Source: Blautia parvula (lineage in GTDB: Bacteria > Bacillota > Clostridia > Lachnospirales > Lachnospiraceae). Taken from it: DNA of 64,000 bases. The stretch is from the NCBI RefSeq assembly GCF_020215665.1, contig NZ_CP084061.1, positions 806,001 to 870,000 of the forward strand, given 5' to 3'. The translations under genes and the position numbers were made by a program. The notes under the pieces were generated by a model. That model was not told the DNA's origin and made no database searches. It saw nothing but the letters and a program-made list of their open reading frames with translations. Positions 1 through 64,000 of the stretch are shown piece after piece (the first letter of the stretch is position 1; every line of letters begins with the position of its first letter).

Positions 1-77
1 TCATAAGCCGAGCCAGTACAGGATGTTAAAGCAAAAGTACATAACAGTGTGAAAAAAACGATTATAATTTTTTTCAT
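1..77 (-). CDS. Lipoprotein, N-terminal fragment
   Basis: Partial gene leaving the window at its left edge. The reverse strand reads MKKIIIVFFTLLCTFALTSC followed by TGSAY, a lipoprotein signal peptide: two lysines, a hydrophobic stretch and the lipobox LTSC with the lipidated Cys at residue 20. The start is fixed by a GGGGTGAGG ribosome site just upstream of the ATG at 75-77. The mature domain lies outside the window, so its role cannot be given. Confidence 0.75.
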   Translation of the reverse strand, partial: MKKIIIVFFTLLCTFALTSCTGSAY

Positions 78-185
78 ATCCTCACCCCCATTATGAAAGC
101 ATATCCTGATTTCTTAAAGAACCGCATTATATAAATCTAAAGTTTTCCTAAAGAAAGACAGTAAAATTGAATATTTATTAAAATA

Positions 186-206
186 CACAAAAACAATGTT
201 TTTGTG
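186..206. promoter_or_regulatory. Perfect hairpin/palindrome in a divergent intergenic region
   Basis: CACAAAAAC and GTTTTTGTG are separated by AAT in the AT-rich gap between the leftward lipoprotein gene and the rightward gene at 348. It could be an operator for either gene. It is not followed by a clean T-run in either direction, so a terminator is less likely. Apart from TATAAT-like hexamers near 251-264, nothing else is visible in bases 78-347. Confidence 0.4.
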
Positions 207-347
207 AGAAAAAATATGATTTCTGCAATAATTTTATGGACATCGGAAAATATAATGTTATAATTAATACAAGAAAATGAATGAAAATGCATGGCTTATT
301 CAGAAATGGGGTGTAATTGGAATATGGCAGAATACAGGAATGATATA

Positions 348-818
348 ATGAAAAACGATGATTTTATTTGCCGCTATAAATCTGATGACTTCGCTTACTG
401 GAATTGCAATTACATCTGCAGGGAAGCCTTCCTTTCAAGACAGCAGGCTTTTTTACTTACCCAGCTTCAGGAAACGAAATGGCTGCCGGTATTTCGCCTT
501 GTAGTTTTGTATGAGACAAGCCATATACATGTGCAGGAATATAAAAATGTTTTTTATATGTCCAGCGGAATGGAGACGGAGGAGGAGATAAAGGAGTCAG
601 GGGATAATCTGAATTATTTGTTTCAACTGGGGCTTTTAAAAGCTGATTTTTCAGAGCGGAACCGGTTATACATATATCACTTTTTGGAACAGGGAGATAT
701 TTTCCGGACATTTTACTCTAAATATAAGGGAATCCCGGATACGCGTCCCATAGTGGAACGAGGTACGGTTATACTGACAGAAGCGGGGAAAACGGCTGTC
801 TTAGTTGGCAGAGAATAA
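348..818 (+). CDS. Conserved-looking hypothetical protein, 156 aa
   Basis: I do not recognise the family. The protein begins MKNDDFICRYKSDD and is soluble, mixed alpha/beta, rich in aromatic residues (YWNCNYICR near residue 20, FYSKYKG near 125), with no signal peptide or membrane segment. The start at 348 is chosen because ACAGGA lies nine bases upstream; in-frame upstream ATGs at 291 and 324 have poorer ribosome sites. It is monocistronic, with TATAAT-like boxes at 251-264. A small regulatory or phage-derived role is possible but nothing in the sequence decides it. Confidence 0.55.
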   Translation: MKNDDFICRYKSDDFAYWNCNYICREAFLSRQQAFLLTQLQETKWLPVFRLVVLYETSHIHVQEYKNVFYMSSGMETEEEIKESGDNLNYLFQLGLLKADFSERNRLYIYHFLEQGDIFRTFYSKYKGIPDTRPIVERGTVILTEAGKTAVLVGRE

Positions 819-848
819 ACGGTGCCGCATAAAAATCCGATTATAAAA

Positions 849-882
849 ATCCGATATCGGTGGATCATAACCGATATCGGAT
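849..882 (-). terminator. Intrinsic terminator of the aminotransferase/MocR operon
   Basis: A perfect 12-bp stem (ATCCGATATCGG and its complement) encloses a 10-nt loop. Reading leftward it is followed by ATTTTTATAAT, so it terminates the reverse-strand operon ending at 909. In the forward direction the tail is weaker (GCATTTTA), but it may also stop the gene ending at 818. Confidence 0.75.
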
Positions 883-908
883 GCATTTTACAAGTCTGAA
901 CTCTTTTT

Positions 909-2096
909 CTATTCAGTGAATTCTTTTAGAGCTTTGCCCATACGCATAATTCCATCAGATATTTTGTCTTCCGGCATATTAGAAAAGTTTATCCGAAGGG
1001 TATTGCGCTTTTTCGTGTTGGGGAAAAAGGAGTTTCCGGGGACAAAGGCCACGTTGTGTTCAAGACATTTTTCGAGCAGCTTTACAGTGTCTGTTTTTTC
1101 ATTCAGCTCAATCCAGAGAAACAGTCCGCCCTCGGGCCTGGTGAATTTAATATCTGAGGGAAAAGCGCGGTGTATGGCTTCTATGGCTGTGTCGCGCCGT
1201 TTCCGGTATACTTCACGTATTTTATCAATATGAGCGTCAATATCATATTTTTCCAGATAGGCAGAGATGACCATCTGGGCTATGGTGTTGCACTGTAAAT
1301 CTACGCCCTGTTTTACCAGGACATATTTGCGGATGACTTCTTTTTCTCCCGCGATCCATCCAATCCGGTAACCAGGGCAAAAGATTTTTGAAAAGGTACC
1401 GGTGCACAGGACATTGCCTGTTCGGTCAAAGGATTTGATGGAGGGCAGGAATTCACCTTCATATCTCAGCTCACCATAGGGATTATCCTCTACAACTGCC
1501 ACATTGTATTTTGCGGAGATTTCAGCAAGCTGCTGTCTGCGCTTGAGACTCCAGGTCCTTCCTGTGGGATTTTGGAAATCAGGGACCACATAGATCAGCT
1601 TTGCGGTGGGGTTTTCCTTCAAAACTTTTTCCAGTTCAGATATGATCATTCCGCTGTCATCTGTGGGAACCTCCGCAAAGCTGCATCCATATGCCTTGAA
1701 TGCACTGATGGCGGCAAGATATGTAGGACTTTCGCACAGTACCACATCTCCTTCATCCAAAAATACCTTTCCCGAAAGATCCAGGGCCTGCTGGGAACCG
1801 TGCGTGATCAGTATGTTTTCATGGCAGAAGGAAGTGCCAAGCTGTGCGTTCATACGTGCAGCGATCCACTCCCGGAGGGGCTGATATCCTTCTGTGGTCG
1901 CATACTGCAGAGCGTGTTCTCCGTTGTGGTCCAGCACATAATTGTTGGCAGCTTTGATCTCCTCAATGGGAAACAGTTCAGGAGCCGGCAGGCCTCCTGC
2001 AAATAAAATGACTTCCGGCTGTTCTGTGAGTTTTAAAAGCTCCCTGATCTCGGAAGCGGTTACATATGACATTCTTCTTGCGTATTTATATTCCAT
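909..2096 (-). CDS. PLP-dependent aminotransferase (class I/II, LysN/2-aminoadipate-type)
   Basis: A 395-aa fold-type I aminotransferase without a DNA-binding domain. Visible marks are the GGLPAPELFP substrate-loop start near residue 34, DFQNPTGR near 173, and GTFSKIFCPGYRIGW, whose Lys is the PLP Schiff-base residue. This clade (aromatic amino acid, 2-aminoadipate or valine transaminases) is the catalytic relative of the MocR regulators. It lies 22 bp downstream of the MocR gene in the same direction with its own AAAGGAG site, so it is the likely regulated partner enzyme. The amino-acid substrate cannot be read from sequence. Confidence 0.88.
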   Translation of the reverse strand: MEYKYARRMSYVTASEIRELLKLTEQPEVILFAGGLPAPELFPIEEIKAANNYVLDHNGEHALQYATTEGYQPLREWIAARMNAQLGTSFCHENILITHGSQQALDLSGKVFLDEGDVVLCESPTYLAAISAFKAYGCSFAEVPTDDSGMIISELEKVLKENPTAKLIYVVPDFQNPTGRTWSLKRRQQLAEISAKYNVAVVEDNPYGELRYEGEFLPSIKSFDRTGNVLCTGTFSKIFCPGYRIGWIAGEKEVIRKYVLVKQGVDLQCNTIAQMVISAYLEKYDIDAHIDKIREVYRKRRDTAIEAIHRAFPSDIKFTRPEGGLFLWIELNEKTDTVKLLEKCLEHNVAFVPGNSFFPNTKKRNTLRINFSNMPEDKISDGIMRMGKALKEFTE

Positions 2097-2118
2097 GGAA
2101 ATACTCCTTTAAAAATAA

Positions 2119-3630
2119 TTATAATATTGGGTTTATTTCGTTTTCTGTTAAGGGATCACTCTCTGCGTGGGCTGTGATCAGTTCCCTCATCACATCACAT
2201 AAAATTTTTACGCCGCGGACGATCCTGTCCCTGGGAGGAAAGGTATAGTTTAACCGGATATAGCCTTCCCCTTTCTGTTTGGTCAGGTATGCAGGCATGC
2301 CGGGCAGAATGGCAACACCGTTTTTGGCAGCCTGTGAAGCCAGCTGGTCGGCTGACAGGCCATCCGGAAGTCTGCACCACAGATAGTATCCGCCGTTTGG
2401 TATATTCCAGGAAAGCCCGCGGGGAGCATATCGGTTCAGGGCCTCCACCATCATATCCCTTCTTTCCCTATATTCCTTTCGTATGAATTCCACATACTTT
2501 TCCATCTCCCCATTGACAATAAAACGCTCCACAATCTGTTGTGAAATACAGCAGGAATGTAAATCTATAAGCTGACGGATACCGGAAAAATGGTGGATCA
2601 ATTTCCTGTCTGCACAGATCCAGCCCAGACGAAGCCCGGGATAGATGGTTTTGGAAAAAGAACTGAGATAAATCACATTTCCGTTGGTGTCCATGGATTT
2701 TAAGGGGGCTGTGGTCTGGCCTTCAAAACTCAGTTCACTGTAGGGGTCATCCTCCAGAACGGGCACAGAATATTTGGCAGCCAGCTCCAGCAGCCGGACT
2801 CTCTTGGCAGTGCTCATGGTCACGCCGCAGGGGTTATGATAAGTGGGCATGGTGTAGATCAATTTCGGATGGTAGCGCATTAAGAGCTGTTCCAGTATCC
2901 TTACATCCATTCCGTCATGCTCCATGGGGACTGCCATAAGCCTGGCACCCATGGAACGGAAGCTCTGGATCGCCGGGAAGAAGGACGGTTCTTCAATCAG
3001 CACAATATCGCCGGGATTCAGAAAGGCACGTGCCGCAAGGTCGATACCTTCCTGGGCACCGGAAACGAGCATGATCTCGGAAGGATGGCAGAAACAGGAG
3101 CGCTTCTGCATGTATGAGGCCATGACCTTGCGCAGGGATGAAAAACCTGCCACAGGAGAGACCAGCATTCCCTTCGGGTTGGATAACAGCTCATGTTCAA
3201 TTCCTTTGAAAGCCCGGACAGGCGGATTTTCAAAAGAGGCAATACCGGCGGCAAAGGATATGACATCCTTTTGATTCGCCATTTCCAGATATTTGTTGAC
3301 ATCAAAGGTGTCGCGGTTTTTTAGATAGTCGCTGAACAAATACTCCCACATGGGTTCTCTGCGGGAATCCGTTTTGCGGATTTTTTGGTCAGTTCCTCTG
3401 ATGGCTGTGGTGCCCCTTCCCACATGGGAGGCCAGCAGACCATCCGCTTTTAATTCTTTATACGCGTTCAGTACAGTTGTCCGGTTCACGCCCAGTGTAT
3501 CCGCTAACTGACGTTCCGATGGGAACTGAAAGCCATCCGGGATCTCACCGGAAATGATCTGGGCCTGGATCTGTTCTGTGATCTGTCTGTATAAAGGTGT
3601 CTTTTTTGATTTGTCTATTTGAATTTGCAT
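2119..3630 (-). CDS. MocR-type regulator (GntR HTH fused to aminotransferase domain)
   Basis: 503 aa. Residues 1-75 are a GntR winged helix (KKTPLYRQITEQIQ, then FPSERQLADTLGVNRTTV). The rest is a class I aminotransferase-like domain with DDPYSEL and SSFSKTIYPGLRLGW, so the PLP lysine is retained. MocR proteins bind PLP or its amino-acid adducts and control PLP-linked genes. The start at 3630 follows GGAGGAACCC; an upstream in-frame ATG at 3690 would run through the operator and has no ribosome site. It forms an operon with the transaminase at 909-2096 and is probably autoregulated through the repeats at 3639-3727. Confidence 0.9.
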   Translation of the reverse strand: MQIQIDKSKKTPLYRQITEQIQAQIISGEIPDGFQFPSERQLADTLGVNRTTVLNAYKELKADGLLASHVGRGTTAIRGTDQKIRKTDSRREPMWEYLFSDYLKNRDTFDVNKYLEMANQKDVISFAAGIASFENPPVRAFKGIEHELLSNPKGMLVSPVAGFSSLRKVMASYMQKRSCFCHPSEIMLVSGAQEGIDLAARAFLNPGDIVLIEEPSFFPAIQSFRSMGARLMAVPMEHDGMDVRILEQLLMRYHPKLIYTMPTYHNPCGVTMSTAKRVRLLELAAKYSVPVLEDDPYSELSFEGQTTAPLKSMDTNGNVIYLSSFSKTIYPGLRLGWICADRKLIHHFSGIRQLIDLHSCCISQQIVERFIVNGEMEKYVEFIRKEYRERRDMMVEALNRYAPRGLSWNIPNGGYYLWCRLPDGLSADQLASQAAKNGVAILPGMPAYLTKQKGEGYIRLNYTFPPRDRIVRGVKILCDVMRELITAHAESDPLTENEINPIL

Positions 3631-3638
3631 GGGTTCCT

Positions 3639-3727
3639 CCAATTGGTTTGGTCCAATTTGTATTATATACAAGGATTGGTGGGGCATCAACCACCAATTG
3701 AACTTAATTTTTTACCACCAATTTGAA
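3639..3727. promoter_or_regulatory. MocR operator: repeated CCAAT / ACCACCAATT sites
   Basis: ACCACCAATTGAA at 3690-3702 and ACCACCAATTTGAA at 3714-3727 are direct repeats 24 bp apart. ATTGGTGG at 3675-3682 is the same core inverted, and CCAATTGG plus CCAATTTG sit at 3639-3659. Direct repeats at about two helical turns are the known geometry for MocR dimers. The array spans the promoter from upstream of -35 to the leader, which fits autoregulation. Confidence 0.65.
3662..3690 (-). promoter_or_regulatory. Promoter of the MocR operon
   Basis: On the reverse strand TTGATG (3690-3685) and TATAAT (3667-3662) are separated by 17 bp, close to sigma-A consensus. The start codon is 32 bp further on. 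The -35 box directly abuts one CCACCAATT repeat. Confidence 0.7.
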
Positions 3728-4028
3728 AGATGGGAGGGGGACTTTTGTTTTATATGCCGCCTTTACGCAAAAGCAGGACCATATTTTCGCTGAAGAAAGT
3801 AAATCCGGATCGGAGTATGACCAGCGTTCTTCAGGGGATTGTTTTATTGCAGACAGAAAATATGTATGCTATATTTTATATAATCCTAAGGATCGTAAAT
3901 GTAATATATACAGCATGATTTTTTATCCGAAATATGAGTGAAAGGGGTGTATTACCGTTCTCTATGCCGCTGCCGGAATGTAAAGTGTGCTGGCGTATGC
4001 GGGTGAACGGTAACAGTGGTATTTTATT
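3728..4028 (+). promoter_or_regulatory. Intergenic region with a long inverted repeat before the MBL gene
   Basis: No convincing gene lies here. TTACCGTTC (3952-3960) and GAACGGTAA (4005-4013) can form a 9-bp stem closing a 44-nt loop that ends only 15 bp before the ATG at 4029. The MBL gene has no clear Shine-Dalgarno sequence between the stem and the start. This could be a leader RNA structure or an operator; it does not match a riboswitch class I can name. Confidence 0.35.
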
Positions 4029-4919
4029 ATGTATGAACTGATACAGATCGGAGAGCGGAGTTATTATATCCAGAGTCCGGCAAAAATCGGGATCTATCTG
4101 GCAAATGATCAGGAGGTTTATCTGATCGACAGCGGCAATGACAAGGATGCAGGGAGAAAAATCCGTAAAATTCTGGAGCAGAATGGCTGGTCATTGAAAG
4201 CTATCCTAAACACACATTCCAATGCAGACCATATCGGCGGCAACCGTTATCTTCAGCAGCAGTACGGCTGTGACATATTTGCAAATGGGATGGAGGCTGC
4301 TTTCACAAAATACCCGCAGCTGGAGCCGGCGCTTCTGTATGGCGGATATCCCTTTCAGGATTTAAGGCATAAATTTTTGATGGCAGCTCCCAGTGAGGCG
4401 AAAGAGCTGACAGACAGCGGCTTTCCAAAGGAGATAGAAGTGATTCCTCTGCCGGGGCATTTCCTTGATATGGTAGGGTTCAGAACCCCGGACCAGACAG
4501 TGTTTCTCGCTGACTGCCTAAGCAGTGCAGCTGCTCTGGAGAAATATCAGCTCACTTTTATTTATGATGTGGAAGCGTACTTAAATACACTGGAACGAGT
4601 AGCGGCTATGCAGGCGGAGATGTTTGTTCCGTCTCATGCAGAGCCTGTAAAAGATATCCGTCCGCTGGCAGAATGCAACAGGAAGAAGGTTCTGGAGATT
4701 GCAGATCATATCACAGAGATCTGCCGGGAGCCAATCACATTTGAAGCATTGCTGCAAAGGCTCTTTTCCGATTATCAGATTACCATGACCTATGAGCAGT
4801 ATGTGCTGGTTGGAAGTACAGTCCGTTCTTATTTATCTTATTTGAAAGACAGCGGAAAAATAGAGGGATACATTGAGAATAACAGTCTGTTGTGGAGAAA
4901 AATTCGGGAGGAAGGATAA
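4029..4919 (+). CDS. MBL-fold metallo-hydrolase, variant metal motif
   Basis: 296 aa, metallo-beta-lactamase fold. The motif after the second strand reads THSNADHIGG (H63-S-N65-A-D67-H68) where the family normally has HxHxDH, so the middle metal ligand is Asn. The other landmarks are intact: PLPGHFLDM (His), FLADCLS (Asp) and VPSHAEPV (His). A roughly 75-residue helical C-terminal region follows the domain. The Asn substitution suggests altered or single-metal binding; similar HSNADH sequences occur in other Firmicute MBL proteins, so it may define a subfamily. The GNAT gene starts 2 bp after the stop, so the two are probably co-transcribed. Substrate unknown. Confidence 0.8.
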   Translation: MYELIQIGERSYYIQSPAKIGIYLANDQEVYLIDSGNDKDAGRKIRKILEQNGWSLKAILNTHSNADHIGGNRYLQQQYGCDIFANGMEAAFTKYPQLEPALLYGGYPFQDLRHKFLMAAPSEAKELTDSGFPKEIEVIPLPGHFLDMVGFRTPDQTVFLADCLSSAAALEKYQLTFIYDVEAYLNTLERVAAMQAEMFVPSHAEPVKDIRPLAECNRKKVLEIADHITEICREPITFEALLQRLFSDYQITMTYEQYVLVGSTVRSYLSYLKDSGKIEGYIENNSLLWRKIREEG

Positions 4920-4921
4920 CC

Positions 4922-5407
4922 ATGTCGGAAAAACATCTGAAGTTCAGATACGCGGAAAGAAAAGACACAGCTCTTATACTGAAGTTTATAAAAGAGCTTG
5001 CCGCTTATGAAAAGATGGAACATGAGGTGATCGCCACAGAAGCGGTTTTGGAGGAGTGGATATTTGACAAAAAGAAAGCGGAAGTGATTTTTGCAGTGGT
5101 AGATAATGAAGAGATAGGTTTTGCACTGTTCTTTCATAATTTTTCCACCTTTTTGGGACGTGCGGGGCTTTATCTGGAAGATTTATATGTAAGGCCAAAA
5201 TACCGGGGAAATGGCTATGGAAAGGGAATATTGAAAAAACTGGCTCAAATTGCAGTGGAGAGGGGATGCGGGCGCCTGGAATGGTGGTGCCTGGACTGGA
5301 ATAAACCAAGCATCGACTTCTATTTATCATTGGGAGCGGAGCCAATGGAAGACTGGACCGTTTACCGTATTGCCGGTGATACACTGAAGCAGTTATCCGT
5401 AAAATAG
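4922..5407 (+). CDS. GNAT-family N-acetyltransferase
   Basis: 161 aa. Shows the GNAT pattern: an N-terminal RYAERKDTALILKFIKELA segment, then LYLEDLYVRPKYRGNGYGKGIL, in which the pyrophosphate-binding loop R/Q-x-x-G-x-G/A is seen as YRGNGYGKG, and the C-terminal DWNKPSIDFYLSLGAEPM. This resembles diamine/thialysine acetyltransferases, but the acceptor is not certain. The start at 4922 has GGGAGGAAGG in front; a longer frame from 4892 lies inside the previous gene. It ends an MBL-GNAT unit before the terminator at 5437. Confidence 0.85.
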   Translation: MSEKHLKFRYAERKDTALILKFIKELAAYEKMEHEVIATEAVLEEWIFDKKKAEVIFAVVDNEEIGFALFFHNFSTFLGRAGLYLEDLYVRPKYRGNGYGKGILKKLAQIAVERGCGRLEWWCLDWNKPSIDFYLSLGAEPMEDWTVYRIAGDTLKQLSVK

Positions 5408-5436
5408 AAAAACAGTTACTTTTATCTCGGCCCAGA

Positions 5437-5468
5437 GGGCTGCCGTACTACCACGGCAGTCCTTTTTT
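5437..5468 (+). terminator. Intrinsic terminator after the GNAT gene
   Basis: A 10-bp stem (GGGCTGCCGT with ACGGCAGTCC, one G-T pair) with loop ACTACC is followed by TTTTTT. It isolates the MBL/GNAT pair from the aconitase X operon. Confidence 0.9.
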
Positions 5469-5489
5469 GTTTTCACAAATCATAAGTGC

Positions 5490-5520
5490 GTCGGAAAAAT
5501 GTCGAAAAACGTCGGAAAAG
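5490..5520 (+). repeat. Three phased GTCGRAAAA repeats upstream of the -35 box
   Basis: GTCGGAAAAA (5490), GTCGAAAAAC (5501) and GTCGGAAAAG (5511) are spaced 11 and 10 bp, one helical turn each, ending three bases before TTGACA. They may be an activator site or phased A-tracts that bend DNA and stimulate the promoter. Confidence 0.5.
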
Positions 5521-5523
5521 TGA

Positions 5524-5552
5524 TTGACAATATTGAATACAAGAAATATAAT
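5524..5552 (+). promoter_or_regulatory. Consensus sigma-A promoter of the aconitase X operon
   Basis: TTGACA (5524-5529), a 17-bp spacer and TATAAT (5547-5552) are a perfect match to the housekeeping consensus. A strong promoter of this kind needs a repressor, which fits the palindrome just downstream and the GntR gene at the end of the operon. Confidence 0.9.
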
Positions 5553-5554
5553 AA

Positions 5555-5564
5555 CTGTATACAG
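5555..5564. promoter_or_regulatory. Candidate GntR/FCD operator
   Basis: CTGTATACAG is a perfect 10-bp palindrome lying over the expected transcription start of the operon. TGTATACA-type cores are typical of FCD-class GntR repressors, and such a regulator is the last gene of this operon (12533-13201). The assignment is inferred from position and family knowledge. Confidence 0.5.
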
Positions 5565-5588
5565 GTGATATGCGGGAGGAGGAATATT

Positions 5589-6794
5589 ATGGAGTTAACG
5601 CAGGAACAACAGAATATGCTGGACGGTAAGTATGGGGAAGGTACAGCATACGCAATGAAAATCCAGGTAGCTATCGGAGAATCCTTTGATGCGCCCCGGA
5701 TGGTGCCCATAACAAGGGCACATGTAGCTCTGTCCAATCAGGACGCGGATTTGTGGTTCGCGGAGAAACTGCTGAATGCAGGTGCATACTGCAGGGTCTC
5801 ACCGACAGTGAACCCGGGGTTCTGTATTTCATTCTTTCAGGAGCGGAATATGGTGTCAGAGGAGGATGCTGATTTTATGCAGAGGACACATAACGCATAT
5901 AAGGGGTTAGGTGCGACTCTGACATATAACTGCACTCCCTATGTTGCAACGAATGTCCCCAATTTCGGAGAGATCGTGGCTTTCTCGGAATCCAGTGCGA
6001 CACCCTATGTGAATTCCGTGTGGGGAGCCAGAAGCAACCGGGAGGGAGCAAACAGTGCGTTATGCGCAGCCATCACGGGCTTTGTGCCGGAGTACGGTCT
6101 GCTTCTTGATGAGAACAGAAAGGGAAATATTCTGGTAGAAGTTAAGGCAGACATGAAATCCGATTTTGAGTATCATCTTCTCGGATACTGCGGACGAAAG
6201 ATCGGAAGCGGGATTCCCGTATTTACCGGGCTTCCGAAACACATAGGGAAGGAAGCACTGACCAATCTGGGGGCCCAGCTCAATACTTCCGGTGCTTATG
6301 GCATGTACCATATTGTCGGCTGTACACCGGAAGCCCGGACTTTGGAACAGGCTTTTGGGGGAAAGGAACCGGAGCGCACAGTGACCATTACCAATGAAGA
6401 TTTAGAGGAGATTCTGGAGGAAATATCAGCTGAAGGTAACAGGAAAATTGATTTTGCAATGTTCGGATGCCCCCATTTTACATTGGAACAGGCAAAGCAT
6501 ATCGCCGGAAGATTACAGGGTAAGAAACTGAAGAAAGAGATGTGGATTCTCACATCCTATCATGTGAAGGAATTGGCTGACAGGATGGGCATTACAGAGG
6601 TGATCGAGAAAGCCGGGGGGTATATTGTACCGGATTCCTGTCCGGATCAGCCCTGCTGGAAACATTTACAGGGAAAGACAGGCGTTACGGAATCACCCAA
6701 GTGTGCATATTATCCCAAACGCAGAGGAATCAATTTCGTCATACGTGATCTGGACACATGTATTGATGCAGCACTGAACGGGGAGGTGGTCTGA
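5589..6794 (+). CDS. Aconitase X large subunit (AcnX catalytic domain, DUF521)
   Basis: 401 aa, separate-subunit (type II) AcnX. AcnX enzymes are Fe-S dehydratases; characterised members are bacterial cis-3-hydroxy-L-proline dehydratase and archaeal phosphomevalonate dehydratase. Family segments seen include MVPITRAHVALSNQDADLWF, the GCTPEARTLEQAFGG region, FGCPHFTLEQ and DSCPDQPCW, whose cysteines are candidate cluster ligands. The start at 5589 follows GGGAGGAGG; the longer frame from 5499 would overlap the promoter. The stop overlaps the small-subunit ATG. The hydroxyproline assignment is unsure because no proline racemase or pyrroline-carboxylate reductase accompanies it. Confidence 0.87.
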   Translation: MELTQEQQNMLDGKYGEGTAYAMKIQVAIGESFDAPRMVPITRAHVALSNQDADLWFAEKLLNAGAYCRVSPTVNPGFCISFFQERNMVSEEDADFMQRTHNAYKGLGATLTYNCTPYVATNVPNFGEIVAFSESSATPYVNSVWGARSNREGANSALCAAITGFVPEYGLLLDENRKGNILVEVKADMKSDFEYHLLGYCGRKIGSGIPVFTGLPKHIGKEALTNLGAQLNTSGAYGMYHIVGCTPEARTLEQAFGGKEPERTVTITNEDLEEILEEISAEGNRKIDFAMFGCPHFTLEQAKHIAGRLQGKKLKKEMWILTSYHVKELADRMGITEVIEKAGGYIVPDSCPDQPCWKHLQGKTGVTESPKCAYYPKRRGINFVIRDLDTCIDAALNGEVV

Positions 6795-7201
6795 TGGAAA
6801 AGAAATTCAGATGTCATAAAATTTCAGAGGGGATTGTAGAAGGGGAAGCCTTGGTATCAGGCGATAATATCATGTTTTATCTCATCGAGCCGGACACGGG
6901 TAAAGTCATTGAGCCGGCCCATGCACTGGAAGGGCAGAGTATAGCGAAAAAGATCTTGATCTTCCCAAGTGGTAAAGGTAGCTCCGTAGTTCAGGCAGAC
7001 GGTCTTTTTCAGCTTAACAAAAAGGACAATGCGCCGAAAGGGATGATCATCAGATATCCGGAAACCGTTCTTGTTTCCAGCGCCATCATTATGGATATCC
7101 CCATGGTGGATAAGGTGGATGAAGCGTTCTATGAAACAGTAAAATCAGGGGATCACATTCGGATCAATGCCGATGCAGGTGTAATAGAAATCTTAGATTA
7201 A
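6794..7201 (+). CDS. Aconitase X small subunit (swivel domain, DUF126)
   Basis: 135 aa. This is the aconitase swivel domain as a separate chain. The hallmark FPSGKGSSV loop near residue 56 carries the serine thought to act as catalytic base. It is translationally coupled to the large subunit (ATGA overlap at 6794) and together they form one enzyme. The next gene is the TRAP binding protein 34 bp on, so dehydration and substrate import appear to be expressed together. Confidence 0.88.
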   Translation: MEKKFRCHKISEGIVEGEALVSGDNIMFYLIEPDTGKVIEPAHALEGQSIAKKILIFPSGKGSSVVQADGLFQLNKKDNAPKGMIIRYPETVLVSSAIIMDIPMVDKVDEAFYETVKSGDHIRINADAGVIEILD

Positions 7202-7235
7202 TGTTTCCGCGCGGGATGCGCAAGGAGGATAAAGA

Positions 7236-8336
7236 ATGAAAAGATTAGCGGTTTTATTGGCTTGTGCACTTTGTGTTACCACTCTCTACGGATGCGGCAG
7301 CTCCGGCAGTGATGAGAAGAAAGAGGGGGCATCTGACACAAAACAGGAGCAAAAAGAAGAAGGCCGGCAGGAGGAGAGCCAGGAGGCGGATGCAGAGCTT
7401 GACGGGCTGGACCCTATCACCATAAAGTTTGCCAGTATAGGACCCGAAAGCGGTACCACACAGGCGGACGGGGAAGCTAAGTTTATAGAATATGTGGAGA
7501 AAGCGTCAGGGGGAAAGATTAAAGTGGACCATTATCCCAACGGAGCGCTGGGAGGAGATACGGAGATGCTGGAGGGCTGTGCCATGAATACGATCCAGGT
7601 CTGTAATCCTGCTATCTCTGTACTGACCACATATGATGAGAAATTTGGTATTCTGGATATGCCGTTTTTGTTTGATGACTATGAGTCCGAATTAAAGGCA
7701 GTGAACGAAGGTAAGCTGGGTGATGAATTTGACAAAATGCTGCAGGGCACTGGAATCTGCATCGGCGATACTTATTATTTTGGAGGTTACAGAGGGTTAA
7801 GCAACAGTGTGCGCCCGGTAGAATCGCCGGATGATATGAAAGGTCTTAAAATCCGTGTTATGGAGAGCCCTGTATATATTACAGCCTTTACGCTTATGGG
7901 AGCAAATCCCACACCGATGAGTTTCTCAGAGCTGTTTACAGCACTTCAGAACAAGACCGTGGACGGACAGGACAATGACCCGTCACTGACTTATACTTCA
8001 CAATATTATGAGGTGCAGAAATATTACAGCAATCTGGAACATACCATATCCATCGGCTGCCTTGCCATGAGCGAAGAGTGGTACAACGGTCTGCCGGATG
8101 CCTATAAGAAAATTATTGACGAAGGGATTAAACAGCAGTCTGAGCTTGTCACAAAAGAGAGCCTCGAAATGTATGAATCCTACCTGAAACAGCTTGAGGA
8201 TGCAGGCATGGAGGTGACAAAGATCACAGATGAAAACCGTGAAAAATTCAAAGAAGCGGTAGAGCCCATGTATGAAGAATATAAAGAAAAACTGGGGAAC
8301 GAAATTTTTGACATTGCACAGGAGTTTAACAAGTAG
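7236..8336 (+). CDS. dctP: TRAP transporter solute-binding lipoprotein
   Basis: 366 aa. A lipoprotein signal ends in LYGC (Cys20), followed by a charged Glu/Lys/Gln-rich linker and the DctP domain from about residue 58. The conserved helix-strand with the carboxylate-binding arginine is visible as GLKIRVMESPVY, and SFSELFTALQNKTVDGQ is the usual hinge region. TRAP systems import carboxylates with Na+ or H+ gradients. A good AAGGAGG precedes the ATG. As part of the AcnX operon it most likely delivers the hydroxy-acid used by AcnX and the LarA-type protein. Confidence 0.93.
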   Translation: MKRLAVLLACALCVTTLYGCGSSGSDEKKEGASDTKQEQKEEGRQEESQEADAELDGLDPITIKFASIGPESGTTQADGEAKFIEYVEKASGGKIKVDHYPNGALGGDTEMLEGCAMNTIQVCNPAISVLTTYDEKFGILDMPFLFDDYESELKAVNEGKLGDEFDKMLQGTGICIGDTYYFGGYRGLSNSVRPVESPDDMKGLKIRVMESPVYITAFTLMGANPTPMSFSELFTALQNKTVDGQDNDPSLTYTSQYYEVQKYYSNLEHTISIGCLAMSEEWYNGLPDAYKKIIDEGIKQQSELVTKESLEMYESYLKQLEDAGMEVTKITDENREKFKEAVEPMYEEYKEKLGNEIFDIAQEFNK

Positions 8337-8365
8337 ACCGGACGGCAGCAAAAGGGGGAAGTTTT

Positions 8366-8890
8366 TTGAAGAAGGCTAAAGTTCTTGTTACCATATGGAA
8401 TAAAATCGAAGAATACTTTCTCGTTTATTCCTTGATCCTGATGGTGGCGCTTGTTTTTATTCAGGTCATTATGAGGTACATATTTAATAATTCCCTGAGC
8501 TGGAGCGAGGAGCTGGTCCGCTATATTTTTATCTGGCAGATCTGGCTTGGCGCCAGCGTGGGGGCAAAAAACAATGACCACATCAGGATTGAAATATTCA
8601 GTAATAAATTAAAGCAAAAACCAAGAGAGGCACTGGAGATTGTCATTAACCTTATGATCTTTGTATTCTACCTGTTTCTCATATGGCAGGGGATTCAGTA
8701 TCTAAAGACCGTGATCTCTACAAGTATGACTTCCACAGGACTGCAGATACCGTTATGGATCGTGTATATTTCACTGCCGGTTGGGTCAGCGGCTGTGGCA
8801 GTCCGTCTTGCCTGCAGGGTGGTATATGAAATCACACATTTCGGACATCTTCCTGTGCAGGAGACATCACAGGCAAAGGGGGTGGAGTAG
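8366..8890 (+). CDS. dctQ: TRAP transporter small permease
   Basis: 174 aa with four predicted membrane helices (about residues 17-37, 48-66, 90-108 and 125-150). The family motif SWSEELVRYIFIWQIWLGA spans the second helix. Translation starts at a TTG (8366) set by AAGGGGGAAG; there is no nearby in-frame ATG. It pairs with DctM, which begins 3 bp after its stop. Confidence 0.92.
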   Translation: MKKAKVLVTIWNKIEEYFLVYSLILMVALVFIQVIMRYIFNNSLSWSEELVRYIFIWQIWLGASVGAKNNDHIRIEIFSNKLKQKPREALEIVINLMIFVFYLFLIWQGIQYLKTVISTSMTSTGLQIPLWIVYISLPVGSAAVAVRLACRVVYEITHFGHLPVQETSQAKGVE

Positions 8891-8893
8891 AGT

Positions 8894-10165
8894 ATGGAAA
8901 TAGCAGTATTGTTCGGCAGTTTCTTTATCCTGCTTCTTTTAAGTGTTCCGGTGGGACATGCCATCGGAATCTCGGGTTTACTGAGTTTTCTTTTATGTAC
9001 AGATTACTCACCTATGGTATTTATTAAAAGTTCCCTGTCAGGTACAGATTCCTTTACGCTTCTGGCTGTTCCGTTTTTTATGCTTGCCGGAAATCTTATG
9101 GCAACAGGCGGAATTGCCAAAAGAATCGTGAACTTTGCCGACAGCCTTCTCGGCTGGATGACAGGAGGTCTCTCTATTGTGACCACGATTGCCTGCATGT
9201 TTTTCGGCGCTGTTTCCGGTTCTGCCGTTGCGACAACCTCTGCCATCGGCTCTTTCATGATACCGGAGATGGAGAAAAAAGGATATGACAAAGACTTTTC
9301 AGCAGCATTAGCGGCAGCGGCGGGTTCTGTAGGCGTTATCATTCCGCCCTCTGTGCCTCTTGTCATTTACGGTGTGGCTGTCAATGCATCTGTCAAAGAC
9401 CTGTTTACAGCAGGTATCTTGCCGGGCATCATGATGGGCATTGCCATGATCATCGTCTGTGTCATCACCTCCAAAAAACATGGATGGAAAGGTGACGCAA
9501 AACGCCCGGAACTGAAGAAGGTGTGGAAGGCATTCAGGGAAGGGTTCTGGGCACTGCTGATGCCGGTTATTATCCTGGGTGGAATCTACAAGGGTATCTT
9601 TACTCCCACAGAGGCATCTGTGGTATCGGTTGTCTACTGTATCTTTGTCAGTATGTTTGTGTATAAAGAAATGGACCTGAAGGGCCTGTATAAAGGATTT
9701 CTGGGAATCGTGAATCTTTGCGGCATTACCCTGTTTATGATGGGGTTTGCCAATGCTTTTTCCTATTTCCTTACCATTGAGCAGATCCCTAACAGACTGA
9801 CGGAACTGTTCCTGGGAATCAGTCATAATAAATTCGTGATCCTGCTTATGATCAATATTCTGCTTTTGATCGTGGGATGTGTGATTGACAATATTCCGGC
9901 TACAATCATTCTGGCCCCTATTCTTCTGCCGGTCGTAGAAGCGATTGGGATGAGCCCTATTACATTTGGTGTAATGCTCACCATGAACCTGGCGATCGGA
10001 TTCATTACCCCGCCGTACGGCATCAATCTTTTTATGGCAACTGCCGTTTCGGGGGTTCCCATGGATGCCATGATGAAGAGGATAGGCGGTCTGCTGGTAT
10101 CGCTTCTGGTGGTATTGATGCTGATCACCTATGTGCCATGGTTTACAATGGGATTCCTGGGATAG
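8894..10165 (+). CDS. dctM: TRAP transporter large permease
   Basis: 423 aa, a very hydrophobic 12-helix DctM protein. Family signatures are LLAVPFFMLAGNLMATGGIA near residue 52, AAAGSVGVIIPPSVPLVIYG near 137 and IGFITPPYGINLFMATAVSG near 370. Together with DctQ it forms the membrane complex that takes substrate from DctP. Only 2-3 bp separate it from dctQ, and the LarA-type gene follows 29 bp later. Confidence 0.95.
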   Translation: MEIAVLFGSFFILLLLSVPVGHAIGISGLLSFLLCTDYSPMVFIKSSLSGTDSFTLLAVPFFMLAGNLMATGGIAKRIVNFADSLLGWMTGGLSIVTTIACMFFGAVSGSAVATTSAIGSFMIPEMEKKGYDKDFSAALAAAAGSVGVIIPPSVPLVIYGVAVNASVKDLFTAGILPGIMMGIAMIIVCVITSKKHGWKGDAKRPELKKVWKAFREGFWALLMPVIILGGIYKGIFTPTEASVVSVVYCIFVSMFVYKEMDLKGLYKGFLGIVNLCGITLFMMGFANAFSYFLTIEQIPNRLTELFLGISHNKFVILLMINILLLIVGCVIDNIPATIILAPILLPVVEAIGMSPITFGVMLTMNLAIGFITPPYGINLFMATAVSGVPMDAMMKRIGGLLVSLLVVLMLITYVPWFTMGFLG

Positions 10166-10194
10166 GAGAAGCCTAAAGGAAAGCGAGGTTGGAA

Positions 10195-11433
10195 ATGCCG
10201 CTATTATTGCCTGAAGATTATGATATAAAAATCCCCCCTCTTTACAAAGTACGCCAGGTGTTCGGCAGAGATACTCTGCCGGACATCAAGGCGGCAGTGC
10301 AAAAGGAGTTTCAAAGGGAAGAGATACGTGATAAAATAAAACCGGGAATGCGTGCAGCAGTTGCTGTAGGCAGCCGTGGTATCCGCAATTTGCCGCTGAT
10401 CATAAAAACGATTCTGGAGGAACTGAAAATACTTGGCGCAAAGCCCTATATTGTCTCCGCCATGGGCAGCCATGGAGGGGGAACCGAGGAGGGACAGAGA
10501 GAAGTTCTGTATGGCTATGGGATTACGGAGGAAGCCATGCAGGTACCGATCATCACTACTACAGAGGTGGTATGTCTGGGAGAGATTTCAGGCGGAAGAA
10601 AGGTATATTTTGACAAATCCGCTTTGGAAGCGGACGTGATCATTCCGGTCAACAGAGTGAAGCTGCATACGGATTTTGTGTCCGACATACAGAGCGGCCT
10701 CTGTAAAATGCTTGTCATCGGTCTGGGTAACCACAGGGGATGTACGGAGATTCATGAGGCTGATTTTTCCATATTTGGGGAAGTGATAAAAGAGGCAGCA
10801 TCCTTGATATTGGAGAAGGCACCGGTTGTTTTTGGGGTTGCCGTTTTGGAAAATGCCTATGATGAGACTTGTCGGATCGAAGCTGTCCCGGCGGAGATTC
10901 TGATCAGACGGGAAAAAGAGCTGGTGAGGGAAGCAAGAAAAAACATGCCGGTTCTGATGATTCCGAAGATTGATATCCTCATAGTTGAGGCTATCGGAAA
11001 AGACATATCAGGAGCCGGATTTGACCCCAATATCCTTGGGAAAAGTTATATTCTTAAAGAATTTGTCCTGCCGGTTCCAAGGATAGACAAGATGATACTT
11101 CTGGATATATCCCCGGCCTCCCATGGTAACGGAATCGGTCTCGGGATATTTGATATCATCACACGGAAAGTCTTTGAGCAGCTTGATTATGAAGCTATGT
11201 ATGCAAATGCGATTGCGGTAAAATGTGTGGATGACTGTAAAATCCCACTCATAGCCGAGGATGAGGAAGAAGCGGTGAAAATCGCAGTAAAAATCCTGAG
11301 AAATGCGGATAAAGAGAATCTCAGAATCGTAAAGATAAAAAATACCATCGAGCTGGAAGAAATTATGGTATCCCATGCGCTTCTGGGGGAAGTGGAAAAA
11401 AATCCCTGCCTGGTTCTGGAAAATAAGTCGTGA
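10195..11433 (+). CDS. LarA-type nickel-pincer racemase/epimerase homologue (DUF2088)
   Basis: 412 aa. LarA enzymes racemise or epimerise 2-hydroxyacids using the nickel-pincer nucleotide cofactor. Landmarks present are MGSHGGGTEEG (His of the first motif) and NRVKLHTDFVSDIQSGLCKM followed by GLGNH, giving the His and Lys expected to hold the cofactor and act in hydride transfer. No LarB, LarC or LarE cofactor genes are in the window. The ATG at 10195 is preferred over a TTG at 10189 because GCGAGG abuts the TTG. In this operon it may convert the imported isomer into the one used by AcnX, an inference from context. Confidence 0.8.
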   Translation: MPLLLPEDYDIKIPPLYKVRQVFGRDTLPDIKAAVQKEFQREEIRDKIKPGMRAAVAVGSRGIRNLPLIIKTILEELKILGAKPYIVSAMGSHGGGTEEGQREVLYGYGITEEAMQVPIITTTEVVCLGEISGGRKVYFDKSALEADVIIPVNRVKLHTDFVSDIQSGLCKMLVIGLGNHRGCTEIHEADFSIFGEVIKEAASLILEKAPVVFGVAVLENAYDETCRIEAVPAEILIRREKELVREARKNMPVLMIPKIDILIVEAIGKDISGAGFDPNILGKSYILKEFVLPVPRIDKMILLDISPASHGNGIGLGIFDIITRKVFEQLDYEAMYANAIAVKCVDDCKIPLIAEDEEEAVKIAVKILRNADKENLRIVKIKNTIELEEIMVSHALLGEVEKNPCLVLENKS

Positions 11434-11448
11434 GATGAGGAGGCCGAG

Positions 11449-12438
11449 ATGAAGGTCAAAGAAAATTTGTGGGAAACGATCCGATATGGAAAGCCGGATG
11501 CCCTGATCAATGAATGGGAGGCATTCTCTTTTATATCGGATCCTGTTACAGCATATATGTCTGTAGCTGAGAGGGGAAAAACGAAAGTAAATCCATGGGG
11601 AGTGACCGTATACTGGGGGGAAGACGAACCGGGCTCCATGCCTCTGATCAATGATAAGACAAAGGTATGTAAAGATATCTGCAGATGGAGGGAATATGTG
11701 AAGGTACCGGATATCAGAAAGGTTCCCATGGACTGGAGTAGAGCGGTGGAAGATACCCGGAGGATACGCGGGGAAGGCAGGCTTTCTATAGCTATGATGG
11801 CCTCCGGTTTGTTTGAACAGACCCATGCGTTAATGGGATTTGAAGACGTTTTTATTGCCATGCTGGAGGAACCGGAGGCCATGCATGAACTTCTGGACTG
11901 CATTTTGGATTTTAAATTGAACTGGTGCCGGATGTTGGTAGAAAACTGCAGGCCTGATGCCGTTCTCTTTCATGATGATTGGGGTTCTAAGAAAAGTCTT
12001 TTTGTAAGCCGGGATACATGGGCTGCATTTTTTAAAGAGAGATACAGAAAAATATATGGTTATCTCAGAGAAAACGGGGTACTTGTCATCCACCACGCGG
12101 ACTGTTACTGTGAGACGATCGCAGAAGATATGGCAGAGATCGGTGTGGATGTATGGCAGGGTGTTACTCCTGAGAATAATATTCCGAAAATGCAGAAACG
12201 CCTCAGAGGGAAAATGGCTTTCATGGGCGGACTGGATGCATCCGTGATCGATGTGCCGGATCACAAGGAGGATATCATAAGGGGGGAGGTAAGAAGGGCC
12301 TGTGAGGAATACGTGCCTGGAGGAGGATTCATTCCCTGTCTGACATACGGAGGTGATGACGGCAGTATTTATCCGGAAGTGGATGAGATTGTCAAAGATG
12401 AGATTGCAAAGTGGAGCCGGGCATATTTCCACAGTTAA
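11449..12438 (+). CDS. Uroporphyrinogen-decarboxylase-fold protein (MtaA/methyltransferase-like)
   Basis: 329 aa, URO-D superfamily. True HemE is unlikely: there are no haem genes nearby, and HHADCYCE near residue 219 with a later GGFIPCLTYGG Cys resembles the zinc-thiolate His/Cys set of the corrinoid methyltransferase branch (MtaA and relatives). These proteins often have unknown roles in anaerobic catabolic operons. The GAGGAGG site lies between it and the LarA-type gene only 15 bp upstream, so it belongs to the same transcript. Possible roles are methyl-group or C-C bond chemistry on the same substrate; no partner corrinoid protein is encoded in this operon. Confidence 0.72.
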   Translation: MKVKENLWETIRYGKPDALINEWEAFSFISDPVTAYMSVAERGKTKVNPWGVTVYWGEDEPGSMPLINDKTKVCKDICRWREYVKVPDIRKVPMDWSRAVEDTRRIRGEGRLSIAMMASGLFEQTHALMGFEDVFIAMLEEPEAMHELLDCILDFKLNWCRMLVENCRPDAVLFHDDWGSKKSLFVSRDTWAAFFKERYRKIYGYLRENGVLVIHHADCYCETIAEDMAEIGVDVWQGVTPENNIPKMQKRLRGKMAFMGGLDASVIDVPDHKEDIIRGEVRRACEEYVPGGGFIPCLTYGGDDGSIYPEVDEIVKDEIAKWSRAYFHS

Positions 12439-12473
12439 TGACCGGGATTTACAAAATGCGTCAGGAATGCGGC

Positions 12474-12503
12474 TTGACGGAGCAGTATAAATGATGCTAA
12501 ACT
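12474..12503 (+). promoter_or_regulatory. Possible internal promoter for the GntR gene
   Basis: TTGACG (12474) and TAAACT (12498) are 18 bp apart. A small palindrome ACTAATCCTAGT (12501-12512) overlaps the -10 side. It would let the regulator be made at a basal level independently of the operon promoter. Confidence 0.4.
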
Positions 12504-12532
12504 AATCCTAGTCTAAAAGCAGGTGGTAAAAT

Positions 12533-13201
12533 ATGGAAGTCAGTAATTTTGTAAAGAAAGGAAGTACCAGAAATCGTACGGAGATTGCCTATGATAAGAT
12601 AAAGGATTCCATATGCAGTGGTGCGATTAAGCCGGGGGAGATTCTCAGTGAATCCCAGATTGCGGCAGAGCTGGAAATGAGTCGGACGCCTGTCCGGGAA
12701 GCGCTGCGCATACTGGCCAGTGAAGATTTGGTAGTGATTAAAAACGGCATTGGAGCCTATGTGACAGAGATATCGGAGAAAGGAACGAAAGATTTGTTCG
12801 CCGTCCGTAAGCCTCTTGAGATATTGGCATCCAAGTCTGCCATCCATAACATAACAAAAGAGGAAATCCGGCAGATGGAAGAAATCTTCCAGAAGCTGCG
12901 GGTACTGGATGAGTCAGGGGCCCGGGTGGACAAAAAGATGTTCACGGATATGGACTGGGCTCTTCATGATTTGATCATTGACAAGTGTGACAATCAATAT
13001 GTAAAAAATATTATGGCAAACATCAATGCCAATATTAAAAGGCTCCAGATATCGTCCTTCTATGCATTAAATGATATGCAGGAAAGTACGGCCCAGCATC
13101 TGAGGATTTTGCGTCTTCTTGAAAAAAAAGAAGAGGACGCGCTTGAGAAGGCGCTGGCGGATCATGTGGAGTGGTCTATGCGGGCGCTTCTCAGAAGCTG
13201 A
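12533..13201 (+). CDS. GntR-family (FCD/FadR subclass) transcriptional regulator
   Basis: 222 aa. The N-terminal winged helix spans about residues 17-80 (ILSESQIAAELEMSRTPVREALRIL is the HTH), followed by an all-helical FCD ligand domain with LHDLIIDKCDN and the later HLRILRLLEKK histidine region that usually binds a metal and an organic acid. Start ATG follows AGGTGGT. Being last in the AcnX/TRAP operon, it is most likely its substrate-responsive repressor acting at 5555-5564. Confidence 0.9.
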   Translation: MEVSNFVKKGSTRNRTEIAYDKIKDSICSGAIKPGEILSESQIAAELEMSRTPVREALRILASEDLVVIKNGIGAYVTEISEKGTKDLFAVRKPLEILASKSAIHNITKEEIRQMEEIFQKLRVLDESGARVDKKMFTDMDWALHDLIIDKCDNQYVKNIMANINANIKRLQISSFYALNDMQESTAQHLRILRLLEKKEEDALEKALADHVEWSMRALLRS

Positions 13202-13218
13202 ACATAAGAGCTGTTGTA

Positions 13219-13263
13219 AATAAGGCTGTCTATGATAAGGAATTTATCATAGACAGCCTTATT
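13219..13263. terminator. Strong bidirectional terminator
   Basis: A perfect 20-bp stem (AATAAGGCTGTCTATGATAA with its complement) and a 5-nt loop lie between the convergent GntR gene and serine hydrolase gene. AT-rich arms at both ends provide short U-tracts in either direction. Confidence 0.85.
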
Positions 13264-13282
13264 GTATACCGCATTGTTCATT

Positions 13283-14272
13283 TTACAGGGAACCGGTATC
13301 AAAAACCGGTTCAATATATTCTTTGATCAATCCAATCCTGTCTTTTGCCTTTGGTGTAAAAAGAGCGGCGATGGAAACCACCAAGTTTTTCTCTTTGTTC
13401 ACATAGATCGTATTTCCCCCGTCTCCCATGGCAGCAAAAGTATTCGCATTCTCATCGCATAGCCACCATAAATATCCATAGGGAAGATCCTGTTTTTTCC
13501 ATCGGCTGTGTTCTTTTGTACTCTCGTCTATCCAGCTTTTGGATACGATTTCCCGGCCCTCCCACATGCCGCCGTTTAAATATAATTGTCCTATTTTTGC
13601 CATATCAGCCGGTGACAGGGTAAGCCCCCAGCCCGCTGCGTTGTTGCCGGCCTCATCCGAGACCCAGCCGCTTATATCCGTGGCGCTGTTGAACGCCATC
13701 TGTTCCTCTTTGCTGTGAAAAATAATATTTTTTTCAACAGTGATTCCCAGAGGAGAGAATAAATGTTCAGATGCAAAGGCAAAGACAGAGCAGCCCGAGG
13801 TCTTTGCGAGGATACCGGATAAAAGGTCCGGCCCGATGAGCGGTGCATAACGGAATTTACCAATCTGTCCTTTGCCGCCCAATTGCTCAAGGCTGAATTT
13901 CACCCAGTCATCGCTGGTAAAATATTTTAGGTAGGGGGCAAATTTGTATTTGTAGGGTGCAGTCATTGTGAGCAGGTTTTCAAGGGTAATGTTCCGGATG
14001 GAGTCCATAGTATTCTTCACAGTGTATTCCGGGAAAAAATCCAATACCTTCTGATGGATGTTTTTGATATATCCCCGGTCCAGCGCGATTCCGATCAATA
14101 TGGACAGAATGCTTTTGGTGACTGAGTAAACATGAATGCGGCAGTTGGATGTGCAGCCGTTAAAGTAGTTTTCATATTCTGTTCTGCCGTTTTTTAAAAC
14201 AACGATGCCTGCAGTATTGCTGTAATCCCTGCAGATGGTTTTTTCAAGTTCTGTAATCTTTTCCTGATTCAT
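13283..14272 (-). CDS. Serine hydrolase, class C beta-lactamase/esterase fold
   Basis: 329 aa, cytoplasmic (no signal peptide). The SxxK catalytic pair is S50-V-T-K53 in VYSVTKSILS. The usual YxN motif reads RYAPLIG, so the third position is Pro instead of Asn/Ser, and the KTG/HTG-like element is replaced by GDGGNTI. It is therefore a relative of EstB/AmpC-type hydrolases instead of a proven beta-lactamase. Its ATG overlaps the stop of the MerR gene (ATGA), so it is translationally coupled to that regulator and is the only gene after it. Confidence 0.82.
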   Translation of the reverse strand: MNQEKITELEKTICRDYSNTAGIVVLKNGRTEYENYFNGCTSNCRIHVYSVTKSILSILIGIALDRGYIKNIHQKVLDFFPEYTVKNTMDSIRNITLENLLTMTAPYKYKFAPYLKYFTSDDWVKFSLEQLGGKGQIGKFRYAPLIGPDLLSGILAKTSGCSVFAFASEHLFSPLGITVEKNIIFHSKEEQMAFNSATDISGWVSDEAGNNAAGWGLTLSPADMAKIGQLYLNGGMWEGREIVSKSWIDESTKEHSRWKKQDLPYGYLWWLCDENANTFAAMGDGGNTIYVNKEKNLVVSIAALFTPKAKDRIGLIKEYIEPVFDTGSL

Positions 14273-15123
14273 TTTTTCTCCTTACTGTTTGGGTGAAATG
14301 ATGCCTTTTTCTTAACGGGATAATAAATTTCCGTGGTCAGTTCGCTTTCCGATGAGACCTGGGAGGGGTCGGTGATGTACACTTCGCAGAGCGGGCCGTT
14401 TCCCTCGTATCCTTCCATCTCTGCCCATCTCCGCTGCTTTGCATAGACAGAGGGCAGCGCGGAGTAGGGACCGTGCAGGACAGTTTTTAGGCAGAGACCG
14501 GGAGTGTGGTTCCTTGTCCCTGTGACATATTCTTTAACCGGAATGGCAAATTCGGTATCCAGGCCAAAGGGACTGAATTCCTCACTGTGGAACAGTACCA
14601 TTGGAGGCGCGGTGACTGTCAGTTTATTCTCCCGGATCACTTTGAATAATCTTCCGTAGCATTTTGCATATTCCTGTGGATACTCGCCTTCCCGTACCAT
14701 CTTCCGGACAGACAGAAGATACATTTGGGGAACCTCCGTGAGCTGGATCTCAATGGTATCCAGATAGGACATAATGGATTTTCCCTGCTTTAGGTTTTCT
14801 ATATCCTGATTCATCTGTTCCAGGGTTTTTTCATATTCCAGGAGCTGTTTTTTCATGTCCTGCTCCTTTTTTATAAGCGCGAGGCAGAGAGCTTCCTCCG
14901 GCAGTTCTTCGGAATGAAGAATGGATTTGATCTCATCCAGAGAAAAGCGGTAGGATTTCAGACGGTTGATGAAGAGCATGGTTTCCAGCTGGCTGATAGA
15001 ATAATACCGATATCCGTTTTCCGGATCGATCTCTTCCGGATGGATCAATCCGATTTCCGCGTAGTAGCGGAGTGTCTTGGCAGACACCTTGCAGATGGAT
15101 GAAAATTCACCTATTGATAACAA
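14269..15123 (-). CDS. MerR-family regulator with GyrI-like effector domain
   Basis: 284 aa. Residues 1-70 form the MerR winged helix (LSIGEFSSICKVSAKTLRYYAEIGLI), residues 75-120 a dimerising coiled coil, and the C-terminal half is a GyrI/BmrR-type effector-binding domain ending in TTEIYYPVKKK. BmrR-like proteins sense lipophilic cations and similar drugs. The TTG at 15123 is chosen because AAGGAGG lies seven bases upstream; earlier in-frame codons fall inside the promoter. It controls itself and the coupled serine hydrolase through the 19-bp-spacer promoter at 15161-15191. Confidence 0.88.
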   Translation of the reverse strand: MLSIGEFSSICKVSAKTLRYYAEIGLIHPEEIDPENGYRYYSISQLETMLFINRLKSYRFSLDEIKSILHSEELPEEALCLALIKKEQDMKKQLLEYEKTLEQMNQDIENLKQGKSIMSYLDTIEIQLTEVPQMYLLSVRKMVREGEYPQEYAKCYGRLFKVIRENKLTVTAPPMVLFHSEEFSPFGLDTEFAIPVKEYVTGTRNHTPGLCLKTVLHGPYSALPSVYAKQRRWAEMEGYEGNGPLCEVYITDPSQVSSESELTTEIYYPVKKKASFHPNSKEKK

Positions 15124-15160
15124 AGCATATCCTCCTTGCGGCGTGTTTCTGATCACCCTT

Positions 15161-15191
15161 ATGTTACACCTTGCCCTAAGGGCAAAGTCAA
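15161..15191 (-). promoter_or_regulatory. MerR-type promoter with 19-bp spacer and central palindrome
   Basis: On the reverse strand TTGACT (15191-15186) and TAACAT (15166-15161) are separated by exactly 19 bp, the over-long spacing that MerR proteins correct by untwisting. The spacer carries the palindrome TTGCCCTTAGGGCAA. This strongly supports autoregulation of the MerR/serine hydrolase pair. Confidence 0.85.
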
Positions 15192-15232
15192 CAGGGAATA
15201 TAAAAGAAAAGATGTAAATTTCTGCCAATATT

Positions 15233-15241
15233 TGTTATAAT
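15233..15241 (+). promoter_or_regulatory. Extended -10 promoter of the B12-sensor/EAL pair
   Basis: TGTTATAAT is an extended -10 box 39 bp before the ATG at 15280. The -35 region (TGTAAA) is weak, as usual for extended -10 promoters. Confidence 0.45.
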
Positions 15242-15279
15242 GAATCTGTTACAAATTATGTGGTAAAGTAGATGAGAAG

Positions 15280-16347
15280 ATGGGATTATTAAAGTTTGAA
15301 TCAGAACCGGAGTTTGGGAAACTGGCGGAATATGTATCTGCCTGTCAGCCCTGCGGCGCATTAGAGGCAGAAGGATACTGTGCGCCGGAGAAAAGGCTTT
15401 TTCGGGAATATACCGGGTTTACTGTGGATTTTCTGTATGCATCTGTTCAGTTGGATGACAAAAAGATATTTGAGGACTACGTTTTGTGGTTTTATGAGCT
15501 TCTCTGTCCTGTTATGGCAGATATGCCGAAACATAGAGTGCGTGCCCTTCTTCTGAGCCACTTTTCAGTGGTCGAAAACGGCGCGGAGCAGATTTTTGCC
15601 GGGGCAGGGCTGAAAAAACTGAAAAGGTTTATCGGGTACGGGAAGAGGGCTGCAGCAGACGCCGTAGTGACAGAGAAATCTCCGGAGCCGTTAAGGTACG
15701 GGAAATACGAAAAAGAGCGGCAGCGGTACTTAGATGCGCTTATGCGGTCAGATACAAAAAGTGCAGTCGCTGTGGCAGCGGAGTTTTTACAGACCGGAAT
15801 TCCTGTTGAGGATATTCTGGTGGAAATCTTGGGGGAAACCATGAGAGGGGTGGGAGAGCTATGGCACAGCCATCAGATTTCCGTGGACATGGAACATTAT
15901 TGTACATCCACCACCCAGCTTGCGTCAGCGCAGCTGTATCCTGTTATTTTTCGGCAGAGGCGGAAGAAGAAAAAGGTACTGGCAGCATGCGTGGGAAGTG
16001 AGCTGCATGAAATGGGAGCCCGCATGACAGCGGATCTTTTTGAATACAATGGATGGGACAGTATCTATCTGGGGGCGGGGGCAGATATTTCTTATGTCCT
16101 GAAACAGATACAAGACCACAGGCCTGATCTGGCGGCGTTTTCAGTGACTATGCCTCAGTATTTGGTTCAGTGCCAGGAGATGGTTGACAGGCTGAAAGCA
16201 TGTTATCCTGACCTGAAGATCGCAGTGGGAGGCAATGCGTTTCAGAGTTTGAGTAAAATACAGGGGAACTGGAGGATAGATGTATATGCCCGGGATGCAA
16301 GGGAACTTGTGCGGTGGGCGGATGATACATTTGCAGATGAGATATGA
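15280..16347 (+). CDS. CarH-like cobalamin-binding sensor (no DNA-binding domain)
   Basis: 355 aa. Residues about 140-220 are the helical-bundle B12 cap domain and 231-350 the Rossmann-like B12-binding domain. ELHEMG (E241-x-H243-x-x-G246) is the cobalt-ligand motif ExHxxG. In the cap, W195-H196 and E205-H206 form Wx9EH, the hallmark of CarH-type adenosylcobalamin photoreceptors, including the His next to Trp that ligates cobalt after photolysis in CarH. CarH has an N-terminal MerR domain; here about 140 unrecognised residues, rich in Cys and aromatics, replace it. The stop overlaps the start of the GGDEF/EAL gene, implying a sensor that passes its signal to c-di-GMP turnover. A corrinoid-carrier role is the alternative, but no methyltransferase is adjacent. 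Confidence 0.82.
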   Translation: MGLLKFESEPEFGKLAEYVSACQPCGALEAEGYCAPEKRLFREYTGFTVDFLYASVQLDDKKIFEDYVLWFYELLCPVMADMPKHRVRALLLSHFSVVENGAEQIFAGAGLKKLKRFIGYGKRAAADAVVTEKSPEPLRYGKYEKERQRYLDALMRSDTKSAVAVAAEFLQTGIPVEDILVEILGETMRGVGELWHSHQISVDMEHYCTSTTQLASAQLYPVIFRQRRKKKKVLAACVGSELHEMGARMTADLFEYNGWDSIYLGAGADISYVLKQIQDHRPDLAAFSVTMPQYLVQCQEMVDRLKACYPDLKIAVGGNAFQSLSKIQGNWRIDVYARDARELVRWADDTFADEI

Positions 16348-18098
16348 TTGGTTATCTTGCATTATGTGATTTGCACTGGAAGATTACGAAAGTAATCCGC
16401 AGCATTCCTGTAAGCCTGGCAGAGCCGGGACAGGATGCAAGGGAGATTTTTGCGGACAGGGAGGTTCTGGACAGGCTTTTGGAGCAGGATACAGAACAGA
16501 TGGTTTCTGCCCGCAGGCAGCTTCGTGGAAAAGAGCACCTATCTGTATTTGTCACAGTAAAGCCTGTCAGGGAACAGGTACTGCTGTCTGTATACGATAT
16601 GGAAAATGCAGACTGGCTGCCCCGGATGGCAGAGCTGCAGCTTTCTGCCCTGGATGAATTGGCTTCTCTTGGAACAGGACCTTACGGGGAGTCATATTTT
16701 GAAATCCAAAAGGTAAACAACCGGCTCATCAATTCCCAGAGAGCGCTTGCAAAAGCAAATGTACTGCTGAAAGAGACGCTAGAGGAGATGCGCAGGGCGG
16801 AAAACACCATTGAGATCCTTAAAAGAGATCCGGTTACCAATCTTCTCACGGAGAAGATATTTTATGAACGGGCACAGGTAATGCTTGAGGAGAATCTGGG
16901 ACAGGCGTTTGATATAATCGCAGTGGATATAGAGCGGTTTAAAATTATCAATGATGCATTCGGAACGGCTGCGGGAAACCAGCTTCTCAGCGATCTTTCC
17001 GTCTGCTTACTGGATATCAGAGTGGACGAAAAGTCTCTGTTTGCAAGGATAAGGGCAGACCTTTTTGCGGTGCTGGTTCCCCGTGAAGAAGGGGTGTATG
17101 GAAGGCTGGAACACAGTCTTAACTGTTTTTTGAAAAATTATCCGCTGCCTATGCGCCTCACTGTAAAAATCGGCGTTTACCAGATTGAAGAGCGGGATAT
17201 TCCTGTGGAAAGAATGTGTGACAGGGCATTTATCGCAGCAGGCAGCATTAAGGGAATGTATGCGGAAAAGATAGTCTTCTACAATAATGCCATGCGGGAA
17301 AAAATGCTTTTTGAACAGAAGATTTTAGATACCATGGTTGAGGCGCTTGAACAGGGACAATTTCAGATCCATCTGCAGCCAAAGGTCAGAGTAAACACAG
17401 AGGAAGTTGTTGGCGCTGAGGCTCTGGTGCGATGGGAACATCCGGAGCTGGGGCTGCTGTCACCGGCCGACTTTTTGCCTGTTTTTGAAAGGAATGGATT
17501 TATCTATTCCCTGGATCTGTATGTCTGGCATAAGGTCTGCTCTGCCATGCAGCGGTGGAGGCAGATGGGAGGAGCGGATATTCCTGTGGCCGTAAATGTT
17601 TCACGCATGGACATCTATCATGGAGACCTTCCGTCCCTCTTTACTGAACTGGTAAAGGATTACGGCCTGGAGCCGAAAAACCTTCATCTTGAGATAACGG
17701 AATCCGCATACATATCAGATTCCAGGCAGCTTCTTTTGGTAGTGGAACAGCTCAGAAAAACAGGATTTGTGGTTGAGATGGATGATTTCGGAAGCGGATA
17801 CTCGTCCTTGAATATGCTGTCAGAGCTGCCGGTTGACGTGCTGAAGCTGGATCTTAAATTTCTGCGCACAGGGACAGATGCCGGTCGAAGACACCGGATC
17901 ATGCAGGCGGTCATTGACTTGGCCCATACGCTCCATCTTCTGGTCATAGCGGAAGGTGTGGAGACAAAAGAAGAATCTCTGCTCTTGGAAGAGATGGGCT
18001 GTCAGTATGCACAGGGATATTATTATGGGAGGCCTGTGCCGGAAAATGAATTTGAGAAACGTTTTCTTCATTTGGAGTGCCAAAAGAAAGAGTATTAA
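16344..18098 (+). CDS. c-di-GMP phosphodiesterase: degenerate GGDEF plus intact EAL
   Basis: 584 aa, no membrane segment. Residues 1-115 are an unassigned, possibly PAS-like input; 120-156 are coiled coil; 157-315 a GGDEF fold whose signature reads R237-A-D-L-F241 in place of GGDEF, so cyclase activity is not expected. The EAL domain (about 325-575) is complete: E359-A-L, NVS near 418, LEITES with E453, DDFGSGYSSLN from D480, KLD near 501 and EGVE at 537-540. It should hydrolyse c-di-GMP in the cytoplasm. The ATGA overlap couples it to the cobalamin-binding sensor upstream, which most likely controls it by contact. Confidence 0.9.
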   Translation: MIGYLALCDLHWKITKVIRSIPVSLAEPGQDAREIFADREVLDRLLEQDTEQMVSARRQLRGKEHLSVFVTVKPVREQVLLSVYDMENADWLPRMAELQLSALDELASLGTGPYGESYFEIQKVNNRLINSQRALAKANVLLKETLEEMRRAENTIEILKRDPVTNLLTEKIFYERAQVMLEENLGQAFDIIAVDIERFKIINDAFGTAAGNQLLSDLSVCLLDIRVDEKSLFARIRADLFAVLVPREEGVYGRLEHSLNCFLKNYPLPMRLTVKIGVYQIEERDIPVERMCDRAFIAAGSIKGMYAEKIVFYNNAMREKMLFEQKILDTMVEALEQGQFQIHLQPKVRVNTEEVVGAEALVRWEHPELGLLSPADFLPVFERNGFIYSLDLYVWHKVCSAMQRWRQMGGADIPVAVNVSRMDIYHGDLPSLFTELVKDYGLEPKNLHLEITESAYISDSRQLLLVVEQLRKTGFVVEMDDFGSGYSSLNMLSELPVDVLKLDLKFLRTGTDAGRRHRIMQAVIDLAHTLHLLVIAEGVETKEESLLLEEMGCQYAQGYYYGRPVPENEFEKRFLHLECQKKEY

Positions 18099-18164
18099 AT
18101 CCCGGAAGGTATATAATAAGAATATGGATTTATTAAGGTACCCTGAATAAAAATGGAGGAAACA

Positions 18165-19697
18165 ATGAGTAAGAAGCTTAAAATAACAATACGTTTGGTT
18201 TTACTGTTTTTCATATTAGCGGTGGGAGCGGTCATTCTGTATATAAAAAAGACAGCGCCGCCCGGTGAGGAATGGATCGCATACAACAATGATAAGGTCA
18301 TAGAAGCCATTGACAGACAGCTTCAGGCCATAGATACGGATTCCCTGATCAGAGAAAAAGAGCAGTATGTGGTCGGAAAAAGTATTGAGGAGATCCAGAA
18401 GGCTGTAAAAGAAGGGCAGATCACCTATGAGGAGCTTACAGCGGTGTGCTTATACCGTATAAAAACGCTGGATCAAAAGGAAAAGGGGTATAATTCGGTC
18501 ATATCCATCAATGAACATGCTATGGATGAGGCAGCAAAAAGAGACTCCGGTATCAGGGAAACAGGGAAAGAGACCTCCGGAATTTACGGTATCCCTGTCA
18601 TGCTTAAGGATAACATCAATACTTCTGACATGCCGACCAGTGCCGGAGCGGAGGCATTTTCCGCTTTCTGCCCGTCTGAGGATGCCGAACTGGTAAAAAA
18701 GCTGAAGGAAAATGGTGCGGTTATTTTAGGGAAAAACAATCTGTCTGAGTTTGCAAACTATGTATCCAGTGTTATGCCATCCGGATACAGCGGAAATAAA
18801 GGGCAGACGGTCAATCCATTCGGGCCGCTGAAAATATCTCCCTCCGGTTCAAGCAGCGGCAGCGCGGTGGCGGTTACAGCGGATCTGGTTCCGGTTTCCG
18901 TAGGTACAGAGACGGATGGCTCGATTGTGGCTCCATCCTCCGCTAACTCAGTGGTAGGATTCAAGCCCACCAGAGACAGCATATCAGGGGAGGGAATCTT
19001 GCCTCTGATCAGGAAAATAGATACAGCCGGGCCCATTGCAAAAAGTGTGACGGATGCCGCCATCGCTTACGAGGGGGCGACAGGTGCACAGATATCCCAG
19101 GATTTTGACAAAGATGCTTTGTCAGGAAAAACCATCGGCATTGTCTCATATGAATATAACGATGCCGGGATGCTGTCAGAATTAAAAAAGAAACTGCAGG
19201 AACTGGGGGCAGACACTGTTGACGTGGAATTAGATGCCGGTAAGGTTACTGTTTTTAATCTCATCCATCTTACCTTCCGAAAAGATTATGAGGATTACGC
19301 GGCAGAGTATGGCCTTCCCATGAAGACTTTAAAGGATTTGCTGAGATACAATGAAGAAGAACCAAAGAGAAGAATCAAATACGGGCAGGACTGGCTGGAA
19401 GAAGCGGAAAATGCTCCGGGTACGGATGATGAGATCAGCAAATCCATTCAGACTGCAGATCAGGTATTAGACACACTGTTCCGGGAAAAAAATCTGGACG
19501 GAATCGCCTTTTTGAACAGTACGGCTTCCACATACCCCGCAGCGGCCGGATATCCGGAATTGACGGTACCGTTTGGTGCGGATAAGAACAACGTGCCGCA
19601 GGGAATAACCTTTGCGGCTCGGCCGGGAGAGGATGAAAAGCTGTTAAATTTGGGGTATAGTTTTGAGAGCCATGTAAATGGACGTTTAACACTTTAG
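18165..19697 (+). CDS. Membrane-anchored amidase (amidase-signature family)
   Basis: 510 aa. A single N-terminal hydrophobic segment (about residues 9-27) without a clear cleavage site suggests an extracytoplasmic, membrane-tethered enzyme. The Ser-cisSer-Lys triad is readable: Lys in GIPVMLKDNINT, cis-Ser in SPSGSSSGSAVAV and the nucleophile in GTETDGSIVAP. The start at 18165 follows GGAGGAAACA; the upstream ATG at 18153 contains that ribosome site. It releases ammonia from an unknown amide; family members range from fatty-amide to peptide amidases. It ends at its own terminator. Confidence 0.88.
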   Translation: MSKKLKITIRLVLLFFILAVGAVILYIKKTAPPGEEWIAYNNDKVIEAIDRQLQAIDTDSLIREKEQYVVGKSIEEIQKAVKEGQITYEELTAVCLYRIKTLDQKEKGYNSVISINEHAMDEAAKRDSGIRETGKETSGIYGIPVMLKDNINTSDMPTSAGAEAFSAFCPSEDAELVKKLKENGAVILGKNNLSEFANYVSSVMPSGYSGNKGQTVNPFGPLKISPSGSSSGSAVAVTADLVPVSVGTETDGSIVAPSSANSVVGFKPTRDSISGEGILPLIRKIDTAGPIAKSVTDAAIAYEGATGAQISQDFDKDALSGKTIGIVSYEYNDAGMLSELKKKLQELGADTVDVELDAGKVTVFNLIHLTFRKDYEDYAAEYGLPMKTLKDLLRYNEEEPKRRIKYGQDWLEEAENAPGTDDEISKSIQTADQVLDTLFREKNLDGIAFLNSTASTYPAAAGYPELTVPFGADKNNVPQGITFAARPGEDEKLLNLGYSFESHVNGRLTL

Positions 19698-19705
19698 GGA
19701 AGAAA

Positions 19706-19749
19706 GCCGCCGCGGGGAAGTAAAACATGTCCCCATGGCGGCTGTTTTT
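19706..19749. terminator. Terminator between amidase and UvrA-like gene
   Basis: GCCGCC-GC-GGGGA pairs with TCCCC-AT-GGCGGC with a 2-nt internal mismatch, followed by TTTTT on the forward strand. It lies between convergent genes. Confidence 0.75.
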
Positions 19750-19757
19750 ATACTGTT

Positions 19758-22016
19758 TTATCCACGTTCCAGAGATTTTCTGAGGTATCTGGCGGTGATG
19801 GTATCGGCGTTTTGGACCATTTCCTGAGGCGTTCCGGTAAATACCACACGGCCTCCGCCTGTTCCGCCGTCAGGCCCCACATCAATAATATAATCTGCCT
19901 GTTTCATCACGTCCAGATTGTGCTCGATCACAATGACTGTGCTGCCGCGCTTTACAAAGCTGTCCAGAAGTCTCATGATATTCTTCACGTCTGAGGCATG
20001 CAGACCTGTGGTGGGTTCGTCCAGCAGATAGATGTTTCCCTTTTTATCCAGGTGTTTTGCCAGCTTTACCCTCTGACGTTCTCCTCCGGAGAGGGTGGAC
20101 AGGGGCTGGCCGAGGGTCAGATAGGACAGTCCTGCCTCTATCATGGCCCGGAGCTGTTTATGGATTTTTTTGTTGTCCCAAAAGAACTCTGCAGCCTCCT
20201 CAGCGGTCATATTTAAAATGTCCAGTATGTTCTTTCCCCTGAAGCGGTAGGACAATGCCTCGTCGCTGTACCGGCTTCCCTCGCAGACCTCGCAAACAGT
20301 GGTGACAGGGTCCATGAAGACCAGTTCTGTTACAACCATACCTTTGCCCTTGCAGGCAGGGCAGGCTCCCTTGCTGTTAAAGGAGAAGAGGGCGGCATCT
20401 ACTCTGTTTTCGGCAGCCAGCAGTTTGCGGATATCGTCAAAAAATCCCAAAAAAGTGGCGGGAGCGGAGCGGCCCGTGGCAGTGATGGGAGACTGGTCCA
20501 CCAGTACCACACGGTCTTCGTACTGCTTTGCGAATACATCCCGGATAAGACTGGATTTGCCGGAGCCGGCCACGCCTGTGACCACGGTCAGTACATTGGT
20601 TGGAATGTCAACAGATACATGCTTCAGGTTGTGGATATCCGCGTTCCTTACGGGAAGGAACTCTTTTGCTGTTCTCGGATTTTGTTTGACGGGAATGTAT
20701 TCTGACATGGCGTTTCCCGTCAGGGTTTTTGACCGGAGCAGTCCTTCATAACTGCCCTGGTAGAGAATCTGTCCGCCGTTTCTGCCTGCCAGAGGGCCTA
20801 CATCAATGACCTCATCGGCTATGGAGATCACATCCTTGTCGTGCTCCACCACGAGGACCGTGTTGCCTTTGTTCCGCAGGCTCTGCAGAAGTTTGGTCAT
20901 GCGGTGGACATCCCGCGGATGCATTCCGGTGCTTGGCTCGTCAAAAATGTAGGTCATGCCTGTAAGAGAACTTCCCATATAGCGCACCAGCTTCAGACGC
21001 TGTGCCTCACCGCCGGAGAGCGTTGTGGATTCCCGGTTCATGCTCAGATAGGGAAGTCCGATCTCAATCATGCGTGTCAGGGAAGCAGTCAGGGTATTGA
21101 CAATGGTTTCGCCTCTGGGGTCTTTGATCTCCCGCAGGACGTTGCAGAGCCTGGTAAATTCCATATCACACATTTCATCAATGCTGTATCCGTTTATGCG
21201 GCAGGAGAGCGCTGCGGGATTCAGGCGTTTTCCGCGGCAGACAGGGCACTCCCGTTCTTTTACCAGCTTCTTCAGACGGAGGAGGGAGCGGTCGCTGGAG
21301 TTTGACAGGTCACGTTTGATGAGCAGACGGTTCAGGTGGTTGTAGATGCCTTCTATCTTTTTGTTTATCTGTGTTCCGCCTTTTTCATATGCTCCGTACA
21401 GCAGCAGGTTTTTCTCTTCTTCGGAATAATCCCCCCACTTTTTATCAAGATCAAACAATCCGCTCTGTGTGTATTGCTTCCAGTACCAGTTGCCGGAATG
21501 GAAGGCAGGCAGTTCCACCATACTTTCATTCCAGCTCTTATCCGGATTCAATACCTGGTCCATGTCCAGATCCAGGATCTTTCCGATACCGGAACATTCC
21601 GGGCACATACCGTTGGGGTCATTAAAGGAAAAATAAGATGCCGTCCCCACGTAAGGTTCTCCGATACGTGAAAAGAGCAGGCGCAGCGCAGAATACATAT
21701 CACTGATGGTCCCCACTGTGGAACGCGCGTTCCCGCCCAGCCTCGTCTGGTCTATGATAACAGAGGCAGTGAGATTGTCTATAAAATCCACTCGCGGTTT
21801 TTTGTATTTGGGCAGCCTGCCCCGGATAAATGCCGTGTAGGTTTCATTCATCTGCCTTTGGCTTTCCGCGGCTATGGTGTCAAATACAATGCTGGATTTG
21901 CCGGAACCGGAAACACCGGTAAAGACAACTATCTTTTCTTTTGGTATTTCTAAAGATACGTTTTTTAAGTTATTCTGCTTTAATCCCTGGATGATGATCT
22001 TATCCTTATGAGACAT
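19758..22016 (-). CDS. UvrA-like ABC-class ATPase (short, UvrA2/DrrC type)
   Basis: 752 aa, against about 940 for housekeeping UvrA. Two ABC modules are seen: Walker A GVSGSGKSSIVF and GVAGSGKSSL, signatures LSGGEAQRLKL and LSGGERQRVKL. Zinc-type Cys pairs occur at CPECSGIGK, CPVCRGKR, CPACKGKG and CEVCEG. The shortening removes much of the UvrB-interaction and insertion region, as in UvrA2/DrrC proteins linked to DNA-intercalating drug tolerance. The ATG at 22016 is preferred because GTGAGGA precedes it; a further ATG lies 18 bp upstream. It sits just downstream of an antibiotic-peptide-type ABC operon on the same strand. Confidence 0.87.
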   Translation of the reverse strand: MSHKDKIIIQGLKQNNLKNVSLEIPKEKIVVFTGVSGSGKSSIVFDTIAAESQRQMNETYTAFIRGRLPKYKKPRVDFIDNLTASVIIDQTRLGGNARSTVGTISDMYSALRLLFSRIGEPYVGTASYFSFNDPNGMCPECSGIGKILDLDMDQVLNPDKSWNESMVELPAFHSGNWYWKQYTQSGLFDLDKKWGDYSEEEKNLLLYGAYEKGGTQINKKIEGIYNHLNRLLIKRDLSNSSDRSLLRLKKLVKERECPVCRGKRLNPAALSCRINGYSIDEMCDMEFTRLCNVLREIKDPRGETIVNTLTASLTRMIEIGLPYLSMNRESTTLSGGEAQRLKLVRYMGSSLTGMTYIFDEPSTGMHPRDVHRMTKLLQSLRNKGNTVLVVEHDKDVISIADEVIDVGPLAGRNGGQILYQGSYEGLLRSKTLTGNAMSEYIPVKQNPRTAKEFLPVRNADIHNLKHVSVDIPTNVLTVVTGVAGSGKSSLIRDVFAKQYEDRVVLVDQSPITATGRSAPATFLGFFDDIRKLLAAENRVDAALFSFNSKGACPACKGKGMVVTELVFMDPVTTVCEVCEGSRYSDEALSYRFRGKNILDILNMTAEEAAEFFWDNKKIHKQLRAMIEAGLSYLTLGQPLSTLSGGERQRVKLAKHLDKKGNIYLLDEPTTGLHASDVKNIMRLLDSFVKRGSTVIVIEHNLDVMKQADYIIDVGPDGGTGGGRVVFTGTPQEMVQNADTITARYLRKSLERG

Positions 22017-22122
22017 ATCGTTCCTCACTTTCATTTAGACATATGATCCATTATAACAGCATAAGAAATAAATATCCTGACTTTTTTTGCTGTTTTATGA
22101 CAAGAGCAGAATAAGCCTCCGG

Positions 22123-22809
22123 TCAGACAAGGATTCCGTCCTGTACGGTTATGATCCGGCTGCTGCTTTTGGCTGCTTCGGGCGAATGGGTCACCATAAG
22201 GATCGTCTGCCCGCTTCTGCGGTTGATATCACGAAGCAGGTCCATGATTTCCGCTCCGGTTTTGCTGTCCAGATTTCCTGTGGGTTCATCCGCAAAGAGG
22301 ATTTCAGGGTTTCCGATCAAAGCGCGGGCGATGGCCACACGCTGCTGCTGGCCTCCGGATAATTCCCGGGGCGTATGCCTGCGCCGGTCCGTCAGACCTG
22401 TGACCTCCAGAATCCGGGAGAGCTGTTCTTGGTGATTCGCTGTCTTTTGGCCGTCCAGAAGCAGGGGGAGCATAATGTTCTCTTCCACATTCAGATTGGG
22501 GATGAGATTGTAGAACTGAAAGACAAATCCAATTTTCCGCCTTCGTATCCGGCTCATCTTTTCATCATCAAAGCCTGAAATATCGGTTCCGTTCAGATAT
22601 ACATGGCCGCTGGTAGGCGTGTCCAGCCCGCCGAGAATATAGAGCAGTGTGCTTTTCCCGGAACCGGATGGTCCCATAATGGAAACAAATTCACCGCGTG
22701 TCACCTGCAGGGAAATATCTCTCAGCACTTTTGTGACCGCATTTCCCATGGGAAATTCTTTTATGAGATGTCTGCCCTCAATGGCAGTTTCGCTGACTGT
22801 ATGTTTCAT
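22123..22809 (-). CDS. ABC transporter ATP-binding protein (MacB/BceA type)
   Basis: 228 aa. Complete nucleotide-binding domain: Walker A GPSGSGKST, Q-loop FQFYNLIPNL, signature LSGGQQQRVAIARAL, Walker B ILFADEPTGNLD and the H-loop VTHSPE. The Q-loop FQFYNLIP and the NLD after Walker B are typical of FtsX-partner ATPases. The start at 22809 follows GGGAGGATATAAC, 23 bp after the permease stop. It energises the FtsX-like permease at 22832-25306; such modules commonly give tolerance to, or sense, peptide antibiotics. Confidence 0.93.
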   Translation of the reverse strand: MKHTVSETAIEGRHLIKEFPMGNAVTKVLRDISLQVTRGEFVSIMGPSGSGKSTLLYILGGLDTPTSGHVYLNGTDISGFDDEKMSRIRRRKIGFVFQFYNLIPNLNVEENIMLPLLLDGQKTANHQEQLSRILEVTGLTDRRRHTPRELSGGQQQRVAIARALIGNPEILFADEPTGNLDSKTGAEIMDLLRDINRRSGQTILMVTHSPEAAKSSSRIITVQDGILV

Positions 22810-22831
22810 GTTATATCCTCCCGTTAATATA

Positions 22832-25306
22832 TTATTCACTTTTGATCTCCTCCACCAGTTTCATCTGCCTGCTTTTGACGATGGGCACAACTGAGCCCAG
22901 CAGTGTGATTACAATTCCCATTGCTGCGGAAAAAAAGAAAGTGACGGCATTTAGTCTGGGAACCATTGAGATTTTGGGTCCGGCTACCAAAAAGATGGTT
23001 TGTATTTCAAGATAAGAGACAAAGACAGCTATGGCAGCACCGATCAGCCCGGAAGAAAAGCCTTCTGTCAGTGTCATTTTTATATTCTGGCGGCTGCTTA
23101 ACCCTACAGATTTATACATGGCAGTAATTCGCCGCTTTTGGATATAGTTGATCAGCAGATTATTGATGATACCTACGGCGGCCAGCAGTAAAATAAAATA
23201 AGTCATGCTGTGCATGGGCTGTAAGAAGGTGCCCACAGTGGAAAGGGCGTCGGTGTTGAATTCCTCCACCGTACGGCTCCAGTTTGCCGTTTCACCAAAC
23301 AGACTGCGGATCTGTACCATGACTGCATCCGGGTCAGCGGCAGTGTAGGCGAGAAAGTCATATGCCTGAGCTCCAAAATCCGAAACTGCGCAGGCAGAGG
23401 GAATGACTGCCTCCGCATCGGTAGCCCTTGATTTGAAACTGCCGATCACCAGATAATGATACCGGTTCGTGCCGTTTGACAGAACAAGGGTATCTCCCTT
23501 TGAAAATCCGGTCTGCTTCATACAGTCTTCGCTGAGAAGGATGACGCGTTCAGACCCAAAAGCAGCGGCAGCCCGGGACTGCTCTGTATTTTTCGTATAA
23601 TGGATGGCAAGCATGGAGCTGTACAGGTCCAGGTCATCCGCCGCCTCTACACGTCCCAGGGCGATACCTTCTGCCTGCAGCCGGTTATCCAGGATATGGA
23701 GCGGGAGCACTTTTTCAACCCCATCCATCCCTTTTACCTGTTCTACAAATGCCGGTTCCATATGCCCGTCAGCAAATCCCTGAAGTTCGGCGCCCCTGAA
23801 TACATCGCTGACGTAAGTGGTTACAAAATCCCCCACAACGGATATGGCAATCACAGCGGAAATGCTGATGAACAGAAGTGTGATATTTTGTATCACATTT
23901 TTATTGCCGCGCATATTGCGGGCAGCCAGTTTCCCTTCGTTTCCCAGAATGATTCCGTAAATACGCTCCAAAACCACGGCAGTCCGATCTGTGAGCAGGG
24001 GTACAAGGATAATGGCAGCCGCGATCAGTCCCAGAAGGGATATGCCTCCCATGAGGTACAGCATATCTCCGGAGACAGTCCTTGGAAGGATGACAGAGAA
24101 CAGGAATAACAGGATGCCGGCCGCGGCAGTCAGGCGTCCGGATATCTGCTTTTCCTCCGTAATACCCAGAACCACTTCTTTTACAGGCAGGCGGCTTGTC
24201 CGGTGTATGGGCAGCCACGCAGATAAAAGAGAGGCGCTTACAGCCACAGCAAATGAGAAAATAACGCTGAAAGGGGTGATGACAGCCGGAATCTCAATGC
24301 CTTGTGAGAGGGAGCAGCTCATGCCCTGCAGAATGCATTTCAGGACCAGTATCCCTGTCGGAATGCCGAGCAGTCCGCCGATACATCCGTACAGGCTGCT
24401 TTCCAGCATGAGAATGCCTGTGAGGGTTTTTTTGGCTGCCCCGATGCTGCGGAAGGTTCCGATTATGGGGAGCCGTTCCAGGGTTATCACTTTGTAGCTG
24501 CTGTAAATGATGAATATACTCATGGTCAGCGAGAAAAAGCTGATGAGGAAAAAGGGCATGGACTTTTGCCGTGCATCGGCGGTTACCTGGTCTTCGCTGA
24601 ACGTTTCGGTTATCCGGTATGTTTCAGCCGGCAGGGCTGTTTCCAGATCTTTTTTCAAAGTCTCTGCGGAAACTCCCTGGGAGGGCTTAATGAGAATCTC
24701 GCTGTATCCGTCTGTATAACCCAGGAGGCTGTGCAGAAAGGAGAGGGGAAGCAGCGCGGTGGCCCCTCTTGTATGCCGCAGGAAGAAGGTGTCATAGGCG
24801 GCAATCTCAGCTACATCCAGTTTTATGGATTCCCCGTTTATCTGCAGGGTTATGGCATCTCCTTTTTGAATGCCGTATTTTGAGGTGAATCGGTCCGGCA
24901 GAATGATTCGGCTGCCGGAGAAATCCGAGATATCTTTCCCGTCAGCGAGCCGCGGGGGATTGATCTTTTTAAGTTCTGAAAGCTCGGCGGCTGCCAGGTC
25001 AATGGTCTCGTAATAACCGTTTTCGTGGTACAGAGCACTGCCCTTTAGTATACCGGCTTTCGCGTCAATGGACAAAAGATCGGGAATCTCATCGGTATGG
25101 ATGAGACCTTCTTTTGCGGACACGGAAACCGCCGCGCTTCCCGCCATTCCCCGTGCCATTTTTTGCTGGGCACTTTCATAGGAAGCGCCAATGGAGAAGG
25201 AGACAAACAGCAGAGTGGACGACAGGAGTATGGACAGGATCATAACGCCTGTCCTCATCTTTTTTTCTTTCACATTTGTCAGAATGTATTTTATAATAAT
25301 CTTCAA
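22832..25306 (-). CDS. FtsX-like ABC transporter permease, 824 aa
   Basis: Two FtsX repeats. TM1 near residues 18-36 is followed by a large extracellular domain, then a three-TM cluster near 250-360, further TMs near 390-440, a second extracytoplasmic domain (about 490-690) and the C-terminal TM cluster. Translation starts at a TTG whose bases overlap the stop of a 33-codon ORF (TTGA), so the two are coupled. Its size and architecture match MacB/BceB-related permeases. The upstream kinase/regulator pair and its direct repeats suggest induction by the drug or peptide it handles. Confidence 0.9.
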   Translation of the reverse strand: MKIIIKYILTNVKEKKMRTGVMILSILLSSTLLFVSFSIGASYESAQQKMARGMAGSAAVSVSAKEGLIHTDEIPDLLSIDAKAGILKGSALYHENGYYETIDLAAAELSELKKINPPRLADGKDISDFSGSRIILPDRFTSKYGIQKGDAITLQINGESIKLDVAEIAAYDTFFLRHTRGATALLPLSFLHSLLGYTDGYSEILIKPSQGVSAETLKKDLETALPAETYRITETFSEDQVTADARQKSMPFFLISFFSLTMSIFIIYSSYKVITLERLPIIGTFRSIGAAKKTLTGILMLESSLYGCIGGLLGIPTGILVLKCILQGMSCSLSQGIEIPAVITPFSVIFSFAVAVSASLLSAWLPIHRTSRLPVKEVVLGITEEKQISGRLTAAAGILLFLFSVILPRTVSGDMLYLMGGISLLGLIAAAIILVPLLTDRTAVVLERIYGIILGNEGKLAARNMRGNKNVIQNITLLFISISAVIAISVVGDFVTTYVSDVFRGAELQGFADGHMEPAFVEQVKGMDGVEKVLPLHILDNRLQAEGIALGRVEAADDLDLYSSMLAIHYTKNTEQSRAAAAFGSERVILLSEDCMKQTGFSKGDTLVLSNGTNRYHYLVIGSFKSRATDAEAVIPSACAVSDFGAQAYDFLAYTAADPDAVMVQIRSLFGETANWSRTVEEFNTDALSTVGTFLQPMHSMTYFILLLAAVGIINNLLINYIQKRRITAMYKSVGLSSRQNIKMTLTEGFSSGLIGAAIAVFVSYLEIQTIFLVAGPKISMVPRLNAVTFFFSAAMGIVITLLGSVVPIVKSRQMKLVEEIKSE

Positions 25307-25404
25307 GATACACCTACTTTCTGCCGGAGGAATCCTTTGATTCCTTCAGGGCGTTTAGAATTGTTGTATGTAGTTTCCAGATGCATACGGCGGTCTTTTT
25401 CCAT
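25303..25404 (-). CDS. Small ORF (33 aa) coupled to the FtsX permease
   Basis: A short ORF starting MEKDRRMHLETT and ending in LRQKVGVS, basic overall and without a membrane segment. Evidence for translation is a strong GGGAGGTGAG site upstream of its ATG and a stop codon that overlaps the TTG start of the permease. It is the first ORF after the regulated promoter. It may be a leader that feeds ribosomes to the weak TTG start, or a small accessory protein. I do not recognise a family. Confidence 0.6.
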   Translation of the reverse strand: MEKDRRMHLETTYNNSKRPEGIKGFLRQKVGVS

Positions 25405-25435
25405 TTCACTTTCTCACCTCCCGGTATTAAAGAAA

Positions 25436-25478
25436 AAGGCTGACAGTTATCATAGATACATGATAAACTGTCAACCTT
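25436..25478 (-). terminator. Terminator of the regulator/kinase operon
   Basis: AAGGTTGACAGTTTATCAT and ATGATAACTGTCAGCCTT form a long stem (one G-T pair, one bulged T, 6-nt loop) followed by TTTTTCTTT in the leftward direction. It ends the response regulator/kinase transcript and also contains the next promoter. Confidence 0.75.
25446..25474 (-). promoter_or_regulatory. Promoter of the ABC operon, embedded in the upstream terminator
   Basis: On the reverse strand TTGACA (25474-25469) is followed after 17 bp by GATAAC (25451-25446), 4/6 to consensus. Both boxes lie in the arms of the palindrome at 25436-25478. Confidence 0.6.
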
Positions 25479-25512
25479 AACGGGAGTTGCAGATAACCTT
25501 AATTAACCTTAA
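25473..25512 (-). repeat. Three direct repeats TTAAGGTT, probable response-regulator sites
   Basis: The forward strand has AACCTTAA at 25473, 25495 and 25505. Spacings of 22 and 10 bp are two turns and one turn of the helix, the layout used by OmpR-family regulators, and the last copy abuts the -35 box. The repeats begin at the stop codon of the kinase gene. Confidence 0.55.
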
Positions 25513-26921
25513 TGCAGAGGAAATGCGATCGTAAATACAGTTCCCGTGCCGGGAGAACTGGAGACGGAAATCCTTCCGCCGTGGAGTTCCACAATATCTT
25601 TTGCTATGGCAAGACCAAGCCCGGTTCCTTCTCTTTTCTGTTCTGTGGAGGTTCCACGGTAATACCGCCGGAAGATCTGTTTCGTTTCCGCGGCGGTCAT
25701 CCCTTTTCCGTTGTCACTTACGGTTATCTGCAGGGTGGAATCGGGGACAGAGACGGAAATGGCAGCTTCCGTATCCGATGTTCCGTGGGCAAAAGCATTG
25801 AGAATCAGGTTTTGGAATGCTCTTGTGAAAAGTGTCCGGTCAAAGGAATAGGGAATCGTCTCTGCGGCAGCTTCAAAGCGGATCGTGCGCTGTTCATATT
25901 CCGGGGAGTTGAGAAGATCGATCACCAGTTCTTTTAAAAAGCGCACAATATTTTCTTCCCGGGGGTCCATGGGAACCATATTGTTTGTCAGCTGATAAGT
26001 GAGCTTCAGGTCATTGATCAGTGTTTCCATGTAGGCGGAGTTTTTCAATATGATGTCTGCATACTGCCTGCACTGTTCTTGGTTTATACTGCCGGAGTCC
26101 AGAAGCAGTTCCGCGTAACCTTTTATCGGTGAGAGGGGTGTTTTCAAATCATGGGTGATATTGGCGATCCATTCCTCCCTCATCCGGTCCGTTTCAGCCT
26201 GCAGGCGGTCGCTTTCCCTGATTTCTTGGTCCATCTGGTTCAGACTGTCATAAATCTCGAAAAAAGTTCCCTTTCCCTGAACGGGAAGATAGCTGCGCGC
26301 AGCGATCTCCCGGATGGAGTCAGTGAGCTGCTTCACGGCCTCAGCGGTCCGAAAGCCGTAGAGCATGCCGGATATAGAGAGGACGAGAAAGAGTATGGCT
26401 GTCACCGGCAGGATCACAGCCTTACCGGCAGTAAAATGCTCTCCGTTCAAATACATGGTGACTTTGGAAACTTTCACAGGAAAGAAAAGGATGTAACTGT
26501 ATTCTCTGTCCTTAAGTGACAGGGTTTTTATAACTGCTGTAAGGCTGCTGCTTTTGAGCCTGCCTGTTTTGGAGATGGAAAGCAGGCTTGCAGCAGAGTA
26601 GGATTGCTCAGCCTGACTCGGTTTTTGATAATGAAAAAGCTCAAAACCGGTGGAGTCGAGAATCTGAATGCCGATTTCATTTTCCCGAAGAAGTTCCAAG
26701 CCGTTTTGCTTAACCCCGGGGCCATCCTCTTTAAAAATGATCTGCTCCTGGAAGCTGTCGGAAAACTTCACGGGCCAGTCACTCCGCACAAAGGTACCGT
26801 CGGGTTTTCGTAAGGTGATAAGCCAGCAGATGAGCGCTGCCGCTGCAAGAAGGGTTCCCAGCAGAGACAGGAAAAAAATGAGATACATATGAAACATGGT
26901 GCGGCATCCTGATTTTTTCAT
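25509..26921 (-). CDS. Sensor histidine kinase
   Basis: 470 aa. Two membrane segments (about residues 10-34 and 167-190) enclose a roughly 130-residue extracytoplasmic sensor. A linker leads to the H-box ITHDLKTPLSPIKGYAELL, N-box LNAFAHG, G1 DNGKGM and G2 GTGLGLAIAK, an intact kinase. Its ATG follows directly after the stop of the response regulator. The larger sensor loop differs from the tiny loop of true BceS kinases, so it probably detects its ligand itself. Confidence 0.92.
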   Translation of the reverse strand: MKKSGCRTMFHMYLIFFLSLLGTLLAAAALICWLITLRKPDGTFVRSDWPVKFSDSFQEQIIFKEDGPGVKQNGLELLRENEIGIQILDSTGFELFHYQKPSQAEQSYSAASLLSISKTGRLKSSSLTAVIKTLSLKDREYSYILFFPVKVSKVTMYLNGEHFTAGKAVILPVTAILFLVLSISGMLYGFRTAEAVKQLTDSIREIAARSYLPVQGKGTFFEIYDSLNQMDQEIRESDRLQAETDRMREEWIANITHDLKTPLSPIKGYAELLLDSGSINQEQCRQYADIILKNSAYMETLINDLKLTYQLTNNMVPMDPREENIVRFLKELVIDLLNSPEYEQRTIRFEAAAETIPYSFDRTLFTRAFQNLILNAFAHGTSDTEAAISVSVPDSTLQITVSDNGKGMTAAETKQIFRRYYRGTSTEQKREGTGLGLAIAKDIVELHGGRISVSSSPGTGTVFTIAFPLH

Positions 26922-27623
26922 CTAATCAGTCCTTTTCCTGAGCTTGTATCCCAGGCCTTTCACTGTGATCAGTTGTCTGGGTCTGGAAGGGGCATCCTCT
27001 ATTTTTTCCCGCAGATGGCGGATGTGTACCATAATGGTATTGTCACAGATGCTGCTGTACTCCCCCCATACCTGTTCATAGAGACGCTCTTTGCTGATGA
27101 TTTTATCCGTATTTTCCATAAAATAGGCGAGGAGAAGAAATTCCCTTCCTGTCAAGGGGAGCTCCGCACCGGATTTGTATGCCCGTCCGCTCTCCCTGTC
27201 AATGGTAAGAGGACCCGCACTCAGAACAGCGGTGCTGCAGGAGAGACCGGCCGCATATTTCTGCCGGCGCAGCTGAGCCTTGATTCGGAAAACCACTTCC
27301 CGGGGACTGAAGGGCTTGGTGATATAGTCATCACCGCCGCAGGAGAGCCCTAATATTTTATCAATTTCATCGTTCTTTGAGGAGAGGAACAGGATGGAAC
27401 AATAAGAGAATTCCCGGATCTTCCTGCAAACCTCCAGTCCGTCAAGGTCCGGAAGCATAATGTCCAGAATCATCACATCGGGCTGAAATTCCCGGCAGAC
27501 TGCCAGCGCATCCATTCCGGTACAGGCCTTCCGGATGTTTCGGAAACCGTCCTGTATCAACACCTCTTCCAGCAAATCAGCGATATCTTTTTCGTCATCT
27601 ACCAATAGGATCTTTTCGTCCAT
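26922..27623 (-). CDS. OmpR-family response regulator
   Basis: 233 aa. The receiver domain has the acidic pair in VDDEKD, the phosphorylated Asp in MILDIMLPDLDG and Lys in ITKPFSPRE. The C-terminal winged helix ends ITVKGLGYKLRK. The ATG at 27623 is preferred to the GTG at 27632 because that GTG is inside the AGGTGG ribosome site. It is predicted to act at the AACCTTAA repeats before the ABC operon. Confidence 0.93.
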   Translation of the reverse strand: MDEKILLVDDEKDIADLLEEVLIQDGFRNIRKACTGMDALAVCREFQPDVMILDIMLPDLDGLEVCRKIREFSYCSILFLSSKNDEIDKILGLSCGGDDYITKPFSPREVVFRIKAQLRRQKYAAGLSCSTAVLSAGPLTIDRESGRAYKSGAELPLTGREFLLLAYFMENTDKIISKERLYEQVWGEYSSICDNTIMVHIRHLREKIEDAPSRPRQLITVKGLGYKLRKRTD

Positions 27624-27673
27624 AATTTCCACCTGTTCTTTCTGCGTAGGGATTTGTGCTGCTGTTATGCAAT

Positions 27674-27702
27674 ATTATATTTCGTAAATGAAAAAGATAC
27701 AA
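27674..27702 (-). promoter_or_regulatory. Promoter of the response regulator/kinase operon
   Basis: Reverse-strand TTGTAT (27702-27697), 17-bp spacer and TATAAT (27679-27674), 50 bp before the ATG. Confidence 0.6.
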
Positions 27703-27825
27703 GACTAAAGATGCGCGGAATGCAAGACCTGTGGATCAAGCAGAAATTATGCCATAAATCAGGGTATCCGAAGCAGCACGTCTCACGGACTTTCCATGAT
27801 ATAAGTCCGTTTATATCGCGGTGGA

Positions 27826-28485
27826 ATGTCAGGAGAGACTGGATATGAGCTGTTTGGAGACAGCGCGGACGGTTCTGTCATCTGGCATGAGGTGGCAGAA
27901 GCAGGAAAAGAATTTGGTCTTCGCCAGCTGGGAATGCGCAGTCTGATGCTGAATCATCTGCAGGCGTATTTTCCGACTATCTGGGTAGATTTTATTCCGG
28001 CGGTTGTTCCTGGCGCAGAAGCACTCCATCGCTCTCCTGTGGACTTTGGCTGGGAACATCTGGTGGATAAAACCCGGGATTTTCCGGGTAAGGATGCTGT
28101 TTTAGAGGAAGCGGCTGATCCGAAAACAAAATGTGTGACCCTGGAATGGAATACAGAGGACTGTATAACTATCTTCACATCTCTTTTTGATGAAGACGAG
28201 GAACCTTTTGAACAGATGGGGCTGCCGGTAAATACCTCTGATTTTTCAAGTGCAATCCCTCAGTTTATTCCGGCATTTAATAAGAAACATGAAATGATAG
28301 GTCTTGTATCCAACCGGGGATACAGCTGCCAGTTCAGAAAGGTAATCTCCTTGGCAGACCTTGACATCCGTTATACTCAGGAAGGAACCGAAGTTTATGT
28401 ACTGTACGGTTCTGAGGGCTGCCGGCAGATGATGGTCCGCGCAGTAGTTACCCGCACACCGTACAAAAAGGATAATCGAAAATAA
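27826..28485 (+). pseudogene. GcvT-like aminomethyltransferase/demethylase, N-terminally truncated
   Basis: A 219-aa open frame starts MSGETGYELFGDS and runs through GLRQLGMRSLMLNHLQ, corresponding to the middle and C-terminal barrel of the GcvT/DmdA/LigM tetrahydrofolate-dependent family (usually 370-450 aa). The folate-binding first half is missing. Reading the frame upstream, codons for LYRGG precede the ATG and then a TAA stop occurs, and there is no ribosome site, so it looks like a broken gene remnant. It is flanked by two unrelated two-component/ABC modules, which may have displaced the 5' part. Confidence 0.7.
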
Positions 28486-28506
28486 AGAATGCAGGATGGG
28501 ACAGAA

Positions 28507-28531
28507 AGGCGGATGGTTTGCATCCGCCTTA
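28507..28531 (+). terminator. Hairpin after the GcvT-like remnant
   Basis: AGGCGGATG and CATCCGCCT form a 9-bp stem with a short loop. The following TATATGATTTG is T-rich but not a clean run, so termination is probable but not certain. Confidence 0.55.
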
Positions 28532-28893
28532 TATGATTTGTAAATGATCAGAGCCCCGTTACTTTTTCCGTCTTTTGCCAGCTTAAGAATCAGCTATGTA
28601 TCCATCTCAGAACGAATTCCCCAATCGTCATAACCAATAGAGTCTATGCACACTGTTACTGCACATGACTTAACCCGGCATGCCATGCTGGGTTTTTAGG
28701 GGCTTTTTGCTTTATATCTGCAGAACCATTTCTGCCGGAGCGCCTCATGAACTTGCAGGAGAAAAGCAGAGCATAAAGAAGCCCATAGTATTTCCTACCC
28801 CGTTTTGGTATAATAAATACACTTACATAAAACTAGTTCAGTTAGCTGAACAGTCAGATAATACCAATGAAATATGAAAGTGAGAGCAGAGAA
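28532..28893 (+). promoter_or_regulatory. Gap before the second two-component module: hairpin, -10 box, palindrome
   Basis: No intact gene. AACCCGGCAT (28672-28681) and ATGCTGGGTT (28685-28694) form a hairpin followed by TTTTTA, a further terminator. TATAAT at 28809-28814 is a good -10 without a clear -35. The palindrome GTTCAG-TTAG-CTGAAC (28836-28851) lies just downstream and could be an operator. A reverse-strand stretch around 28490-28670 is largely open but interrupted by a stop, possibly a decayed gene I cannot name. Confidence 0.5.
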
Positions 28894-29565
28894 ATGATAG
28901 ATCTGTATTACGCGGAAGATGACGAGACTGTTGCACAGGCGGTAAAAGAATATCTTGAGCAGGAAAACTTCCGGGTAACGGTTTTTTCCATGCTTGCGGG
29001 CATGAAACAGGCATTGAGAAGCAGGCAGCCGGACCTGGTCCTTTTAGACTGGAACATGCCGGATGGGCAGGGGAGCGAACTGTGCGGCTGGCTCCGCGCG
29101 AGATGGCCCTGGCTGCCTGTGATCTTCCTGACTGTCCGCGGCGATTCCCATGACGTGGTTGGCGGATTTCAAAAAGGTGCCGATGATTATGTTGTCAAAC
29201 CCTTTGAACTGGAGGTGCTGCACTCGCGTATCCTTGCTTTGCTGCGCCGTACAGGCCAGGTGAAAGTGAACTGTTATCATTGCGATTCCCTGACACTGGA
29301 TATGGATAAGATGTCTGTTTTCTGTGATGGCGAGGAACTTGTTTTAAGCCAGCCGGAATACCAGATTCTTCTTCTTTTGATGGAAAACAAAGGAAAGACC
29401 GTAACAAGGAAACAGCTTCTGGAAAAAGTATGGGACAGCAACGGTAATTATGTGAATGATAACACACTGACGGTGACCATAAAACGCTTACGGGCAAAAT
29501 TGCATCAGCCTGCATGTCTGAAAACCATAAGGAGTTTTGGCTACCGTATGGAGGATACGCTATGA
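28894..29565 (+). CDS. OmpR-family response regulator (second module)
   Basis: 223 aa. Receiver: AEDDET acidic pair, phospho-Asp in LVLLDWNMPDG, Lys in YVVKPFELEVL. The winged helix has LSQPEYQILLLLMENKGKTV and ends IRSFGYRME. The start at 28894 is chosen because the receiver strand begins there (MIDLYYAEDD) with GAGAGCAGAGAA upstream; an ATG at 28867 lacks a ribosome site. It overlaps its kinase by ATGA. Confidence 0.9.
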   Translation: MIDLYYAEDDETVAQAVKEYLEQENFRVTVFSMLAGMKQALRSRQPDLVLLDWNMPDGQGSELCGWLRARWPWLPVIFLTVRGDSHDVVGGFQKGADDYVVKPFELEVLHSRILALLRRTGQVKVNCYHCDSLTLDMDKMSVFCDGEELVLSQPEYQILLLLMENKGKTVTRKQLLEKVWDSNGNYVNDNTLTVTIKRLRAKLHQPACLKTIRSFGYRMEDTL

Positions 29566-30746
29566 CACAACAAAAGAAACAGATGCTGATGACCATACTC
29601 CCCATAGTGGTCTGCGCAGCAGGAATCCTGTTTTTGAACAATATGTGGCAGTGCCGGTATGAGAGGGATTCTTACAGGGGTATTTCAGCGCTTTGTCAGA
29701 CCATACTGGAAAATGACCCGGGAGCAGAAGAACTTTTACTTTCTTCTCTGAAAGAATATCAGTCACAGGAAGAGTGGAAAACCGGCAGAAATGTATTCCT
29801 GGAGCAGTTCGGATACACGGAGGAGGATTTTTCCGGCAGTAAAGGCTGCGGTGTATTATTTGCAGTCAATGCTGCTGTTTTAATATCGGCAGCATTTTTT
29901 CTGTCCTCCCGGTCTGCAAAAAAGCACATTGAGGTGAGGGTATCCGGGCTTACGAAATATCTGGAACAGGTTAATGCGGGAAAAACAGGGACCATTGTTC
30001 AAACTATAGAAGATGAATTTTCTCATCTGCAGGATGAAATTTATAAAACCGTCACCAGCTTGTATGTGACAAGAGAAAATGCATTAAAAGCAAAAGAACG
30101 TTTTGCGGATAATCTGGCCAACATTGCTCATCAGCTTAAAACACCGCTTACAGCGGCACTTCTATCCCTGCAGCTGATGGAGAAAACAGCTCCGAATACT
30201 TATACAAAACCTATCAAGAATCAGTTAGAGCGTCTGAACCGGCTGGAAGAATCCCTGCTGACTCTGTCTAAGATTGATTCCGGGGCACTGCTGCTGGAGC
30301 ATTCACCTGTGGATGTTTACACTGTACTGAATCTGGCTGTCGAAAATCTGGAAGAGCTGATGCGCAGGGAAAAGGTCATGGCAGACATTCCGGACAAAGG
30401 ATGCGTGGAATTTCAGGGGGATATGGAATGGACCATGGAGGCTTTGATGAATCTGATAAAAAACTGTGCGGAGCATTCTCCAGAGGAAGGCAGGATTCAC
30501 TGTGATTATTCCCAAAATCCACTTTATACGGAAATTTTAATCTGGGATGAGGGGCAGGGGTTTGCCCCGGAAGATATTCCCCATCTTTTTGAACGGTTTT
30601 ACCGGGGGAAGAGAGCCGTTAAGGGCGGAATCGGAATCGGGCTTGCGCTCGCCTGCTCTTTATTTGAACTGCAGGGCGGCACCCTTTCGGCCAGAAATCT
30701 GCCGGCAGGAGGCGCTTGTTTTGAAATCCGGTTTTACAGTCACTGA
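29562..30746 (+). CDS. Sensor histidine kinase (second module)
   Basis: 394 aa. Two TM helices (about 9-27 and 98-116) enclose a roughly 70-residue extracytoplasmic loop. The kinase core is intact: IAHQLKTPLTAALLS (H-box), NLIKNCAEHS (N-box), DEGQGFAPED and GIGIGLALACSLFELQ. It is cotranslated with the regulator through an ATGA overlap and lies upstream of the ABC genes at 30841-33741, to which it is probably functionally tied. Confidence 0.9.
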   Translation: MTQQKKQMLMTILPIVVCAAGILFLNNMWQCRYERDSYRGISALCQTILENDPGAEELLLSSLKEYQSQEEWKTGRNVFLEQFGYTEEDFSGSKGCGVLFAVNAAVLISAAFFLSSRSAKKHIEVRVSGLTKYLEQVNAGKTGTIVQTIEDEFSHLQDEIYKTVTSLYVTRENALKAKERFADNLANIAHQLKTPLTAALLSLQLMEKTAPNTYTKPIKNQLERLNRLEESLLTLSKIDSGALLLEHSPVDVYTVLNLAVENLEELMRREKVMADIPDKGCVEFQGDMEWTMEALMNLIKNCAEHSPEEGRIHCDYSQNPLYTEILIWDEGQGFAPEDIPHLFERFYRGKRAVKGGIGIGLALACSLFELQGGTLSARNLPAGGACFEIRFYSH

Positions 30747-30764
30747 GATGTCATCTTTCTTTGT

Positions 30765-30804
30765 TATAATATAGCTGCGGGGCAATACAACTGCTTTCCC
30801 GCAG
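30765..30804 (+). promoter_or_regulatory. -10 box and leader hairpin before the second ABC operon
   Basis: TATAAT at 30765-30770 without a consensus -35, followed by CTGCGGG (30775-30781) and CCCGCAG (30798-30804), a 7-bp stem in the leader. The weak -35 suggests that an activator, presumably the module's response regulator, is needed. Confidence 0.45.
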
Positions 30805-30840
30805 TTCGCAGACATATTTTACAGAAGGGAGAGATGAACT

Positions 30841-31521
30841 TTGGAAGTGTTAAATTGTATTGGAGTAAGGAAAATATACGGCAAAGGCAGCAGTCAGACA
30901 GCGGCTCTTAACGGGATTGATCTGTCAGTGGAAAAAGGAGAATTCGCAGCTATCGTGGGGGCCTCCGGTTCCGGAAAATCCACTCTGCTGCATATTCTTG
31001 GCAGTGTGGACCGGCCCACAGAAGGGAAGGTCATTGTGGAGGGAACGGATATCTCTTCCATGAATCCCACGCAGGCCGCCATTTTCCGGCGGAGAAAAGT
31101 GGGGCTGGTCTATCAGTTTTATAATCTGATTCCAACGCTTACGGTCGAAAAGAATATTCTTATGCCGCTTTTGCTGGATAAAAGAACTATGGACAGGGAG
31201 TATTTTAAACAGGTCATTACCTCACTGGGGATTCAGGACAAACTGGATGCCCTGCCCAGCCAGCTGTCCGGCGGGCAGCAGCAGAGAACGGCCATAGCGA
31301 GGGCGTTGATTTACCGTCCGGCTATCCTTTTAGCTGATGAACCAACCGGAAGTCTGGATCGGAAAAACTCCAGGGAGATTATTGATCTGCTGAAATTATC
31401 CAACCGGAATCTGGAACAGACGATTCTGTTGATTACCCATGATGAAAAAATAGCACTGGAAGCAGACCGTATCATTGCCATTGAAGATGGCCGCATTGTC
31501 AGCGACCGGAAGCGGGGGTAA
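30841..31521 (+). CDS. ABC transporter ATP-binding protein (second module)
   Basis: 226 aa, starting at a TTG set by AAGGGAGAG. Walker A GASGSGKST, Q-loop YQFYNLIPTL, signature LSGGQQQRTAIARAL, Walker B ILLADEPTGSLD and ITHDEKIA are all present. This is the BceA/SalX class that pairs with large FtsX-like permeases. The permease follows 6 bp after the stop. Confidence 0.93.
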   Translation: MEVLNCIGVRKIYGKGSSQTAALNGIDLSVEKGEFAAIVGASGSGKSTLLHILGSVDRPTEGKVIVEGTDISSMNPTQAAIFRRRKVGLVYQFYNLIPTLTVEKNILMPLLLDKRTMDREYFKQVITSLGIQDKLDALPSQLSGGQQQRTAIARALIYRPAILLADEPTGSLDRKNSREIIDLLKLSNRNLEQTILLITHDEKIALEADRIIAIEDGRIVSDRKRG

Positions 31522-31527
31522 AAGGTT

Positions 31528-33741
31528 ATGTGGAAAGAATATTCCAGGAGTTACATAAAAAACAACCGGTCATCCGGTATCTCCGTTATGGTGGCTGCTT
31601 TTATATCCGCGTTGTTTCTGTCACTGCTCTGCAGCCTGTTTTATAACCTTTGGAAATATGAGGTCGAGAGGATTCAGATAGAGGAAGGAAGCTGGCAGGG
31701 GCGTATAGAAGGGAGTTTCGATGAGGATACGCTGGCTGCTGTGAAGAATTTTCCCAATATAGAAAAAGTGGTCATAAATCAGGAAGGGATAGAAGGGGAG
31801 AAGGCTGCAGTTGATCTTTATTTTGAAGATATGGGAACGATTCTTGAAGATCTTCCCAAAATCGCCAAATTAGCAGAGGTACCGCCGGAGGCAGTTTCCT
31901 GCCATCATTCCCTTTTGGCCATGTATCTCATTCGGGACCCGCAGGATACTGCTCCCAGACTGATCTTTCCGCTTTTTCTGGCGATAACCGCTATGGCCTG
32001 TATATCTCTGGTCATGATCATACACAATTCCTTCGCTGTGACTATGAATGCCAGGGTGCATCAGTTTGGCATATTTTCCAGTATAGGAGCTACACCGGGA
32101 CAGATTCGGACCTGTCTGCTGCAGGAGGCTGCCGCATTGTGTGCAGTACCGGTAGTGTCCGGTAATTTACTGGGTATTATGATTGCAATGGGGCTATTGA
32201 AACTGGCAAATATCATGGCGGGAAATCTGGCAGAAGGACGTCATGAAGCAGAATGGGGATATCATCCTCTGGTATTTATATGTACATTTACTGTTACTGT
32301 TTTTACTGTCTGGCTCTCGGCCTGGTATCCTGCAAGAAAACTGAGCCGGCTGACACCACTGGAAGCCATCAAAAATACCGGTGAACTTCCTCTGTACAAG
32401 CGGAAGAATTCACGATTATTGTCTTTTTTCTTCGGGTTGGAGGGCGAACTTGCCTCCAATGCGCTGAAGGCACAGAAAAAAGCATGGCGTACTGCTACTT
32501 TATCTTTGACCTTTTCTTTTATGGCTTTTACGTTAATGCAGTGTTTCTTTACCCTTACTGATATCAGCACGCGAATGACGTATTTTGAAAAATACCAGAA
32601 TGTCTGGGATGTGATGGTCACGGTAAAGGATACAGAGATGGATACATTTGGCGGGACAAAACAAATGCAGGAGCTTTTGGATGTGAGAAGCTGTACCGTA
32701 TACCAGAAAGCGGAAGCAAAACGGTTGATCACAGAGGAAGAAATAAGCGGGCAGTTCCGTGCAGCGGGCGGTTTTGAAAACGCAGATCAGACCTTTGTGT
32801 CAGATACAGACAGCGGATGGATGATCCATGCGCCTGTGGTCATATTAGATGATGCCAGTTTTCTTTCGTATTGTGAACAGATTGGTGCAGAACCAAGACT
32901 GGATGGCGCTGTGATCCTGAATCGGATCCGGGACAGCAGGAATCCCAATTTCCGCGATCCTGATTACATTCCGTACCTGAAAGAAGACCGGGGAATTACT
33001 GTCCTGAGAAGTACAGCAGATGATAAGATGGCAGCAAAGATCCCTGTGATCACCTATACACAGGAGGTTCCGGTTCTGCGGGAGGAGTACGGTACATTGG
33101 ATTATTATGAACTGGTACATTTCCTGCCGGTTTCCCTGTGGAAGCAGATAAAAACGCCGATTGGCGGAGCAGAGGAAGATTTTTATATCCGGGTACTTGC
33201 CGGGGAAAATGCGGCGATGGATGAACTGGACAGATTGGAAAAGGAGGTCACCCGGCTTGTGGGCAGCGGATATACAATAGTAAGCGAAAACCGCATACAG
33301 GAAAAGCTTTCCGATGATAAGATGAAAGATGGCATGATGTTGATCTTTGGCGGCTTTTGTGTACTGCTTGCTTTCATTGGAATCGGCAATGTGTTTTCCA
33401 ATACGCTGGGGTTTGTGCGCCAGCGAAGACGGGAATTTGCCCGTTATATGTCCGTGGGGCTGACACCCGGAGGGATAAAAAAGATGTTCTGTGTTGAGGC
33501 TCTGATCATTGCCGGACGCCCGGTATTGGTGACCCTGCCTCTTACCATCCTTCTGGCTGCGCTTATGCTGAAGGCAAGTTACCTGGAGCCCATGATTTTT
33601 ATAAGAGAAGCTCCATTCATACCTGTGCTGGCATTTATAATCGCTGTTTTTGCTTTTGTGGCGCTGGCTTATTATATTGGCGGGAAAAAAGTTCTGAGGT
33701 ATAAGCTGGCTGATATTTTGCGGGACGATACCATGAACTGA
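31528..33741 (+). CDS. FtsX-like ABC transporter permease (second module), 737 aa
   Basis: TM1 near residues 18-38, a short loop, three TMs around 145-280, a further TM near 315-335, a large extracytoplasmic domain (about 345-590) and three C-terminal TMs. The fold is of the FtsX/BceB class, but with the large domain following the fifth TM. Next to a kinase/regulator pair this matches bacitracin/lantibiotic-type resistance or sensing modules. The drug cannot be told from sequence. The operon ends at the terminator at 33892. Confidence 0.88.
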   Translation: MWKEYSRSYIKNNRSSGISVMVAAFISALFLSLLCSLFYNLWKYEVERIQIEEGSWQGRIEGSFDEDTLAAVKNFPNIEKVVINQEGIEGEKAAVDLYFEDMGTILEDLPKIAKLAEVPPEAVSCHHSLLAMYLIRDPQDTAPRLIFPLFLAITAMACISLVMIIHNSFAVTMNARVHQFGIFSSIGATPGQIRTCLLQEAAALCAVPVVSGNLLGIMIAMGLLKLANIMAGNLAEGRHEAEWGYHPLVFICTFTVTVFTVWLSAWYPARKLSRLTPLEAIKNTGELPLYKRKNSRLLSFFFGLEGELASNALKAQKKAWRTATLSLTFSFMAFTLMQCFFTLTDISTRMTYFEKYQNVWDVMVTVKDTEMDTFGGTKQMQELLDVRSCTVYQKAEAKRLITEEEISGQFRAAGGFENADQTFVSDTDSGWMIHAPVVILDDASFLSYCEQIGAEPRLDGAVILNRIRDSRNPNFRDPDYIPYLKEDRGITVLRSTADDKMAAKIPVITYTQEVPVLREEYGTLDYYELVHFLPVSLWKQIKTPIGGAEEDFYIRVLAGENAAMDELDRLEKEVTRLVGSGYTIVSENRIQEKLSDDKMKDGMMLIFGGFCVLLAFIGIGNVFSNTLGFVRQRRREFARYMSVGLTPGGIKKMFCVEALIIAGRPVLVTLPLTILLAALMLKASYLEPMIFIREAPFIPVLAFIIAVFAFVALAYYIGGKKVLRYKLADILRDDTMN

Positions 33742-34045
33742 ACCGGCAGAGTGTTCACATGATCCCTGTCAGGGTTCCCTCTCGAATCCTGTCAGTCCAG
33801 GGAAGACAGCAGGAGTTTTCAGCTGATACCCACCGAAAAAGCGGTGGATTTGGCAGAATACACCTATATGGAGTATTATAAAACAATGGAGAGCATCGCT
33901 GTTATTATCAAAATAGCAGCGGTGCTCATTTTATTATCCGCTGGATAAACTCATCCATTGTAACTTCCCTGCCATTATCATATAATGTTAACACAGATAT
34001 AAGCAGAATGACGACTACATACAGCAAAGGAAGGGCGGAAAACAT
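33742..34045 (+). other. Intergenic region with possible gene remnant
   Basis: A frame open from about 33763 to a TAA at 33948 encodes a hydrophobic end (ESIAVIIKIAAVLILLSAG). It has no start with a ribosome site, so it may be a remnant of a membrane protein or chance. CCCTGTCAGGG near 33763 is a small palindrome. A TATAAT near 33980 probably serves the YesM gene. Confidence 0.35.
33892..33935 (+). terminator. Terminator of the second two-component/ABC operon
   Basis: AGCATCGCTGTTATT pairs with AATAGCAGCGGTGCT (15 bp, two G-T pairs, loop ATCAA), followed by CATTTTATT. Confidence 0.75.
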
Positions 34046-35767
34046 ATGAAAAAATCATTCAGGGGACTGCAGAAATACCGTATAAGATTAAAAATATTTA
34101 TACTGTTCTTGATATTTGTTGTGATACCATATATTGTTTTGATTTTTGCTACATACAAAGTGTTTCAGGACTATGCGGGGGACAATTTCGGAAGCAGTAT
34201 GCAGGAGACCATGATTTCCGTATCCAATCAGGTTTCCTCCTCTTTGAAGACATATGAAGACAGTACCATGTCTCTGTATCACAATGGAAGTATCGACCAG
34301 CTGGAGTCAGGAAATGCAGACAGGGATTTTATCGAACATTCCCTTGCGGCCTGTTGTTATTCCTACAGTGGTATTAAGGCAGCCTATCTGTCCAGTGGGG
34401 ACGAGATATATTTCAGCGGAACCAAAGTGTATAAAAATCTGACAGATATCATGAAGAAATACAGCCGGGATATTTCGGAAGGCGGCGGGAAATACATGTG
34501 GTTTACATCAAATGAACTGTACGGCAAGGCCAGTACAAGACAATATATCCTTGCCAGGTCTTTAAACGGAAAGGAAGAGAAGAATATAGGTATCTTGTAC
34601 TATATCATCAGTGACCAGATGATTAGAAGGGCATTTGACCGTCTGCAGATGGAGGATAATACAAAATATATGCTGGATGCGGATGGTACGGTTTTGTACA
34701 GTTCAGATAAGTCTGCAGTGAATCAGATAATGCAGACAGAAATTTTGGATTCAAAAAATAAGAATGGATATCAGATAACCGATGACGGCAGTGGAAAAAA
34801 CGTGGAAGCTTACAGCAGAATGGAGAAGACAGGATGGGTTTTTATGGGGAGCGCCTCCATGGCATCTATGATGCGCTCCATGCAGCCATTGAAACAGGTG
34901 GTGGTGGTTATTTCCATTGTTTACTGTCTTTTTCTCATTTTGGTATTTTACACATTTCAAAGGTATTTTTTGAAACCGATCAGCGAACTGAAGTATGCGA
35001 TGGATCAGTTTGCCAAGGGAAACAGAGAGGTACAGATGGGGGAAATAAGCAGCGGGGAGCTGAAAAGCCTGTCCGGTCATTTTAACAGTATGACAAAAAG
35101 GATCAATGAACTTATTCTGAACAATGAAAAAGAAGTAAACGAAAAAAATAATTTTAAAATGCAGGCTCTGGTAGCCCAGTTACAGCCTCATTTTCTGTAT
35201 AATGCTCTGAACACCATCAAGTGGATGGCAGTGATCAATAAACAGGAAAATATCAGGAATCTGACGGAAGCCCTGATCTATATTCTGATGAATGCTGCGA
35301 AAAGTGATAAAGAGAATTATACTTTGAAAGAAGAGATAGAACTGATCAAGCGTTATGCTGTGATTCAGAAAGCCAGATTTATGAATTTTGAGATGGATTT
35401 TAACATTGAGGAGCAGGCGCTTTCGTGTCGAATCTTCAGATTTCTTATACAGCCAGTGGTGGAGAACGCTATCATACACGGGTTTAAACGTGGAATGACC
35501 CGGGGAGGGAAAATATCAGTATGTGCGTGGGTAGAGGGAGAAATCCTGAAGATCAGGGTTTCGGATAACGGATGCGGGTTCGATATGACAGAATGGAAAA
35601 ACAGAGGCGCAGTGAGAGAAAACCACACCAATATCGGTCTTACTAATATCGAACAGATTATCAGTTTGGAATATGGCGGGGAATACGGAATGGAGATTAC
35701 CAGTGAGCCGGAAAGAGGAACTGTGGTGGAATATAGACTTCCGGCAAAAGGAGAGGAGAGCAAATGA
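34046..35767 (+). CDS. YesM-type sensor histidine kinase for carbohydrate uptake
   Basis: 573 aa. TM1 (about 17-38), extracytoplasmic Cache-like sensor (about 39-285), TM2 (about 290-310), HAMP, then the His_kinase domain with QLQPHFLYNALNTIKW, whose His is phosphorylated, and an HATPase domain with DNGCGFDM. This LytS/YesM class works with AraC-type response regulators to switch on sugar ABC transporters. Start after GGAAGGGCGG. It overlaps the YesN-type gene (ATGA at 35764). Confidence 0.93.
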   Translation: MKKSFRGLQKYRIRLKIFILFLIFVVIPYIVLIFATYKVFQDYAGDNFGSSMQETMISVSNQVSSSLKTYEDSTMSLYHNGSIDQLESGNADRDFIEHSLAACCYSYSGIKAAYLSSGDEIYFSGTKVYKNLTDIMKKYSRDISEGGGKYMWFTSNELYGKASTRQYILARSLNGKEEKNIGILYYIISDQMIRRAFDRLQMEDNTKYMLDADGTVLYSSDKSAVNQIMQTEILDSKNKNGYQITDDGSGKNVEAYSRMEKTGWVFMGSASMASMMRSMQPLKQVVVVISIVYCLFLILVFYTFQRYFLKPISELKYAMDQFAKGNREVQMGEISSGELKSLSGHFNSMTKRINELILNNEKEVNEKNNFKMQALVAQLQPHFLYNALNTIKWMAVINKQENIRNLTEALIYILMNAAKSDKENYTLKEEIELIKRYAVIQKARFMNFEMDFNIEEQALSCRIFRFLIQPVVENAIIHGFKRGMTRGGKISVCAWVEGEILKIRVSDNGCGFDMTEWKNRGAVRENHTNIGLTNIEQIISLEYGGEYGMEITSEPERGTVVEYRLPAKGEESK

Positions 35768-37239
35768 TTCGTGTAATTATCGTGGAAGATGAAATTTTGT
35801 CCAGAATAGGGATTCAGTCTCTTCTGGAGGAACAAAAGGATATAGAAGTTGCCGGGACATTCGGATTTGCAAAGGATGCTCTTGAATATCTAAAAACCAA
35901 TCTGGTGGATATTGTCATTACAGATATAGAGATGCCGGAGATGAATGGTCTTGAATTCATCCGTGAGATCAGGAAACAGGAACTGGCTGACGGAATTATT
36001 ATTTTAAGCTGTTATGACAAATTTGAATATGCCAGGGAAGCCATCGCACTGGGGACAGATAACTATATTTTAAAGCAGGACATCAATGAAGAAAACTTAA
36101 TGAAAGCTATCTGTGAGGTCAGGGAAAAAATATCCGGCAGGACAGGAGAACGGAGGAGGCTGCACAGTCTGGATGAAATACCGGCTGATGAAACAGACAT
36201 AAAAGCAGTAGGCGTCATCAGATTAGAGCAGGATCATGTAGATGAAAAGATGATTCTGCATCTTTTAGATGGAATCATCAGCAGATATCACATGGGTTCC
36301 CTGATAGACTCCTATAACAGAAATCCCTTTATTGTTTTCAGGCTGCCGGCGTCCGTTCCAAAAGAGGAAAGGAAACGTATACTGGGTGATTATATAGAAG
36401 AAATTCAAAAAAATATACTTCAGTATACAAATAAACATCTTCTAATGGGAATCAGCAGAGAATTCAGGGATATGCAGGGAATCCCCGCAGGATATCAGGA
36501 AGCTGATGAGGCGGTGGAGATGAGATTTTATCATGAATCTATATCTGTATATTACAGCGAAGATATCTGCTGGTCCCGGGAGACACCGGAGTTTATGTTC
36601 AGCACCAAATCCTTTATGGAAAAATCCGGCCTGGAGATATTTGAAAAAGAACTAAACCAATTTTTAAGTACATGCAGAAGGAAGCAGATATGGGTGAAGA
36701 CAGCCAGGGATGCGCTGAGTCAGGCCGTGAGCATTTTTGTCTACAGTATTTTGAAGGAATATCTGTATGATATGGCGATTGTCAGGAGATGGAGCGGAAA
36801 ATACCCCTTTGTAGATGCGGTCACGACATCTGCATCGTGTACAGAAGTGAATAGAAAAGTTCAGGAACTGATCGGGCAGTTCAAAGAGGCGCTCACAGAG
36901 ATTTTTGAAGAAGATGATTTTGGCAGGATACTTTCCTATATTGACAAAAATATCAGCACAGGTCTTCCCCTGGAGGAACTTGCTGAGCTGGGAAATATGA
37001 GTATCTCAGCGTTCTGCAGAAAATTTAAGGATAGAATGGGTGTGACCCCGGTACAGTATATCAACCAGAAGCGGATAGAGAAGGTAAAAGAAATGATAAA
37101 AAAATCCGGCTGTACTTTAGGTGAAATTGCTGCAGCCGCAGGCTTTTCCAATGAAAATTATATGGTGCGGGTCTTCAAAAAAATCACCGGAAAGACCATA
37201 ACAGACTACCGCAGGGATATGGGAAACGTAAAATTTTGA
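35764..37239 (+). CDS. YesN-type response regulator with AraC DNA-binding domain
   Basis: 491 aa. Receiver at 1-120 with phospho-Asp in IVITDIEMPEMNG and Lys in YILKQDI; a roughly 250-residue middle region without recognised motifs; an AraC double HTH at about 390-490 (LEELAELGNMSISAFCRKFKDRMG, then GEIAAAAGFSNENYMVRVFKKITG). It is the cognate regulator of the kinase upstream and very likely activates the transporter genes at 37384 through TTTGAAYCA repeats. Confidence 0.93.
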   Translation: MIRVIIVEDEILSRIGIQSLLEEQKDIEVAGTFGFAKDALEYLKTNLVDIVITDIEMPEMNGLEFIREIRKQELADGIIILSCYDKFEYAREAIALGTDNYILKQDINEENLMKAICEVREKISGRTGERRRLHSLDEIPADETDIKAVGVIRLEQDHVDEKMILHLLDGIISRYHMGSLIDSYNRNPFIVFRLPASVPKEERKRILGDYIEEIQKNILQYTNKHLLMGISREFRDMQGIPAGYQEADEAVEMRFYHESISVYYSEDICWSRETPEFMFSTKSFMEKSGLEIFEKELNQFLSTCRRKQIWVKTARDALSQAVSIFVYSILKEYLYDMAIVRRWSGKYPFVDAVTTSASCTEVNRKVQELIGQFKEALTEIFEEDDFGRILSYIDKNISTGLPLEELAELGNMSISAFCRKFKDRMGVTPVQYINQKRIEKVKEMIKKSGCTLGEIAAAAGFSNENYMVRVFKKITGKTITDYRRDMGNVKF

Positions 37240-37295
37240 ATCAGGAAAGCAGATTTTGAACCAATAGGTGAAAGCGGTATAAATATTTGAATCAG
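37234..37295 (+). promoter_or_regulatory. Three TTTGAAYCA repeats upstream of the sugar transporter
   Basis: TTTTGAATCAG (37234), TTTTGAACCA (37254) and ATTTGAATCAG (37285) are direct repeats spaced about 20 and 31 bp, two and three helical turns. They precede a TATAAT at 37336 that has no good -35, which fits activation by the AraC-type response regulator. The first copy overlaps the regulator's own stop codon. Confidence 0.6.
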
Positions 37296-37335
37296 ACGGG
37301 GAAGATAGTTGATGGTTCTCTGCGTGATATTTTCC

Positions 37336-37341
37336 TATAAT
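37336..37341 (+). promoter_or_regulatory. -10 box of the sugar ABC operon
   Basis: TATAAT 43 bp before the start codon at 37384. The nearest -35-like hexamer (TTGATG, 37309) is 21 bp away, too far for an unaided promoter. Confidence 0.5.
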
Positions 37342-37383
37342 TATCGTAGATGAAAACAAAGGAAAAGTTTAAGGAGGTAAATT

Positions 37384-38676
37384 ATGAACTGGAAAAAAAC
37401 AGTATCATTCATCTGCGCAGTATCTGTGATGGGGGTTTCCCTGGCTGGGTGTGGTGACAATTCACAGAGTACAAAAGGAAAAGGAAATGCCGATGGTGAA
37501 TCAAAAGAAAACGATGGCGGGGTGTCAGGTACCCTGACAATCTGGGAACATGGCTACGGTTTTGAGGCCAGCCTTCAGCAGATTATTGAGGGATTTCAGA
37601 AAAAGTACCAGGACGTGGAAGTGGAGTATGAAATCAAGGACGGGGACAACTATTACAGTCTTCTGTCAACCGCAATTCAGTCAGGGGAAGGGCCGGACAT
37701 TTTCTGGACAAACGGAACTGCTACGGCAAATATGAAAGATTATGTATCAAACGAAGTGTGTATGGATTTAACGGATAAGGTAGATTACAGTCTTTTTGGT
37801 GAAGATGCAATGAAACTGACTGAGGTAGATGGAAAAAATTATTCAGTACCGTGGCTTACTATGGATACCAGAGCTGTATATTACAACAAGGATATATTCG
37901 AGGAAAACGGCTGGGAAGTACCGGAGAAATTCAGTGAATTTGAAGAATTGCTGGAAAAGATCAAAAAGGCCGGGTATACTCCCATATCCTTGTCAGGGGT
38001 AAATGTCTATTCCCTGCTGTTTACTTTTGAACCGATTCTCTCTGCAATGGATGTGGAATATACCAAGGGGCTGTCAGACTATTCTGTAAAAGCCACGGAC
38101 AAGCCTGCAGCGGATGCATTAAATAAAATGCTGGAATGGGCAGACAAGGGATATTTCGGAGATAACTGGCTGGGTGTTGCAGACAATAATGCCCAGACAC
38201 TGGCGTTTACTTCCGGAGAGGCCGTGATGGATATTGCAGGTTCCTGGGAAGCGGCAACGATCAGTGAAAATAATCCGGATCTGAATTACGGGGCGTTTGA
38301 AATTCCATCAGAAGAAGGCATCAGAGGTATGGTAGGAACACCGGCAAATGGTTTTTCAGTCAATACTGCAACAGAAAATGAAGCGGCGGCTGTTGCGTTT
38401 ATGAATTATTGTGCTTCTCTGGATGCCCAGACTGTCTGGGTCCAGTCTCAGGGGGCAGTGTCTGCCAGTGACGAGATTGAGGCTTCCACTGAAATTGCCA
38501 AAGAAATCTCAGAGAGTGGCGCAGGCAATATTTATACAAGCTGGCAGTCTGTTCTTGTAAACCACTCAACAGACGGCACGGCGGTGAGTCTCTGGGACGA
38601 GGATTTTACAAAAATTTTCTCAGGGGACATTACAGTAGAAGAATTCATGGACAACATAAGCAAAGTTATGCAGTAA
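37384..38676 (+). CDS. Sugar ABC transporter solute-binding lipoprotein
   Basis: 430 aa. Lipoprotein signal with lipobox LAGC (Cys23), Gly/Asn/Asp-rich linker, then a family 1 sugar-binding fold: GTLTIWEHGYGFEAS, YYSLLSTAIQSGEGPDIFW, YNKDIFEENGWEVPEKFSEF and GSWEAATIS. It binds an oligosaccharide outside the cell and delivers it to the two permeases downstream. Strong AAGGAGG. It is separated from the permeases by a hairpin that should raise its level above theirs. Confidence 0.95.
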   Translation: MNWKKTVSFICAVSVMGVSLAGCGDNSQSTKGKGNADGESKENDGGVSGTLTIWEHGYGFEASLQQIIEGFQKKYQDVEVEYEIKDGDNYYSLLSTAIQSGEGPDIFWTNGTATANMKDYVSNEVCMDLTDKVDYSLFGEDAMKLTEVDGKNYSVPWLTMDTRAVYYNKDIFEENGWEVPEKFSEFEELLEKIKKAGYTPISLSGVNVYSLLFTFEPILSAMDVEYTKGLSDYSVKATDKPAADALNKMLEWADKGYFGDNWLGVADNNAQTLAFTSGEAVMDIAGSWEAATISENNPDLNYGAFEIPSEEGIRGMVGTPANGFSVNTATENEAAAVAFMNYCASLDAQTVWVQSQGAVSASDEIEASTEIAKEISESGAGNIYTSWQSVLVNHSTDGTAVSLWDEDFTKIFSGDITVEEFMDNISKVMQ

Positions 38677-38684
38677 AGGCTGTG

Positions 38685-38720
38685 CTGCCGGTCCTCAAAA
38701 GAGAACCGGCAGTATTTTTA
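38685..38720 (+). terminator. Attenuating hairpin between binding protein and permeases
   Basis: CTGCCGGT and ACCGGCAG form an 8-bp stem (12-nt loop) followed by TATTTTTA. A partial terminator here is a common way to make more binding protein than permease. Confidence 0.75.
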
Positions 38721-38733
38721 AGGAGACGGATGT

Positions 38734-39636
38734 ATGAATAAAAGACATAAACAGGTTAAATTTATCCTGCCCGGGTTTATTTTTTATACCTGCTTTATTA
38801 TCCTGCCGATTATCTATGTGTTTTATCTGAGTTTTTTCCAGTGGTCAGGGTTGGGCGAAATGAAGTTTAATGGGATTCAGAATTTTGTCACCATCTTTAC
38901 GGATGAGAGATTTTCACCGGTGTTTTTTAATGCGTTATGGAACAATATAAAATATCTGCTCTGTGTTTGGCTTATTATCACGCCTTTTCAGTATTTGATG
39001 GCATATCTGTTTTTTATCAAAATTCCGGCTTACAAGTACCTGAAATTTATGATATTCATGCCATATGTCATCAGTACAACGATCATAAGCTTTTTTGCAA
39101 CTCTGATTTTTAACCCCAATATAGGTTTCCTGAATAAATTCCTTGAGGCGGTTGGTCTTGAGCATCTGCAGGGAGCATGGTTCGGAGATCCGAACTGGGC
39201 CTTCAAACTGATGATCTTATTGATCCTATGGCAGGGAGCCGGTTCGGGAGTTATGATATTTTACTCGAATTTTATGGATATCTCCAAAGATGTCATGGAA
39301 GCCAGCAGGATTGACGGTTGTACGGAATGGCAGCGGTTTACAAGGATTCTGGTTCCGCTTTCTCTGCCGTCCTGTGCGTCGGTCATCACTATGAGCACGA
39401 TCTGGGCTCTGGCTCTCTTTGACCTGCCCTTCATTCTGGGCGGTGCAAAAGGCGGGGTCAGCGGCTCTCTTGATTTTGTGAATCTGGTATTTTACCGTTA
39501 CACTTTTGGCAGTGCTTTGAATGGTAAGTCCGAAATTGGATTTGGAGCATCCATCTGTGTGGTGATGTTTGCTGTCATGCTGATCATCACGACAATTCAA
39601 AACAAAGTCCTTAAAAAGTTTGAATATGACAATTAG
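38734..39636 (+). CDS. Sugar ABC transporter permease (MalF/UgpA/LplB type)
   Basis: 300 aa, six TM helices. The cytoplasmic EAA loop, which contacts the ATPase, reads EASRIDGCTEWQRFTRILVPL. No ATPase gene is present in the locus, so a shared MsmK-type ATPase is expected elsewhere. Start after AAGGAGACGG. Confidence 0.94.
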   Translation: MNKRHKQVKFILPGFIFYTCFIILPIIYVFYLSFFQWSGLGEMKFNGIQNFVTIFTDERFSPVFFNALWNNIKYLLCVWLIITPFQYLMAYLFFIKIPAYKYLKFMIFMPYVISTTIISFFATLIFNPNIGFLNKFLEAVGLEHLQGAWFGDPNWAFKLMILLILWQGAGSGVMIFYSNFMDISKDVMEASRIDGCTEWQRFTRILVPLSLPSCASVITMSTIWALALFDLPFILGGAKGGVSGSLDFVNLVFYRYTFGSALNGKSEIGFGASICVVMFAVMLIITTIQNKVLKKFEYDN

Positions 39637-39646
39637 GAGAATGGAT

Positions 39647-40501
39647 ATGAAAAAGGAGAAAAATACAGAAATACTTTCGCCGGGCGCCAGGGTTGTCAGA
39701 TGGGTCTTGTCCATTATTCTGATGATATATACCGGAATCACTATTTTTGCACTGTCTATTACAGTGATGGATTCCCTGAAATCAAAAGGGGATATTGTAA
39801 CTAATTTTGTCGGATTTCCGAAACAATTGACTATGGAAAGTTATTTCCGGGTTCTGAAGGAAGCAAACCTGCTACTGTATCTGAAAAATAGTGTGGTGCT
39901 TACGGTAGGCGGCACTCTGGGCTGCATTTTGCTGGCGGGACTGACCGCTTATGGAATTTCCAGATTTGATTTTAAAGGAAAAAATTTTCTGAGCGGATAT
40001 TTTCTGATGGGTATGATGGTGCCGGTACAGGTCAGTGTACTGCCTCTGTTTCTGATTTTGAAAAGAATCGGCCTTCTGAACAACATTTTTGGAATGATGT
40101 TAGTGTATGCTTCAGGTATTTCCATGGCCTGCTTTATTTTCCAGAAATTTTTCCACACGATTCCTGTGGCACTAGAAGAATCAGCGCGGATAGACGGAGC
40201 AGGGGACTTCCGTATTTTTTTTCAGATTATTGCGCCGTTATGTAAACCGGTCGTAATGACGGTTGCGTTGATCACAGCAATTTCTCAGTGGAACGATTTC
40301 TATATGCCCATGGTGCTTCTTGGGAAGAAGACTTCAAATACCCTCACATTAGTTATCTATCAGTATATCGGCCAGTTCACAAAATATATGAGTGAATCCA
40401 TGGCAGCCGTAGTTATCACGTTGATTCCTGTCATTGTGCTGTATTTCCTGTTCTCATCTAAAATTGTGGAAGGTCTGACAGGAGGAGCCGTCAAAGGTTA
40501 G
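39647..40501 (+). CDS. Sugar ABC transporter permease (MalG/UgpE/YtcP type)
   Basis: 284 aa, six TM helices, EAA loop EESARIDGAGDFRIFFQII. Among three possible starts, the ATG at 39647 has the best spacing to TTAGGAG (the ATG at 39641 is too close). It forms the second half of the membrane channel. It is followed 10 bp later by the glycosidase-like gene. Confidence 0.94.
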   Translation: MKKEKNTEILSPGARVVRWVLSIILMIYTGITIFALSITVMDSLKSKGDIVTNFVGFPKQLTMESYFRVLKEANLLLYLKNSVVLTVGGTLGCILLAGLTAYGISRFDFKGKNFLSGYFLMGMMVPVQVSVLPLFLILKRIGLLNNIFGMMLVYASGISMACFIFQKFFHTIPVALEESARIDGAGDFRIFFQIIAPLCKPVVMTVALITAISQWNDFYMPMVLLGKKTSNTLTLVIYQYIGQFTKYMSESMAAVVITLIPVIVLYFLFSSKIVEGLTGGAVKG

Positions 40502-40511
40502 AGGAAAATAT

Positions 40512-43484
40512 ATGGAAAGAAAAGAATTTGCACCGCTTAGCTTCTGGGCATGGAATGAGTTTATGGATGACGAGAGTATATGCCGCCGAATAGAGGAATT
40601 TCATGAGGAGGGCCTGCGTGGATTTTTCATGCATTCCAGGGCCGGACTTATGACTTCCTATCTGTCAAAAGAGTGGTTCCATGCCTGCCGGACAGCCGTG
40701 AAAAAGGCGGAAGAGCTGGGAATGGAGGCCTGGATTTATGACGAAGACGGATGGCCCAGTGGTTTTGCCGGCGGTCTGGTAAATGGCTGCGGACAGGAAT
40801 ATCAGGCAAAGTATATAAAAATCTGCAAAGCAGATGATGAAACAGCAGGACACCGCATATTGGCGTCCTTTCGAAAAACTTCCCACGGCTATGATTTTAC
40901 AGAGCCGGCAAAGGCGGATGTGCTGTTTGTTTGTGTCACAGAACCGAATTATGTGGATTTACTGTCTAAAAAAGTTACGGAAAAATTCCTGGAAGTGACA
41001 CACGAACGTTATAAAGAGGAGCTGGGTGAATTTTTCGGTACAGTAGTCCCCGGATTTTTTACGGATGAACCGCAGTATGACCTGCATGGGTTTCCTTACA
41101 GTGATGAATTGGAAGAATATTTCCGGAAACGAAATGGGTATTCCTTTTTAAAGTCCATGTATCTTTTTTTGGAAACAGAATCCCCGGAAACGGGGAAATT
41201 CCGGAAAGATTACTGGGATACGGTGCAGGAGATGATGGAATTTCATTTTGCACGGCAGATTTATGACTGGTGCGAAAAAAATCATGTGAAGTTTACGGGA
41301 CATTTTCCAGGGGAGGACAGTTTTATCCAGCAAATGCAGAGCACGGCAGGCGTGATGCCAAAATATAAGTATATGCAGCAGCCGGGCATTGACCATTTGG
41401 GAAAGAGAATCACCTCTGTGCTCCTGACAAAGCAGGTTACCAGTGCGGCAAAGCAGTATGGGAGAAATAAAGTGCTTTCCGAGACTTTTGGCTGTGCGGG
41501 GTGGAATATTACTTTTGAGGAGATGTGTTATATCTGGGGCTGGCAGGCAGCCTCAGGGATCAATATCCCTGTATTGCATATAGGTGCCCACACAATGAAG
41601 GGAATCAGAAAAAGAGATTATCCTGCCTTTTATTCTTATCAGGAACCCTGGTGGGAGCAGTTTCATCATGTTGCTCATTGGATGGAAGGCATAGGCTATT
41701 TTATGGAAAAAGGAGAATGGACTGAGGATACATTGGTATTGAGTCCTTTAAAATCCATATATCTGCTCCACAGGGAACGAAGATCAGAGGCGGAACAAGA
41801 GTATGCGGCTTCCTACCGCAGCCTCTTGGAGAATTTGATGGATATTCAGGTAGGGTATGATATTGGTGATGAAGAAATCATACGTGACTGCGGAGCAGTG
41901 GAAGACGGGAAATTTATAGTTGGCAAATGTGTTTATCATACCGTAATTGTACCAAAGTGCCTGATATTGGAAGAAAATACGGTATGTCTCCTTAAAAAAT
42001 TCAGGAGCCAGGGCGGAACTGTCTTGTTTACAGGGGAACTACCAAAATGCGGGCCTGCTGATATGACATGGGCCAAAGATTGTCATGTCATTCAAAATAG
42101 AAGAGGATTTTGGGATAAATGCTTCGCAGCATTACACAGTAAAAGGGATATGGTTGTCTTTGAGAAAGAAGGACTTCATATAGCGAAAGACCTTTGTGTA
42201 TCGGTAAAACAGGCAGAAAAAAAATATATTTATATATGGAACCGTCATCAGGACAGCGTAAGGAAGCTGATGCTAAAGATATCCGGACAGCAAAAGGTTT
42301 GCGAAATAAATCCGGAGACTGAGGCCAGAACTTTTATGGAGGTGCAGTACAGCGGCGGAGATTCCATGGTGTATTTCCAGATGGAAGGCAGACAGTCCAT
42401 ACTGCTGGAAGCCGTGGAAGGGATGTCACATTACAGGGAGCCGGAAGAAATGTATACCTGCAGCCTCAGAGGAAACTGGAAGCTGTCCGGAAGAAATGCC
42501 CTGACTCTGGACTATGCGGCTTTCTCTTTTGACGATAAAATCTATTCAGAAGAAATGCCGATGGTAAAAATGCATCCTGAATTATACCGCAGGGCAGCAG
42601 AGGAAAAGGCAGATAAGTTTTATATTCGTTACAGTTTCCATAATGAAATGGAACATCCTGTTACGCTTCAGGCAGCAGTAGAAGATGATGACTGTATAGG
42701 AGTGTGGTGCAACGGAACTGAAATCACCTCATCCAGAGCAGACTGGTATATGGACGAAAAAATCCATGAATATTCTCTGGAGGGAAAATTGAAAGAGGGA
42801 TGGAATACAGTAAAAGCAGCTTACCGTATCCCGTCAGAGGAAGTCAGGGACGTGGACGGACTGTTTGAGACGGAAGTAAACAGATTTTTTTATCCGGTTG
42901 AACCGGAGGCCATTTATATACTGGGAGACTTCTGGGTCCAGCCGCAGGCACTGCCTGTTCAAAAGCCGGCATATATACAAGTAAAGCGCTGTACTTTTAG
43001 TCTAAGGGACAGAAAAGAAATTTCAGGATTCCAGAACGTAACTACTCAGGGATGCTGGTTTTACAGAGGAAATCTGAAGACCGTGCTTGAGATTGATAAG
43101 ATGGAGGAATGCATACAGTATCTGAAATTTTCTGACCTGAGGGCAGCAGCCGTTTTGATTCGATGCAACGGGCATTCTGAACTGCTTTATATGTCTCCTT
43201 TCAGGGTGAAGCTTACTCCAATGCTGAGAGAGGGGAAAAATCATGTGGAGGTAATACTGTATGGCACCAACAGGAATCTTTTAGGCCCTCACCATCACTG
43301 CAAAGGGGAAGTGTGCTTTGTGGGACCCAACACCTTTAAAGGTATTCGGGGATATGAGGATCATGTAGTAAGCCCGGATATAGATTTTGAGGATACCTGG
43401 ACAGATTCCTATTCATTTCAGCCTTTTGGCGTGGGCAAAATTATACTTGAACAGAAAAAAGCGGTACGATCAGAAGGATGCTGA
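40512..43484 (+). CDS. Large glycosyl hydrolase-like protein, GH106-related
   Basis: 990 aa, no signal peptide, so it acts on imported sugar. The N-terminal barrel has FAPLSFWAWNEFM, FFMHSRAGLMTSYLS, IYDEDGWPSGFAGG and FFTDEPQYD, features shared with GH106 alpha-L-rhamnosidases and related unclassified hydrolases. A C-terminal beta-sandwich (about 650-960, with YIRYSFHNEMEHPV and WCNG) resembles the carbohydrate-binding jelly roll of these enzymes. It is co-transcribed with the importer, suggesting that the transported glycoside carries rhamnose or a similar sugar. Linkage specificity is inferred weakly. Its stop touches the stop of the convergent AraC gene with no gap. Confidence 0.72.
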   Translation: MERKEFAPLSFWAWNEFMDDESICRRIEEFHEEGLRGFFMHSRAGLMTSYLSKEWFHACRTAVKKAEELGMEAWIYDEDGWPSGFAGGLVNGCGQEYQAKYIKICKADDETAGHRILASFRKTSHGYDFTEPAKADVLFVCVTEPNYVDLLSKKVTEKFLEVTHERYKEELGEFFGTVVPGFFTDEPQYDLHGFPYSDELEEYFRKRNGYSFLKSMYLFLETESPETGKFRKDYWDTVQEMMEFHFARQIYDWCEKNHVKFTGHFPGEDSFIQQMQSTAGVMPKYKYMQQPGIDHLGKRITSVLLTKQVTSAAKQYGRNKVLSETFGCAGWNITFEEMCYIWGWQAASGINIPVLHIGAHTMKGIRKRDYPAFYSYQEPWWEQFHHVAHWMEGIGYFMEKGEWTEDTLVLSPLKSIYLLHRERRSEAEQEYAASYRSLLENLMDIQVGYDIGDEEIIRDCGAVEDGKFIVGKCVYHTVIVPKCLILEENTVCLLKKFRSQGGTVLFTGELPKCGPADMTWAKDCHVIQNRRGFWDKCFAALHSKRDMVVFEKEGLHIAKDLCVSVKQAEKKYIYIWNRHQDSVRKLMLKISGQQKVCEINPETEARTFMEVQYSGGDSMVYFQMEGRQSILLEAVEGMSHYREPEEMYTCSLRGNWKLSGRNALTLDYAAFSFDDKIYSEEMPMVKMHPELYRRAAEEKADKFYIRYSFHNEMEHPVTLQAAVEDDDCIGVWCNGTEITSSRADWYMDEKIHEYSLEGKLKEGWNTVKAAYRIPSEEVRDVDGLFETEVNRFFYPVEPEAIYILGDFWVQPQALPVQKPAYIQVKRCTFSLRDRKEISGFQNVTTQGCWFYRGNLKTVLEIDKMEECIQYLKFSDLRAAAVLIRCNGHSELLYMSPFRVKLTPMLREGKNHVEVILYGTNRNLLGPHHHCKGEVCFVGPNTFKGIRGYEDHVVSPDIDFEDTWTDSYSFQPFGVGKIILEQKKAVRSEGC

Positions 43485-44291
43485 TCAGTTAAGCTTCCGA
43501 AACCCCAAAGGCGTGACCCCGGTTATTTTCCTGAAGATAGAGATAAAATGGCTCGCATCCGCAAACCCCACCTTATGCGCAATATCCTGCACTTCCATAC
43601 GCGGATTTGTGAGCAGATACTCCTTGGCCTTGTTGATCCTGTAAATAGTCAGGTATTCATAAGCGGAGCATCCCAGAAAACGGTGGAACAGCCGTGACAG
43701 GTACTGGGGCGAGATGTATACCTGGCGGCTGAGTTTCTGTACGGTCAGCTCGGAATGATAATTTGTTTCGATTTCCTGTATTGCCGGGGCCACATACCTC
43801 TGATACAGGGAATCTTCCAGAAGGTCGCGAGTATTGATACCATCTGCAAGAAACATCAGGAGCCGATAGCAGTCTGCCGATAAGGCCTTGACATCCATGG
43901 GCGGGTTCTCATATTTCTTTACTATGCCGGAAATAAAAGACGCTATCTCGGCGCCCTGCTCCTTTCCGATAAAGATAAACGGCCTGTTTCCTAAAAGTCT
44001 GGGAATGCTGCTTTCAATAGTCCCTGTAAAGGTGGCAAACAGGGTGAGCCATTCCTCTGTCTCCTTTCCATAGGAATGCTGGATGAACGGCGTGATCAAT
44101 ACACCTTCTCCCTCCTGCAGAAGGTATTCCTTTCCCTGTATGGTGATTCTGCCGCTTCCTTTTTCGGACTGGAGATAGTGGCAGAGCGGATAGCCCTTGG
44201 GACGGGAAGTGTGTTCCTGTACCCAGTGGTTTCCTATGGAATCAAAAGTAAACGGTTCGCTGACCGGTGTATTTCTAAAATAAATCGGCAT
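43485..44291 (-). CDS. AraC-family transcriptional regulator
   Basis: 268 aa. An N-terminal cupin sugar-sensing domain (GRITIQGKEYLLQEGEGVLITPF) and a C-terminal AraC double HTH (VQKLSRQVYISPQYLSRLFHRFLG; VQDIAHKVGFADASHFISIFRKITG). The ATG at 44291 follows AGGTGAGAACA; a TTG 18 bp earlier is less likely. It is divergent from the GH42 gene and probably regulates it, perhaps through the palindrome at 44394-44422. Confidence 0.9.
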   Translation of the reverse strand: MPIYFRNTPVSEPFTFDSIGNHWVQEHTSRPKGYPLCHYLQSEKGSGRITIQGKEYLLQEGEGVLITPFIQHSYGKETEEWLTLFATFTGTIESSIPRLLGNRPFIFIGKEQGAEIASFISGIVKKYENPPMDVKALSADCYRLLMFLADGINTRDLLEDSLYQRYVAPAIQEIETNYHSELTVQKLSRQVYISPQYLSRLFHRFLGCSAYEYLTIYRINKAKEYLLTNPRMEVQDIAHKVGFADASHFISIFRKITGVTPLGFRKLN

Positions 44292-44393
44292 TGTTCTCAC
44301 CTGTTTCAAAATGTTATATTATTTAGCTTAACATATTACACAATCCTTTGTCTATCTATAATATAATCAAACTAACCGTAAGAGAAAGCAGAA

Positions 44394-44422
44394 GTAACGG
44401 TTCAGCTTGTCTGAATTGTTAC
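44394..44422. promoter_or_regulatory. Operator-like palindrome before the beta-galactosidase
   Basis: GTAACggTTCAG and CTGAAttGTTAC are inverted around 5 bp, with two non-pairing positions in each 12-bp arm. It lies between TATAAT boxes (44357-44367) and the ribosome site of the GH42 gene, a position suited to repression; an AraC protein could also use it as paired half-sites. Confidence 0.5.
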
Positions 44423-44447
44423 AAGCAGAAATAAGGAGACAGGTGAC

Positions 44448-46457
44448 ATGAAAGGTAAATTTAAAAGAATTTTATACGGCGGGGATTATAATCCAAACCA
44501 GTGGCCAAAGGATATCTGGCAGGAGGATATGAGGATATTTAAGGATGCGCGGATCAACAGCGCCACCATCAATGTATTTTCCTGGGCAAAGATCCAGCCC
44601 TCAGAGGAAGTCTATGACTTCAGTGAACTGGACGAGATTGTGGAGATGCTGAGCCGGGAGAATTATGACATTGTGCTTGCCACATCCACGGCTGCGCTTC
44701 CCGCATGGATGGTGAAGCGGTATCCTGAAGTTGCAAGAACAGACTATGAGGGAAGGCATCACAAATTCGGACAGAGGCACAATGCGTGCCCGAATTCTCC
44801 GGTCTATCAGAAGTATGCGGAGGCGCTTGCAAAAGAACTGGCAAAGAGATACGGAAGCAATGAACATATTGCGTGCTGGCATATTAATAATGAATACGGC
44901 GGCGAATGCTACTGCGAGAATTGTGAAAAGGCATTCCGCGTCTGGCTGAGGAAAAAGTATGGAACCATAGAAGCTCTGAATAAAGCGTGGAATCTGGAAT
45001 TCTGGGGACATACCATTTATGACTGGGATGAAATCGTACTGCCTAATGCGCTGAGTGAAGGGCTGGGGAGCGATAAGACGGCATTTGCGGGGATCTCTGT
45101 GGATTACCGCAGATTTATGTCAGACAGCATGCTGGGTAATTATGTGATGGAGCGGGATGCGGTACGCTGTTATGATAAAGAGACTCCAATCACCACGAAT
45201 CTCATGGGAACCTACAAGGGGCTGGACTATTTCAAATGGGCAAAAGAGATGGATGTCGTGTCCTGGGACAATTATCCCAGCTATGACACACCGTGGAGTC
45301 AGACCGCTATGTGCCATGATCTCATGCGCGGTCTGAAGGATGAATCTTTTATGCTGATGGAGCAGACACCGAGCCAGCAGAACTGGCAGCCATATAATTC
45401 TCTGAAAAGGCCGGGACAGATGCGGGCCCAGAGTTATCAGACCATTGCCCATGGTGCGGATACCATCCAGTTTTTCCAGCTTCGCAGAAGCGTTGGCGGA
45501 TGTGAAAAGTTCCACGGGGCAGTCATTGCCCATGTGGGTACTGAGGATACGAGAGTATTCAGGGAGGTACAGCAGCTCGGACAGGAACTGGAGATGCTGG
45601 GAGACCGGACACTGGATTCCGTCAATGAGGCAGAGGTGGGCATTGTCTTTGACTGGGATAACTACTGGGCACTGGAATATACTAGCGGACCGAATGTGGA
45701 TCTGACATATGTAGACCAGATACACCAGTATTACCGGTATTTTTATGAGCGCAATATTCCTGTCAATATGATACCCTTTGACGCGGATTTTAGCAGGTAT
45801 AAAATGGTTGTAGCGCCTGTTCTTTACATGGTGAAAGCCGGTATGCAGGAAGCCCTGGAGGATTTCGTAAGCAAAGGCGGCGTTCTGGTCACTACATATA
45901 TGAGCGGAATCGTGGACCAGTCGGATAATGTATATCTCGGCGGCTATCCCGGAGTTCTGAGCAAAATGGCCGGAGTGTGGGTGGAAGAGATTGACGCCCT
46001 GGCACCGGAGCAGGAAAATACGGTGATCTTTGACGATGGTGTCAGTGTGCCCGGCAGATTGGTGTGTGATATCATACATCTGAGAGGGGCAGAATGCATC
46101 GGCCGTTATGGAAAAGATTTCTATGCAGAGAGCCCGGCAGTGACCAGGAATCTGTTCGGGGACGGATCCGTATATTACATCGGAACAGAAATGGACTGCC
46201 GGGGGCTTGCGAAGGTCCTTGACATGGCAGCAGAAGATGTAAGCGTTAAACCGGTTGTGGAAGAGAAGACAGGTCTTGAAATCACCTGCAGGAAGAAAGA
46301 CGGACAGAGATATTATTTTGTGATCAATTTTAAGGATGAAGATTTTGAAATTCCCTCCTGCTTTGTGGGAAACACAGATGTGCTGACAGGGGAATGTGTG
46401 AAAAGCGGCGAGATGCTTTCAAAATATGATGTAAAGATCATCTGCACAGAAGATTAG
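44448..46457 (+). CDS. Beta-galactosidase, glycoside hydrolase family 42
   Basis: 669 aa, the usual GH42 size. Barrel start ILYGGDYNPNQWP; acid/base Glu149 in HINNEYGGEC; nucleophile Glu305 in FMLMEQTPSQQNW. Cys114, Cys154, Cys156 and Cys159 (CYCENC) match the zinc-cluster cysteines of thermophilic GH42 enzymes. No signal peptide, so it hydrolyses imported beta-galactosides in the cytoplasm. Start after AAGGAGAC. With the importer and the GH106-like protein it completes a glycan-use locus. Confidence 0.95.
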   Translation: MKGKFKRILYGGDYNPNQWPKDIWQEDMRIFKDARINSATINVFSWAKIQPSEEVYDFSELDEIVEMLSRENYDIVLATSTAALPAWMVKRYPEVARTDYEGRHHKFGQRHNACPNSPVYQKYAEALAKELAKRYGSNEHIACWHINNEYGGECYCENCEKAFRVWLRKKYGTIEALNKAWNLEFWGHTIYDWDEIVLPNALSEGLGSDKTAFAGISVDYRRFMSDSMLGNYVMERDAVRCYDKETPITTNLMGTYKGLDYFKWAKEMDVVSWDNYPSYDTPWSQTAMCHDLMRGLKDESFMLMEQTPSQQNWQPYNSLKRPGQMRAQSYQTIAHGADTIQFFQLRRSVGGCEKFHGAVIAHVGTEDTRVFREVQQLGQELEMLGDRTLDSVNEAEVGIVFDWDNYWALEYTSGPNVDLTYVDQIHQYYRYFYERNIPVNMIPFDADFSRYKMVVAPVLYMVKAGMQEALEDFVSKGGVLVTTYMSGIVDQSDNVYLGGYPGVLSKMAGVWVEEIDALAPEQENTVIFDDGVSVPGRLVCDIIHLRGAECIGRYGKDFYAESPAVTRNLFGDGSVYYIGTEMDCRGLAKVLDMAAEDVSVKPVVEEKTGLEITCRKKDGQRYYFVINFKDEDFEIPSCFVGNTDVLTGECVKSGEMLSKYDVKIICTED

Positions 46458-46485
46458 ATATTAGAATTATTATAAAGTTTCTGCT

Positions 46486-46528
46486 AAAAGAGGACAGTGA
46501 CACTGAGAAGTGTGCGCAGTCCTCTTTT
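46486..46528 (+). terminator. Terminator after the GH42 gene
   Basis: AAAAGAGGAC and GTCCTCTTTT form a perfect 10-bp outer stem with an inner ACACT-GAGA-AGTGT hairpin; the 3' arm ends in TTTT. Confidence 0.85.
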
Positions 46529-46643
46529 GGCATAGACGATGTATGGCCCATATGGATTGACAAAACCGAAAGATGGGATATAATGAAAATAGATTTTAAC
46601 ATAAACGGATTTATATAAATACATTTTTAGAGAAGGTGAGATA

Positions 46644-47231
46644 TTGCCGCGGACACAAATCCCAAAAGAAGCCATATTGAAAGCCGCCCTGAGGAAACTG
46701 ATCCGGGATGGGTATTCCAGCTTGAACATTAAAAGTATTGCGGAGGAGATTGGCTGTTCCACACAGCCCATTTCCTGGCATTTTGGCAATATGGAGACAC
46801 TGCGCAGAGCGCTGGCAGAATTTGCTTTGAACTATGCCAATGAGAAAATGTACAGAGGCGGGAAACAGGGGATGGATGCCTTCTTTCATGTGGGCAGGGC
46901 TTACATAGAGATGGCATTTGATGAACCTAATCTTTTCCAGTATCTGTTTATGAACGGCGGAAGCGGAAACCGTGGAATCGGATTTAGACAACTTGTAAAT
47001 ACGGATGAGAAAAAAGAGATGATACAGCAGATCACAGTTGATCTGCAGATACCGGAAGAAAAGACCAGCCAGTTTTTTCATAATATGATAATCTACACAC
47101 ACGGTCTGGCCTCTTATATTGCCACAGGACAAATCACAGCACCCAAAGAAGAGGTGTGGGATATGCTCAAAAAAGCCGTCTTTTTGTTTCATGAGGAACA
47201 GGCGCAGTCAGAGAAGGGAAAAGAAGGATGA
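46644..47231 (+). CDS. TetR/AcrR-family regulator
   Basis: 195 aa starting at a TTG set by AAGGTGAG. N-terminal HTH: KAALRKLIRDGYSSLNIKSIAEEIG followed by STQPISWHFGNMETLRRAL. The C-terminal ligand domain has no specific match I can name. It overlaps the DJ-1/PfpI gene by ATGA and is presumably its regulator. Confidence 0.88.
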   Translation: MPRTQIPKEAILKAALRKLIRDGYSSLNIKSIAEEIGCSTQPISWHFGNMETLRRALAEFALNYANEKMYRGGKQGMDAFFHVGRAYIEMAFDEPNLFQYLFMNGGSGNRGIGFRQLVNTDEKKEMIQQITVDLQIPEEKTSQFFHNMIIYTHGLASYIATGQITAPKEEVWDMLKKAVFLFHEEQAQSEKGKEG

Positions 47232-47845
47232 AAAAAACAATTTTATTTGTAATACTGGAGCAGTATGCGGATTGGGAATCAGCCTACCTGGCATCAGCGC
47301 TCTATATGCTGGGACAGGGAAAATATGAGGCAAAGACAGTATCCCTGACAACAGACAGGGTGGCATCCATCGGCGGTTTTCATGTGGTACCGGATTATGA
47401 TATCTGCTCAGTGCCGGAGGATTATGAAGCTGTCATTCTGGTTGGAGGCATGTCCTGGAGAAATGCAGAGGCCGGGAAAATCGCGCCTCTGGCAAAACAG
47501 TGCTTTGAAAAGGGGAAGGTTCTTGGTGCAATATGTGACGCGTCAGCTTTTCTGGGAACCATTGGCCTTTTGAACCACGTTGAACACACAAGCAATGATT
47601 TAAATGACTTAAAACAATGGGCAGGTGAGGCATATACAGGGGAAGCGAATTACATTGCAAAACAAGCTGTGAGCCATAAAAATGTGGTTACCGCCAACGG
47701 CACAGCAGCGCTGGAGTTTGCAAAAGAGGTACTGCTCGCTTTAGAAGCGGCACCGGAGGAGAAGATAGTGGAATGGTTCCAGTTCCACAAACTGGGATAT
47801 TATGCTTCCGCAGTGCCTAAGGACGCCAATAGCTGGAACGACTAG
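47228..47845 (+). CDS. DJ-1/PfpI-family protein
   Basis: 205 aa, class I glutamine-amidotransferase-like fold. The nucleophile-elbow cysteine is in LGAICDASAFLG, and the early TILFVILEQYADWE segment carries the acidic residue (Glu) typical of the family. Bacterial homologues are often annotated as glutamine amidotransferases or YdeA/YoaZ-like stress proteins. Coupling to a TetR regulator suggests a stress- or compound-induced role. Confidence 0.85.
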   Translation: MKKTILFVILEQYADWESAYLASALYMLGQGKYEAKTVSLTTDRVASIGGFHVVPDYDICSVPEDYEAVILVGGMSWRNAEAGKIAPLAKQCFEKGKVLGAICDASAFLGTIGLLNHVEHTSNDLNDLKQWAGEAYTGEANYIAKQAVSHKNVVTANGTAALEFAKEVLLALEAAPEEKIVEWFQFHKLGYYASAVPKDANSWND

Positions 47846-47929
47846 AGAAGAGGTGAGGTGCGGTGAAACGTTGTATTGCAGCAGCCGGAATAGCTGATAA
47901 ACCAAATTGTGATTACAGGAGGATTTTTT

Positions 47930-48556
47930 ATGACTATTCCGGAGAAAGAAATTTATCCCAGAACAGGCGATAAACAGACGATTTATTTAAAGAACGTGAT
48001 CCATGATCCCAATATAACGGTTGGGGAATACACGATGTATAACGATTTTGTCAATGACCCGGTGCTGTTTGAGAAAAATAACGTATTATACCATTATGCC
48101 ATCAACAGGGATAAGCTTATCATCGGGAAATTCTGTTCCATTGCCTGCGGCGCAAAATTTTTGTTTAACAGTGCAAACCACACATTCCGTTCGTTGTCCA
48201 CATACCCGTTTCCTCTTTTCTTTGAGGAGTGGGAGCTGGATAAAAAGAATGTAACGGATTCCTGGGACAACAAGGGAGATATTGTGATCGGCAGTGATGT
48301 GTGGATCGGTTACGAGGCTGTTGTAATGGCCGGCGTAACCATCGGTGACGGGGCGGTCATAGGGACCAGGGCAGTGGTGACAAAGGACGTTCCGCCCTAT
48401 ACGATCGTAGGGGGGATACCTGCGAAACCTATACGAAAACGTTTTTCGGAGGAAACCGTTCAGGCACTGCTTGACTTAAGGTGGTGGGACTGGCCGAAAG
48501 AAAGGATCATGCAGAATCTGCAGGCCATTCAGTCCGGCTGTATAGAGAAGCTTTGA
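47930..48556 (+). CDS. Vat/CatB-type xenobiotic O-acetyltransferase (hexapeptide repeat)
   Basis: 208 aa. A left-handed beta-helix with hexapeptide turns (IVIGSDVWIGYEAVVMAGVTIGDGAVIGTRAVV) and the Vat loop NSANHTFRSLSTYPFPLF, whose His aligns with the catalytic His of streptogramin A acetyltransferases. CatB-type chloramphenicol acetyltransferases share the fold, so the drug, if any, is uncertain. The start at 47930 follows ACAGGAGG. A resistance phenotype is not established by sequence. Confidence 0.85.
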   Translation: MTIPEKEIYPRTGDKQTIYLKNVIHDPNITVGEYTMYNDFVNDPVLFEKNNVLYHYAINRDKLIIGKFCSIACGAKFLFNSANHTFRSLSTYPFPLFFEEWELDKKNVTDSWDNKGDIVIGSDVWIGYEAVVMAGVTIGDGAVIGTRAVVTKDVPPYTIVGGIPAKPIRKRFSEETVQALLDLRWWDWPKERIMQNLQAIQSGCIEKL

Positions 48557-48561
48557 AAGTG

Positions 48562-48577
48562 GGGCCCTTCGGGGCCC
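48562..48577 (+). other. UUCG-capped GC hairpin after the acetyltransferase
   Basis: GGGCCC-TTCG-GGGCCC, a very stable 6-bp stem with a UUCG tetraloop, begins 5 bp after the stop codon. There is no T-run, so it may protect the mRNA 3' end or pause transcription instead of ending it. Confidence 0.5.
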
Positions 48578-48677
48578 TGCATGAATATCTCTGCCTGCCG
48601 GGGTATGGAACCGGCTGCCAGGGAAATATCAGCGAACGGCAGAGCTGTCCGCAGCGTTTTGCAGATATGGAGTGACT

Positions 48678-49736
48678 ATGGAAAATGAGAGAAGAAACAG
48701 ACTGACGGATCATCTGGATAAACTGCATACAACAGAGTTAGGGGCAATGCGGATCAGAAGGAATCTTGCCCTGGATACGGATCAGGTGACTGCATGGTGC
48801 AAAGAAAAAATAAGGTCGCCCCATGCTGTTATCACCAGAAAAGGAAAGAACTGGTATGTAAGCGCTGATGGCTGCGTCATTACGGTTAACGCCGGCAGTT
48901 GGACGATCATTACAGCACATCGGGAAATACATAGAGCGGATACATCCGTAAATTATATCAGCGGAAATAAAGCGGCATGGGAGGAAGCCTTTGAGCACAG
49001 GCATCCCGGCTGGGGAGAGGAAAACCATGTAAAATTAATGCATGAGAGGCTGCCGTTTTTCTGTCCGGATGTTATAAAAGAACTGGAACAAATAGATTTT
49101 AAAGAGAAAACCATATCCCAGTTTTGCTGCAACAACGGACGGGAACTGCTGTCCCTGATGCAGCTTGGGGCCAAAAATGCGGTGGGGTTTGATATTGCGG
49201 AAAATATTATAGAGCAGGCAAGAGACACCGCGGAGAAGGCCGGCATGGACAACTGCCGTTTTGTCTCATGCAATATACTGGAGATTCCTGAAACATATAA
49301 CGGTCAGTTTGATTTTATTCTGTTCACCATAGGAGCGCTGACGTGGTTTGAGGATCTAAAACCGCTTTTTCGGAAAGTGTCAGACTGCTTAAAGCCAGGG
49401 GGAATCCTGTTAGTCCATGATTTTCATCCGGTGATGAACATGCTGCCATTGCCGGGGGAACCGGAATTTGATGAGAAACATTTGAATAAAACAGCGTATT
49501 CTTATTTCAGAAAAGAGCCATGGAAAGAGAATGAAGGGATGGGATATATGTCAGAGACATATGAATCCAAAACCTTCACCAGCTTTTCCCATACAATGGC
49601 TGATATTATCAGTGGGGTAAGCTGTGCAGGGATGCGCGTGCTGAAGCTGGAGGAGTTCGATTATGATGTGGGCTTGACTGAGGCATATGATAAAAAAGGA
49701 TTACCGCTGTCTTTTCTTCTGACCGCGGAAAAATAA
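48678..49736 (+). CDS. Fusion of a DUF3781-like domain and a SAM methyltransferase
   Basis: 352 aa. Residues about 1-92 resemble DUF3781 (RIRRNLALDTDQVTAWCKEKI; GKNWYVSADGCVITVNAGSW then TIITAH), normally a small separate protein. From YISGNKAAWEEAF onward it is a class I methyltransferase: QFCCNNGRELLSLMQLGAKN and GFDIAENII form the SAM pocket, and LKPGGILLVHDFHPV follows. The join is in frame with no break. The ATG at 48678 follows ATGGAGTG. The methyl acceptor is unknown; genes of this methyltransferase type often sit in accessory islands with GNAT and Vat genes. Confidence 0.75.
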   Translation: MENERRNRLTDHLDKLHTTELGAMRIRRNLALDTDQVTAWCKEKIRSPHAVITRKGKNWYVSADGCVITVNAGSWTIITAHREIHRADTSVNYISGNKAAWEEAFEHRHPGWGEENHVKLMHERLPFFCPDVIKELEQIDFKEKTISQFCCNNGRELLSLMQLGAKNAVGFDIAENIIEQARDTAEKAGMDNCRFVSCNILEIPETYNGQFDFILFTIGALTWFEDLKPLFRKVSDCLKPGGILLVHDFHPVMNMLPLPGEPEFDEKHLNKTAYSYFRKEPWKENEGMGYMSETYESKTFTSFSHTMADIISGVSCAGMRVLKLEEFDYDVGLTEAYDKKGLPLSFLLTAEK

Positions 49737-49752
49737 CGGCAGGAGTGGGGCA

Positions 49753-50199
49753 ATGCAGGAAAATAAAGAAGCAGAACGAAACAGGATCACATATTTGATA
49801 TGGATCATAGTGACCATGATACTCGGCCTTTCATCGAGAAAATTCGGTCCTTATCTTCCGGTATTTGTCAGGGATTATGCGGGGGACACGCTCTGGGCAT
49901 TGATGGTATTCTGGGGGATTGGATTTTTATTTGTAAAAATGTCCACAGGAAAGGTGATGGCCGCAGCGCTTCTTTTTTCCTACGCCATAGAATTTTCTCA
50001 ATTATATCAGGCAGAGTGGATCAACGCGCTGCGCCATACCACTTTGGGTGGTCTGGTATTGGGGTTTGGTTTTTTATGGAGTGATCTAGTGTGTTATACT
50101 GTCGGAGTCCTGGCAGGCGGGCTGATGGAATATACTGCTGCCCCTTTCTTCTTCCGCAGTATCGTTTGCCTGAGAAGAGGAAAGGGGCGGCGGGAGTAA
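49753..50199 (+). CDS. DUF2809-family membrane protein
   Basis: 148 aa with four predicted TM helices. Matches the family pattern LGLSSRKFGPYLPVFVRDYAGDTLW and IEFSQLYQAEWINALRHTTLG. Function unknown. It follows the methyltransferase by 16 bp with a GGCAGGAG site and is probably co-transcribed. Confidence 0.85.
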   Translation: MQENKEAERNRITYLIWIIVTMILGLSSRKFGPYLPVFVRDYAGDTLWALMVFWGIGFLFVKMSTGKVMAAALLFSYAIEFSQLYQAEWINALRHTTLGGLVLGFGFLWSDLVCYTVGVLAGGLMEYTAAPFFFRSIVCLRRGKGRRE

Positions 50200-50211
50200 A
50201 ACAATATTAGG

Positions 50212-50961
50212 CTATAGCGTTTCGGAGGCAATGACTGCGGCTCCTATGGCTCCGGCATATTGTGCCATTTGATGGGTATGTACCTCTAACTGCAGATATT
50301 CTTCAAGGGTCTTTCGGAATATTTCATATTTGGACAGGCCGCCTGTGAAGAAAACTTTTCCTTCCAGATTCATCTTCTGGGCAAAAAACGAAGTTCGTTT
50401 GCAGATGGCGTGTATCATTCCCAGTGCGATATTACCGGCATCCTCTCCCTCAGCCAGGAGACTGACAATCTCACTTTCAGCAAAAACTGTACACATACTG
50501 CTGATACTGGCTGGCTTTTTTCCTTGTACAAAAGTATCGATACTGTCCAGCGGTGCATCCAGAGTACGCATCATCATTTCTATAAATCGTCCTGTTCCTG
50601 CCGCACACTTGTCATTCATCAAGAAGTCTGCTACCTGCCGCTGTTCATTGAGCAAAATAGCTTTACAGTCCTGCCCTCCGATGTCTATGACAACCCGGAT
50701 GGAAGGATTCAGCCAGGCAGCTCCTCTGGCATGGCAGGTGATTTCCGTGATTTTCTTGTCCGCCTGCTCCAAAAGTCCCCTTCCATAACCGGTAGATATG
50801 GTAAAATCCACACCATTTTGGGATAAGGCTTTGTATACGGTGTTCAGGCTTTCCTTTGGTCTGGCAGTTGTAGGCACCAGCAGGGCAGACACGATTTCGG
50901 TTCCGTCAAACAAGATTCCCTTTGTGGTTGTAGAGCCTGAGTCGATTCCTAGACTTAACAT
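50212..50961 (-). CDS. ATP-dependent activator of the double-cubane protein (BadF/HgdC family)
   Basis: 249 aa, actin-like ATPase fold. Phosphate loops GIDSGSTTTKG and IDIGGQDCKAI; the cysteines in DKCAAGTGRF and SMCTVFAESE should hold the bridging [4Fe-4S] cluster of the dimer. These activators push one electron at low potential into their partner using ATP. Start at 50961 after GGAGGGACC, 10 bp after the partner gene's stop. Homologous to YjiL and to the activators of 2-hydroxyacyl-CoA dehydratases. Confidence 0.92.
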   Translation of the reverse strand: MLSLGIDSGSTTTKGILFDGTEIVSALLVPTTARPKESLNTVYKALSQNGVDFTISTGYGRGLLEQADKKITEITCHARGAAWLNPSIRVVIDIGGQDCKAILLNEQRQVADFLMNDKCAAGTGRFIEMMMRTLDAPLDSIDTFVQGKKPASISSMCTVFAESEIVSLLAEGEDAGNIALGMIHAICKRTSFFAQKMNLEGKVFFTGGLSKYEIFRKTLEEYLQLEVHTHQMAQYAGAIGAAVIASETL

Positions 50962-50971
50962 ATGGTCCCTC

Positions 50972-52123
50972 CTACAACATTTCAAGAAATGCAGCCATTC
51001 TGGTATTCAGCTGTCCGATATCGCTGACGGAATAGTCAGTCTCCAGAGACATGTATGGCAGATGATAGGTTTCCGTTACGAACCGCTTGATTCCAATGGT
51101 TTCCACGTTATATGTATGACATGCCTGCAGTACAACATCAACGACTGCGTCCGGCCGGAATTCTTCGATAAGCTGTCCCATCAGTTTATATCTGCTGGGG
51201 TTAGGTGACATACAGGAACATCCTATATTCAGATAGCGTTTTGCCAACGCTTCATATACATCAGGATTTTGTTCATCTACCAATTCCTCCACAGATTTGG
51301 CTCCCCCGCAGTTTTCAAATACAACAACCACTCCGCCATTGTCTTCAATGGCCTTGATAACCTTTGAGGCCCCGCCGCTGACAGGGGAACCGGTGATCAT
51401 GATTCTCGGTCTTTTTTCCAGGTGATTTCCTTCCTCATATTCTTTTTCGATTTTGTCACAGATGGCGTAAATTTCCAGGGCAGACTGTTTTTTGTCAAAT
51501 TTAAAGGTGGCGCCGTAGAGTACTTTATATAAATCGTCTCCAAGCATGGGGGCAGGGTCTTTTTTCATGAGTTTGTAAAGACGCTTCAGTGCTTCCCGTT
51601 CCCGGTTTCTCTCTTTTATGGCAGCTCTGATTTGATCTTCTGTTATGATAACTTTAAATTTTTCCTCCAGGACTTTTTTGAAACGGATGATCTCATTCTT
51701 ATACATGGTACATCCGTCCTCGCTCTGTCTGTTCGGCAGTTCCATCACGTGCACAGGTTTAAAATTTGCCAGATATTCGTACATCTTCTTTTTTCCGTCG
51801 CATGTAGTTTCCCCTACTACCAGGTCGGAGAAATAAAAAAACGGGCACTTATCTGTTTTGGCAAATCCATAACTGGATTTGATCAGCGGACAGAGATTTC
51901 TTGGCAGGTCTTTTTCGGCATCGGGAATGGTTTCATCAGAAGTTGAGCATAATCCTACTACAGCGGCGCCCATGGCGGCAGGAATTTCCTGTGGGAAGTA
52001 GGTACAGAAAACACCGACGATGGGGACACCTTTTTCCTTTAGACTTTTTATTCCCAGGAAAGATTTCTTTCTCTGCTCTGCAAATTCTTCGTATATTTCC
52101 GGTAAATCCTTGATTAATTCCAT
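50972..52123 (-). CDS. Double-cubane cluster protein (2-hydroxyacyl-CoA dehydratase family, YjiM-like)
   Basis: 383 aa, one chain instead of the usual two dehydratase subunits. Segments such as VFCTYFPQEIPAAMGA, NLCPLIKSSYGFAKTDKCPF and LVVGETTCDGKKKMYE are typical of double-cubane proteins. Cys40, Cys59, Cys78, Cys93 and Cys108 are among the candidate cluster ligands. Characterised relatives reduce small molecules such as acetylene using ATP-driven electrons; the natural substrate is unknown. It lies between the cysteine desulfurase and its activator in one operon. Confidence 0.88.
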   Translation of the reverse strand: MELIKDLPEIYEEFAEQRKKSFLGIKSLKEKGVPIVGVFCTYFPQEIPAAMGAAVVGLCSTSDETIPDAEKDLPRNLCPLIKSSYGFAKTDKCPFFYFSDLVVGETTCDGKKKMYEYLANFKPVHVMELPNRQSEDGCTMYKNEIIRFKKVLEEKFKVIITEDQIRAAIKERNREREALKRLYKLMKKDPAPMLGDDLYKVLYGATFKFDKKQSALEIYAICDKIEKEYEEGNHLEKRPRIMITGSPVSGGASKVIKAIEDNGGVVVVFENCGGAKSVEELVDEQNPDVYEALAKRYLNIGCSCMSPNPSRYKLMGQLIEEFRPDAVVDVVLQACHTYNVETIGIKRFVTETYHLPYMSLETDYSVSDIGQLNTRMAAFLEML

Positions 52124-52232
52124 GTTTTTTCTCCCTCATGTTCTATGTTATTTTTAAGCTGTTCCAATTCGTTATTCTTTTAAAAATATAACGAAGGATA
52201 AATAAAAAAGTCCGGTATATGAAAACCATATA

Positions 52233-53372
52233 TTATTCCGAAGCAATTTTCCTGACAGCATCTATGGCTGCCTGCACTTCCTCCTCTGTGTTATAATAGG
52301 AAAAGCTGAACCGTACAGCGCCCTGTTCGGCTGTTCCCAGTGCCTGATGCAGTCTGGGGGCACAGTGTGCTCCGGGTCTGGTGGCAATATCATAGACCTG
52401 GGACAGTTCATCACTGACTTCTGACGAATCATAATCCCAAATATTCAGAGCTACAATAGGAGCGCGCATCCATGTGGAAAAGTCCCCGTATACCGTTACA
52501 CCATCTATATCCTTTACCCCCTCATAAAAGGTTCGGGTAAGTCTCTGCTCATGTCTGAAAATACGGTCCATCCCGGTTTTTTCAATAAATGCGGCGCCGG
52601 CGCCTAAACCGGCGATCCCATGTCCGTTCAGAGTACCCGCCTCAAGGCCTGTCGGCAGTTCTTTCGGATGTATCCTGTCAAAGGTCCGGATTCCGCTTCC
52701 TCCCACTTTTAAAGGTTTGATCTCCAAGTTACCGCACACAGCCAGTCCGCCTGTCCCCTGAGGGCCGAAGAGACTCTTATGTCCGGTAAAACACAATACA
52801 TCGATGTGCATTTCCTCCATGTCAATGGGGAACACACCTGCAGTCTGGGAAGCGTCCAAAATAAAAAGCGCGCCATATGTATCCGCAATTTTACCGACTC
52901 TGGCAATATCGACTAAATTACCTGTAAGATTTGAGCCGTGTGTACAGACGATCGCTTTTGCGTTATCTTTTACAAGAAGCTCCAACCGGTCATAGTCAAT
53001 ACATCCCCTTGTGTCTGCTTCTGCAAAAGAAAGCCGGATCCCCTTTTCCTGTTCCAGCCGATAGAGGGGTCTGAGAACAGAATTATGCTCCAGATCGGTA
53101 GTGACAACATGCTCTCCGGGGCCGACCAAACCCTGTATTGCAGTATTTAATGCCTCTGTAGAGTTTAGAGTAAATACAACATTCTGAGCCTGCGGACAGT
53201 GAAACATCTCTGCCAGGATCTCCCTGGTTTCGTAAATCCTTCTGGAAGCTGTTAGTGCCTCCTCATGGGAACCCCTGCCGCTGTTTCCCATATGCATCAT
53301 AGCCTGCAGCACTGCCTCTGCCACCTCCGGGGGTTTATGCAGTGTAGTAGCCGCATTATCAAGATAAATCAT
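52233..53372 (-). CDS. Cysteine desulfurase-like aminotransferase class V
   Basis: 379 aa. MIYLDNAATTLHKPPEV start, PLP lysine in FTGHKSLFGPQGTGG, and a Cys in RPGAHCAPRLHQ at the position of the sulfur-carrying residue. It belongs to the IscS-like clade often found with selenium or anaerobic redox genes instead of with iscU. As first gene of the operon it may supply sulfur for the unusual Fe-S cluster of the double-cubane protein, an inference from neighbourhood. Start after AGAAGGAA. Confidence 0.88.
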   Translation of the reverse strand: MIYLDNAATTLHKPPEVAEAVLQAMMHMGNSGRGSHEEALTASRRIYETREILAEMFHCPQAQNVVFTLNSTEALNTAIQGLVGPGEHVVTTDLEHNSVLRPLYRLEQEKGIRLSFAEADTRGCIDYDRLELLVKDNAKAIVCTHGSNLTGNLVDIARVGKIADTYGALFILDASQTAGVFPIDMEEMHIDVLCFTGHKSLFGPQGTGGLAVCGNLEIKPLKVGGSGIRTFDRIHPKELPTGLEAGTLNGHGIAGLGAGAAFIEKTGMDRIFRHEQRLTRTFYEGVKDIDGVTVYGDFSTWMRAPIVALNIWDYDSSEVSDELSQVYDIATRPGAHCAPRLHQALGTAEQGAVRFSFSYYNTEEEVQAAIDAVRKIASE

Positions 53373-53404
53373 TTCCTTCTTGTATGATGTTTATAGAAGC
53401 TAAA

Positions 53405-53435
53405 ACATCACATTTTCCTTTCTTTTAGTGATGTG
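53405..53435. promoter_or_regulatory. Inverted repeat in the cysteine desulfurase leader
   Basis: ACATCAC (53405-53411) and GTGATGT (53429-53435) are inverted around 17 bp, upstream of the reverse-strand operon. Could be an operator for the double-cubane operon. Confidence 0.4.
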
Positions 53436-53500
53436 ACATAATACATTCAGATGCTGTGGACTTTTGATTTTCTTCTGTAGTCCAACTACTTAAAGGAGTG

Positions 53501-53641
53501 TATTGCCACGGTTTTATCTGAATCATTTATAAGCTGGATATTGCCACGAGGGAATTCCTTCCCGAGCATTTATTTCAATCAAGTCTATGAGGGTAAACAC
53601 CTGTGGAATTGTCACAGTATCACACTCAGAAAGGAGATCTT
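53501..53641 (+). ncRNA. 5' non-coding end of the IS110 element, candidate bridge-RNA region
   Basis: IS110-group elements carry a structured bridge RNA in the non-coding stretch before the transposase. Here the stretch holds a direct repeat TATTGCCACG (53501-53510 and 53539-53548), a GGGAATTCCTTCCC hairpin near 53551 and no other gene. The left boundary of the element cannot be fixed from one copy; it may start near 53440-53500. Confidence 0.35.
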
Positions 53642-54803
53642 ATGATTTACGTAGGCATTGATATTGCCAAACTCAACCATTTCGCCTCTGCCATTTCTTC
53701 AGATGGTGAAATTATGCTTCAACCGTTCAAATTTACAAATGACTATGATGGCTTCCATCTGCTGCTTCACAAGCTCGATTCTTTCGATCCTGACAGCCTC
53801 ATCATAGGTCTTGAATCAACGGCTCACTATGGCAACAACCTTCTTGAATTCCTTGTCAAACATAACTACAAGGTCTGTGTCATAAACCCTATCCAGACCT
53901 CGGCAATGCGAAAGAACAACATTCGCAAAACAAAAACGGATAAGGTAGATACTTACATAATTGCTAAAACTTTAATGATGGATCCTCACCGTTTCTTTTC
54001 GCAGCATGATCTTTCAATCATGCATTTAAAGGAATTGGGGCGTTTCCGCATGAAACTAATCAAGAAACGTACCCAGGGCAAGATTCAACTAGTCGTATGT
54101 TGATCAGGATTTTCCTGAACTGCAGTATTTCTTCAAATCTGGCATCCACCAGAAATCTGTGTATGCAGTTCTTAAAGAAGCACCTACGACCAAAGACATT
54201 GCTTCTATGCACCTGACCCATCTGTCACACTTGCTTGAGGTTTCCTCCCACGGTCATTTCAAGAAAGACACAGCGACTGAATTAAGGATTCTGGCACAAA
54301 AGTCTGTCGGTTGCAACGACAGTTCTATATCTACTCAGATAACTCAGACCATTGAACTGATCGAGTTACTGGATAGCCAGGTTCATGACGTTGAATCTGA
54401 AATGGAATTGATTGTCAATTCTTTGGCTTCCATCATTATGACCATTCCGGGCATTGGTTTTATCAATGGCGGAATGATACTGGGCGAGATTGGCGATATT
54501 ATGCGCTTCTCCAGCCCATCAAAAGTGCTTGCATTTGCTGGTCTTGATCCGACTGTCTATCAGTCTGGAAACTTTAACGCCAGCCATACCAAGATGTCCA
54601 AACGTGGGTCTTGTCCCCTTCGCTACGCTTTGATAAATGCAGCACATAACGTTGTCAAAAACAACAAAACCTTTAAAGATTACTATGATCAGAAAATCTC
54701 AGAGGGAAAATCCCATTACAATGCCTTAGGTCATTGTGCCGGGAAGTTGGTTCGCATCATTTATAAAATGCTCACTGACAACGTTTCGTTTAATTTGGAT
54801 TAA
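53642..54803 (+). pseudogene. IS110-family transposase, frameshifted
   Basis: The first part (53642-54103) starts MIYVGIDIAK and carries the DEDD residues: Asp in GIDIAK, Glu in IGLESTAHYG, and two Asp in KTDKVDTY. The frame shifts near 54088-54093; the other frame continues [10 protein letters not shown] and then, to 54803, the C-terminal domain with [20 protein letters not shown] and the conserved Ser region [15 protein letters not shown] 2-nt loss around CAACTAG would explain it, and a TGA and a TAG now end each frame. Transposition is therefore unlikely unless frameshifting occurs. It has no terminal repeats, as usual for the family. Confidence 0.88.
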
Positions 54804-54831
54804 TATCTGACCGTTCATATATATTTTTAAA

Positions 54832-54848
54832 AAGCACCCTATGGGAGC
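54832..54848 (-). terminator. Short hairpin after the ModE-like gene
   Basis: Leftward AGCTCCC-ATA-GGGTGCT with one mismatch, followed by TTTTTAAA, about 85 bp past the stop of the gene at 54935. Weak but positioned as a terminator. Confidence 0.45.
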
Positions 54849-54934
54849 TCTATTAAAGTTAGCCATTTTTCCGGTCAGAAAATAAATATAATCTTTTGCT
54901 AATTTAGGGTTGACTTTTCATAGCTGGTCTCCTT

Positions 54935-55264
54935 TTACCAATATTTTTTGAACAGTTCCTCCACGATCAGGCCGGATTCCCTGTCAAAAGCCTCGTATTT
55001 TTCCAAAAAGCTGCGTCCTCTGGGAGTCAATACCGAACCTCCGCCATTCTTGCCCCCACTTTGCTTTTCTACCAGTTCAAACCCAAGCTGTTCCTCTGCA
55101 TTGTGGAGTATCTTCCAGGCTTTGCTGTATGCGATTCCCATCTTTTTGGCGGCCGCATTCAAGGAGCCTTCCTTATCGATCAGACGGAGAAGCTGAGCGA
55201 CTCCCTTTCCGAAAATCTTCTCCCCTTCCTCATTGCACAGCCGCAGTGACATACTGATTTTCAA
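54935..55264 (-). CDS. ModE-like single-domain winged-helix regulator
   Basis: 109 aa, essentially only the ModE N-terminal DNA-binding domain: LRLIDKEGSLNAAAKKMGIAYSKAWKILHNAEEQLG, then GGKNGGGSVLTPRG. It lacks the C-terminal molybdate-binding (TOBE) domains, so it senses metal or oxyanion either not at all or by another route. The TTG start at 55264 has GGGGAGG eight bases before it; the later ATG at 55252 is too far. No molybdate genes are near; before the IS110 insertion its neighbour was the double-cubane operon. Confidence 0.85.
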   Translation of the reverse strand: MKISMSLRLCNEEGEKIFGKGVAQLLRLIDKEGSLNAAAKKMGIAYSKAWKILHNAEEQLGFELVEKQSGGKNGGGSVLTPRGRSFLEKYEAFDRESGLIVEELFKKYW

Positions 55265-55478
55265 GTAGTGATCCTCCCCTTCCGGTATACTGCTTATTTT
55301 TACATTATACCAACATCACCGTGCAGGAAGCAATACCTTTGGCATATTCCTTTCATGATATATTACGATCGTACTTCGTTTGTTTCCTTTAAGTGCTTGA
55401 CTCTCACCTTACGTGATACAGTATAATCAGAAAAAAGAACAGACACACCGGTGTATGTTTGAAAGGCGGGATGTAATT

Positions 55479-55733
55479 ATGAAGGAAAATCTGGATATGA
55501 GCAGGTATTTTGCTGCACTGGAGGCATTCAAAGAAGAACATCATGATGAGGTGATCAAATACTGGAAAACGGAGAAAGCCTTTGACAACATGATAAAACG
55601 ATTCAGGAAAAAAGAAAAACAGATGGCCAGGGACGCCATAAAAAGCTTTGGGAGCATAGACAAATACACGGATGCCATGATAGAAAATCTCGGACATCTG
55701 ACAGAAGTCGTTGAAGAACTCATGCGTATGTGA
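55479..55733 (+). CDS. Small helical protein of unknown function, 84 aa
   Basis: Begins MKENLDMSRYFAALEAF and is rich in Lys/Glu with heptad-like hydrophobic spacing, so probably a helical bundle or coiled coil. Start at 55479 has GGCGGG nine bases upstream; earlier in-frame ATGs at 55413 and 55455 lack ribosome sites. It precedes the tandem-MerR regulator by 73 bp on the same strand. Family not recognised. Confidence 0.55.
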   Translation: MKENLDMSRYFAALEAFKEEHHDEVIKYWKTEKAFDNMIKRFRKKEKQMARDAIKSFGSIDKYTDAMIENLGHLTEVVEELMRM

Positions 55734-55806
55734 TAAAATAACCCTCCACTATAACACCAGACTTGATATCCATGTTACGGTAGTCTTTGTAAGGAGGCAT
55801 AAAAAA

Positions 55807-56562
55807 ATGAACACATACAGGACTTCGGAAATTGCAGAAATCATCGGCGTACATCCCAATACGGTGCGTTTGTATGAAGAGCTGGGGCTGATTCCAAAAC
55901 CCGGACGGCTTCCAAATGGCTACAGGGTATTTACAGAGCTTCACATAGAGCAGTTCCGCCTTGCCCGTCTCGCATTTCAGATCGAAGTGCTGCAGAACGG
56001 GCTGCGGAAGAAAATAGTACAGATGGTAAAAGTGTCTGCGGCAGGTGATTATGAGAAGGCACTGGAACTCACACGGGAATATCTGCTGCAGATTCGGCAG
56101 GAGATTGCCAACGCGGAGGAGGCCACCCAGATCGCTGAGCAGATTTTAGACGGCAGAACAGAAGAAAATCTGCACACCATGAAACGGAAGGAAGTGTCCG
56201 AATACTTAAATGTTTCCATGGATACCCTGAGAAACTGGGAGATGAACGGTCTATTGACAGTCAGACGCAGGCAGAACGGGTACCGCGTTTATACAGATGG
56301 AGATATCAAGCGCCTGAAGATTATCCGTTCCCTTCGGTGTGCCAACTATTCGCTGGAAGCTATTTTGACCATGCTCGGGCAGGTATCAAAAAATCCGGGG
56401 ATAGATATCAAGAAAGCGCTGGATACACCGAAGGAGGATACTGAGATCATTACAGTGTGCGATAAACTGGTGACCTCCCTCACCGCGGCAGAGTTAAATG
56501 CGGAAAAAATGATGGAGAAGCTCACGGAAATGAAAATCAGATTTTCTGAACCCTCCATTTAA
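55807..56562 (+). CDS. Tandem MerR-type regulator (two HTH domains)
   Basis: 251 aa with two MerR winged helices: residues 4-70 (YRTSEIAEIIGVHPNTVRLYEEL, then NGYRVF) and 124-190 (MKRKEVSEYLNVSMDTLRNWEM, then NGYRVY), joined by a helical segment with charged repeats. Ordinary MerR proteins have one such domain and dimerise; two in one chain suggests a pseudo-dimer or binding to two sites. No effector domain follows. The ATG at 55807 follows AAGGAGG. It precedes an ABC-2 exporter and probably regulates it. Confidence 0.85.
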   Translation: MNTYRTSEIAEIIGVHPNTVRLYEELGLIPKPGRLPNGYRVFTELHIEQFRLARLAFQIEVLQNGLRKKIVQMVKVSAAGDYEKALELTREYLLQIRQEIANAEEATQIAEQILDGRTEENLHTMKRKEVSEYLNVSMDTLRNWEMNGLLTVRRRQNGYRVYTDGDIKRLKIIRSLRCANYSLEAILTMLGQVSKNPGIDIKKALDTPKEDTEIITVCDKLVTSLTAAELNAEKMMEKLTEMKIRFSEPSI

Positions 56563-56620
56563 CCGCCAATGTTTTTTCCTGTGATATCCTTGTCCTTGAT
56601 AAAACAAGGAGGTAAAAGAT

Positions 56621-57355
56621 ATGCAGGAAGTAATCAAAGTAGAACAGCTCACCAAATCCTACGGTAAGCTGCATGCAGTGGAAAACATAAGTCTGTCCGT
56701 TGACAGGGGAATGGTATTTGGCCTGCTCGGAGCAAACGGCGCAGGAAAATCCACCACGATCGAATGTATCCTGGGAACGAAAAAAGCCGACACAGGGACG
56801 ATTCGCATTCTGGGAGCAGACCCTTTTAAGGACCGGAAAAAACTCTTTGAAAGGGTAGGGGTACAGTTCCAGGAGAGCAGCTATCAGGAGCAGATCACAG
56901 TGGCAGAGCTGTGCCGGGTGACTGCCTCATTATACAAAGAAGCCGCTGACCCCTTTGCACTGCTTGCTCGGTTTGGAATTGCGGATAAGAAGAACAGCCC
57001 TGTCAAAGATCTGTCCGGAGGACAGAAGCAGCGTCTGTTTATTGTTCTTGCGCTGATACCTGATCCGGAAGTAGTTTTTTTGGACGAACTGACAACCGGG
57101 CTGGACGCAAAAGCACGGCGGGAGGTATGGAAAATACTTTCTGACCTGAAAGAAAAAGGTCTGACCATTTTTCTGACTTCACATTTCATGGATGAAGTGG
57201 AAGCTTTATGTGACGGTATCTGTATTTTGAAACGAGGAAAGATCGTTTTCTATGGAACAGTTTCAGAGGCGATAGAAAAAAGCCCGTATGAGAAATTTGA
57301 GGACGCTTATCTTTGGTATACAGACGAGGAGGAACAGGCCAATGAAAACATTTAG
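56621..57355 (+). CDS. ABC-2 exporter ATP-binding protein
   Basis: 244 aa. Walker A GANGAGKST, signature LSGGQKQRLFI, Walker B VVFLDELTTGLD (Glu-Leu in place of the usual Glu-Pro), and LTSHFMDEVEAL. DrrA/CcmA-like class of drug and lantibiotic exporters. CCTTGT and ACAAGG around its AAGGAGG can pair and may modulate translation. It overlaps the permease start by 14 bp. Confidence 0.92.
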   Translation: MQEVIKVEQLTKSYGKLHAVENISLSVDRGMVFGLLGANGAGKSTTIECILGTKKADTGTIRILGADPFKDRKKLFERVGVQFQESSYQEQITVAELCRVTASLYKEAADPFALLARFGIADKKNSPVKDLSGGQKQRLFIVLALIPDPEVVFLDELTTGLDAKARREVWKILSDLKEKGLTIFLTSHFMDEVEALCDGICILKRGKIVFYGTVSEAIEKSPYEKFEDAYLWYTDEEEQANENI

Positions 57356-58085
57356 AACCATGCTTAAGACAGAACTGAAATTGTCACTGCGAGGAATGGA
57401 TATGTTCATATTTGCCATCTGTGTCCCTGTTGTGGTGTTGGTGATACTGGGAATCATATACGGAGAAAAGCCGGCCTATCCGGGGGCAGACTATACCTTT
57501 TTGGAACAATCCTTTGGCGCCATTGCCACTATATCTATTTGCGCCGGCGGGGTAATGGGACTGCCCTTGGTGGTCTCGGATTACCGGAGTAAAAAGATTC
57601 TGAAGCGCTATCAGGTCACCCCGGTCAGTCCGGCCATGATCCTGTTTGTGCAGGTAGTCATTTATACCCTGTATGCAGTGGTTTCTTTTTTGCTGCTGTA
57701 TCTTACAGGTGCGCTCTTTTTCGGGTATCGGTTTAACGGGTCAGTGCTTCATTTTCTGGGAGGCTACCTGCTGGTGCTGGTATCCATGTTCAGCATCGGC
57801 ATGATGGTGGGAGGCATAGCGCCGAATACGAAAATAGCGGGTGTGATCGCCAGTATTCTCTACTTCCCCATGCTGATATTTTCCGGGGCAACACTTCCCT
57901 ATGAAGTTATGCCGGCAGCCATGCAGAAGGCAGCCAATATCCTGCCTCTTGCACAGGGGATAAAATTACTGAAAGCAGCATCTCTTGGGCAGGGCACAGA
58001 AAATGTGACGGTATCGGTCCTCATTATGATCGTGATCGCGGTACTCTGTACAGGGATAGCTTTTCGATACTTTAAATGGGAATAA
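57342..58085 (+). CDS. ABC-2 type permease
   Basis: 247 aa, six TM helices with the family segment SGATLPYEVMPAAMQKAANILPLAQGIKLLK near 178-208. Pairs with the ATPase upstream, translation coupled (GGAGGAACAG site inside that gene). Probably exports a hydrophobic drug or peptide under control of the tandem-MerR protein. Confidence 0.9.
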   Translation: MKTFRTMLKTELKLSLRGMDMFIFAICVPVVVLVILGIIYGEKPAYPGADYTFLEQSFGAIATISICAGGVMGLPLVVSDYRSKKILKRYQVTPVSPAMILFVQVVIYTLYAVVSFLLLYLTGALFFGYRFNGSVLHFLGGYLLVLVSMFSIGMMVGGIAPNTKIAGVIASILYFPMLIFSGATLPYEVMPAAMQKAANILPLAQGIKLLKAASLGQGTENVTVSVLIMIVIAVLCTGIAFRYFKWE

Positions 58086-58106
58086 AGCGGATGCAGCAGT
58101 GCTTTG

Positions 58107-58135
58107 TATAGATTTTGCAGACCGCCTATGATACA
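58107..58135 (+). promoter_or_regulatory. Possible promoter of the YdeI-like gene
   Basis: TTGTAT and TATGAT are separated by 17 bp, about 105 bp before the start codon at 58238. The leader has no other clear feature. Confidence 0.35.
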
Positions 58136-58237
58136 ATGAAGAATATTAGAAATTCAGAACCCGGTCCTATACAGGAAAAGCCGGTATGACTTTTTGATGT
58201 TGGAACTGTGGTATCTTATAGAAAGCGAGACTGCATT

Positions 58238-58801
58238 ATGAGCGAACCTATACTTTTTAAGGCACGTGAGGAGTTCAGAGATTGGCTGAAAAACAATTGT
58301 ATGACCAGCGGCGGCGTCTGGCTGCTTTTCGGAAAAACGAAGGAGCTGGTAACCGTCAAAGCCGGAGAAGCACTGGAAGAGGCTCTTTGTTTCGGCTGGA
58401 TTGACGGCCTTATGAAACGGGTCGATGAGAAATCTTATGTGAAATACTTTTCTGCCCGCAGAAGCGGCAGCAAATGGTCAGAAAAAAATAAGGCGCTGGC
58501 AGAGGCTCTTGAAAAAAGTGGTTTGATGACGGATTTCGGAAGAGCAAAGATTGAGGAAGCGAAGAAAAACGGGCAGTGGGAGGGCACTGCCCTAAAAGTG
58601 GTTATAGGTAAAGAGCAGATAGACTCTGTGGCGGAACTGCTGAAAGGAAATGAACAGGCATATGCAAACTTCCTGAATATGTCCCCGTCAGTGCAGAAGA
58701 CCTATACCAGAGCATATCTGGATGCCAGGACGGAGGCCGGACGCGTCAAACGGCTGGCGTGGATGACGGAGAGGCTGGAAAAGAATTTAAAACCCATGTG
58801 A
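58238..58801 (+). CDS. YdeI/OmpD-associated family protein
   Basis: 187 aa. The pattern FRDWLKNNCMTSGGVWLLFGKT, EALCFGWIDGLMKRVDEKSYVKYFSARRSGSKWSEKN is diagnostic for this family, sometimes called bacteriocin-protection proteins. Monocistronic, start after AAGCGAG. Biochemical function is not established. Confidence 0.88.
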   Translation: MSEPILFKAREEFRDWLKNNCMTSGGVWLLFGKTKELVTVKAGEALEEALCFGWIDGLMKRVDEKSYVKYFSARRSGSKWSEKNKALAEALEKSGLMTDFGRAKIEEAKKNGQWEGTALKVVIGKEQIDSVAELLKGNEQAYANFLNMSPSVQKTYTRAYLDARTEAGRVKRLAWMTERLEKNLKPM

Positions 58802-58844
58802 AGGTTTTGCTCCGGACTGCCTGATCTGTCAGATAAAAAACTTT

Positions 58845-59243
58845 TTAATCCTCAGCGGGAATCAAATTACTGTTGTATTTGGTTTTGCCCGACATAACAT
58901 CATCATAAAAGGTCTGTTTCCAATCTATGTAGTCAATGGAATCCTGAAGTTCCTGCATAGAGAGGAGCAGGTCTTTTCTTTTTTGCTCCAGAATGACTTT
59001 CCGCTTAGGTATGGAAGACTGCCCCTGGAGGCACAGAGCGAGATATTCTTTCATTTCTTTCAGGCTCATACCGCATTTCTTCAGACAGGTCAGACTTTTG
59101 ATCCATGCAATATCATGCGCATCAAAGACACGGCGATTTGTCTTGTCACGTTTTACATTGGGAATCAGACCCTCATTGCAGTAGAATTTCAGTGTTTCAT
59201 AATGCATGCCTGTTTTCTCACAGGCCTGTTTCATTGTATACAT
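58845..59243 (-). CDS. MerR-family regulator of the aldo/keto reductase
   Basis: 132 aa. One MerR winged helix (TMKQACEKTGMHYETLKFYCNEGLIP, NRRVFDAHDI), then a coiled coil and a short tail; no Cys-rich metal site, so of the small-ligand or redox type. Start after GGAGGTTATC. Divergent from the reductase at 59380, with the 19-bp-spacer promoter between them. Confidence 0.9.
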   Translation of the reverse strand: MYTMKQACEKTGMHYETLKFYCNEGLIPNVKRDKTNRRVFDAHDIAWIKSLTCLKKCGMSLKEMKEYLALCLQGQSSIPKRKVILEQKRKDLLLSMQELQDSIDYIDWKQTFYDDVMSGKTKYNSNLIPAED

Positions 59244-59280
59244 GATAACCTCCGTAAAATAGGAAAACTTAAAAAAGCTA

Positions 59281-59311
59281 TTGACCGGTAGCAGCTACCG
59301 GAGAGTACAAT
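59281..59311 (+). promoter_or_regulatory. MerR-type promoter of the aldo/keto reductase
   Basis: TTGACC (59281-59286) and TACAAT (59306-59311) are 19 bp apart, and the palindrome CCGGTAGCAGCTACCGG overlaps the -35 and spacer. This is the classic MerR-activated layout and links the MerR gene at 58845 to the reductase. Confidence 0.88.
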
Positions 59312-59379
59312 GCAAATGATATCAATGGAAATACAGAATGTCAAGTTTGCAGTATGTTAAAAAACAGGAGGATTTGCTG

Positions 59380-60495
59380 ATGTATAATATTAAGAAAAAT
59401 TTTGGCTTCGGATGTATGAGGCTTCCCATGATTGACGGGGAGGTGGACCAAAGGCAGTTTTCAGAGATGGTGGACACTTTTTTGGAGGCCGGATTTAACT
59501 ATTTTGATACGGCACACGGGTATCTGGGAGGCAAAAGCGAATTGGCACTAAAAAGCTGCCTGACCAGCCGGCAGCCCCGGGACAGCTATATCCTTACCAA
59601 TAAACTGACGACGTTTTTCTTTGAAAAGGAAGAGGAGATCCGGCCGTTTTTTGAAAACCAGCTTGCGTGGTGCGGCGTGGAATATTTTGATTTTTATCTG
59701 ATGCATGCCCAGAGTGCGGAAAACTTTGCAAAATTCAAACGCTGCCATGCGTATGAAACGGCATTGGAACTAAAGAAAGAGGGAAAAATCCGCCATTTCG
59801 GCATATCCTTCCACGACCATGCAGATGTGCTGGAACAGATTCTGACGGAATACCCGCAGATTGAAGTCGTACAGATTCAATTCAATTACCTAGATTACGA
59901 TGACCCTGCAGTACAGAGCCGGAAATGCTATGAGGTCTGCCGCAAATATGGAAAGCCGGTGATCGTTATGGAGCCGGTAAAGGGCGGTAATCTTGTCAAT
60001 CTGCCGGATGAGGCCAGAGCCGTATTGGATGAGTTAAAGGGCGGCAGTCCGGCCAGCTATGCAATCCGGTATGCAGCCGGATTTGACGGTATGATGATGG
60101 TGCTTTCCGGTATGAGTACCCTGGACCAATTGGAAGACAACATCAGTTACATGAGAGAGTTTCAGCCTCTTTCCCAGAAAGAAATGGACGCAGTGGATAA
60201 AGTACGGAATATTTTCCGCTCCATGAATCTGATCTCTTGTACTGCCTGTCGGTATTGTACAGATGGATGTCCGAAACATATATCTATCCCTGATTTGTTT
60301 GCCTGCATGAATACAAAACAGCTCTATCATGACTGGAACGCGGATTATTATTACAATAACGTCCACACAAAGAAAAACGGAAAAGCATCTGACTGCGTAA
60401 AATGCGGAAAATGTGAGGATGCCTGTCCGCAGCATCTTGAGATCAGGAATCTCCTGGAAGATGTTGCAAAAGAGTTCGAGAAAACCTGCCGTTAG
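59380..60495 (+). CDS. Aldo/keto reductase with C-terminal ferredoxin-like domain
   Basis: 371 aa. AKR barrel with FDTAHGYLGGKSE (catalytic Asp and Tyr) and the His in DFYLMHAQ. Two 4Fe-4S motifs follow near residues 287 and 337: CTACRYCTDGCPKH and CVKCGKCEDACPQH. Enzymes of this type are common in anaerobes and may exchange electrons through ferredoxin as well as NAD(P)H. Start at 59380 after AACAGGAGG. Substrate unknown. Confidence 0.92.
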   Translation: MYNIKKNFGFGCMRLPMIDGEVDQRQFSEMVDTFLEAGFNYFDTAHGYLGGKSELALKSCLTSRQPRDSYILTNKLTTFFFEKEEEIRPFFENQLAWCGVEYFDFYLMHAQSAENFAKFKRCHAYETALELKKEGKIRHFGISFHDHADVLEQILTEYPQIEVVQIQFNYLDYDDPAVQSRKCYEVCRKYGKPVIVMEPVKGGNLVNLPDEARAVLDELKGGSPASYAIRYAAGFDGMMMVLSGMSTLDQLEDNISYMREFQPLSQKEMDAVDKVRNIFRSMNLISCTACRYCTDGCPKHISIPDLFACMNTKQLYHDWNADYYYNNVHTKKNGKASDCVKCGKCEDACPQHLEIRNLLEDVAKEFEKTCR

Positions 60496-60734
60496 GCAGC
60501 AATTATCTCCAAGAGACAACAGCGGGTTATCAGTGTGGCACAGCACGCTGCGCCTGAACCATCCGATTTTTGAGCAGACAGTTGTAGATGGAAGAATAGG
60601 ATTGCAGTGATTGTGTGTGATAATGTATAATAAAGATAGTAAAAGATAGAAACAGAAATTCAAGAATGGAGTTTTTCGGATTATATGAGTATCTTCAGGA
60701 CGAATTCCAGAAATTATTTTAGGAGATTGCTCAT
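60496..60734 (+). other. Intergenic region with a tiny ORF
   Basis: TATAAT near 60626 is a plausible -10 for the XRE gene. An 18-codon frame at 60667-60723 (MEFFGLYEYLQDEFQKLF) ends just before the XRE gene's ribosome site; its own ribosome site is weak, so translation is doubtful. Confidence 0.3.
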
Positions 60735-60956
60735 ATGGAGAATTATGGAAGTATTGAAGTGAAGATTGATGAAATGCTCGAAAAGAGAAATTTAAGTAAA
60801 AATAAATTATGTTTTAAAGCACAATTAGAACGGAAGCAATTAAATAAACTTTACAAAAACGAAGCGGTAAGAATTGATTTCGGTGTTCTTTGTCGAATAT
60901 GTTTTGCTTTGGATTGCGACATATCAGATATATTGATATATAAAAAGCCTGAGTAA
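60735..60956 (+). CDS. XRE/Cro-type small HTH regulator
   Basis: 73 aa, a single helix-turn-helix (IDEMLEKRNLSKNKLCFKAQLERKQLNKLY, FGVLCRICFALDCDISDIL), YozG-like. Start after TTAGGAG. It lies 39 bp before the flavodoxin-type gene. The pair is noticeably richer in A+T than its surroundings, a possible sign of later acquisition. Confidence 0.85.
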   Translation: MENYGSIEVKIDEMLEKRNLSKNKLCFKAQLERKQLNKLYKNEAVRIDFGVLCRICFALDCDISDILIYKKPE

Positions 60957-60995
60957 AGGCCAATAATAAAAAGATGTAAAGAGGGGATTCTACTA

Positions 60996-61631
60996 ATGAA
61001 GATACTAAGTATATCAGCAACCAATATTCAACATTCCCAAAAGAACAGCATGTCACTATTACTATGCAACAAAATAGCGGAATTTTTGAATTGTAAAGAA
61101 ATACAATGTGAAGTAATCGATTTAAGAGACTATACTTTGCATCCGTGTATTGGATGTGGTAAATGTTTTAGTAGTAAAAGATGTAGTGCTGATTCAGATT
61201 TCAATAAGATTTACAATAAAATTACCAGGTCAGACGGAATCTTTTTTATTTCACCTCATTATGCTCCCATTCCTGCCAAACTTAGTATGGTGCTGGAGAA
61301 AATGGAGCAGATCACCTTTTTACATTGGTGGAAAGATAATACATATAAGTCTGAATTATATGGACTGCCCGCGGGAATAATTTCGCATGGTGGTGGGTCT
61401 GATTGGGCATTAAAAAGCTATAAAGCAATGGTTAATGATACAATCGCAAATGCTTTAGACACAATTCAATGTAAAGTAGTACCATATGACGAAGAATGGA
61501 ATACTGGAATTTCCATACCAGTACAAAGAGTTATGGAAGATAGCGATATCTTCCCAATACAAGAATATGATTGGCCTATGATCGATCAAAAAATAAAAGA
61601 TTATATCGAAATTTTCTTGAGAAAGATTTAA
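60996..61631 (+). CDS. Flavodoxin-fold NAD(P)H-dependent oxidoreductase
   Basis: 211 aa. N-terminal strand MKILSISATN and LRDYTLHPCIGCGKCF, the CxxCxxC pattern of iron-sulfur flavoproteins/FMN reductases, then SDGIFFISPHYAPIPAKLSMVLEKME, the FMN-binding loop. AT-rich like the XRE gene before it. Probably an FMN-dependent reductase; whether the cysteines hold a cluster is open. Confidence 0.82.
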   Translation: MKILSISATNIQHSQKNSMSLLLCNKIAEFLNCKEIQCEVIDLRDYTLHPCIGCGKCFSSKRCSADSDFNKIYNKITRSDGIFFISPHYAPIPAKLSMVLEKMEQITFLHWWKDNTYKSELYGLPAGIISHGGGSDWALKSYKAMVNDTIANALDTIQCKVVPYDEEWNTGISIPVQRVMEDSDIFPIQEYDWPMIDQKIKDYIEIFLRKI

Positions 61632-61694
61632 TATTAATGAAAGACAGATGTTATTGTTGAATGTGTATCAGACGGCAATAATATTTAAAAAGAA

Positions 61695-61741
61695 GATAGG
61701 AATCACCGTTTCTACTGTTAATTGATTCGGTGATTCCTGTC
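61695..61741 (+). terminator. Hairpin terminator after the oxidoreductase
   Basis: GATAGGAATCACCG and CGGTGATTCCTGTC form a 14-bp stem (one G-T) with a 19-nt loop, followed by TTGTTT. The rest of the gap to 61883 holds nothing I can identify. Confidence 0.65.
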
Positions 61742-61882
61742 TTGTTTATCCGTAGTTCTCGCTACATAATTCTTTCAGCATATGCATGAAGAGGTGTAAA
61801 AAGTTGTTTTAACTCCATCGGATATATCGGAAATATTAAGCGGAGGCGCAGGTTCTATTGATGTAAAATAAAAGCAGGCTGT

Positions 61883-62959
61883 CTATAGGCGGTGTATGAC
61901 ATGGCATAATGCATCTGACAGCGCTTCAGAAAACTCTTTTTTCCTGTCAATGAATGGAATATGTCCGGTGTTCCTTATTGTTATAAATTTCTTATAAGGT
62001 GCGGAAATAGCATTAAAATATTTAACTGCCATAGGATAAGGTGTTGTCCAGTCGCAGTCACCGGCAATGATGATAACCGGAGTTTCATACTGCAGTGTAT
62101 AATCGTACATGGTTGATTTTTGGTCCGCTAAAAGTGTCTCATAAAGCGCACTGTTTGCTGCAATGAGACTGCCAAAACTGAACATCCATCTTAAATTTCG
62201 GAAGGTCATATACGGAGAAAAAAGCTGTAGGATGAGCATTTTACTGCTGTATTGGGAAGGCAAATACTTCTCTTTTAACTGACGGAATTTCAGCAGTTTT
62301 GCTGCTTCCGGTTTATCAAATTTTCGGCACTTCATTATCGGTTCAAGCATTTTTTCTATTTCATATGCATCCTGAGGGCGGCCCGCTGCATAAGCCAAGT
62401 GGACGGCTTCCTGTGCGGATACCTGTTCTGATTTTTTAAAATCCAGCATTTGGCTGACGGAAATACAGGCCAATACCTTTTCAGGGTGCTGACCCGCATA
62501 AATAGCACCGGGAAAGGTTCCCCACGAGTGCCCCATGAGGATAACCTTTTCTTTTTGAAACTCCAAACGAATATGATCGACAAGCTCATCTAAGTCCGAC
62601 AGCAGTAAATCCAGAGTAGGTTTTGCGGCTGTTTTATTCTGATAAAAGGTATTTCCACAGCCCCGCTGGTCCCAGTGGATCACGGTATAATCCTGTTCCA
62701 GCTCTGCCTGCCAATCATAGGAATAATATGCCATCGGATTGCCTGGCCCTCCGTGCAGCATAAGAATAACCGGATTGGAACTATCCTGTCCCCGGATTTG
62801 TATGTACTGTTTTATTTTGCCTATGGTTATATATTCAGATCTTTGAATCCCTGTTTTTGAACGGATTTTATATTGATGGGCAAAAGTGATTTTGCCTGTA
62901 ATGATCGTGAGTACAAATAATAATATACATCCCATCAATAGGAGCAGTATGCTTTTCAT
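61883..62959 (-). CDS. Membrane-anchored alpha/beta hydrolase (proline iminopeptidase-like)
   Basis: 358 aa. N-terminal hydrophobic anchor (about 4-22), then ILMLHGGPGNPMAYYSYDW (oxyanion HGGPG), WDQRGCG, nucleophile Ser in GHSWGTFPG, Asp in GDCDWTTPY and His in NTGHIPF. HGGPG plus WDQRG is typical of the peptidase S33 group. It is coupled to PadR by an ATGA overlap and shares its promoter. Confidence 0.9.
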   Translation of the reverse strand: MKSILLLLMGCILLFVLTIITGKITFAHQYKIRSKTGIQRSEYITIGKIKQYIQIRGQDSSNPVILMLHGGPGNPMAYYSYDWQAELEQDYTVIHWDQRGCGNTFYQNKTAAKPTLDLLLSDLDELVDHIRLEFQKEKVILMGHSWGTFPGAIYAGQHPEKVLACISVSQMLDFKKSEQVSAQEAVHLAYAAGRPQDAYEIEKMLEPIMKCRKFDKPEAAKLLKFRQLKEKYLPSQYSSKMLILQLFSPYMTFRNLRWMFSFGSLIAANSALYETLLADQKSTMYDYTLQYETPVIIIAGDCDWTTPYPMAVKYFNAISAPYKKFITIRNTGHIPFIDRKKEFSEALSDALCHVIHRL

Positions 62960-63495
62960 TGACTTTCATCCTCTAATACCCTTAATATTTCTTCAATAAA
63001 CTGCTGCTGCCTGCGGATAATGGCAAACATGTTTTCTATAGTGATCCTGGAGATTGGAGAAATCGGTTCATTAGCATTTTCGTTACTCTTTTCCCCCTGT
63101 TTCAGTTCGCTGTATTCCATTTGCAGCTTCTCTTTTTGTGATTCCAGGGCCTGCCGGGCATTTTCGCGGGGGATTTTATCGATGAGAGATAATCCGCTGT
63201 ACAGTGTTGTAGGATATAGGACAGAGGAAGCGCCCAGTGCATCAAATATTAAGGATTGCAGATAAGCTGTTCCCTTATCTGTGATTTTATATACAGCTTT
63301 TTGCCGGTGGCCCGTGTATTCCACATCAGCTATCTCAATATAGTTATCCTGTTCCAGTTTTTTTAACGCATGATATATGGAACCAACCAATACACCGCCC
63401 CATCTTTCAGCATCTGCCATGCTTATCTTTTGCTGAATATCGTAGCCGGACATAGGGTGTTCCTCTAATAAGCCGAGTACCAGTAACTTTGTCAC
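62956..63495 (-). CDS. PadR-family transcriptional regulator
   Basis: 179 aa starting at GTG with GGAGGTAAAG upstream. The winged helix is LLVLGLLEEHPMSGYDIQQKI, GSIYHALKKLEQDNYIE; the C-terminal half is the helical dimerisation part. It represses itself and the hydrolase through the 20-bp palindrome at 63517-63536. Confidence 0.92.
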   Translation of the reverse strand: MTKLLVLGLLEEHPMSGYDIQQKISMADAERWGGVLVGSIYHALKKLEQDNYIEIADVEYTGHRQKAVYKITDKGTAYLQSLIFDALGASSVLYPTTLYSGLSLIDKIPRENARQALESQKEKLQMEYSELKQGEKSNENANEPISPISRITIENMFAIIRRQQQFIEEILRVLEDESQ

Positions 63496-63516
63496 AGTTT
63501 CTTTACCTCCGATTCA

Positions 63517-63536
63517 TATACTCAATATTGAGTATA
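63517..63536. promoter_or_regulatory. PadR operator overlapping the -10 box
   Basis: TATACTCAATATTGAGTATA is a perfect 20-bp palindrome. Its first half is the -10 box (TATACT, reverse strand); TTGACA lies 16 bp upstream (63558-63553). Binding here would block RNA polymerase. Confidence 0.85.
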
Positions 63537-63552
63537 CAACAATGAGGAAATT

Positions 63553-63558
63553 TGTCAA
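63553..63558 (-). promoter_or_regulatory. -35 box of the PadR/hydrolase operon
   Basis: TTGACA on the reverse strand, 16 bp from the TATACT at 63536-63531. Confidence 0.75.
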
Positions 63559-63750
63559 GGTATTTTACAAGACTGCATTATCCGTAATACTTTATAGGAT
63601 TACTTGACAGAATCCACATTAGAATTTACAGTTAAAGACAAATGATAAGTTTTTCTACAGGCTGTTAATATGGTGGGAGAACTGATAGGAAAAAAGCTAT
63701 ATGCTTATATTTGACAGAGCATGGAAAAAAACGGATAAAGGATGAATATT

Positions 63751-63882
63751 ATGAAAACAAAACTGGTTTGTTTTGATTTAGATGATATATTGATCAGAGG
63801 AATCCATTCAGTTATGCTCCCCTGCATCTTGAACGGCAAAGAGGAGGAACACGCCATAATCCAGGAACAGGAAGAAAACTGA
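63751..63882 (+). pseudogene. HAD-family phosphatase fragment
   Basis: A 43-codon frame with MKTKLVCFDLDDILIRGIHS, the first HAD motif (DxD) and the start of the cap, then a stop after a Glu-rich tail. HAD phosphatases are usually over 200 aa, so only the N-terminus is left. A reasonable AAAGGATG site precedes it, so a short peptide could still be made. Confidence 0.6.
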
Positions 63883-63910
63883 AAAATAAGCAGGAGCAGA
63901 AATATATTAT

Positions 63911-64000
63911 ATGAATGTTTATGACAATATTTTCAAATTCAAAGGTTCCTGGAGATCCTACCAGGAACGGGTATTAAAACATGCGGATACATATCTTCAG
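63911..64000 (+). CDS. DEAD/DEAH-box helicase, N-terminal fragment
   Basis: The frame starts MNVYDNIFKFKGSWRSYQER and is open to the window edge (30 codons). FKGSWRSYQERVL is the Q-motif-like start of ResIII/SF2 helicases; the Walker motifs lie beyond the window. Confidence 0.6.
   Translation, partial: MNVYDNIFKFKGSWRSYQERVLKHADTYLQ

Follow-up and report, generated by a model that had tools for sequence, protein, structure and literature searches.

The genes designated ORF1 and ORF2 of Blautia parvula appear, on balance, to form a photocobilin system split over two genes, in which the adenosylcobalamin (AdoCbl) state of the sensor (dark or light, oxygen, supply) would be relayed in trans, via a helix, to an EAL phosphodiesterase. 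For a wider reading the case is evenly poised: one AdoCbl-dependent, plug-in sensor may control enzymes that work in opposite senses (cyclases, phosphodiesterases and kinases) in trans by docking on a private helix, in Bacillota, Pseudomonadota and Fusobacteriota at the least, so that in gut anaerobes B12 state, light or oxygen would govern c-di-GMP breakdown. The features of the pair, numbered within the window (the whole stretch of DNA analyzed, 64,000 nucleotides), are as follows.

15280-16347, + strand: ORF1, the sensor, an open frame of 355 aa with an N-terminal bilin-type globin domain and a C-terminal B12-binding domain
15280-15669, + strand: globin/bilin-type domain, ORF1 residues 1-130, modeled as six helices
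15718-15936, + strand: B12-binding_2 four-helix cap, ORF1 residues 147-219 (Pfam, 3e-13)
15862-15897, + strand: W195-H196...E205-H206, adenosyl pocket by comparison (roles from PMC11796333 and PMC10442372)
15973-16245, + strand: B12-binding Rossmann domain, ORF1 residues 232-322 (Pfam, 1.3e-17)
16000-16017, + strand: E241-x-H243-x-x-G246, with H243 the expected lower axial histidine
16344-16347, + strand: ATGA, overlap of the ORF1 stop and the ORF2 start
16344-18098, + strand: ORF2, the output protein, an open frame of 584 aa with a PAS-like region, helix, degenerate GGDEF and EAL
16344-16613, + strand: putative PAS-like N-terminal region, ORF2 residues ~1-90, from the strand/helix order in the model alone
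16686-16823, + strand: long helix, ORF2 residues 115-160, proposed docking/transmitter helix
16701-16760, + strand: core of the ORF2 long helix, EIQKVNNRLINSQRALAKAN
17052-17066, + strand: RADLF, degenerate GGDEF motif, ORF2 residues 237-241
17340-18035, + strand: EAL phosphodiesterase domain, ORF2 residues 333-564 (Pfam, 5.8e-68)

The ATGA overlap suggests that translation of ORF1 and ORF2 is coupled. Consensus scans of the locus gave 6 promoter-like sites (shuffle mean 4.9) and 7 terminator-like sites (3.4 in shuffles). Nearby genes include a divergent MerR/GyrI-like gene (14269-15228) and a URO-D/MtaA-like gene (11449-12438) 2.8 kb upstream of ORF1.

ORF2 is expected from its motifs to degrade c-di-GMP. 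Its EAL catalytic set is complete (EALVRW, NVS, LEITES, DDFGSG, LKLD, AEGVE, and QG), and its GGDEF domain (residues 161-295; Pfam, 5.1e-12) carries RADLF in place of the GG(D/E)EF of diguanylate cyclases. Residues 1-90 have no Pfam match, and ORF2 contains no B12 domain. The best Foldseek and sequence matches, MorA (4RNH) and PA0575 (5M3C), likewise place GGDEF before EAL, but ORF2 differs from them in its degenerate GGDEF and in bearing a helix that is otherwise a feature of proteins paired with B12-globin sensors. An earlier sequence-only reading of this DNA had described the overlapping genes, the degenerate cyclase motif and the intact EAL site, all of which stand; it had overlooked the globin domain of ORF1 and the PAS-like fold and long helix of ORF2.

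Because ORF1 combines an N-terminal bilin-type globin with a B12 domain, sequence comparison classes it as a photocobilin whose domain order is reversed and whose output function resides in a second protein. Photocobilins are its closest solved relatives: 8j2w (phmmer, 3e-23) is nearer than CarH 5c8d (8e-6), and over 204 columns the B12 part of the ORF1 model fits onto 8j2w at 2.0 A. When the whole ORF1 model was submitted to Foldseek, methionine synthase ranked first at 19.5 A rmsd, with good alignment in the B12 part only. The residues by which photocobilins are recognized (W-x9/10-EH and E/DxH) occur in ORF1 as W195-x9-E205H206 and E241xH243, and G246 and H196 are also where the sequence-only reading had placed them. 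The fused bilin-type globin is recognized through the family profile, with matches to the bilin domain of SasPcob at 1.9e-7 and to allophycocyanin at 2.1e-6; the window copy alone matches AbPcob with an i-Evalue of 0.0037, and its globin domain has no Pfam match up to E 1. SasPcob (8J2W/8J2X) and AbDPcob (8J2Y, a cyclase fusion) also join a B12 photoreceptor domain to a bilin-type globin, and proteins have been grouped by the presence of the B12 domain at either end (PMC10979010). SasPcob positions Trp61, Glu71/His72, His108, and Trp296 are kept in ORF1 (W70 for Trp296); unlike SasPcob and AbDPcob, ORF1 has the globin first and the B12 domain second.

A plain CarH identity for ORF1 was rejected. 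CarH (TtCarH, 5C8D) shares Wx9EH, ExH and the upper histidine position with ORF1, but CarH has a MerR DNA-binding domain, whereas ORF1, as previously read, has no MerR match (Pfam) and has its output enzyme on a different polypeptide; the NCBIfam CarH score is 46.7 against a cut-off of 400. The proposal of a CarH-type AdoCbl photoreceptor wired to an EAL protein is kept for the B12 domain beside an EAL enzyme and revised for the sensor, which is closer to photocobilins and has a second, bilin-type domain.

The pairing of sensor and signaling gene is conserved. A same-strand signaling gene follows the sensor in 32/32 loci, at a gap of -94 to +52 nt (Pfam), encoding an EAL protein in 6, a cyclase in 12, and a kinase in 14. 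At least 6 changes of output type are needed on the sensor tree; the minimum for three types is 2. These 32 are unbroken sensors away from contig ends, including L054, for which the profile matched the B12 part only and the alignment served as grounds for accepting the globin part. Left out were loci below 110 bits with the sensor profile (including L010 and long methionine-synthase-like frames), B12 proteins lacking the globin domain, and sensors cut short or at contig ends (L038; L137 and L138 on contigs C82 and C96 of G126; L053, at a contig edge). Also left out were three interrupted cases: G868 (L085/L129), with stops in both sensor and partner; G931 (L139), with a group II intron gene within the sensor gene; and G1105 (L128), with the sensor split in two genes and no effector. 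Plasmid loci, counted separately, are paired in 5/6 cases (Azospirillum, Ilyobacter) and alone in 1/6. No effector adjoins the Skermanella sensor or the split G1105 sensor, and the gene after L137, whose sensor is cut by the contig end, encodes 316 aa that lack both the helix and any Pfam domain. Directly upstream of the sensor in L089 and L128 is an ABM-family gene (best match the heme-degrading HmuQ family, far under cut-off).

These neighborhoods also bear on whether ORF1 is instead the corrinoid carrier of a methyltransferase system. Carriers have the same Pfam B12 domains, and the URO-D/MtaA-like gene is nearby, but a methyltransferase is the next gene in 0/32 loci, so the homologues are not found beside corrinoid methyltransferases, the outcome named beforehand as speaking against a light- or AdoCbl-responsive switch. 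Carrier-family scores for ORF1 are far under cut-off, and a globin domain and Wx9EH are not known as features of corrinoid carriers; the carrier identity was rejected as highly improbable.

W195, E205, H206, and H243 are identical in all 32 globin-plus-B12 relatives in the alignment (window included) and so are not there by chance. H196 occupies the TtCarH His132 position; histidine is found there in 10/32 sensors, including all 6 that are EAL-linked, and in this respect ORF1 is CarH-like, whereas the residue is Gln in SasPcob and Tyr in AbDPcob (PMC11796333). The B12 residues are better conserved than the bilin-holding aspartate (SasPcob Asp270), which is present in 24/32 and replaced by Y44 in the window copy; AbDPcob, an accepted photocobilin, has His at this position (PMC10979010). 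The light signature of B12 photoreceptors consists of GxxW, EH, GxxH, and GxxxP (PMC11796333). ORF1 has GxxW and EH, but S240 replaces the G of GxxH (G is kept in 7/32) and D269 stands where 29 of the 32 relatives, the window among the 32, carry Pro. S240 and D269 would count against a light reading, and loss of the bilin Asp and the signature Pro would fit a relaxed light role. The window sensor lies on a long end branch (0.86) of the sensor tree. This and its divergence at two pocket positions, Y44 and D269, weigh against the split-photocobilin reading, as do the absence of a PF01126 heme oxygenase from the source genome and the scant light reaching a presumed gut anaerobe.

A reading in which sensing falls to the globin domain, through a bilin that is either self-made or a host bile pigment, and the B12 part is structural, is quite improbable given Y44 and the stronger conservation of the B12 residues. 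The relationship of the domain to phycobiliproteins and the ABM-family gene at L089 and L128 would favor it; against it, heme oxygenase PF01126 is absent from the source genome (by a PF01126 search, outside which the ABM family PF03992 falls).

The partners share a helix, IQxLNNxLxNxxRxLxKxN, detected by profile in 32/33 effectors; the profile was built from partners (8 of the 32 are seeds), which makes the scores of the partners themselves circular in part. The exception is the gene following L034. Hardly any proteins but sensor partners carry the helix. Each of 22 sensor genomes has a single strong match, which is the partner, and within the phylum of the window the helix occurs in 17/398 genomes, in 16 of which it is at most 600 nt from a sensor; in the 17th a transposase gene is upstream in place of the sensor. 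G1155 has a helix-bearing cyclase with no sensor. Outside the seed, 5/6 plasmid loci (Azospirillum, Ilyobacter) have the helix, and only one of 14 EAL matches in the source genome carries it.

It is probably this helix that receives the signal from the sensor, to judge from the partner sequences. Signals are commonly relayed by helices ahead of GGDEF or HisKA domains, and the helix could instead be a dimerization coiled coil of the output proteins only, with ORF1 acting elsewhere (e.g., on the PAS-like region) or merely sharing expression. In 21/33 effectors the helix has over 100 residues ahead of it, which would offer an alternative contact region, but in 11/33, all kinases, there are fewer than 77. 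In these 11, out of 14 kinases, the helix begins no later than residue 76 and no Pfam domain lies ahead of it, which leaves it as their only visible input. The near-private sequence also argues against the coiled coil, which we consider unlikely, as does the invariance of Q122, N125, and R133: nine partners covering the three output types have only five invariant columns, and these residues fill three of them.

In the split-photocobilin reading, ORF1 would hold AdoCbl between the four-helix cap and the Rossmann domain. H243 would be the lower ligand, and the adenosyl group would be gripped by W195 and E205/H206, locking the AdoCbl form, which by analogy with the photocobilins studied may be a dimer. 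ORF1 would dock on the ORF2 long helix just before GGDEF-EAL. Breakage of the Co-C bond (by green light, completed by O2 should H196 play the part of CarH His132) or lack of AdoCbl would change the shape or oligomer of ORF1, shift the helix and alter EAL activity and c-di-GMP; in relatives the same input would reach diguanylate cyclases or histidine kinases via the same helix. Light raises AbDPcob cyclase activity more than 10-fold above the AdoCbl dark state, stand-alone photocobilins act in trans, and biliverdin flipped the sign of SasPcob trans control in vitro (PMC10979010), so this precedent does not predict the function of the pair.

The cue for the same pair may be cobalamin supply or oxygen/redox instead of light, a tentative but tenable alternative in which apo and AdoCbl-bound ORF1 would set two EAL levels, with cofactor loss or oxidation reporting air or B12 shortage in an anaerobe. 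AdoCbl binding alone lowers AbDPcob activity relative to the apo form (PMC10979010), and CarH, according to PMC10442372, requires O2 for its full light state and the upper histidine, here H196, to dissociate. The relaxed light signature would fit this cue, and the source genome has at least 6 cobalamin-riboswitch matches (150/404 candidates scored) and one adenosyltransferase match, from a search outside which the CobA/BtuR family falls. Against it, the adenosyl-pocket W and EH are present in 32/32, and bacteria of soil and marine mud (Azospirillum, Ilyobacter), for which light may matter, have paired sensors as well.

If the split-photocobilin reading is correct, a short, transferable helix lets a B12-based receptor act on enzymes separate from it, providing a compact connector that could wire green light to kinases, cyclases or phosphodiesterases; a phosphodiesterase joins the enzymes under cobalamin control, and the cue (light, oxygen, B12 supply) is directly testable. 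Photocobilins are a kind of protein published in 2022-2024, of which the two-gene arrangement is a variant, and no claim is made that the pairing as such is new. The literature searched, for the most part in forms short of full text, gave no recognized case of the sensor-effector gene pairing, and the main text of a 2022 census of c-di-GMP stimuli does not mention cobalamin or B12. Schneider et al. reported photoglobin-B12 proteins in 2022, which also count among the closest known systems. The sequence-only reading knew of no described two-component pairing of this kind; photocobilins, like ORF1/ORF2, have a c-di-GMP link, and control of a cyclase in trans was seen in vitro (PMC10979010). BBAG-2 biliproteins, as described in PMC10151467, are bilin globins associated with a B12-binding protein and with heme oxygenase genes, whereas ORF1 is a globin-B12 fusion in a genome lacking PF01126. 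AbDPcob is fused to its cyclase, whereas the output of ORF1 is a separate EAL protein, encoded by an overlapping gene and bearing the helix common to the partners.

The predicted sensor and its partner are encoded by two genes whose positions, motifs and overlap were correctly given in the sequence-only reading:

15280-16347, + strand: ORF1, the predicted sensor, 355 aa, with B12-binding_2 and B12-binding domains (Pfam)
16344-18098, + strand: ORF2, its partner, 584 aa, with a degenerate GGDEF domain and a complete EAL domain

The window belongs to a 6.25 Mb genome that consists of one contig. Among named organisms, [Clostridium] asparagiforme and [Clostridium] citroniae have the most similar sensors, and the host is accordingly presumed to be a gut anaerobe of the Bacillota. 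A palindrome, TTGCCCTAAGGGCAA, read by eye at 15171-15185 upstream of a divergent MerR/GyrI-like gene (14269-15228), resembles a MerR-type operator. Further upstream (8894-12438) lie in a row genes for a DctM transporter, a nickel-pincer isomerase of group 22 (502 bits, cut-off 400) and a URO-D/MtaA-like protein, after which comes a GntR regulator gene.

The B12 domains and motifs first ascribed to ORF1 stand, but a bilin-type N-terminal domain had been missed. The best PDB matches of ORF1 (phmmer) are the photocobilins SasPcob (8j2w, 3e-23) and AbDPcob (8j2y, 1.3e-16), with the B12 photoreceptor CarH (5c8d) far behind at 8e-6. In a second stretch, residues 40-88 align with the bilin domain at the C-terminus of AbPcob (i-Evalue 0.0037) and, far less well, with that of SasPcob (i-Evalue 2). 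A globin-domain profile built on 30 relatives matches the SasPcob bilin domain (1.9e-7) and allophycocyanin beta (2.1e-6); Pfam Phycobilisome is matched by 7 of the 30 members (best 8.6e-6), with no Pfam match to the globin domain of ORF1 itself. The predicted ORF1 model (mean pLDDT 86.5, 7 sequences) has six helices in residues 10-127, followed by a four-helix cap and a Rossmann fold. Domain order is thus reversed relative to SasPcob, with the globin preceding the B12 domain; according to PMC10979010, the B12 domain of photocobilins can be at either end.

Residues were counted over 32 aligned sensors, ORF1 among them; published SasPcob numbering is chain number plus six (His108 = chain 102), from which Asp270 is deduced to be chain 264 and Trp296 chain 290. 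All 32 sensors keep W195 (Trp61), E205/H206 (Glu71/His72) and H243 (His108), and 31 keep E241, as 31 do W70 (Trp296). At the Asp270 position 24 sensors have Asp, 5 have Asn and 2 have Gly, whereas ORF1 has Tyr (Y44); the proline of GxxxP, part of a light signature from PMC11796333, is present in 29, with Asp269 in ORF1. At the H196 position, equivalent to TtCarH His132, 10 of the 32 have His, including all six EAL-linked sensors. These counts indicate that the adenosyl pocket of ORF1 is intact but that two chromophore-side positions are changed.

Relatives were drawn from 145 kin genomes, a contig search of genomes (7 loci) and sensor-profile searches of 397 family, 391 class and 398 phylum genomes, which gave matches at E<=1e-30 in 7, 10 and 22 genomes, respectively, the window's own genome being in each count. 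Counted loci (n = 32 with the window) scored at least 110 bits and lay clear of contig ends, with the sensor gene uninterrupted and both of its domains present. The sequence-only reading had proposed searching for conserved adjacency of B12 sensors and EAL genes: a same-strand gene follows at -94 to +52 nt in 32/32 (the most negative spacings rest on first-possible start codons), and by Pfam it encodes a signalling enzyme every time, namely a GGDEF-EAL protein (6), a cyclase (12) or a kinase (14). The GGDEF-EAL partners are those of the window, [Clostridium] citroniae (locus L033), L034, L079 (lacking the EALVRW pattern used), L080 (lacking AEGVE) and [Clostridium] asparagiforme (L032), in which a frameshift ahead of EAL leaves that portion as a frame of its own; (S/A/G)G(D/E)EF occurs in 12/12 cyclases. 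Outside these 32, in genome G126, a cut sensor is overlapped by a gene whose 316-aa product has neither a Pfam domain nor the helix described below. In a sensor tree made by a quick method, a branch with SH-aLRT 99 has all the EAL-linked sensors to one side of it. At least six changes (minimum 2) among the three output types are required on this tree, although fewer are required if only well-supported branches count, and two rows sit on long branches. Homology does not reveal the sign of control on EAL, since in relatives this sensor is paired with enzymes that work in opposite directions.

An alignment of nine partners has only five invariant columns, three of which (Q122, N125 and R133 of ORF2) fall in one helix. 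Scanning from eight seeds finds this helix in all but one of the 33 partners (those of the 32 loci plus that of L038), each scoring higher than 20 shuffles of itself. The sole partner without it is at L034, where the next gene is similar to the third one at L033, as would be expected if a middle gene had been lost. In the predicted ORF2 model (mean pLDDT 79.7; residues 104-119 below 50), the helix (~115-160) is continuous into GGDEF-EAL and is preceded by a PAS-like fold. The window's own genome has 14 EAL matches, with the helix in ORF2 only. A profile from 23 helices, run on 22 sensor genomes, has a single strong match per genome, always next to the sensor; two weak matches lie elsewhere (E 0.005 and 0.0099).

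At E<=1e-4 the helix occurs in 17 of the 398 phylum genomes; 16 belong to the 22 sensor-positive ones, with the helix at most 600 nt from the sensor each time, and seven of these lie outside the seed (three sharing a genus with a seed). The seventeenth, G1155, has a helix-bearing cyclase with an OrfB_IS605 transposase gene as upstream neighbour and no sensor within the 10 kb examined. Six sensor-search genomes lack a helix match: G849 and G1175 contain HTH-B12 proteins; G1010, G1202 and G1105 contain small or split B12 proteins; and G1122 (locus L075) has the full pair with a weaker helix, yet one above its shuffles. As an out-of-seed check, tblastn on plasmids gave 12 records, of which six were examined: all six sensors match the sensor and globin profiles, and a helix-bearing kinase or cyclase follows in five (four Azospirillum, one Ilyobacter polytropus; E 3e-13 to 2e-17, computed for few frames per locus), with no effector beside the Skermanella sensor.

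ORF1 is predicted to act on the ORF2 helix (~115-160) and thence on GGDEF-EAL. Of the 14 kinases, 11 have a helix that begins no later than residue 76 and is preceded by no Pfam domain. These kinases must therefore receive an external input, most obviously from the neighbouring sensor. Photocobilin work elsewhere shows the steps that such control would need: cyclase activity falls with adenosylcobalamin (AdoCbl) and rises with light, stand-alone photocobilins act in trans on a cyclase, and the sign of trans control by SasPcob flips without biliverdin (PMC10979010). As the light state of CarH is completed by O2 and disassembly needs His132 (PMC10442372), light plus oxygen would be a plausible joint cue for sensors that keep H196. 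The window's own genome has six cobalamin-riboswitch matches and an adenosyltransferase match, and no PF01126 heme oxygenase.

Schneider and colleagues reportedly described the photoglobin-B12 unit in 2022, together with its links to signalling domains. The photochemistry of the unit followed in 2024, and the B12-light-c-di-GMP link is already published. In the literature listings searched, neither the two-gene EAL pairing nor the helix is described. The pair is best seen as a photocobilin that is split, reversed and output-swapping, with an almost private connector helix, which makes the sensor-output wiring testable.

Related genes show other arrangements. In eight of eight loci scanned (L005, L007, L008, L045, L055, L069, L072 and L076) a Cro/XRE-type helix-turn-helix is fused ahead of B12-binding_2/B12-binding, possibly an XRE counterpart of CarH. 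In three other loci (L046, L056 and L077) the gene for a small B12-binding protein (218-239 aa) overlaps a MacB/FtsX-type permease gene. At L128 (5754-6833, genome G1105) two adjacent genes encode separately the globin (122 aa), which has a C-R-E-D stretch resembling the phycobiliprotein motif, and the B12 protein (229 aa); no effector gene lies next to them. For the ABM-family genes directly upstream of the bilin globin at L128 (6830-7135) and L089 (5384-5707), a possible bilin source, the best match is the heme-degrading HmuQ family, at 45 and 43 bits against a cut-off of 130. At L139 (genome G931) a group II intron reverse-transcriptase/maturase gene (3522-4949) splits the sensor gene (2595-3203 and 5061-5543); the neighbouring kinase gene, which carries the helix, is uninterrupted.
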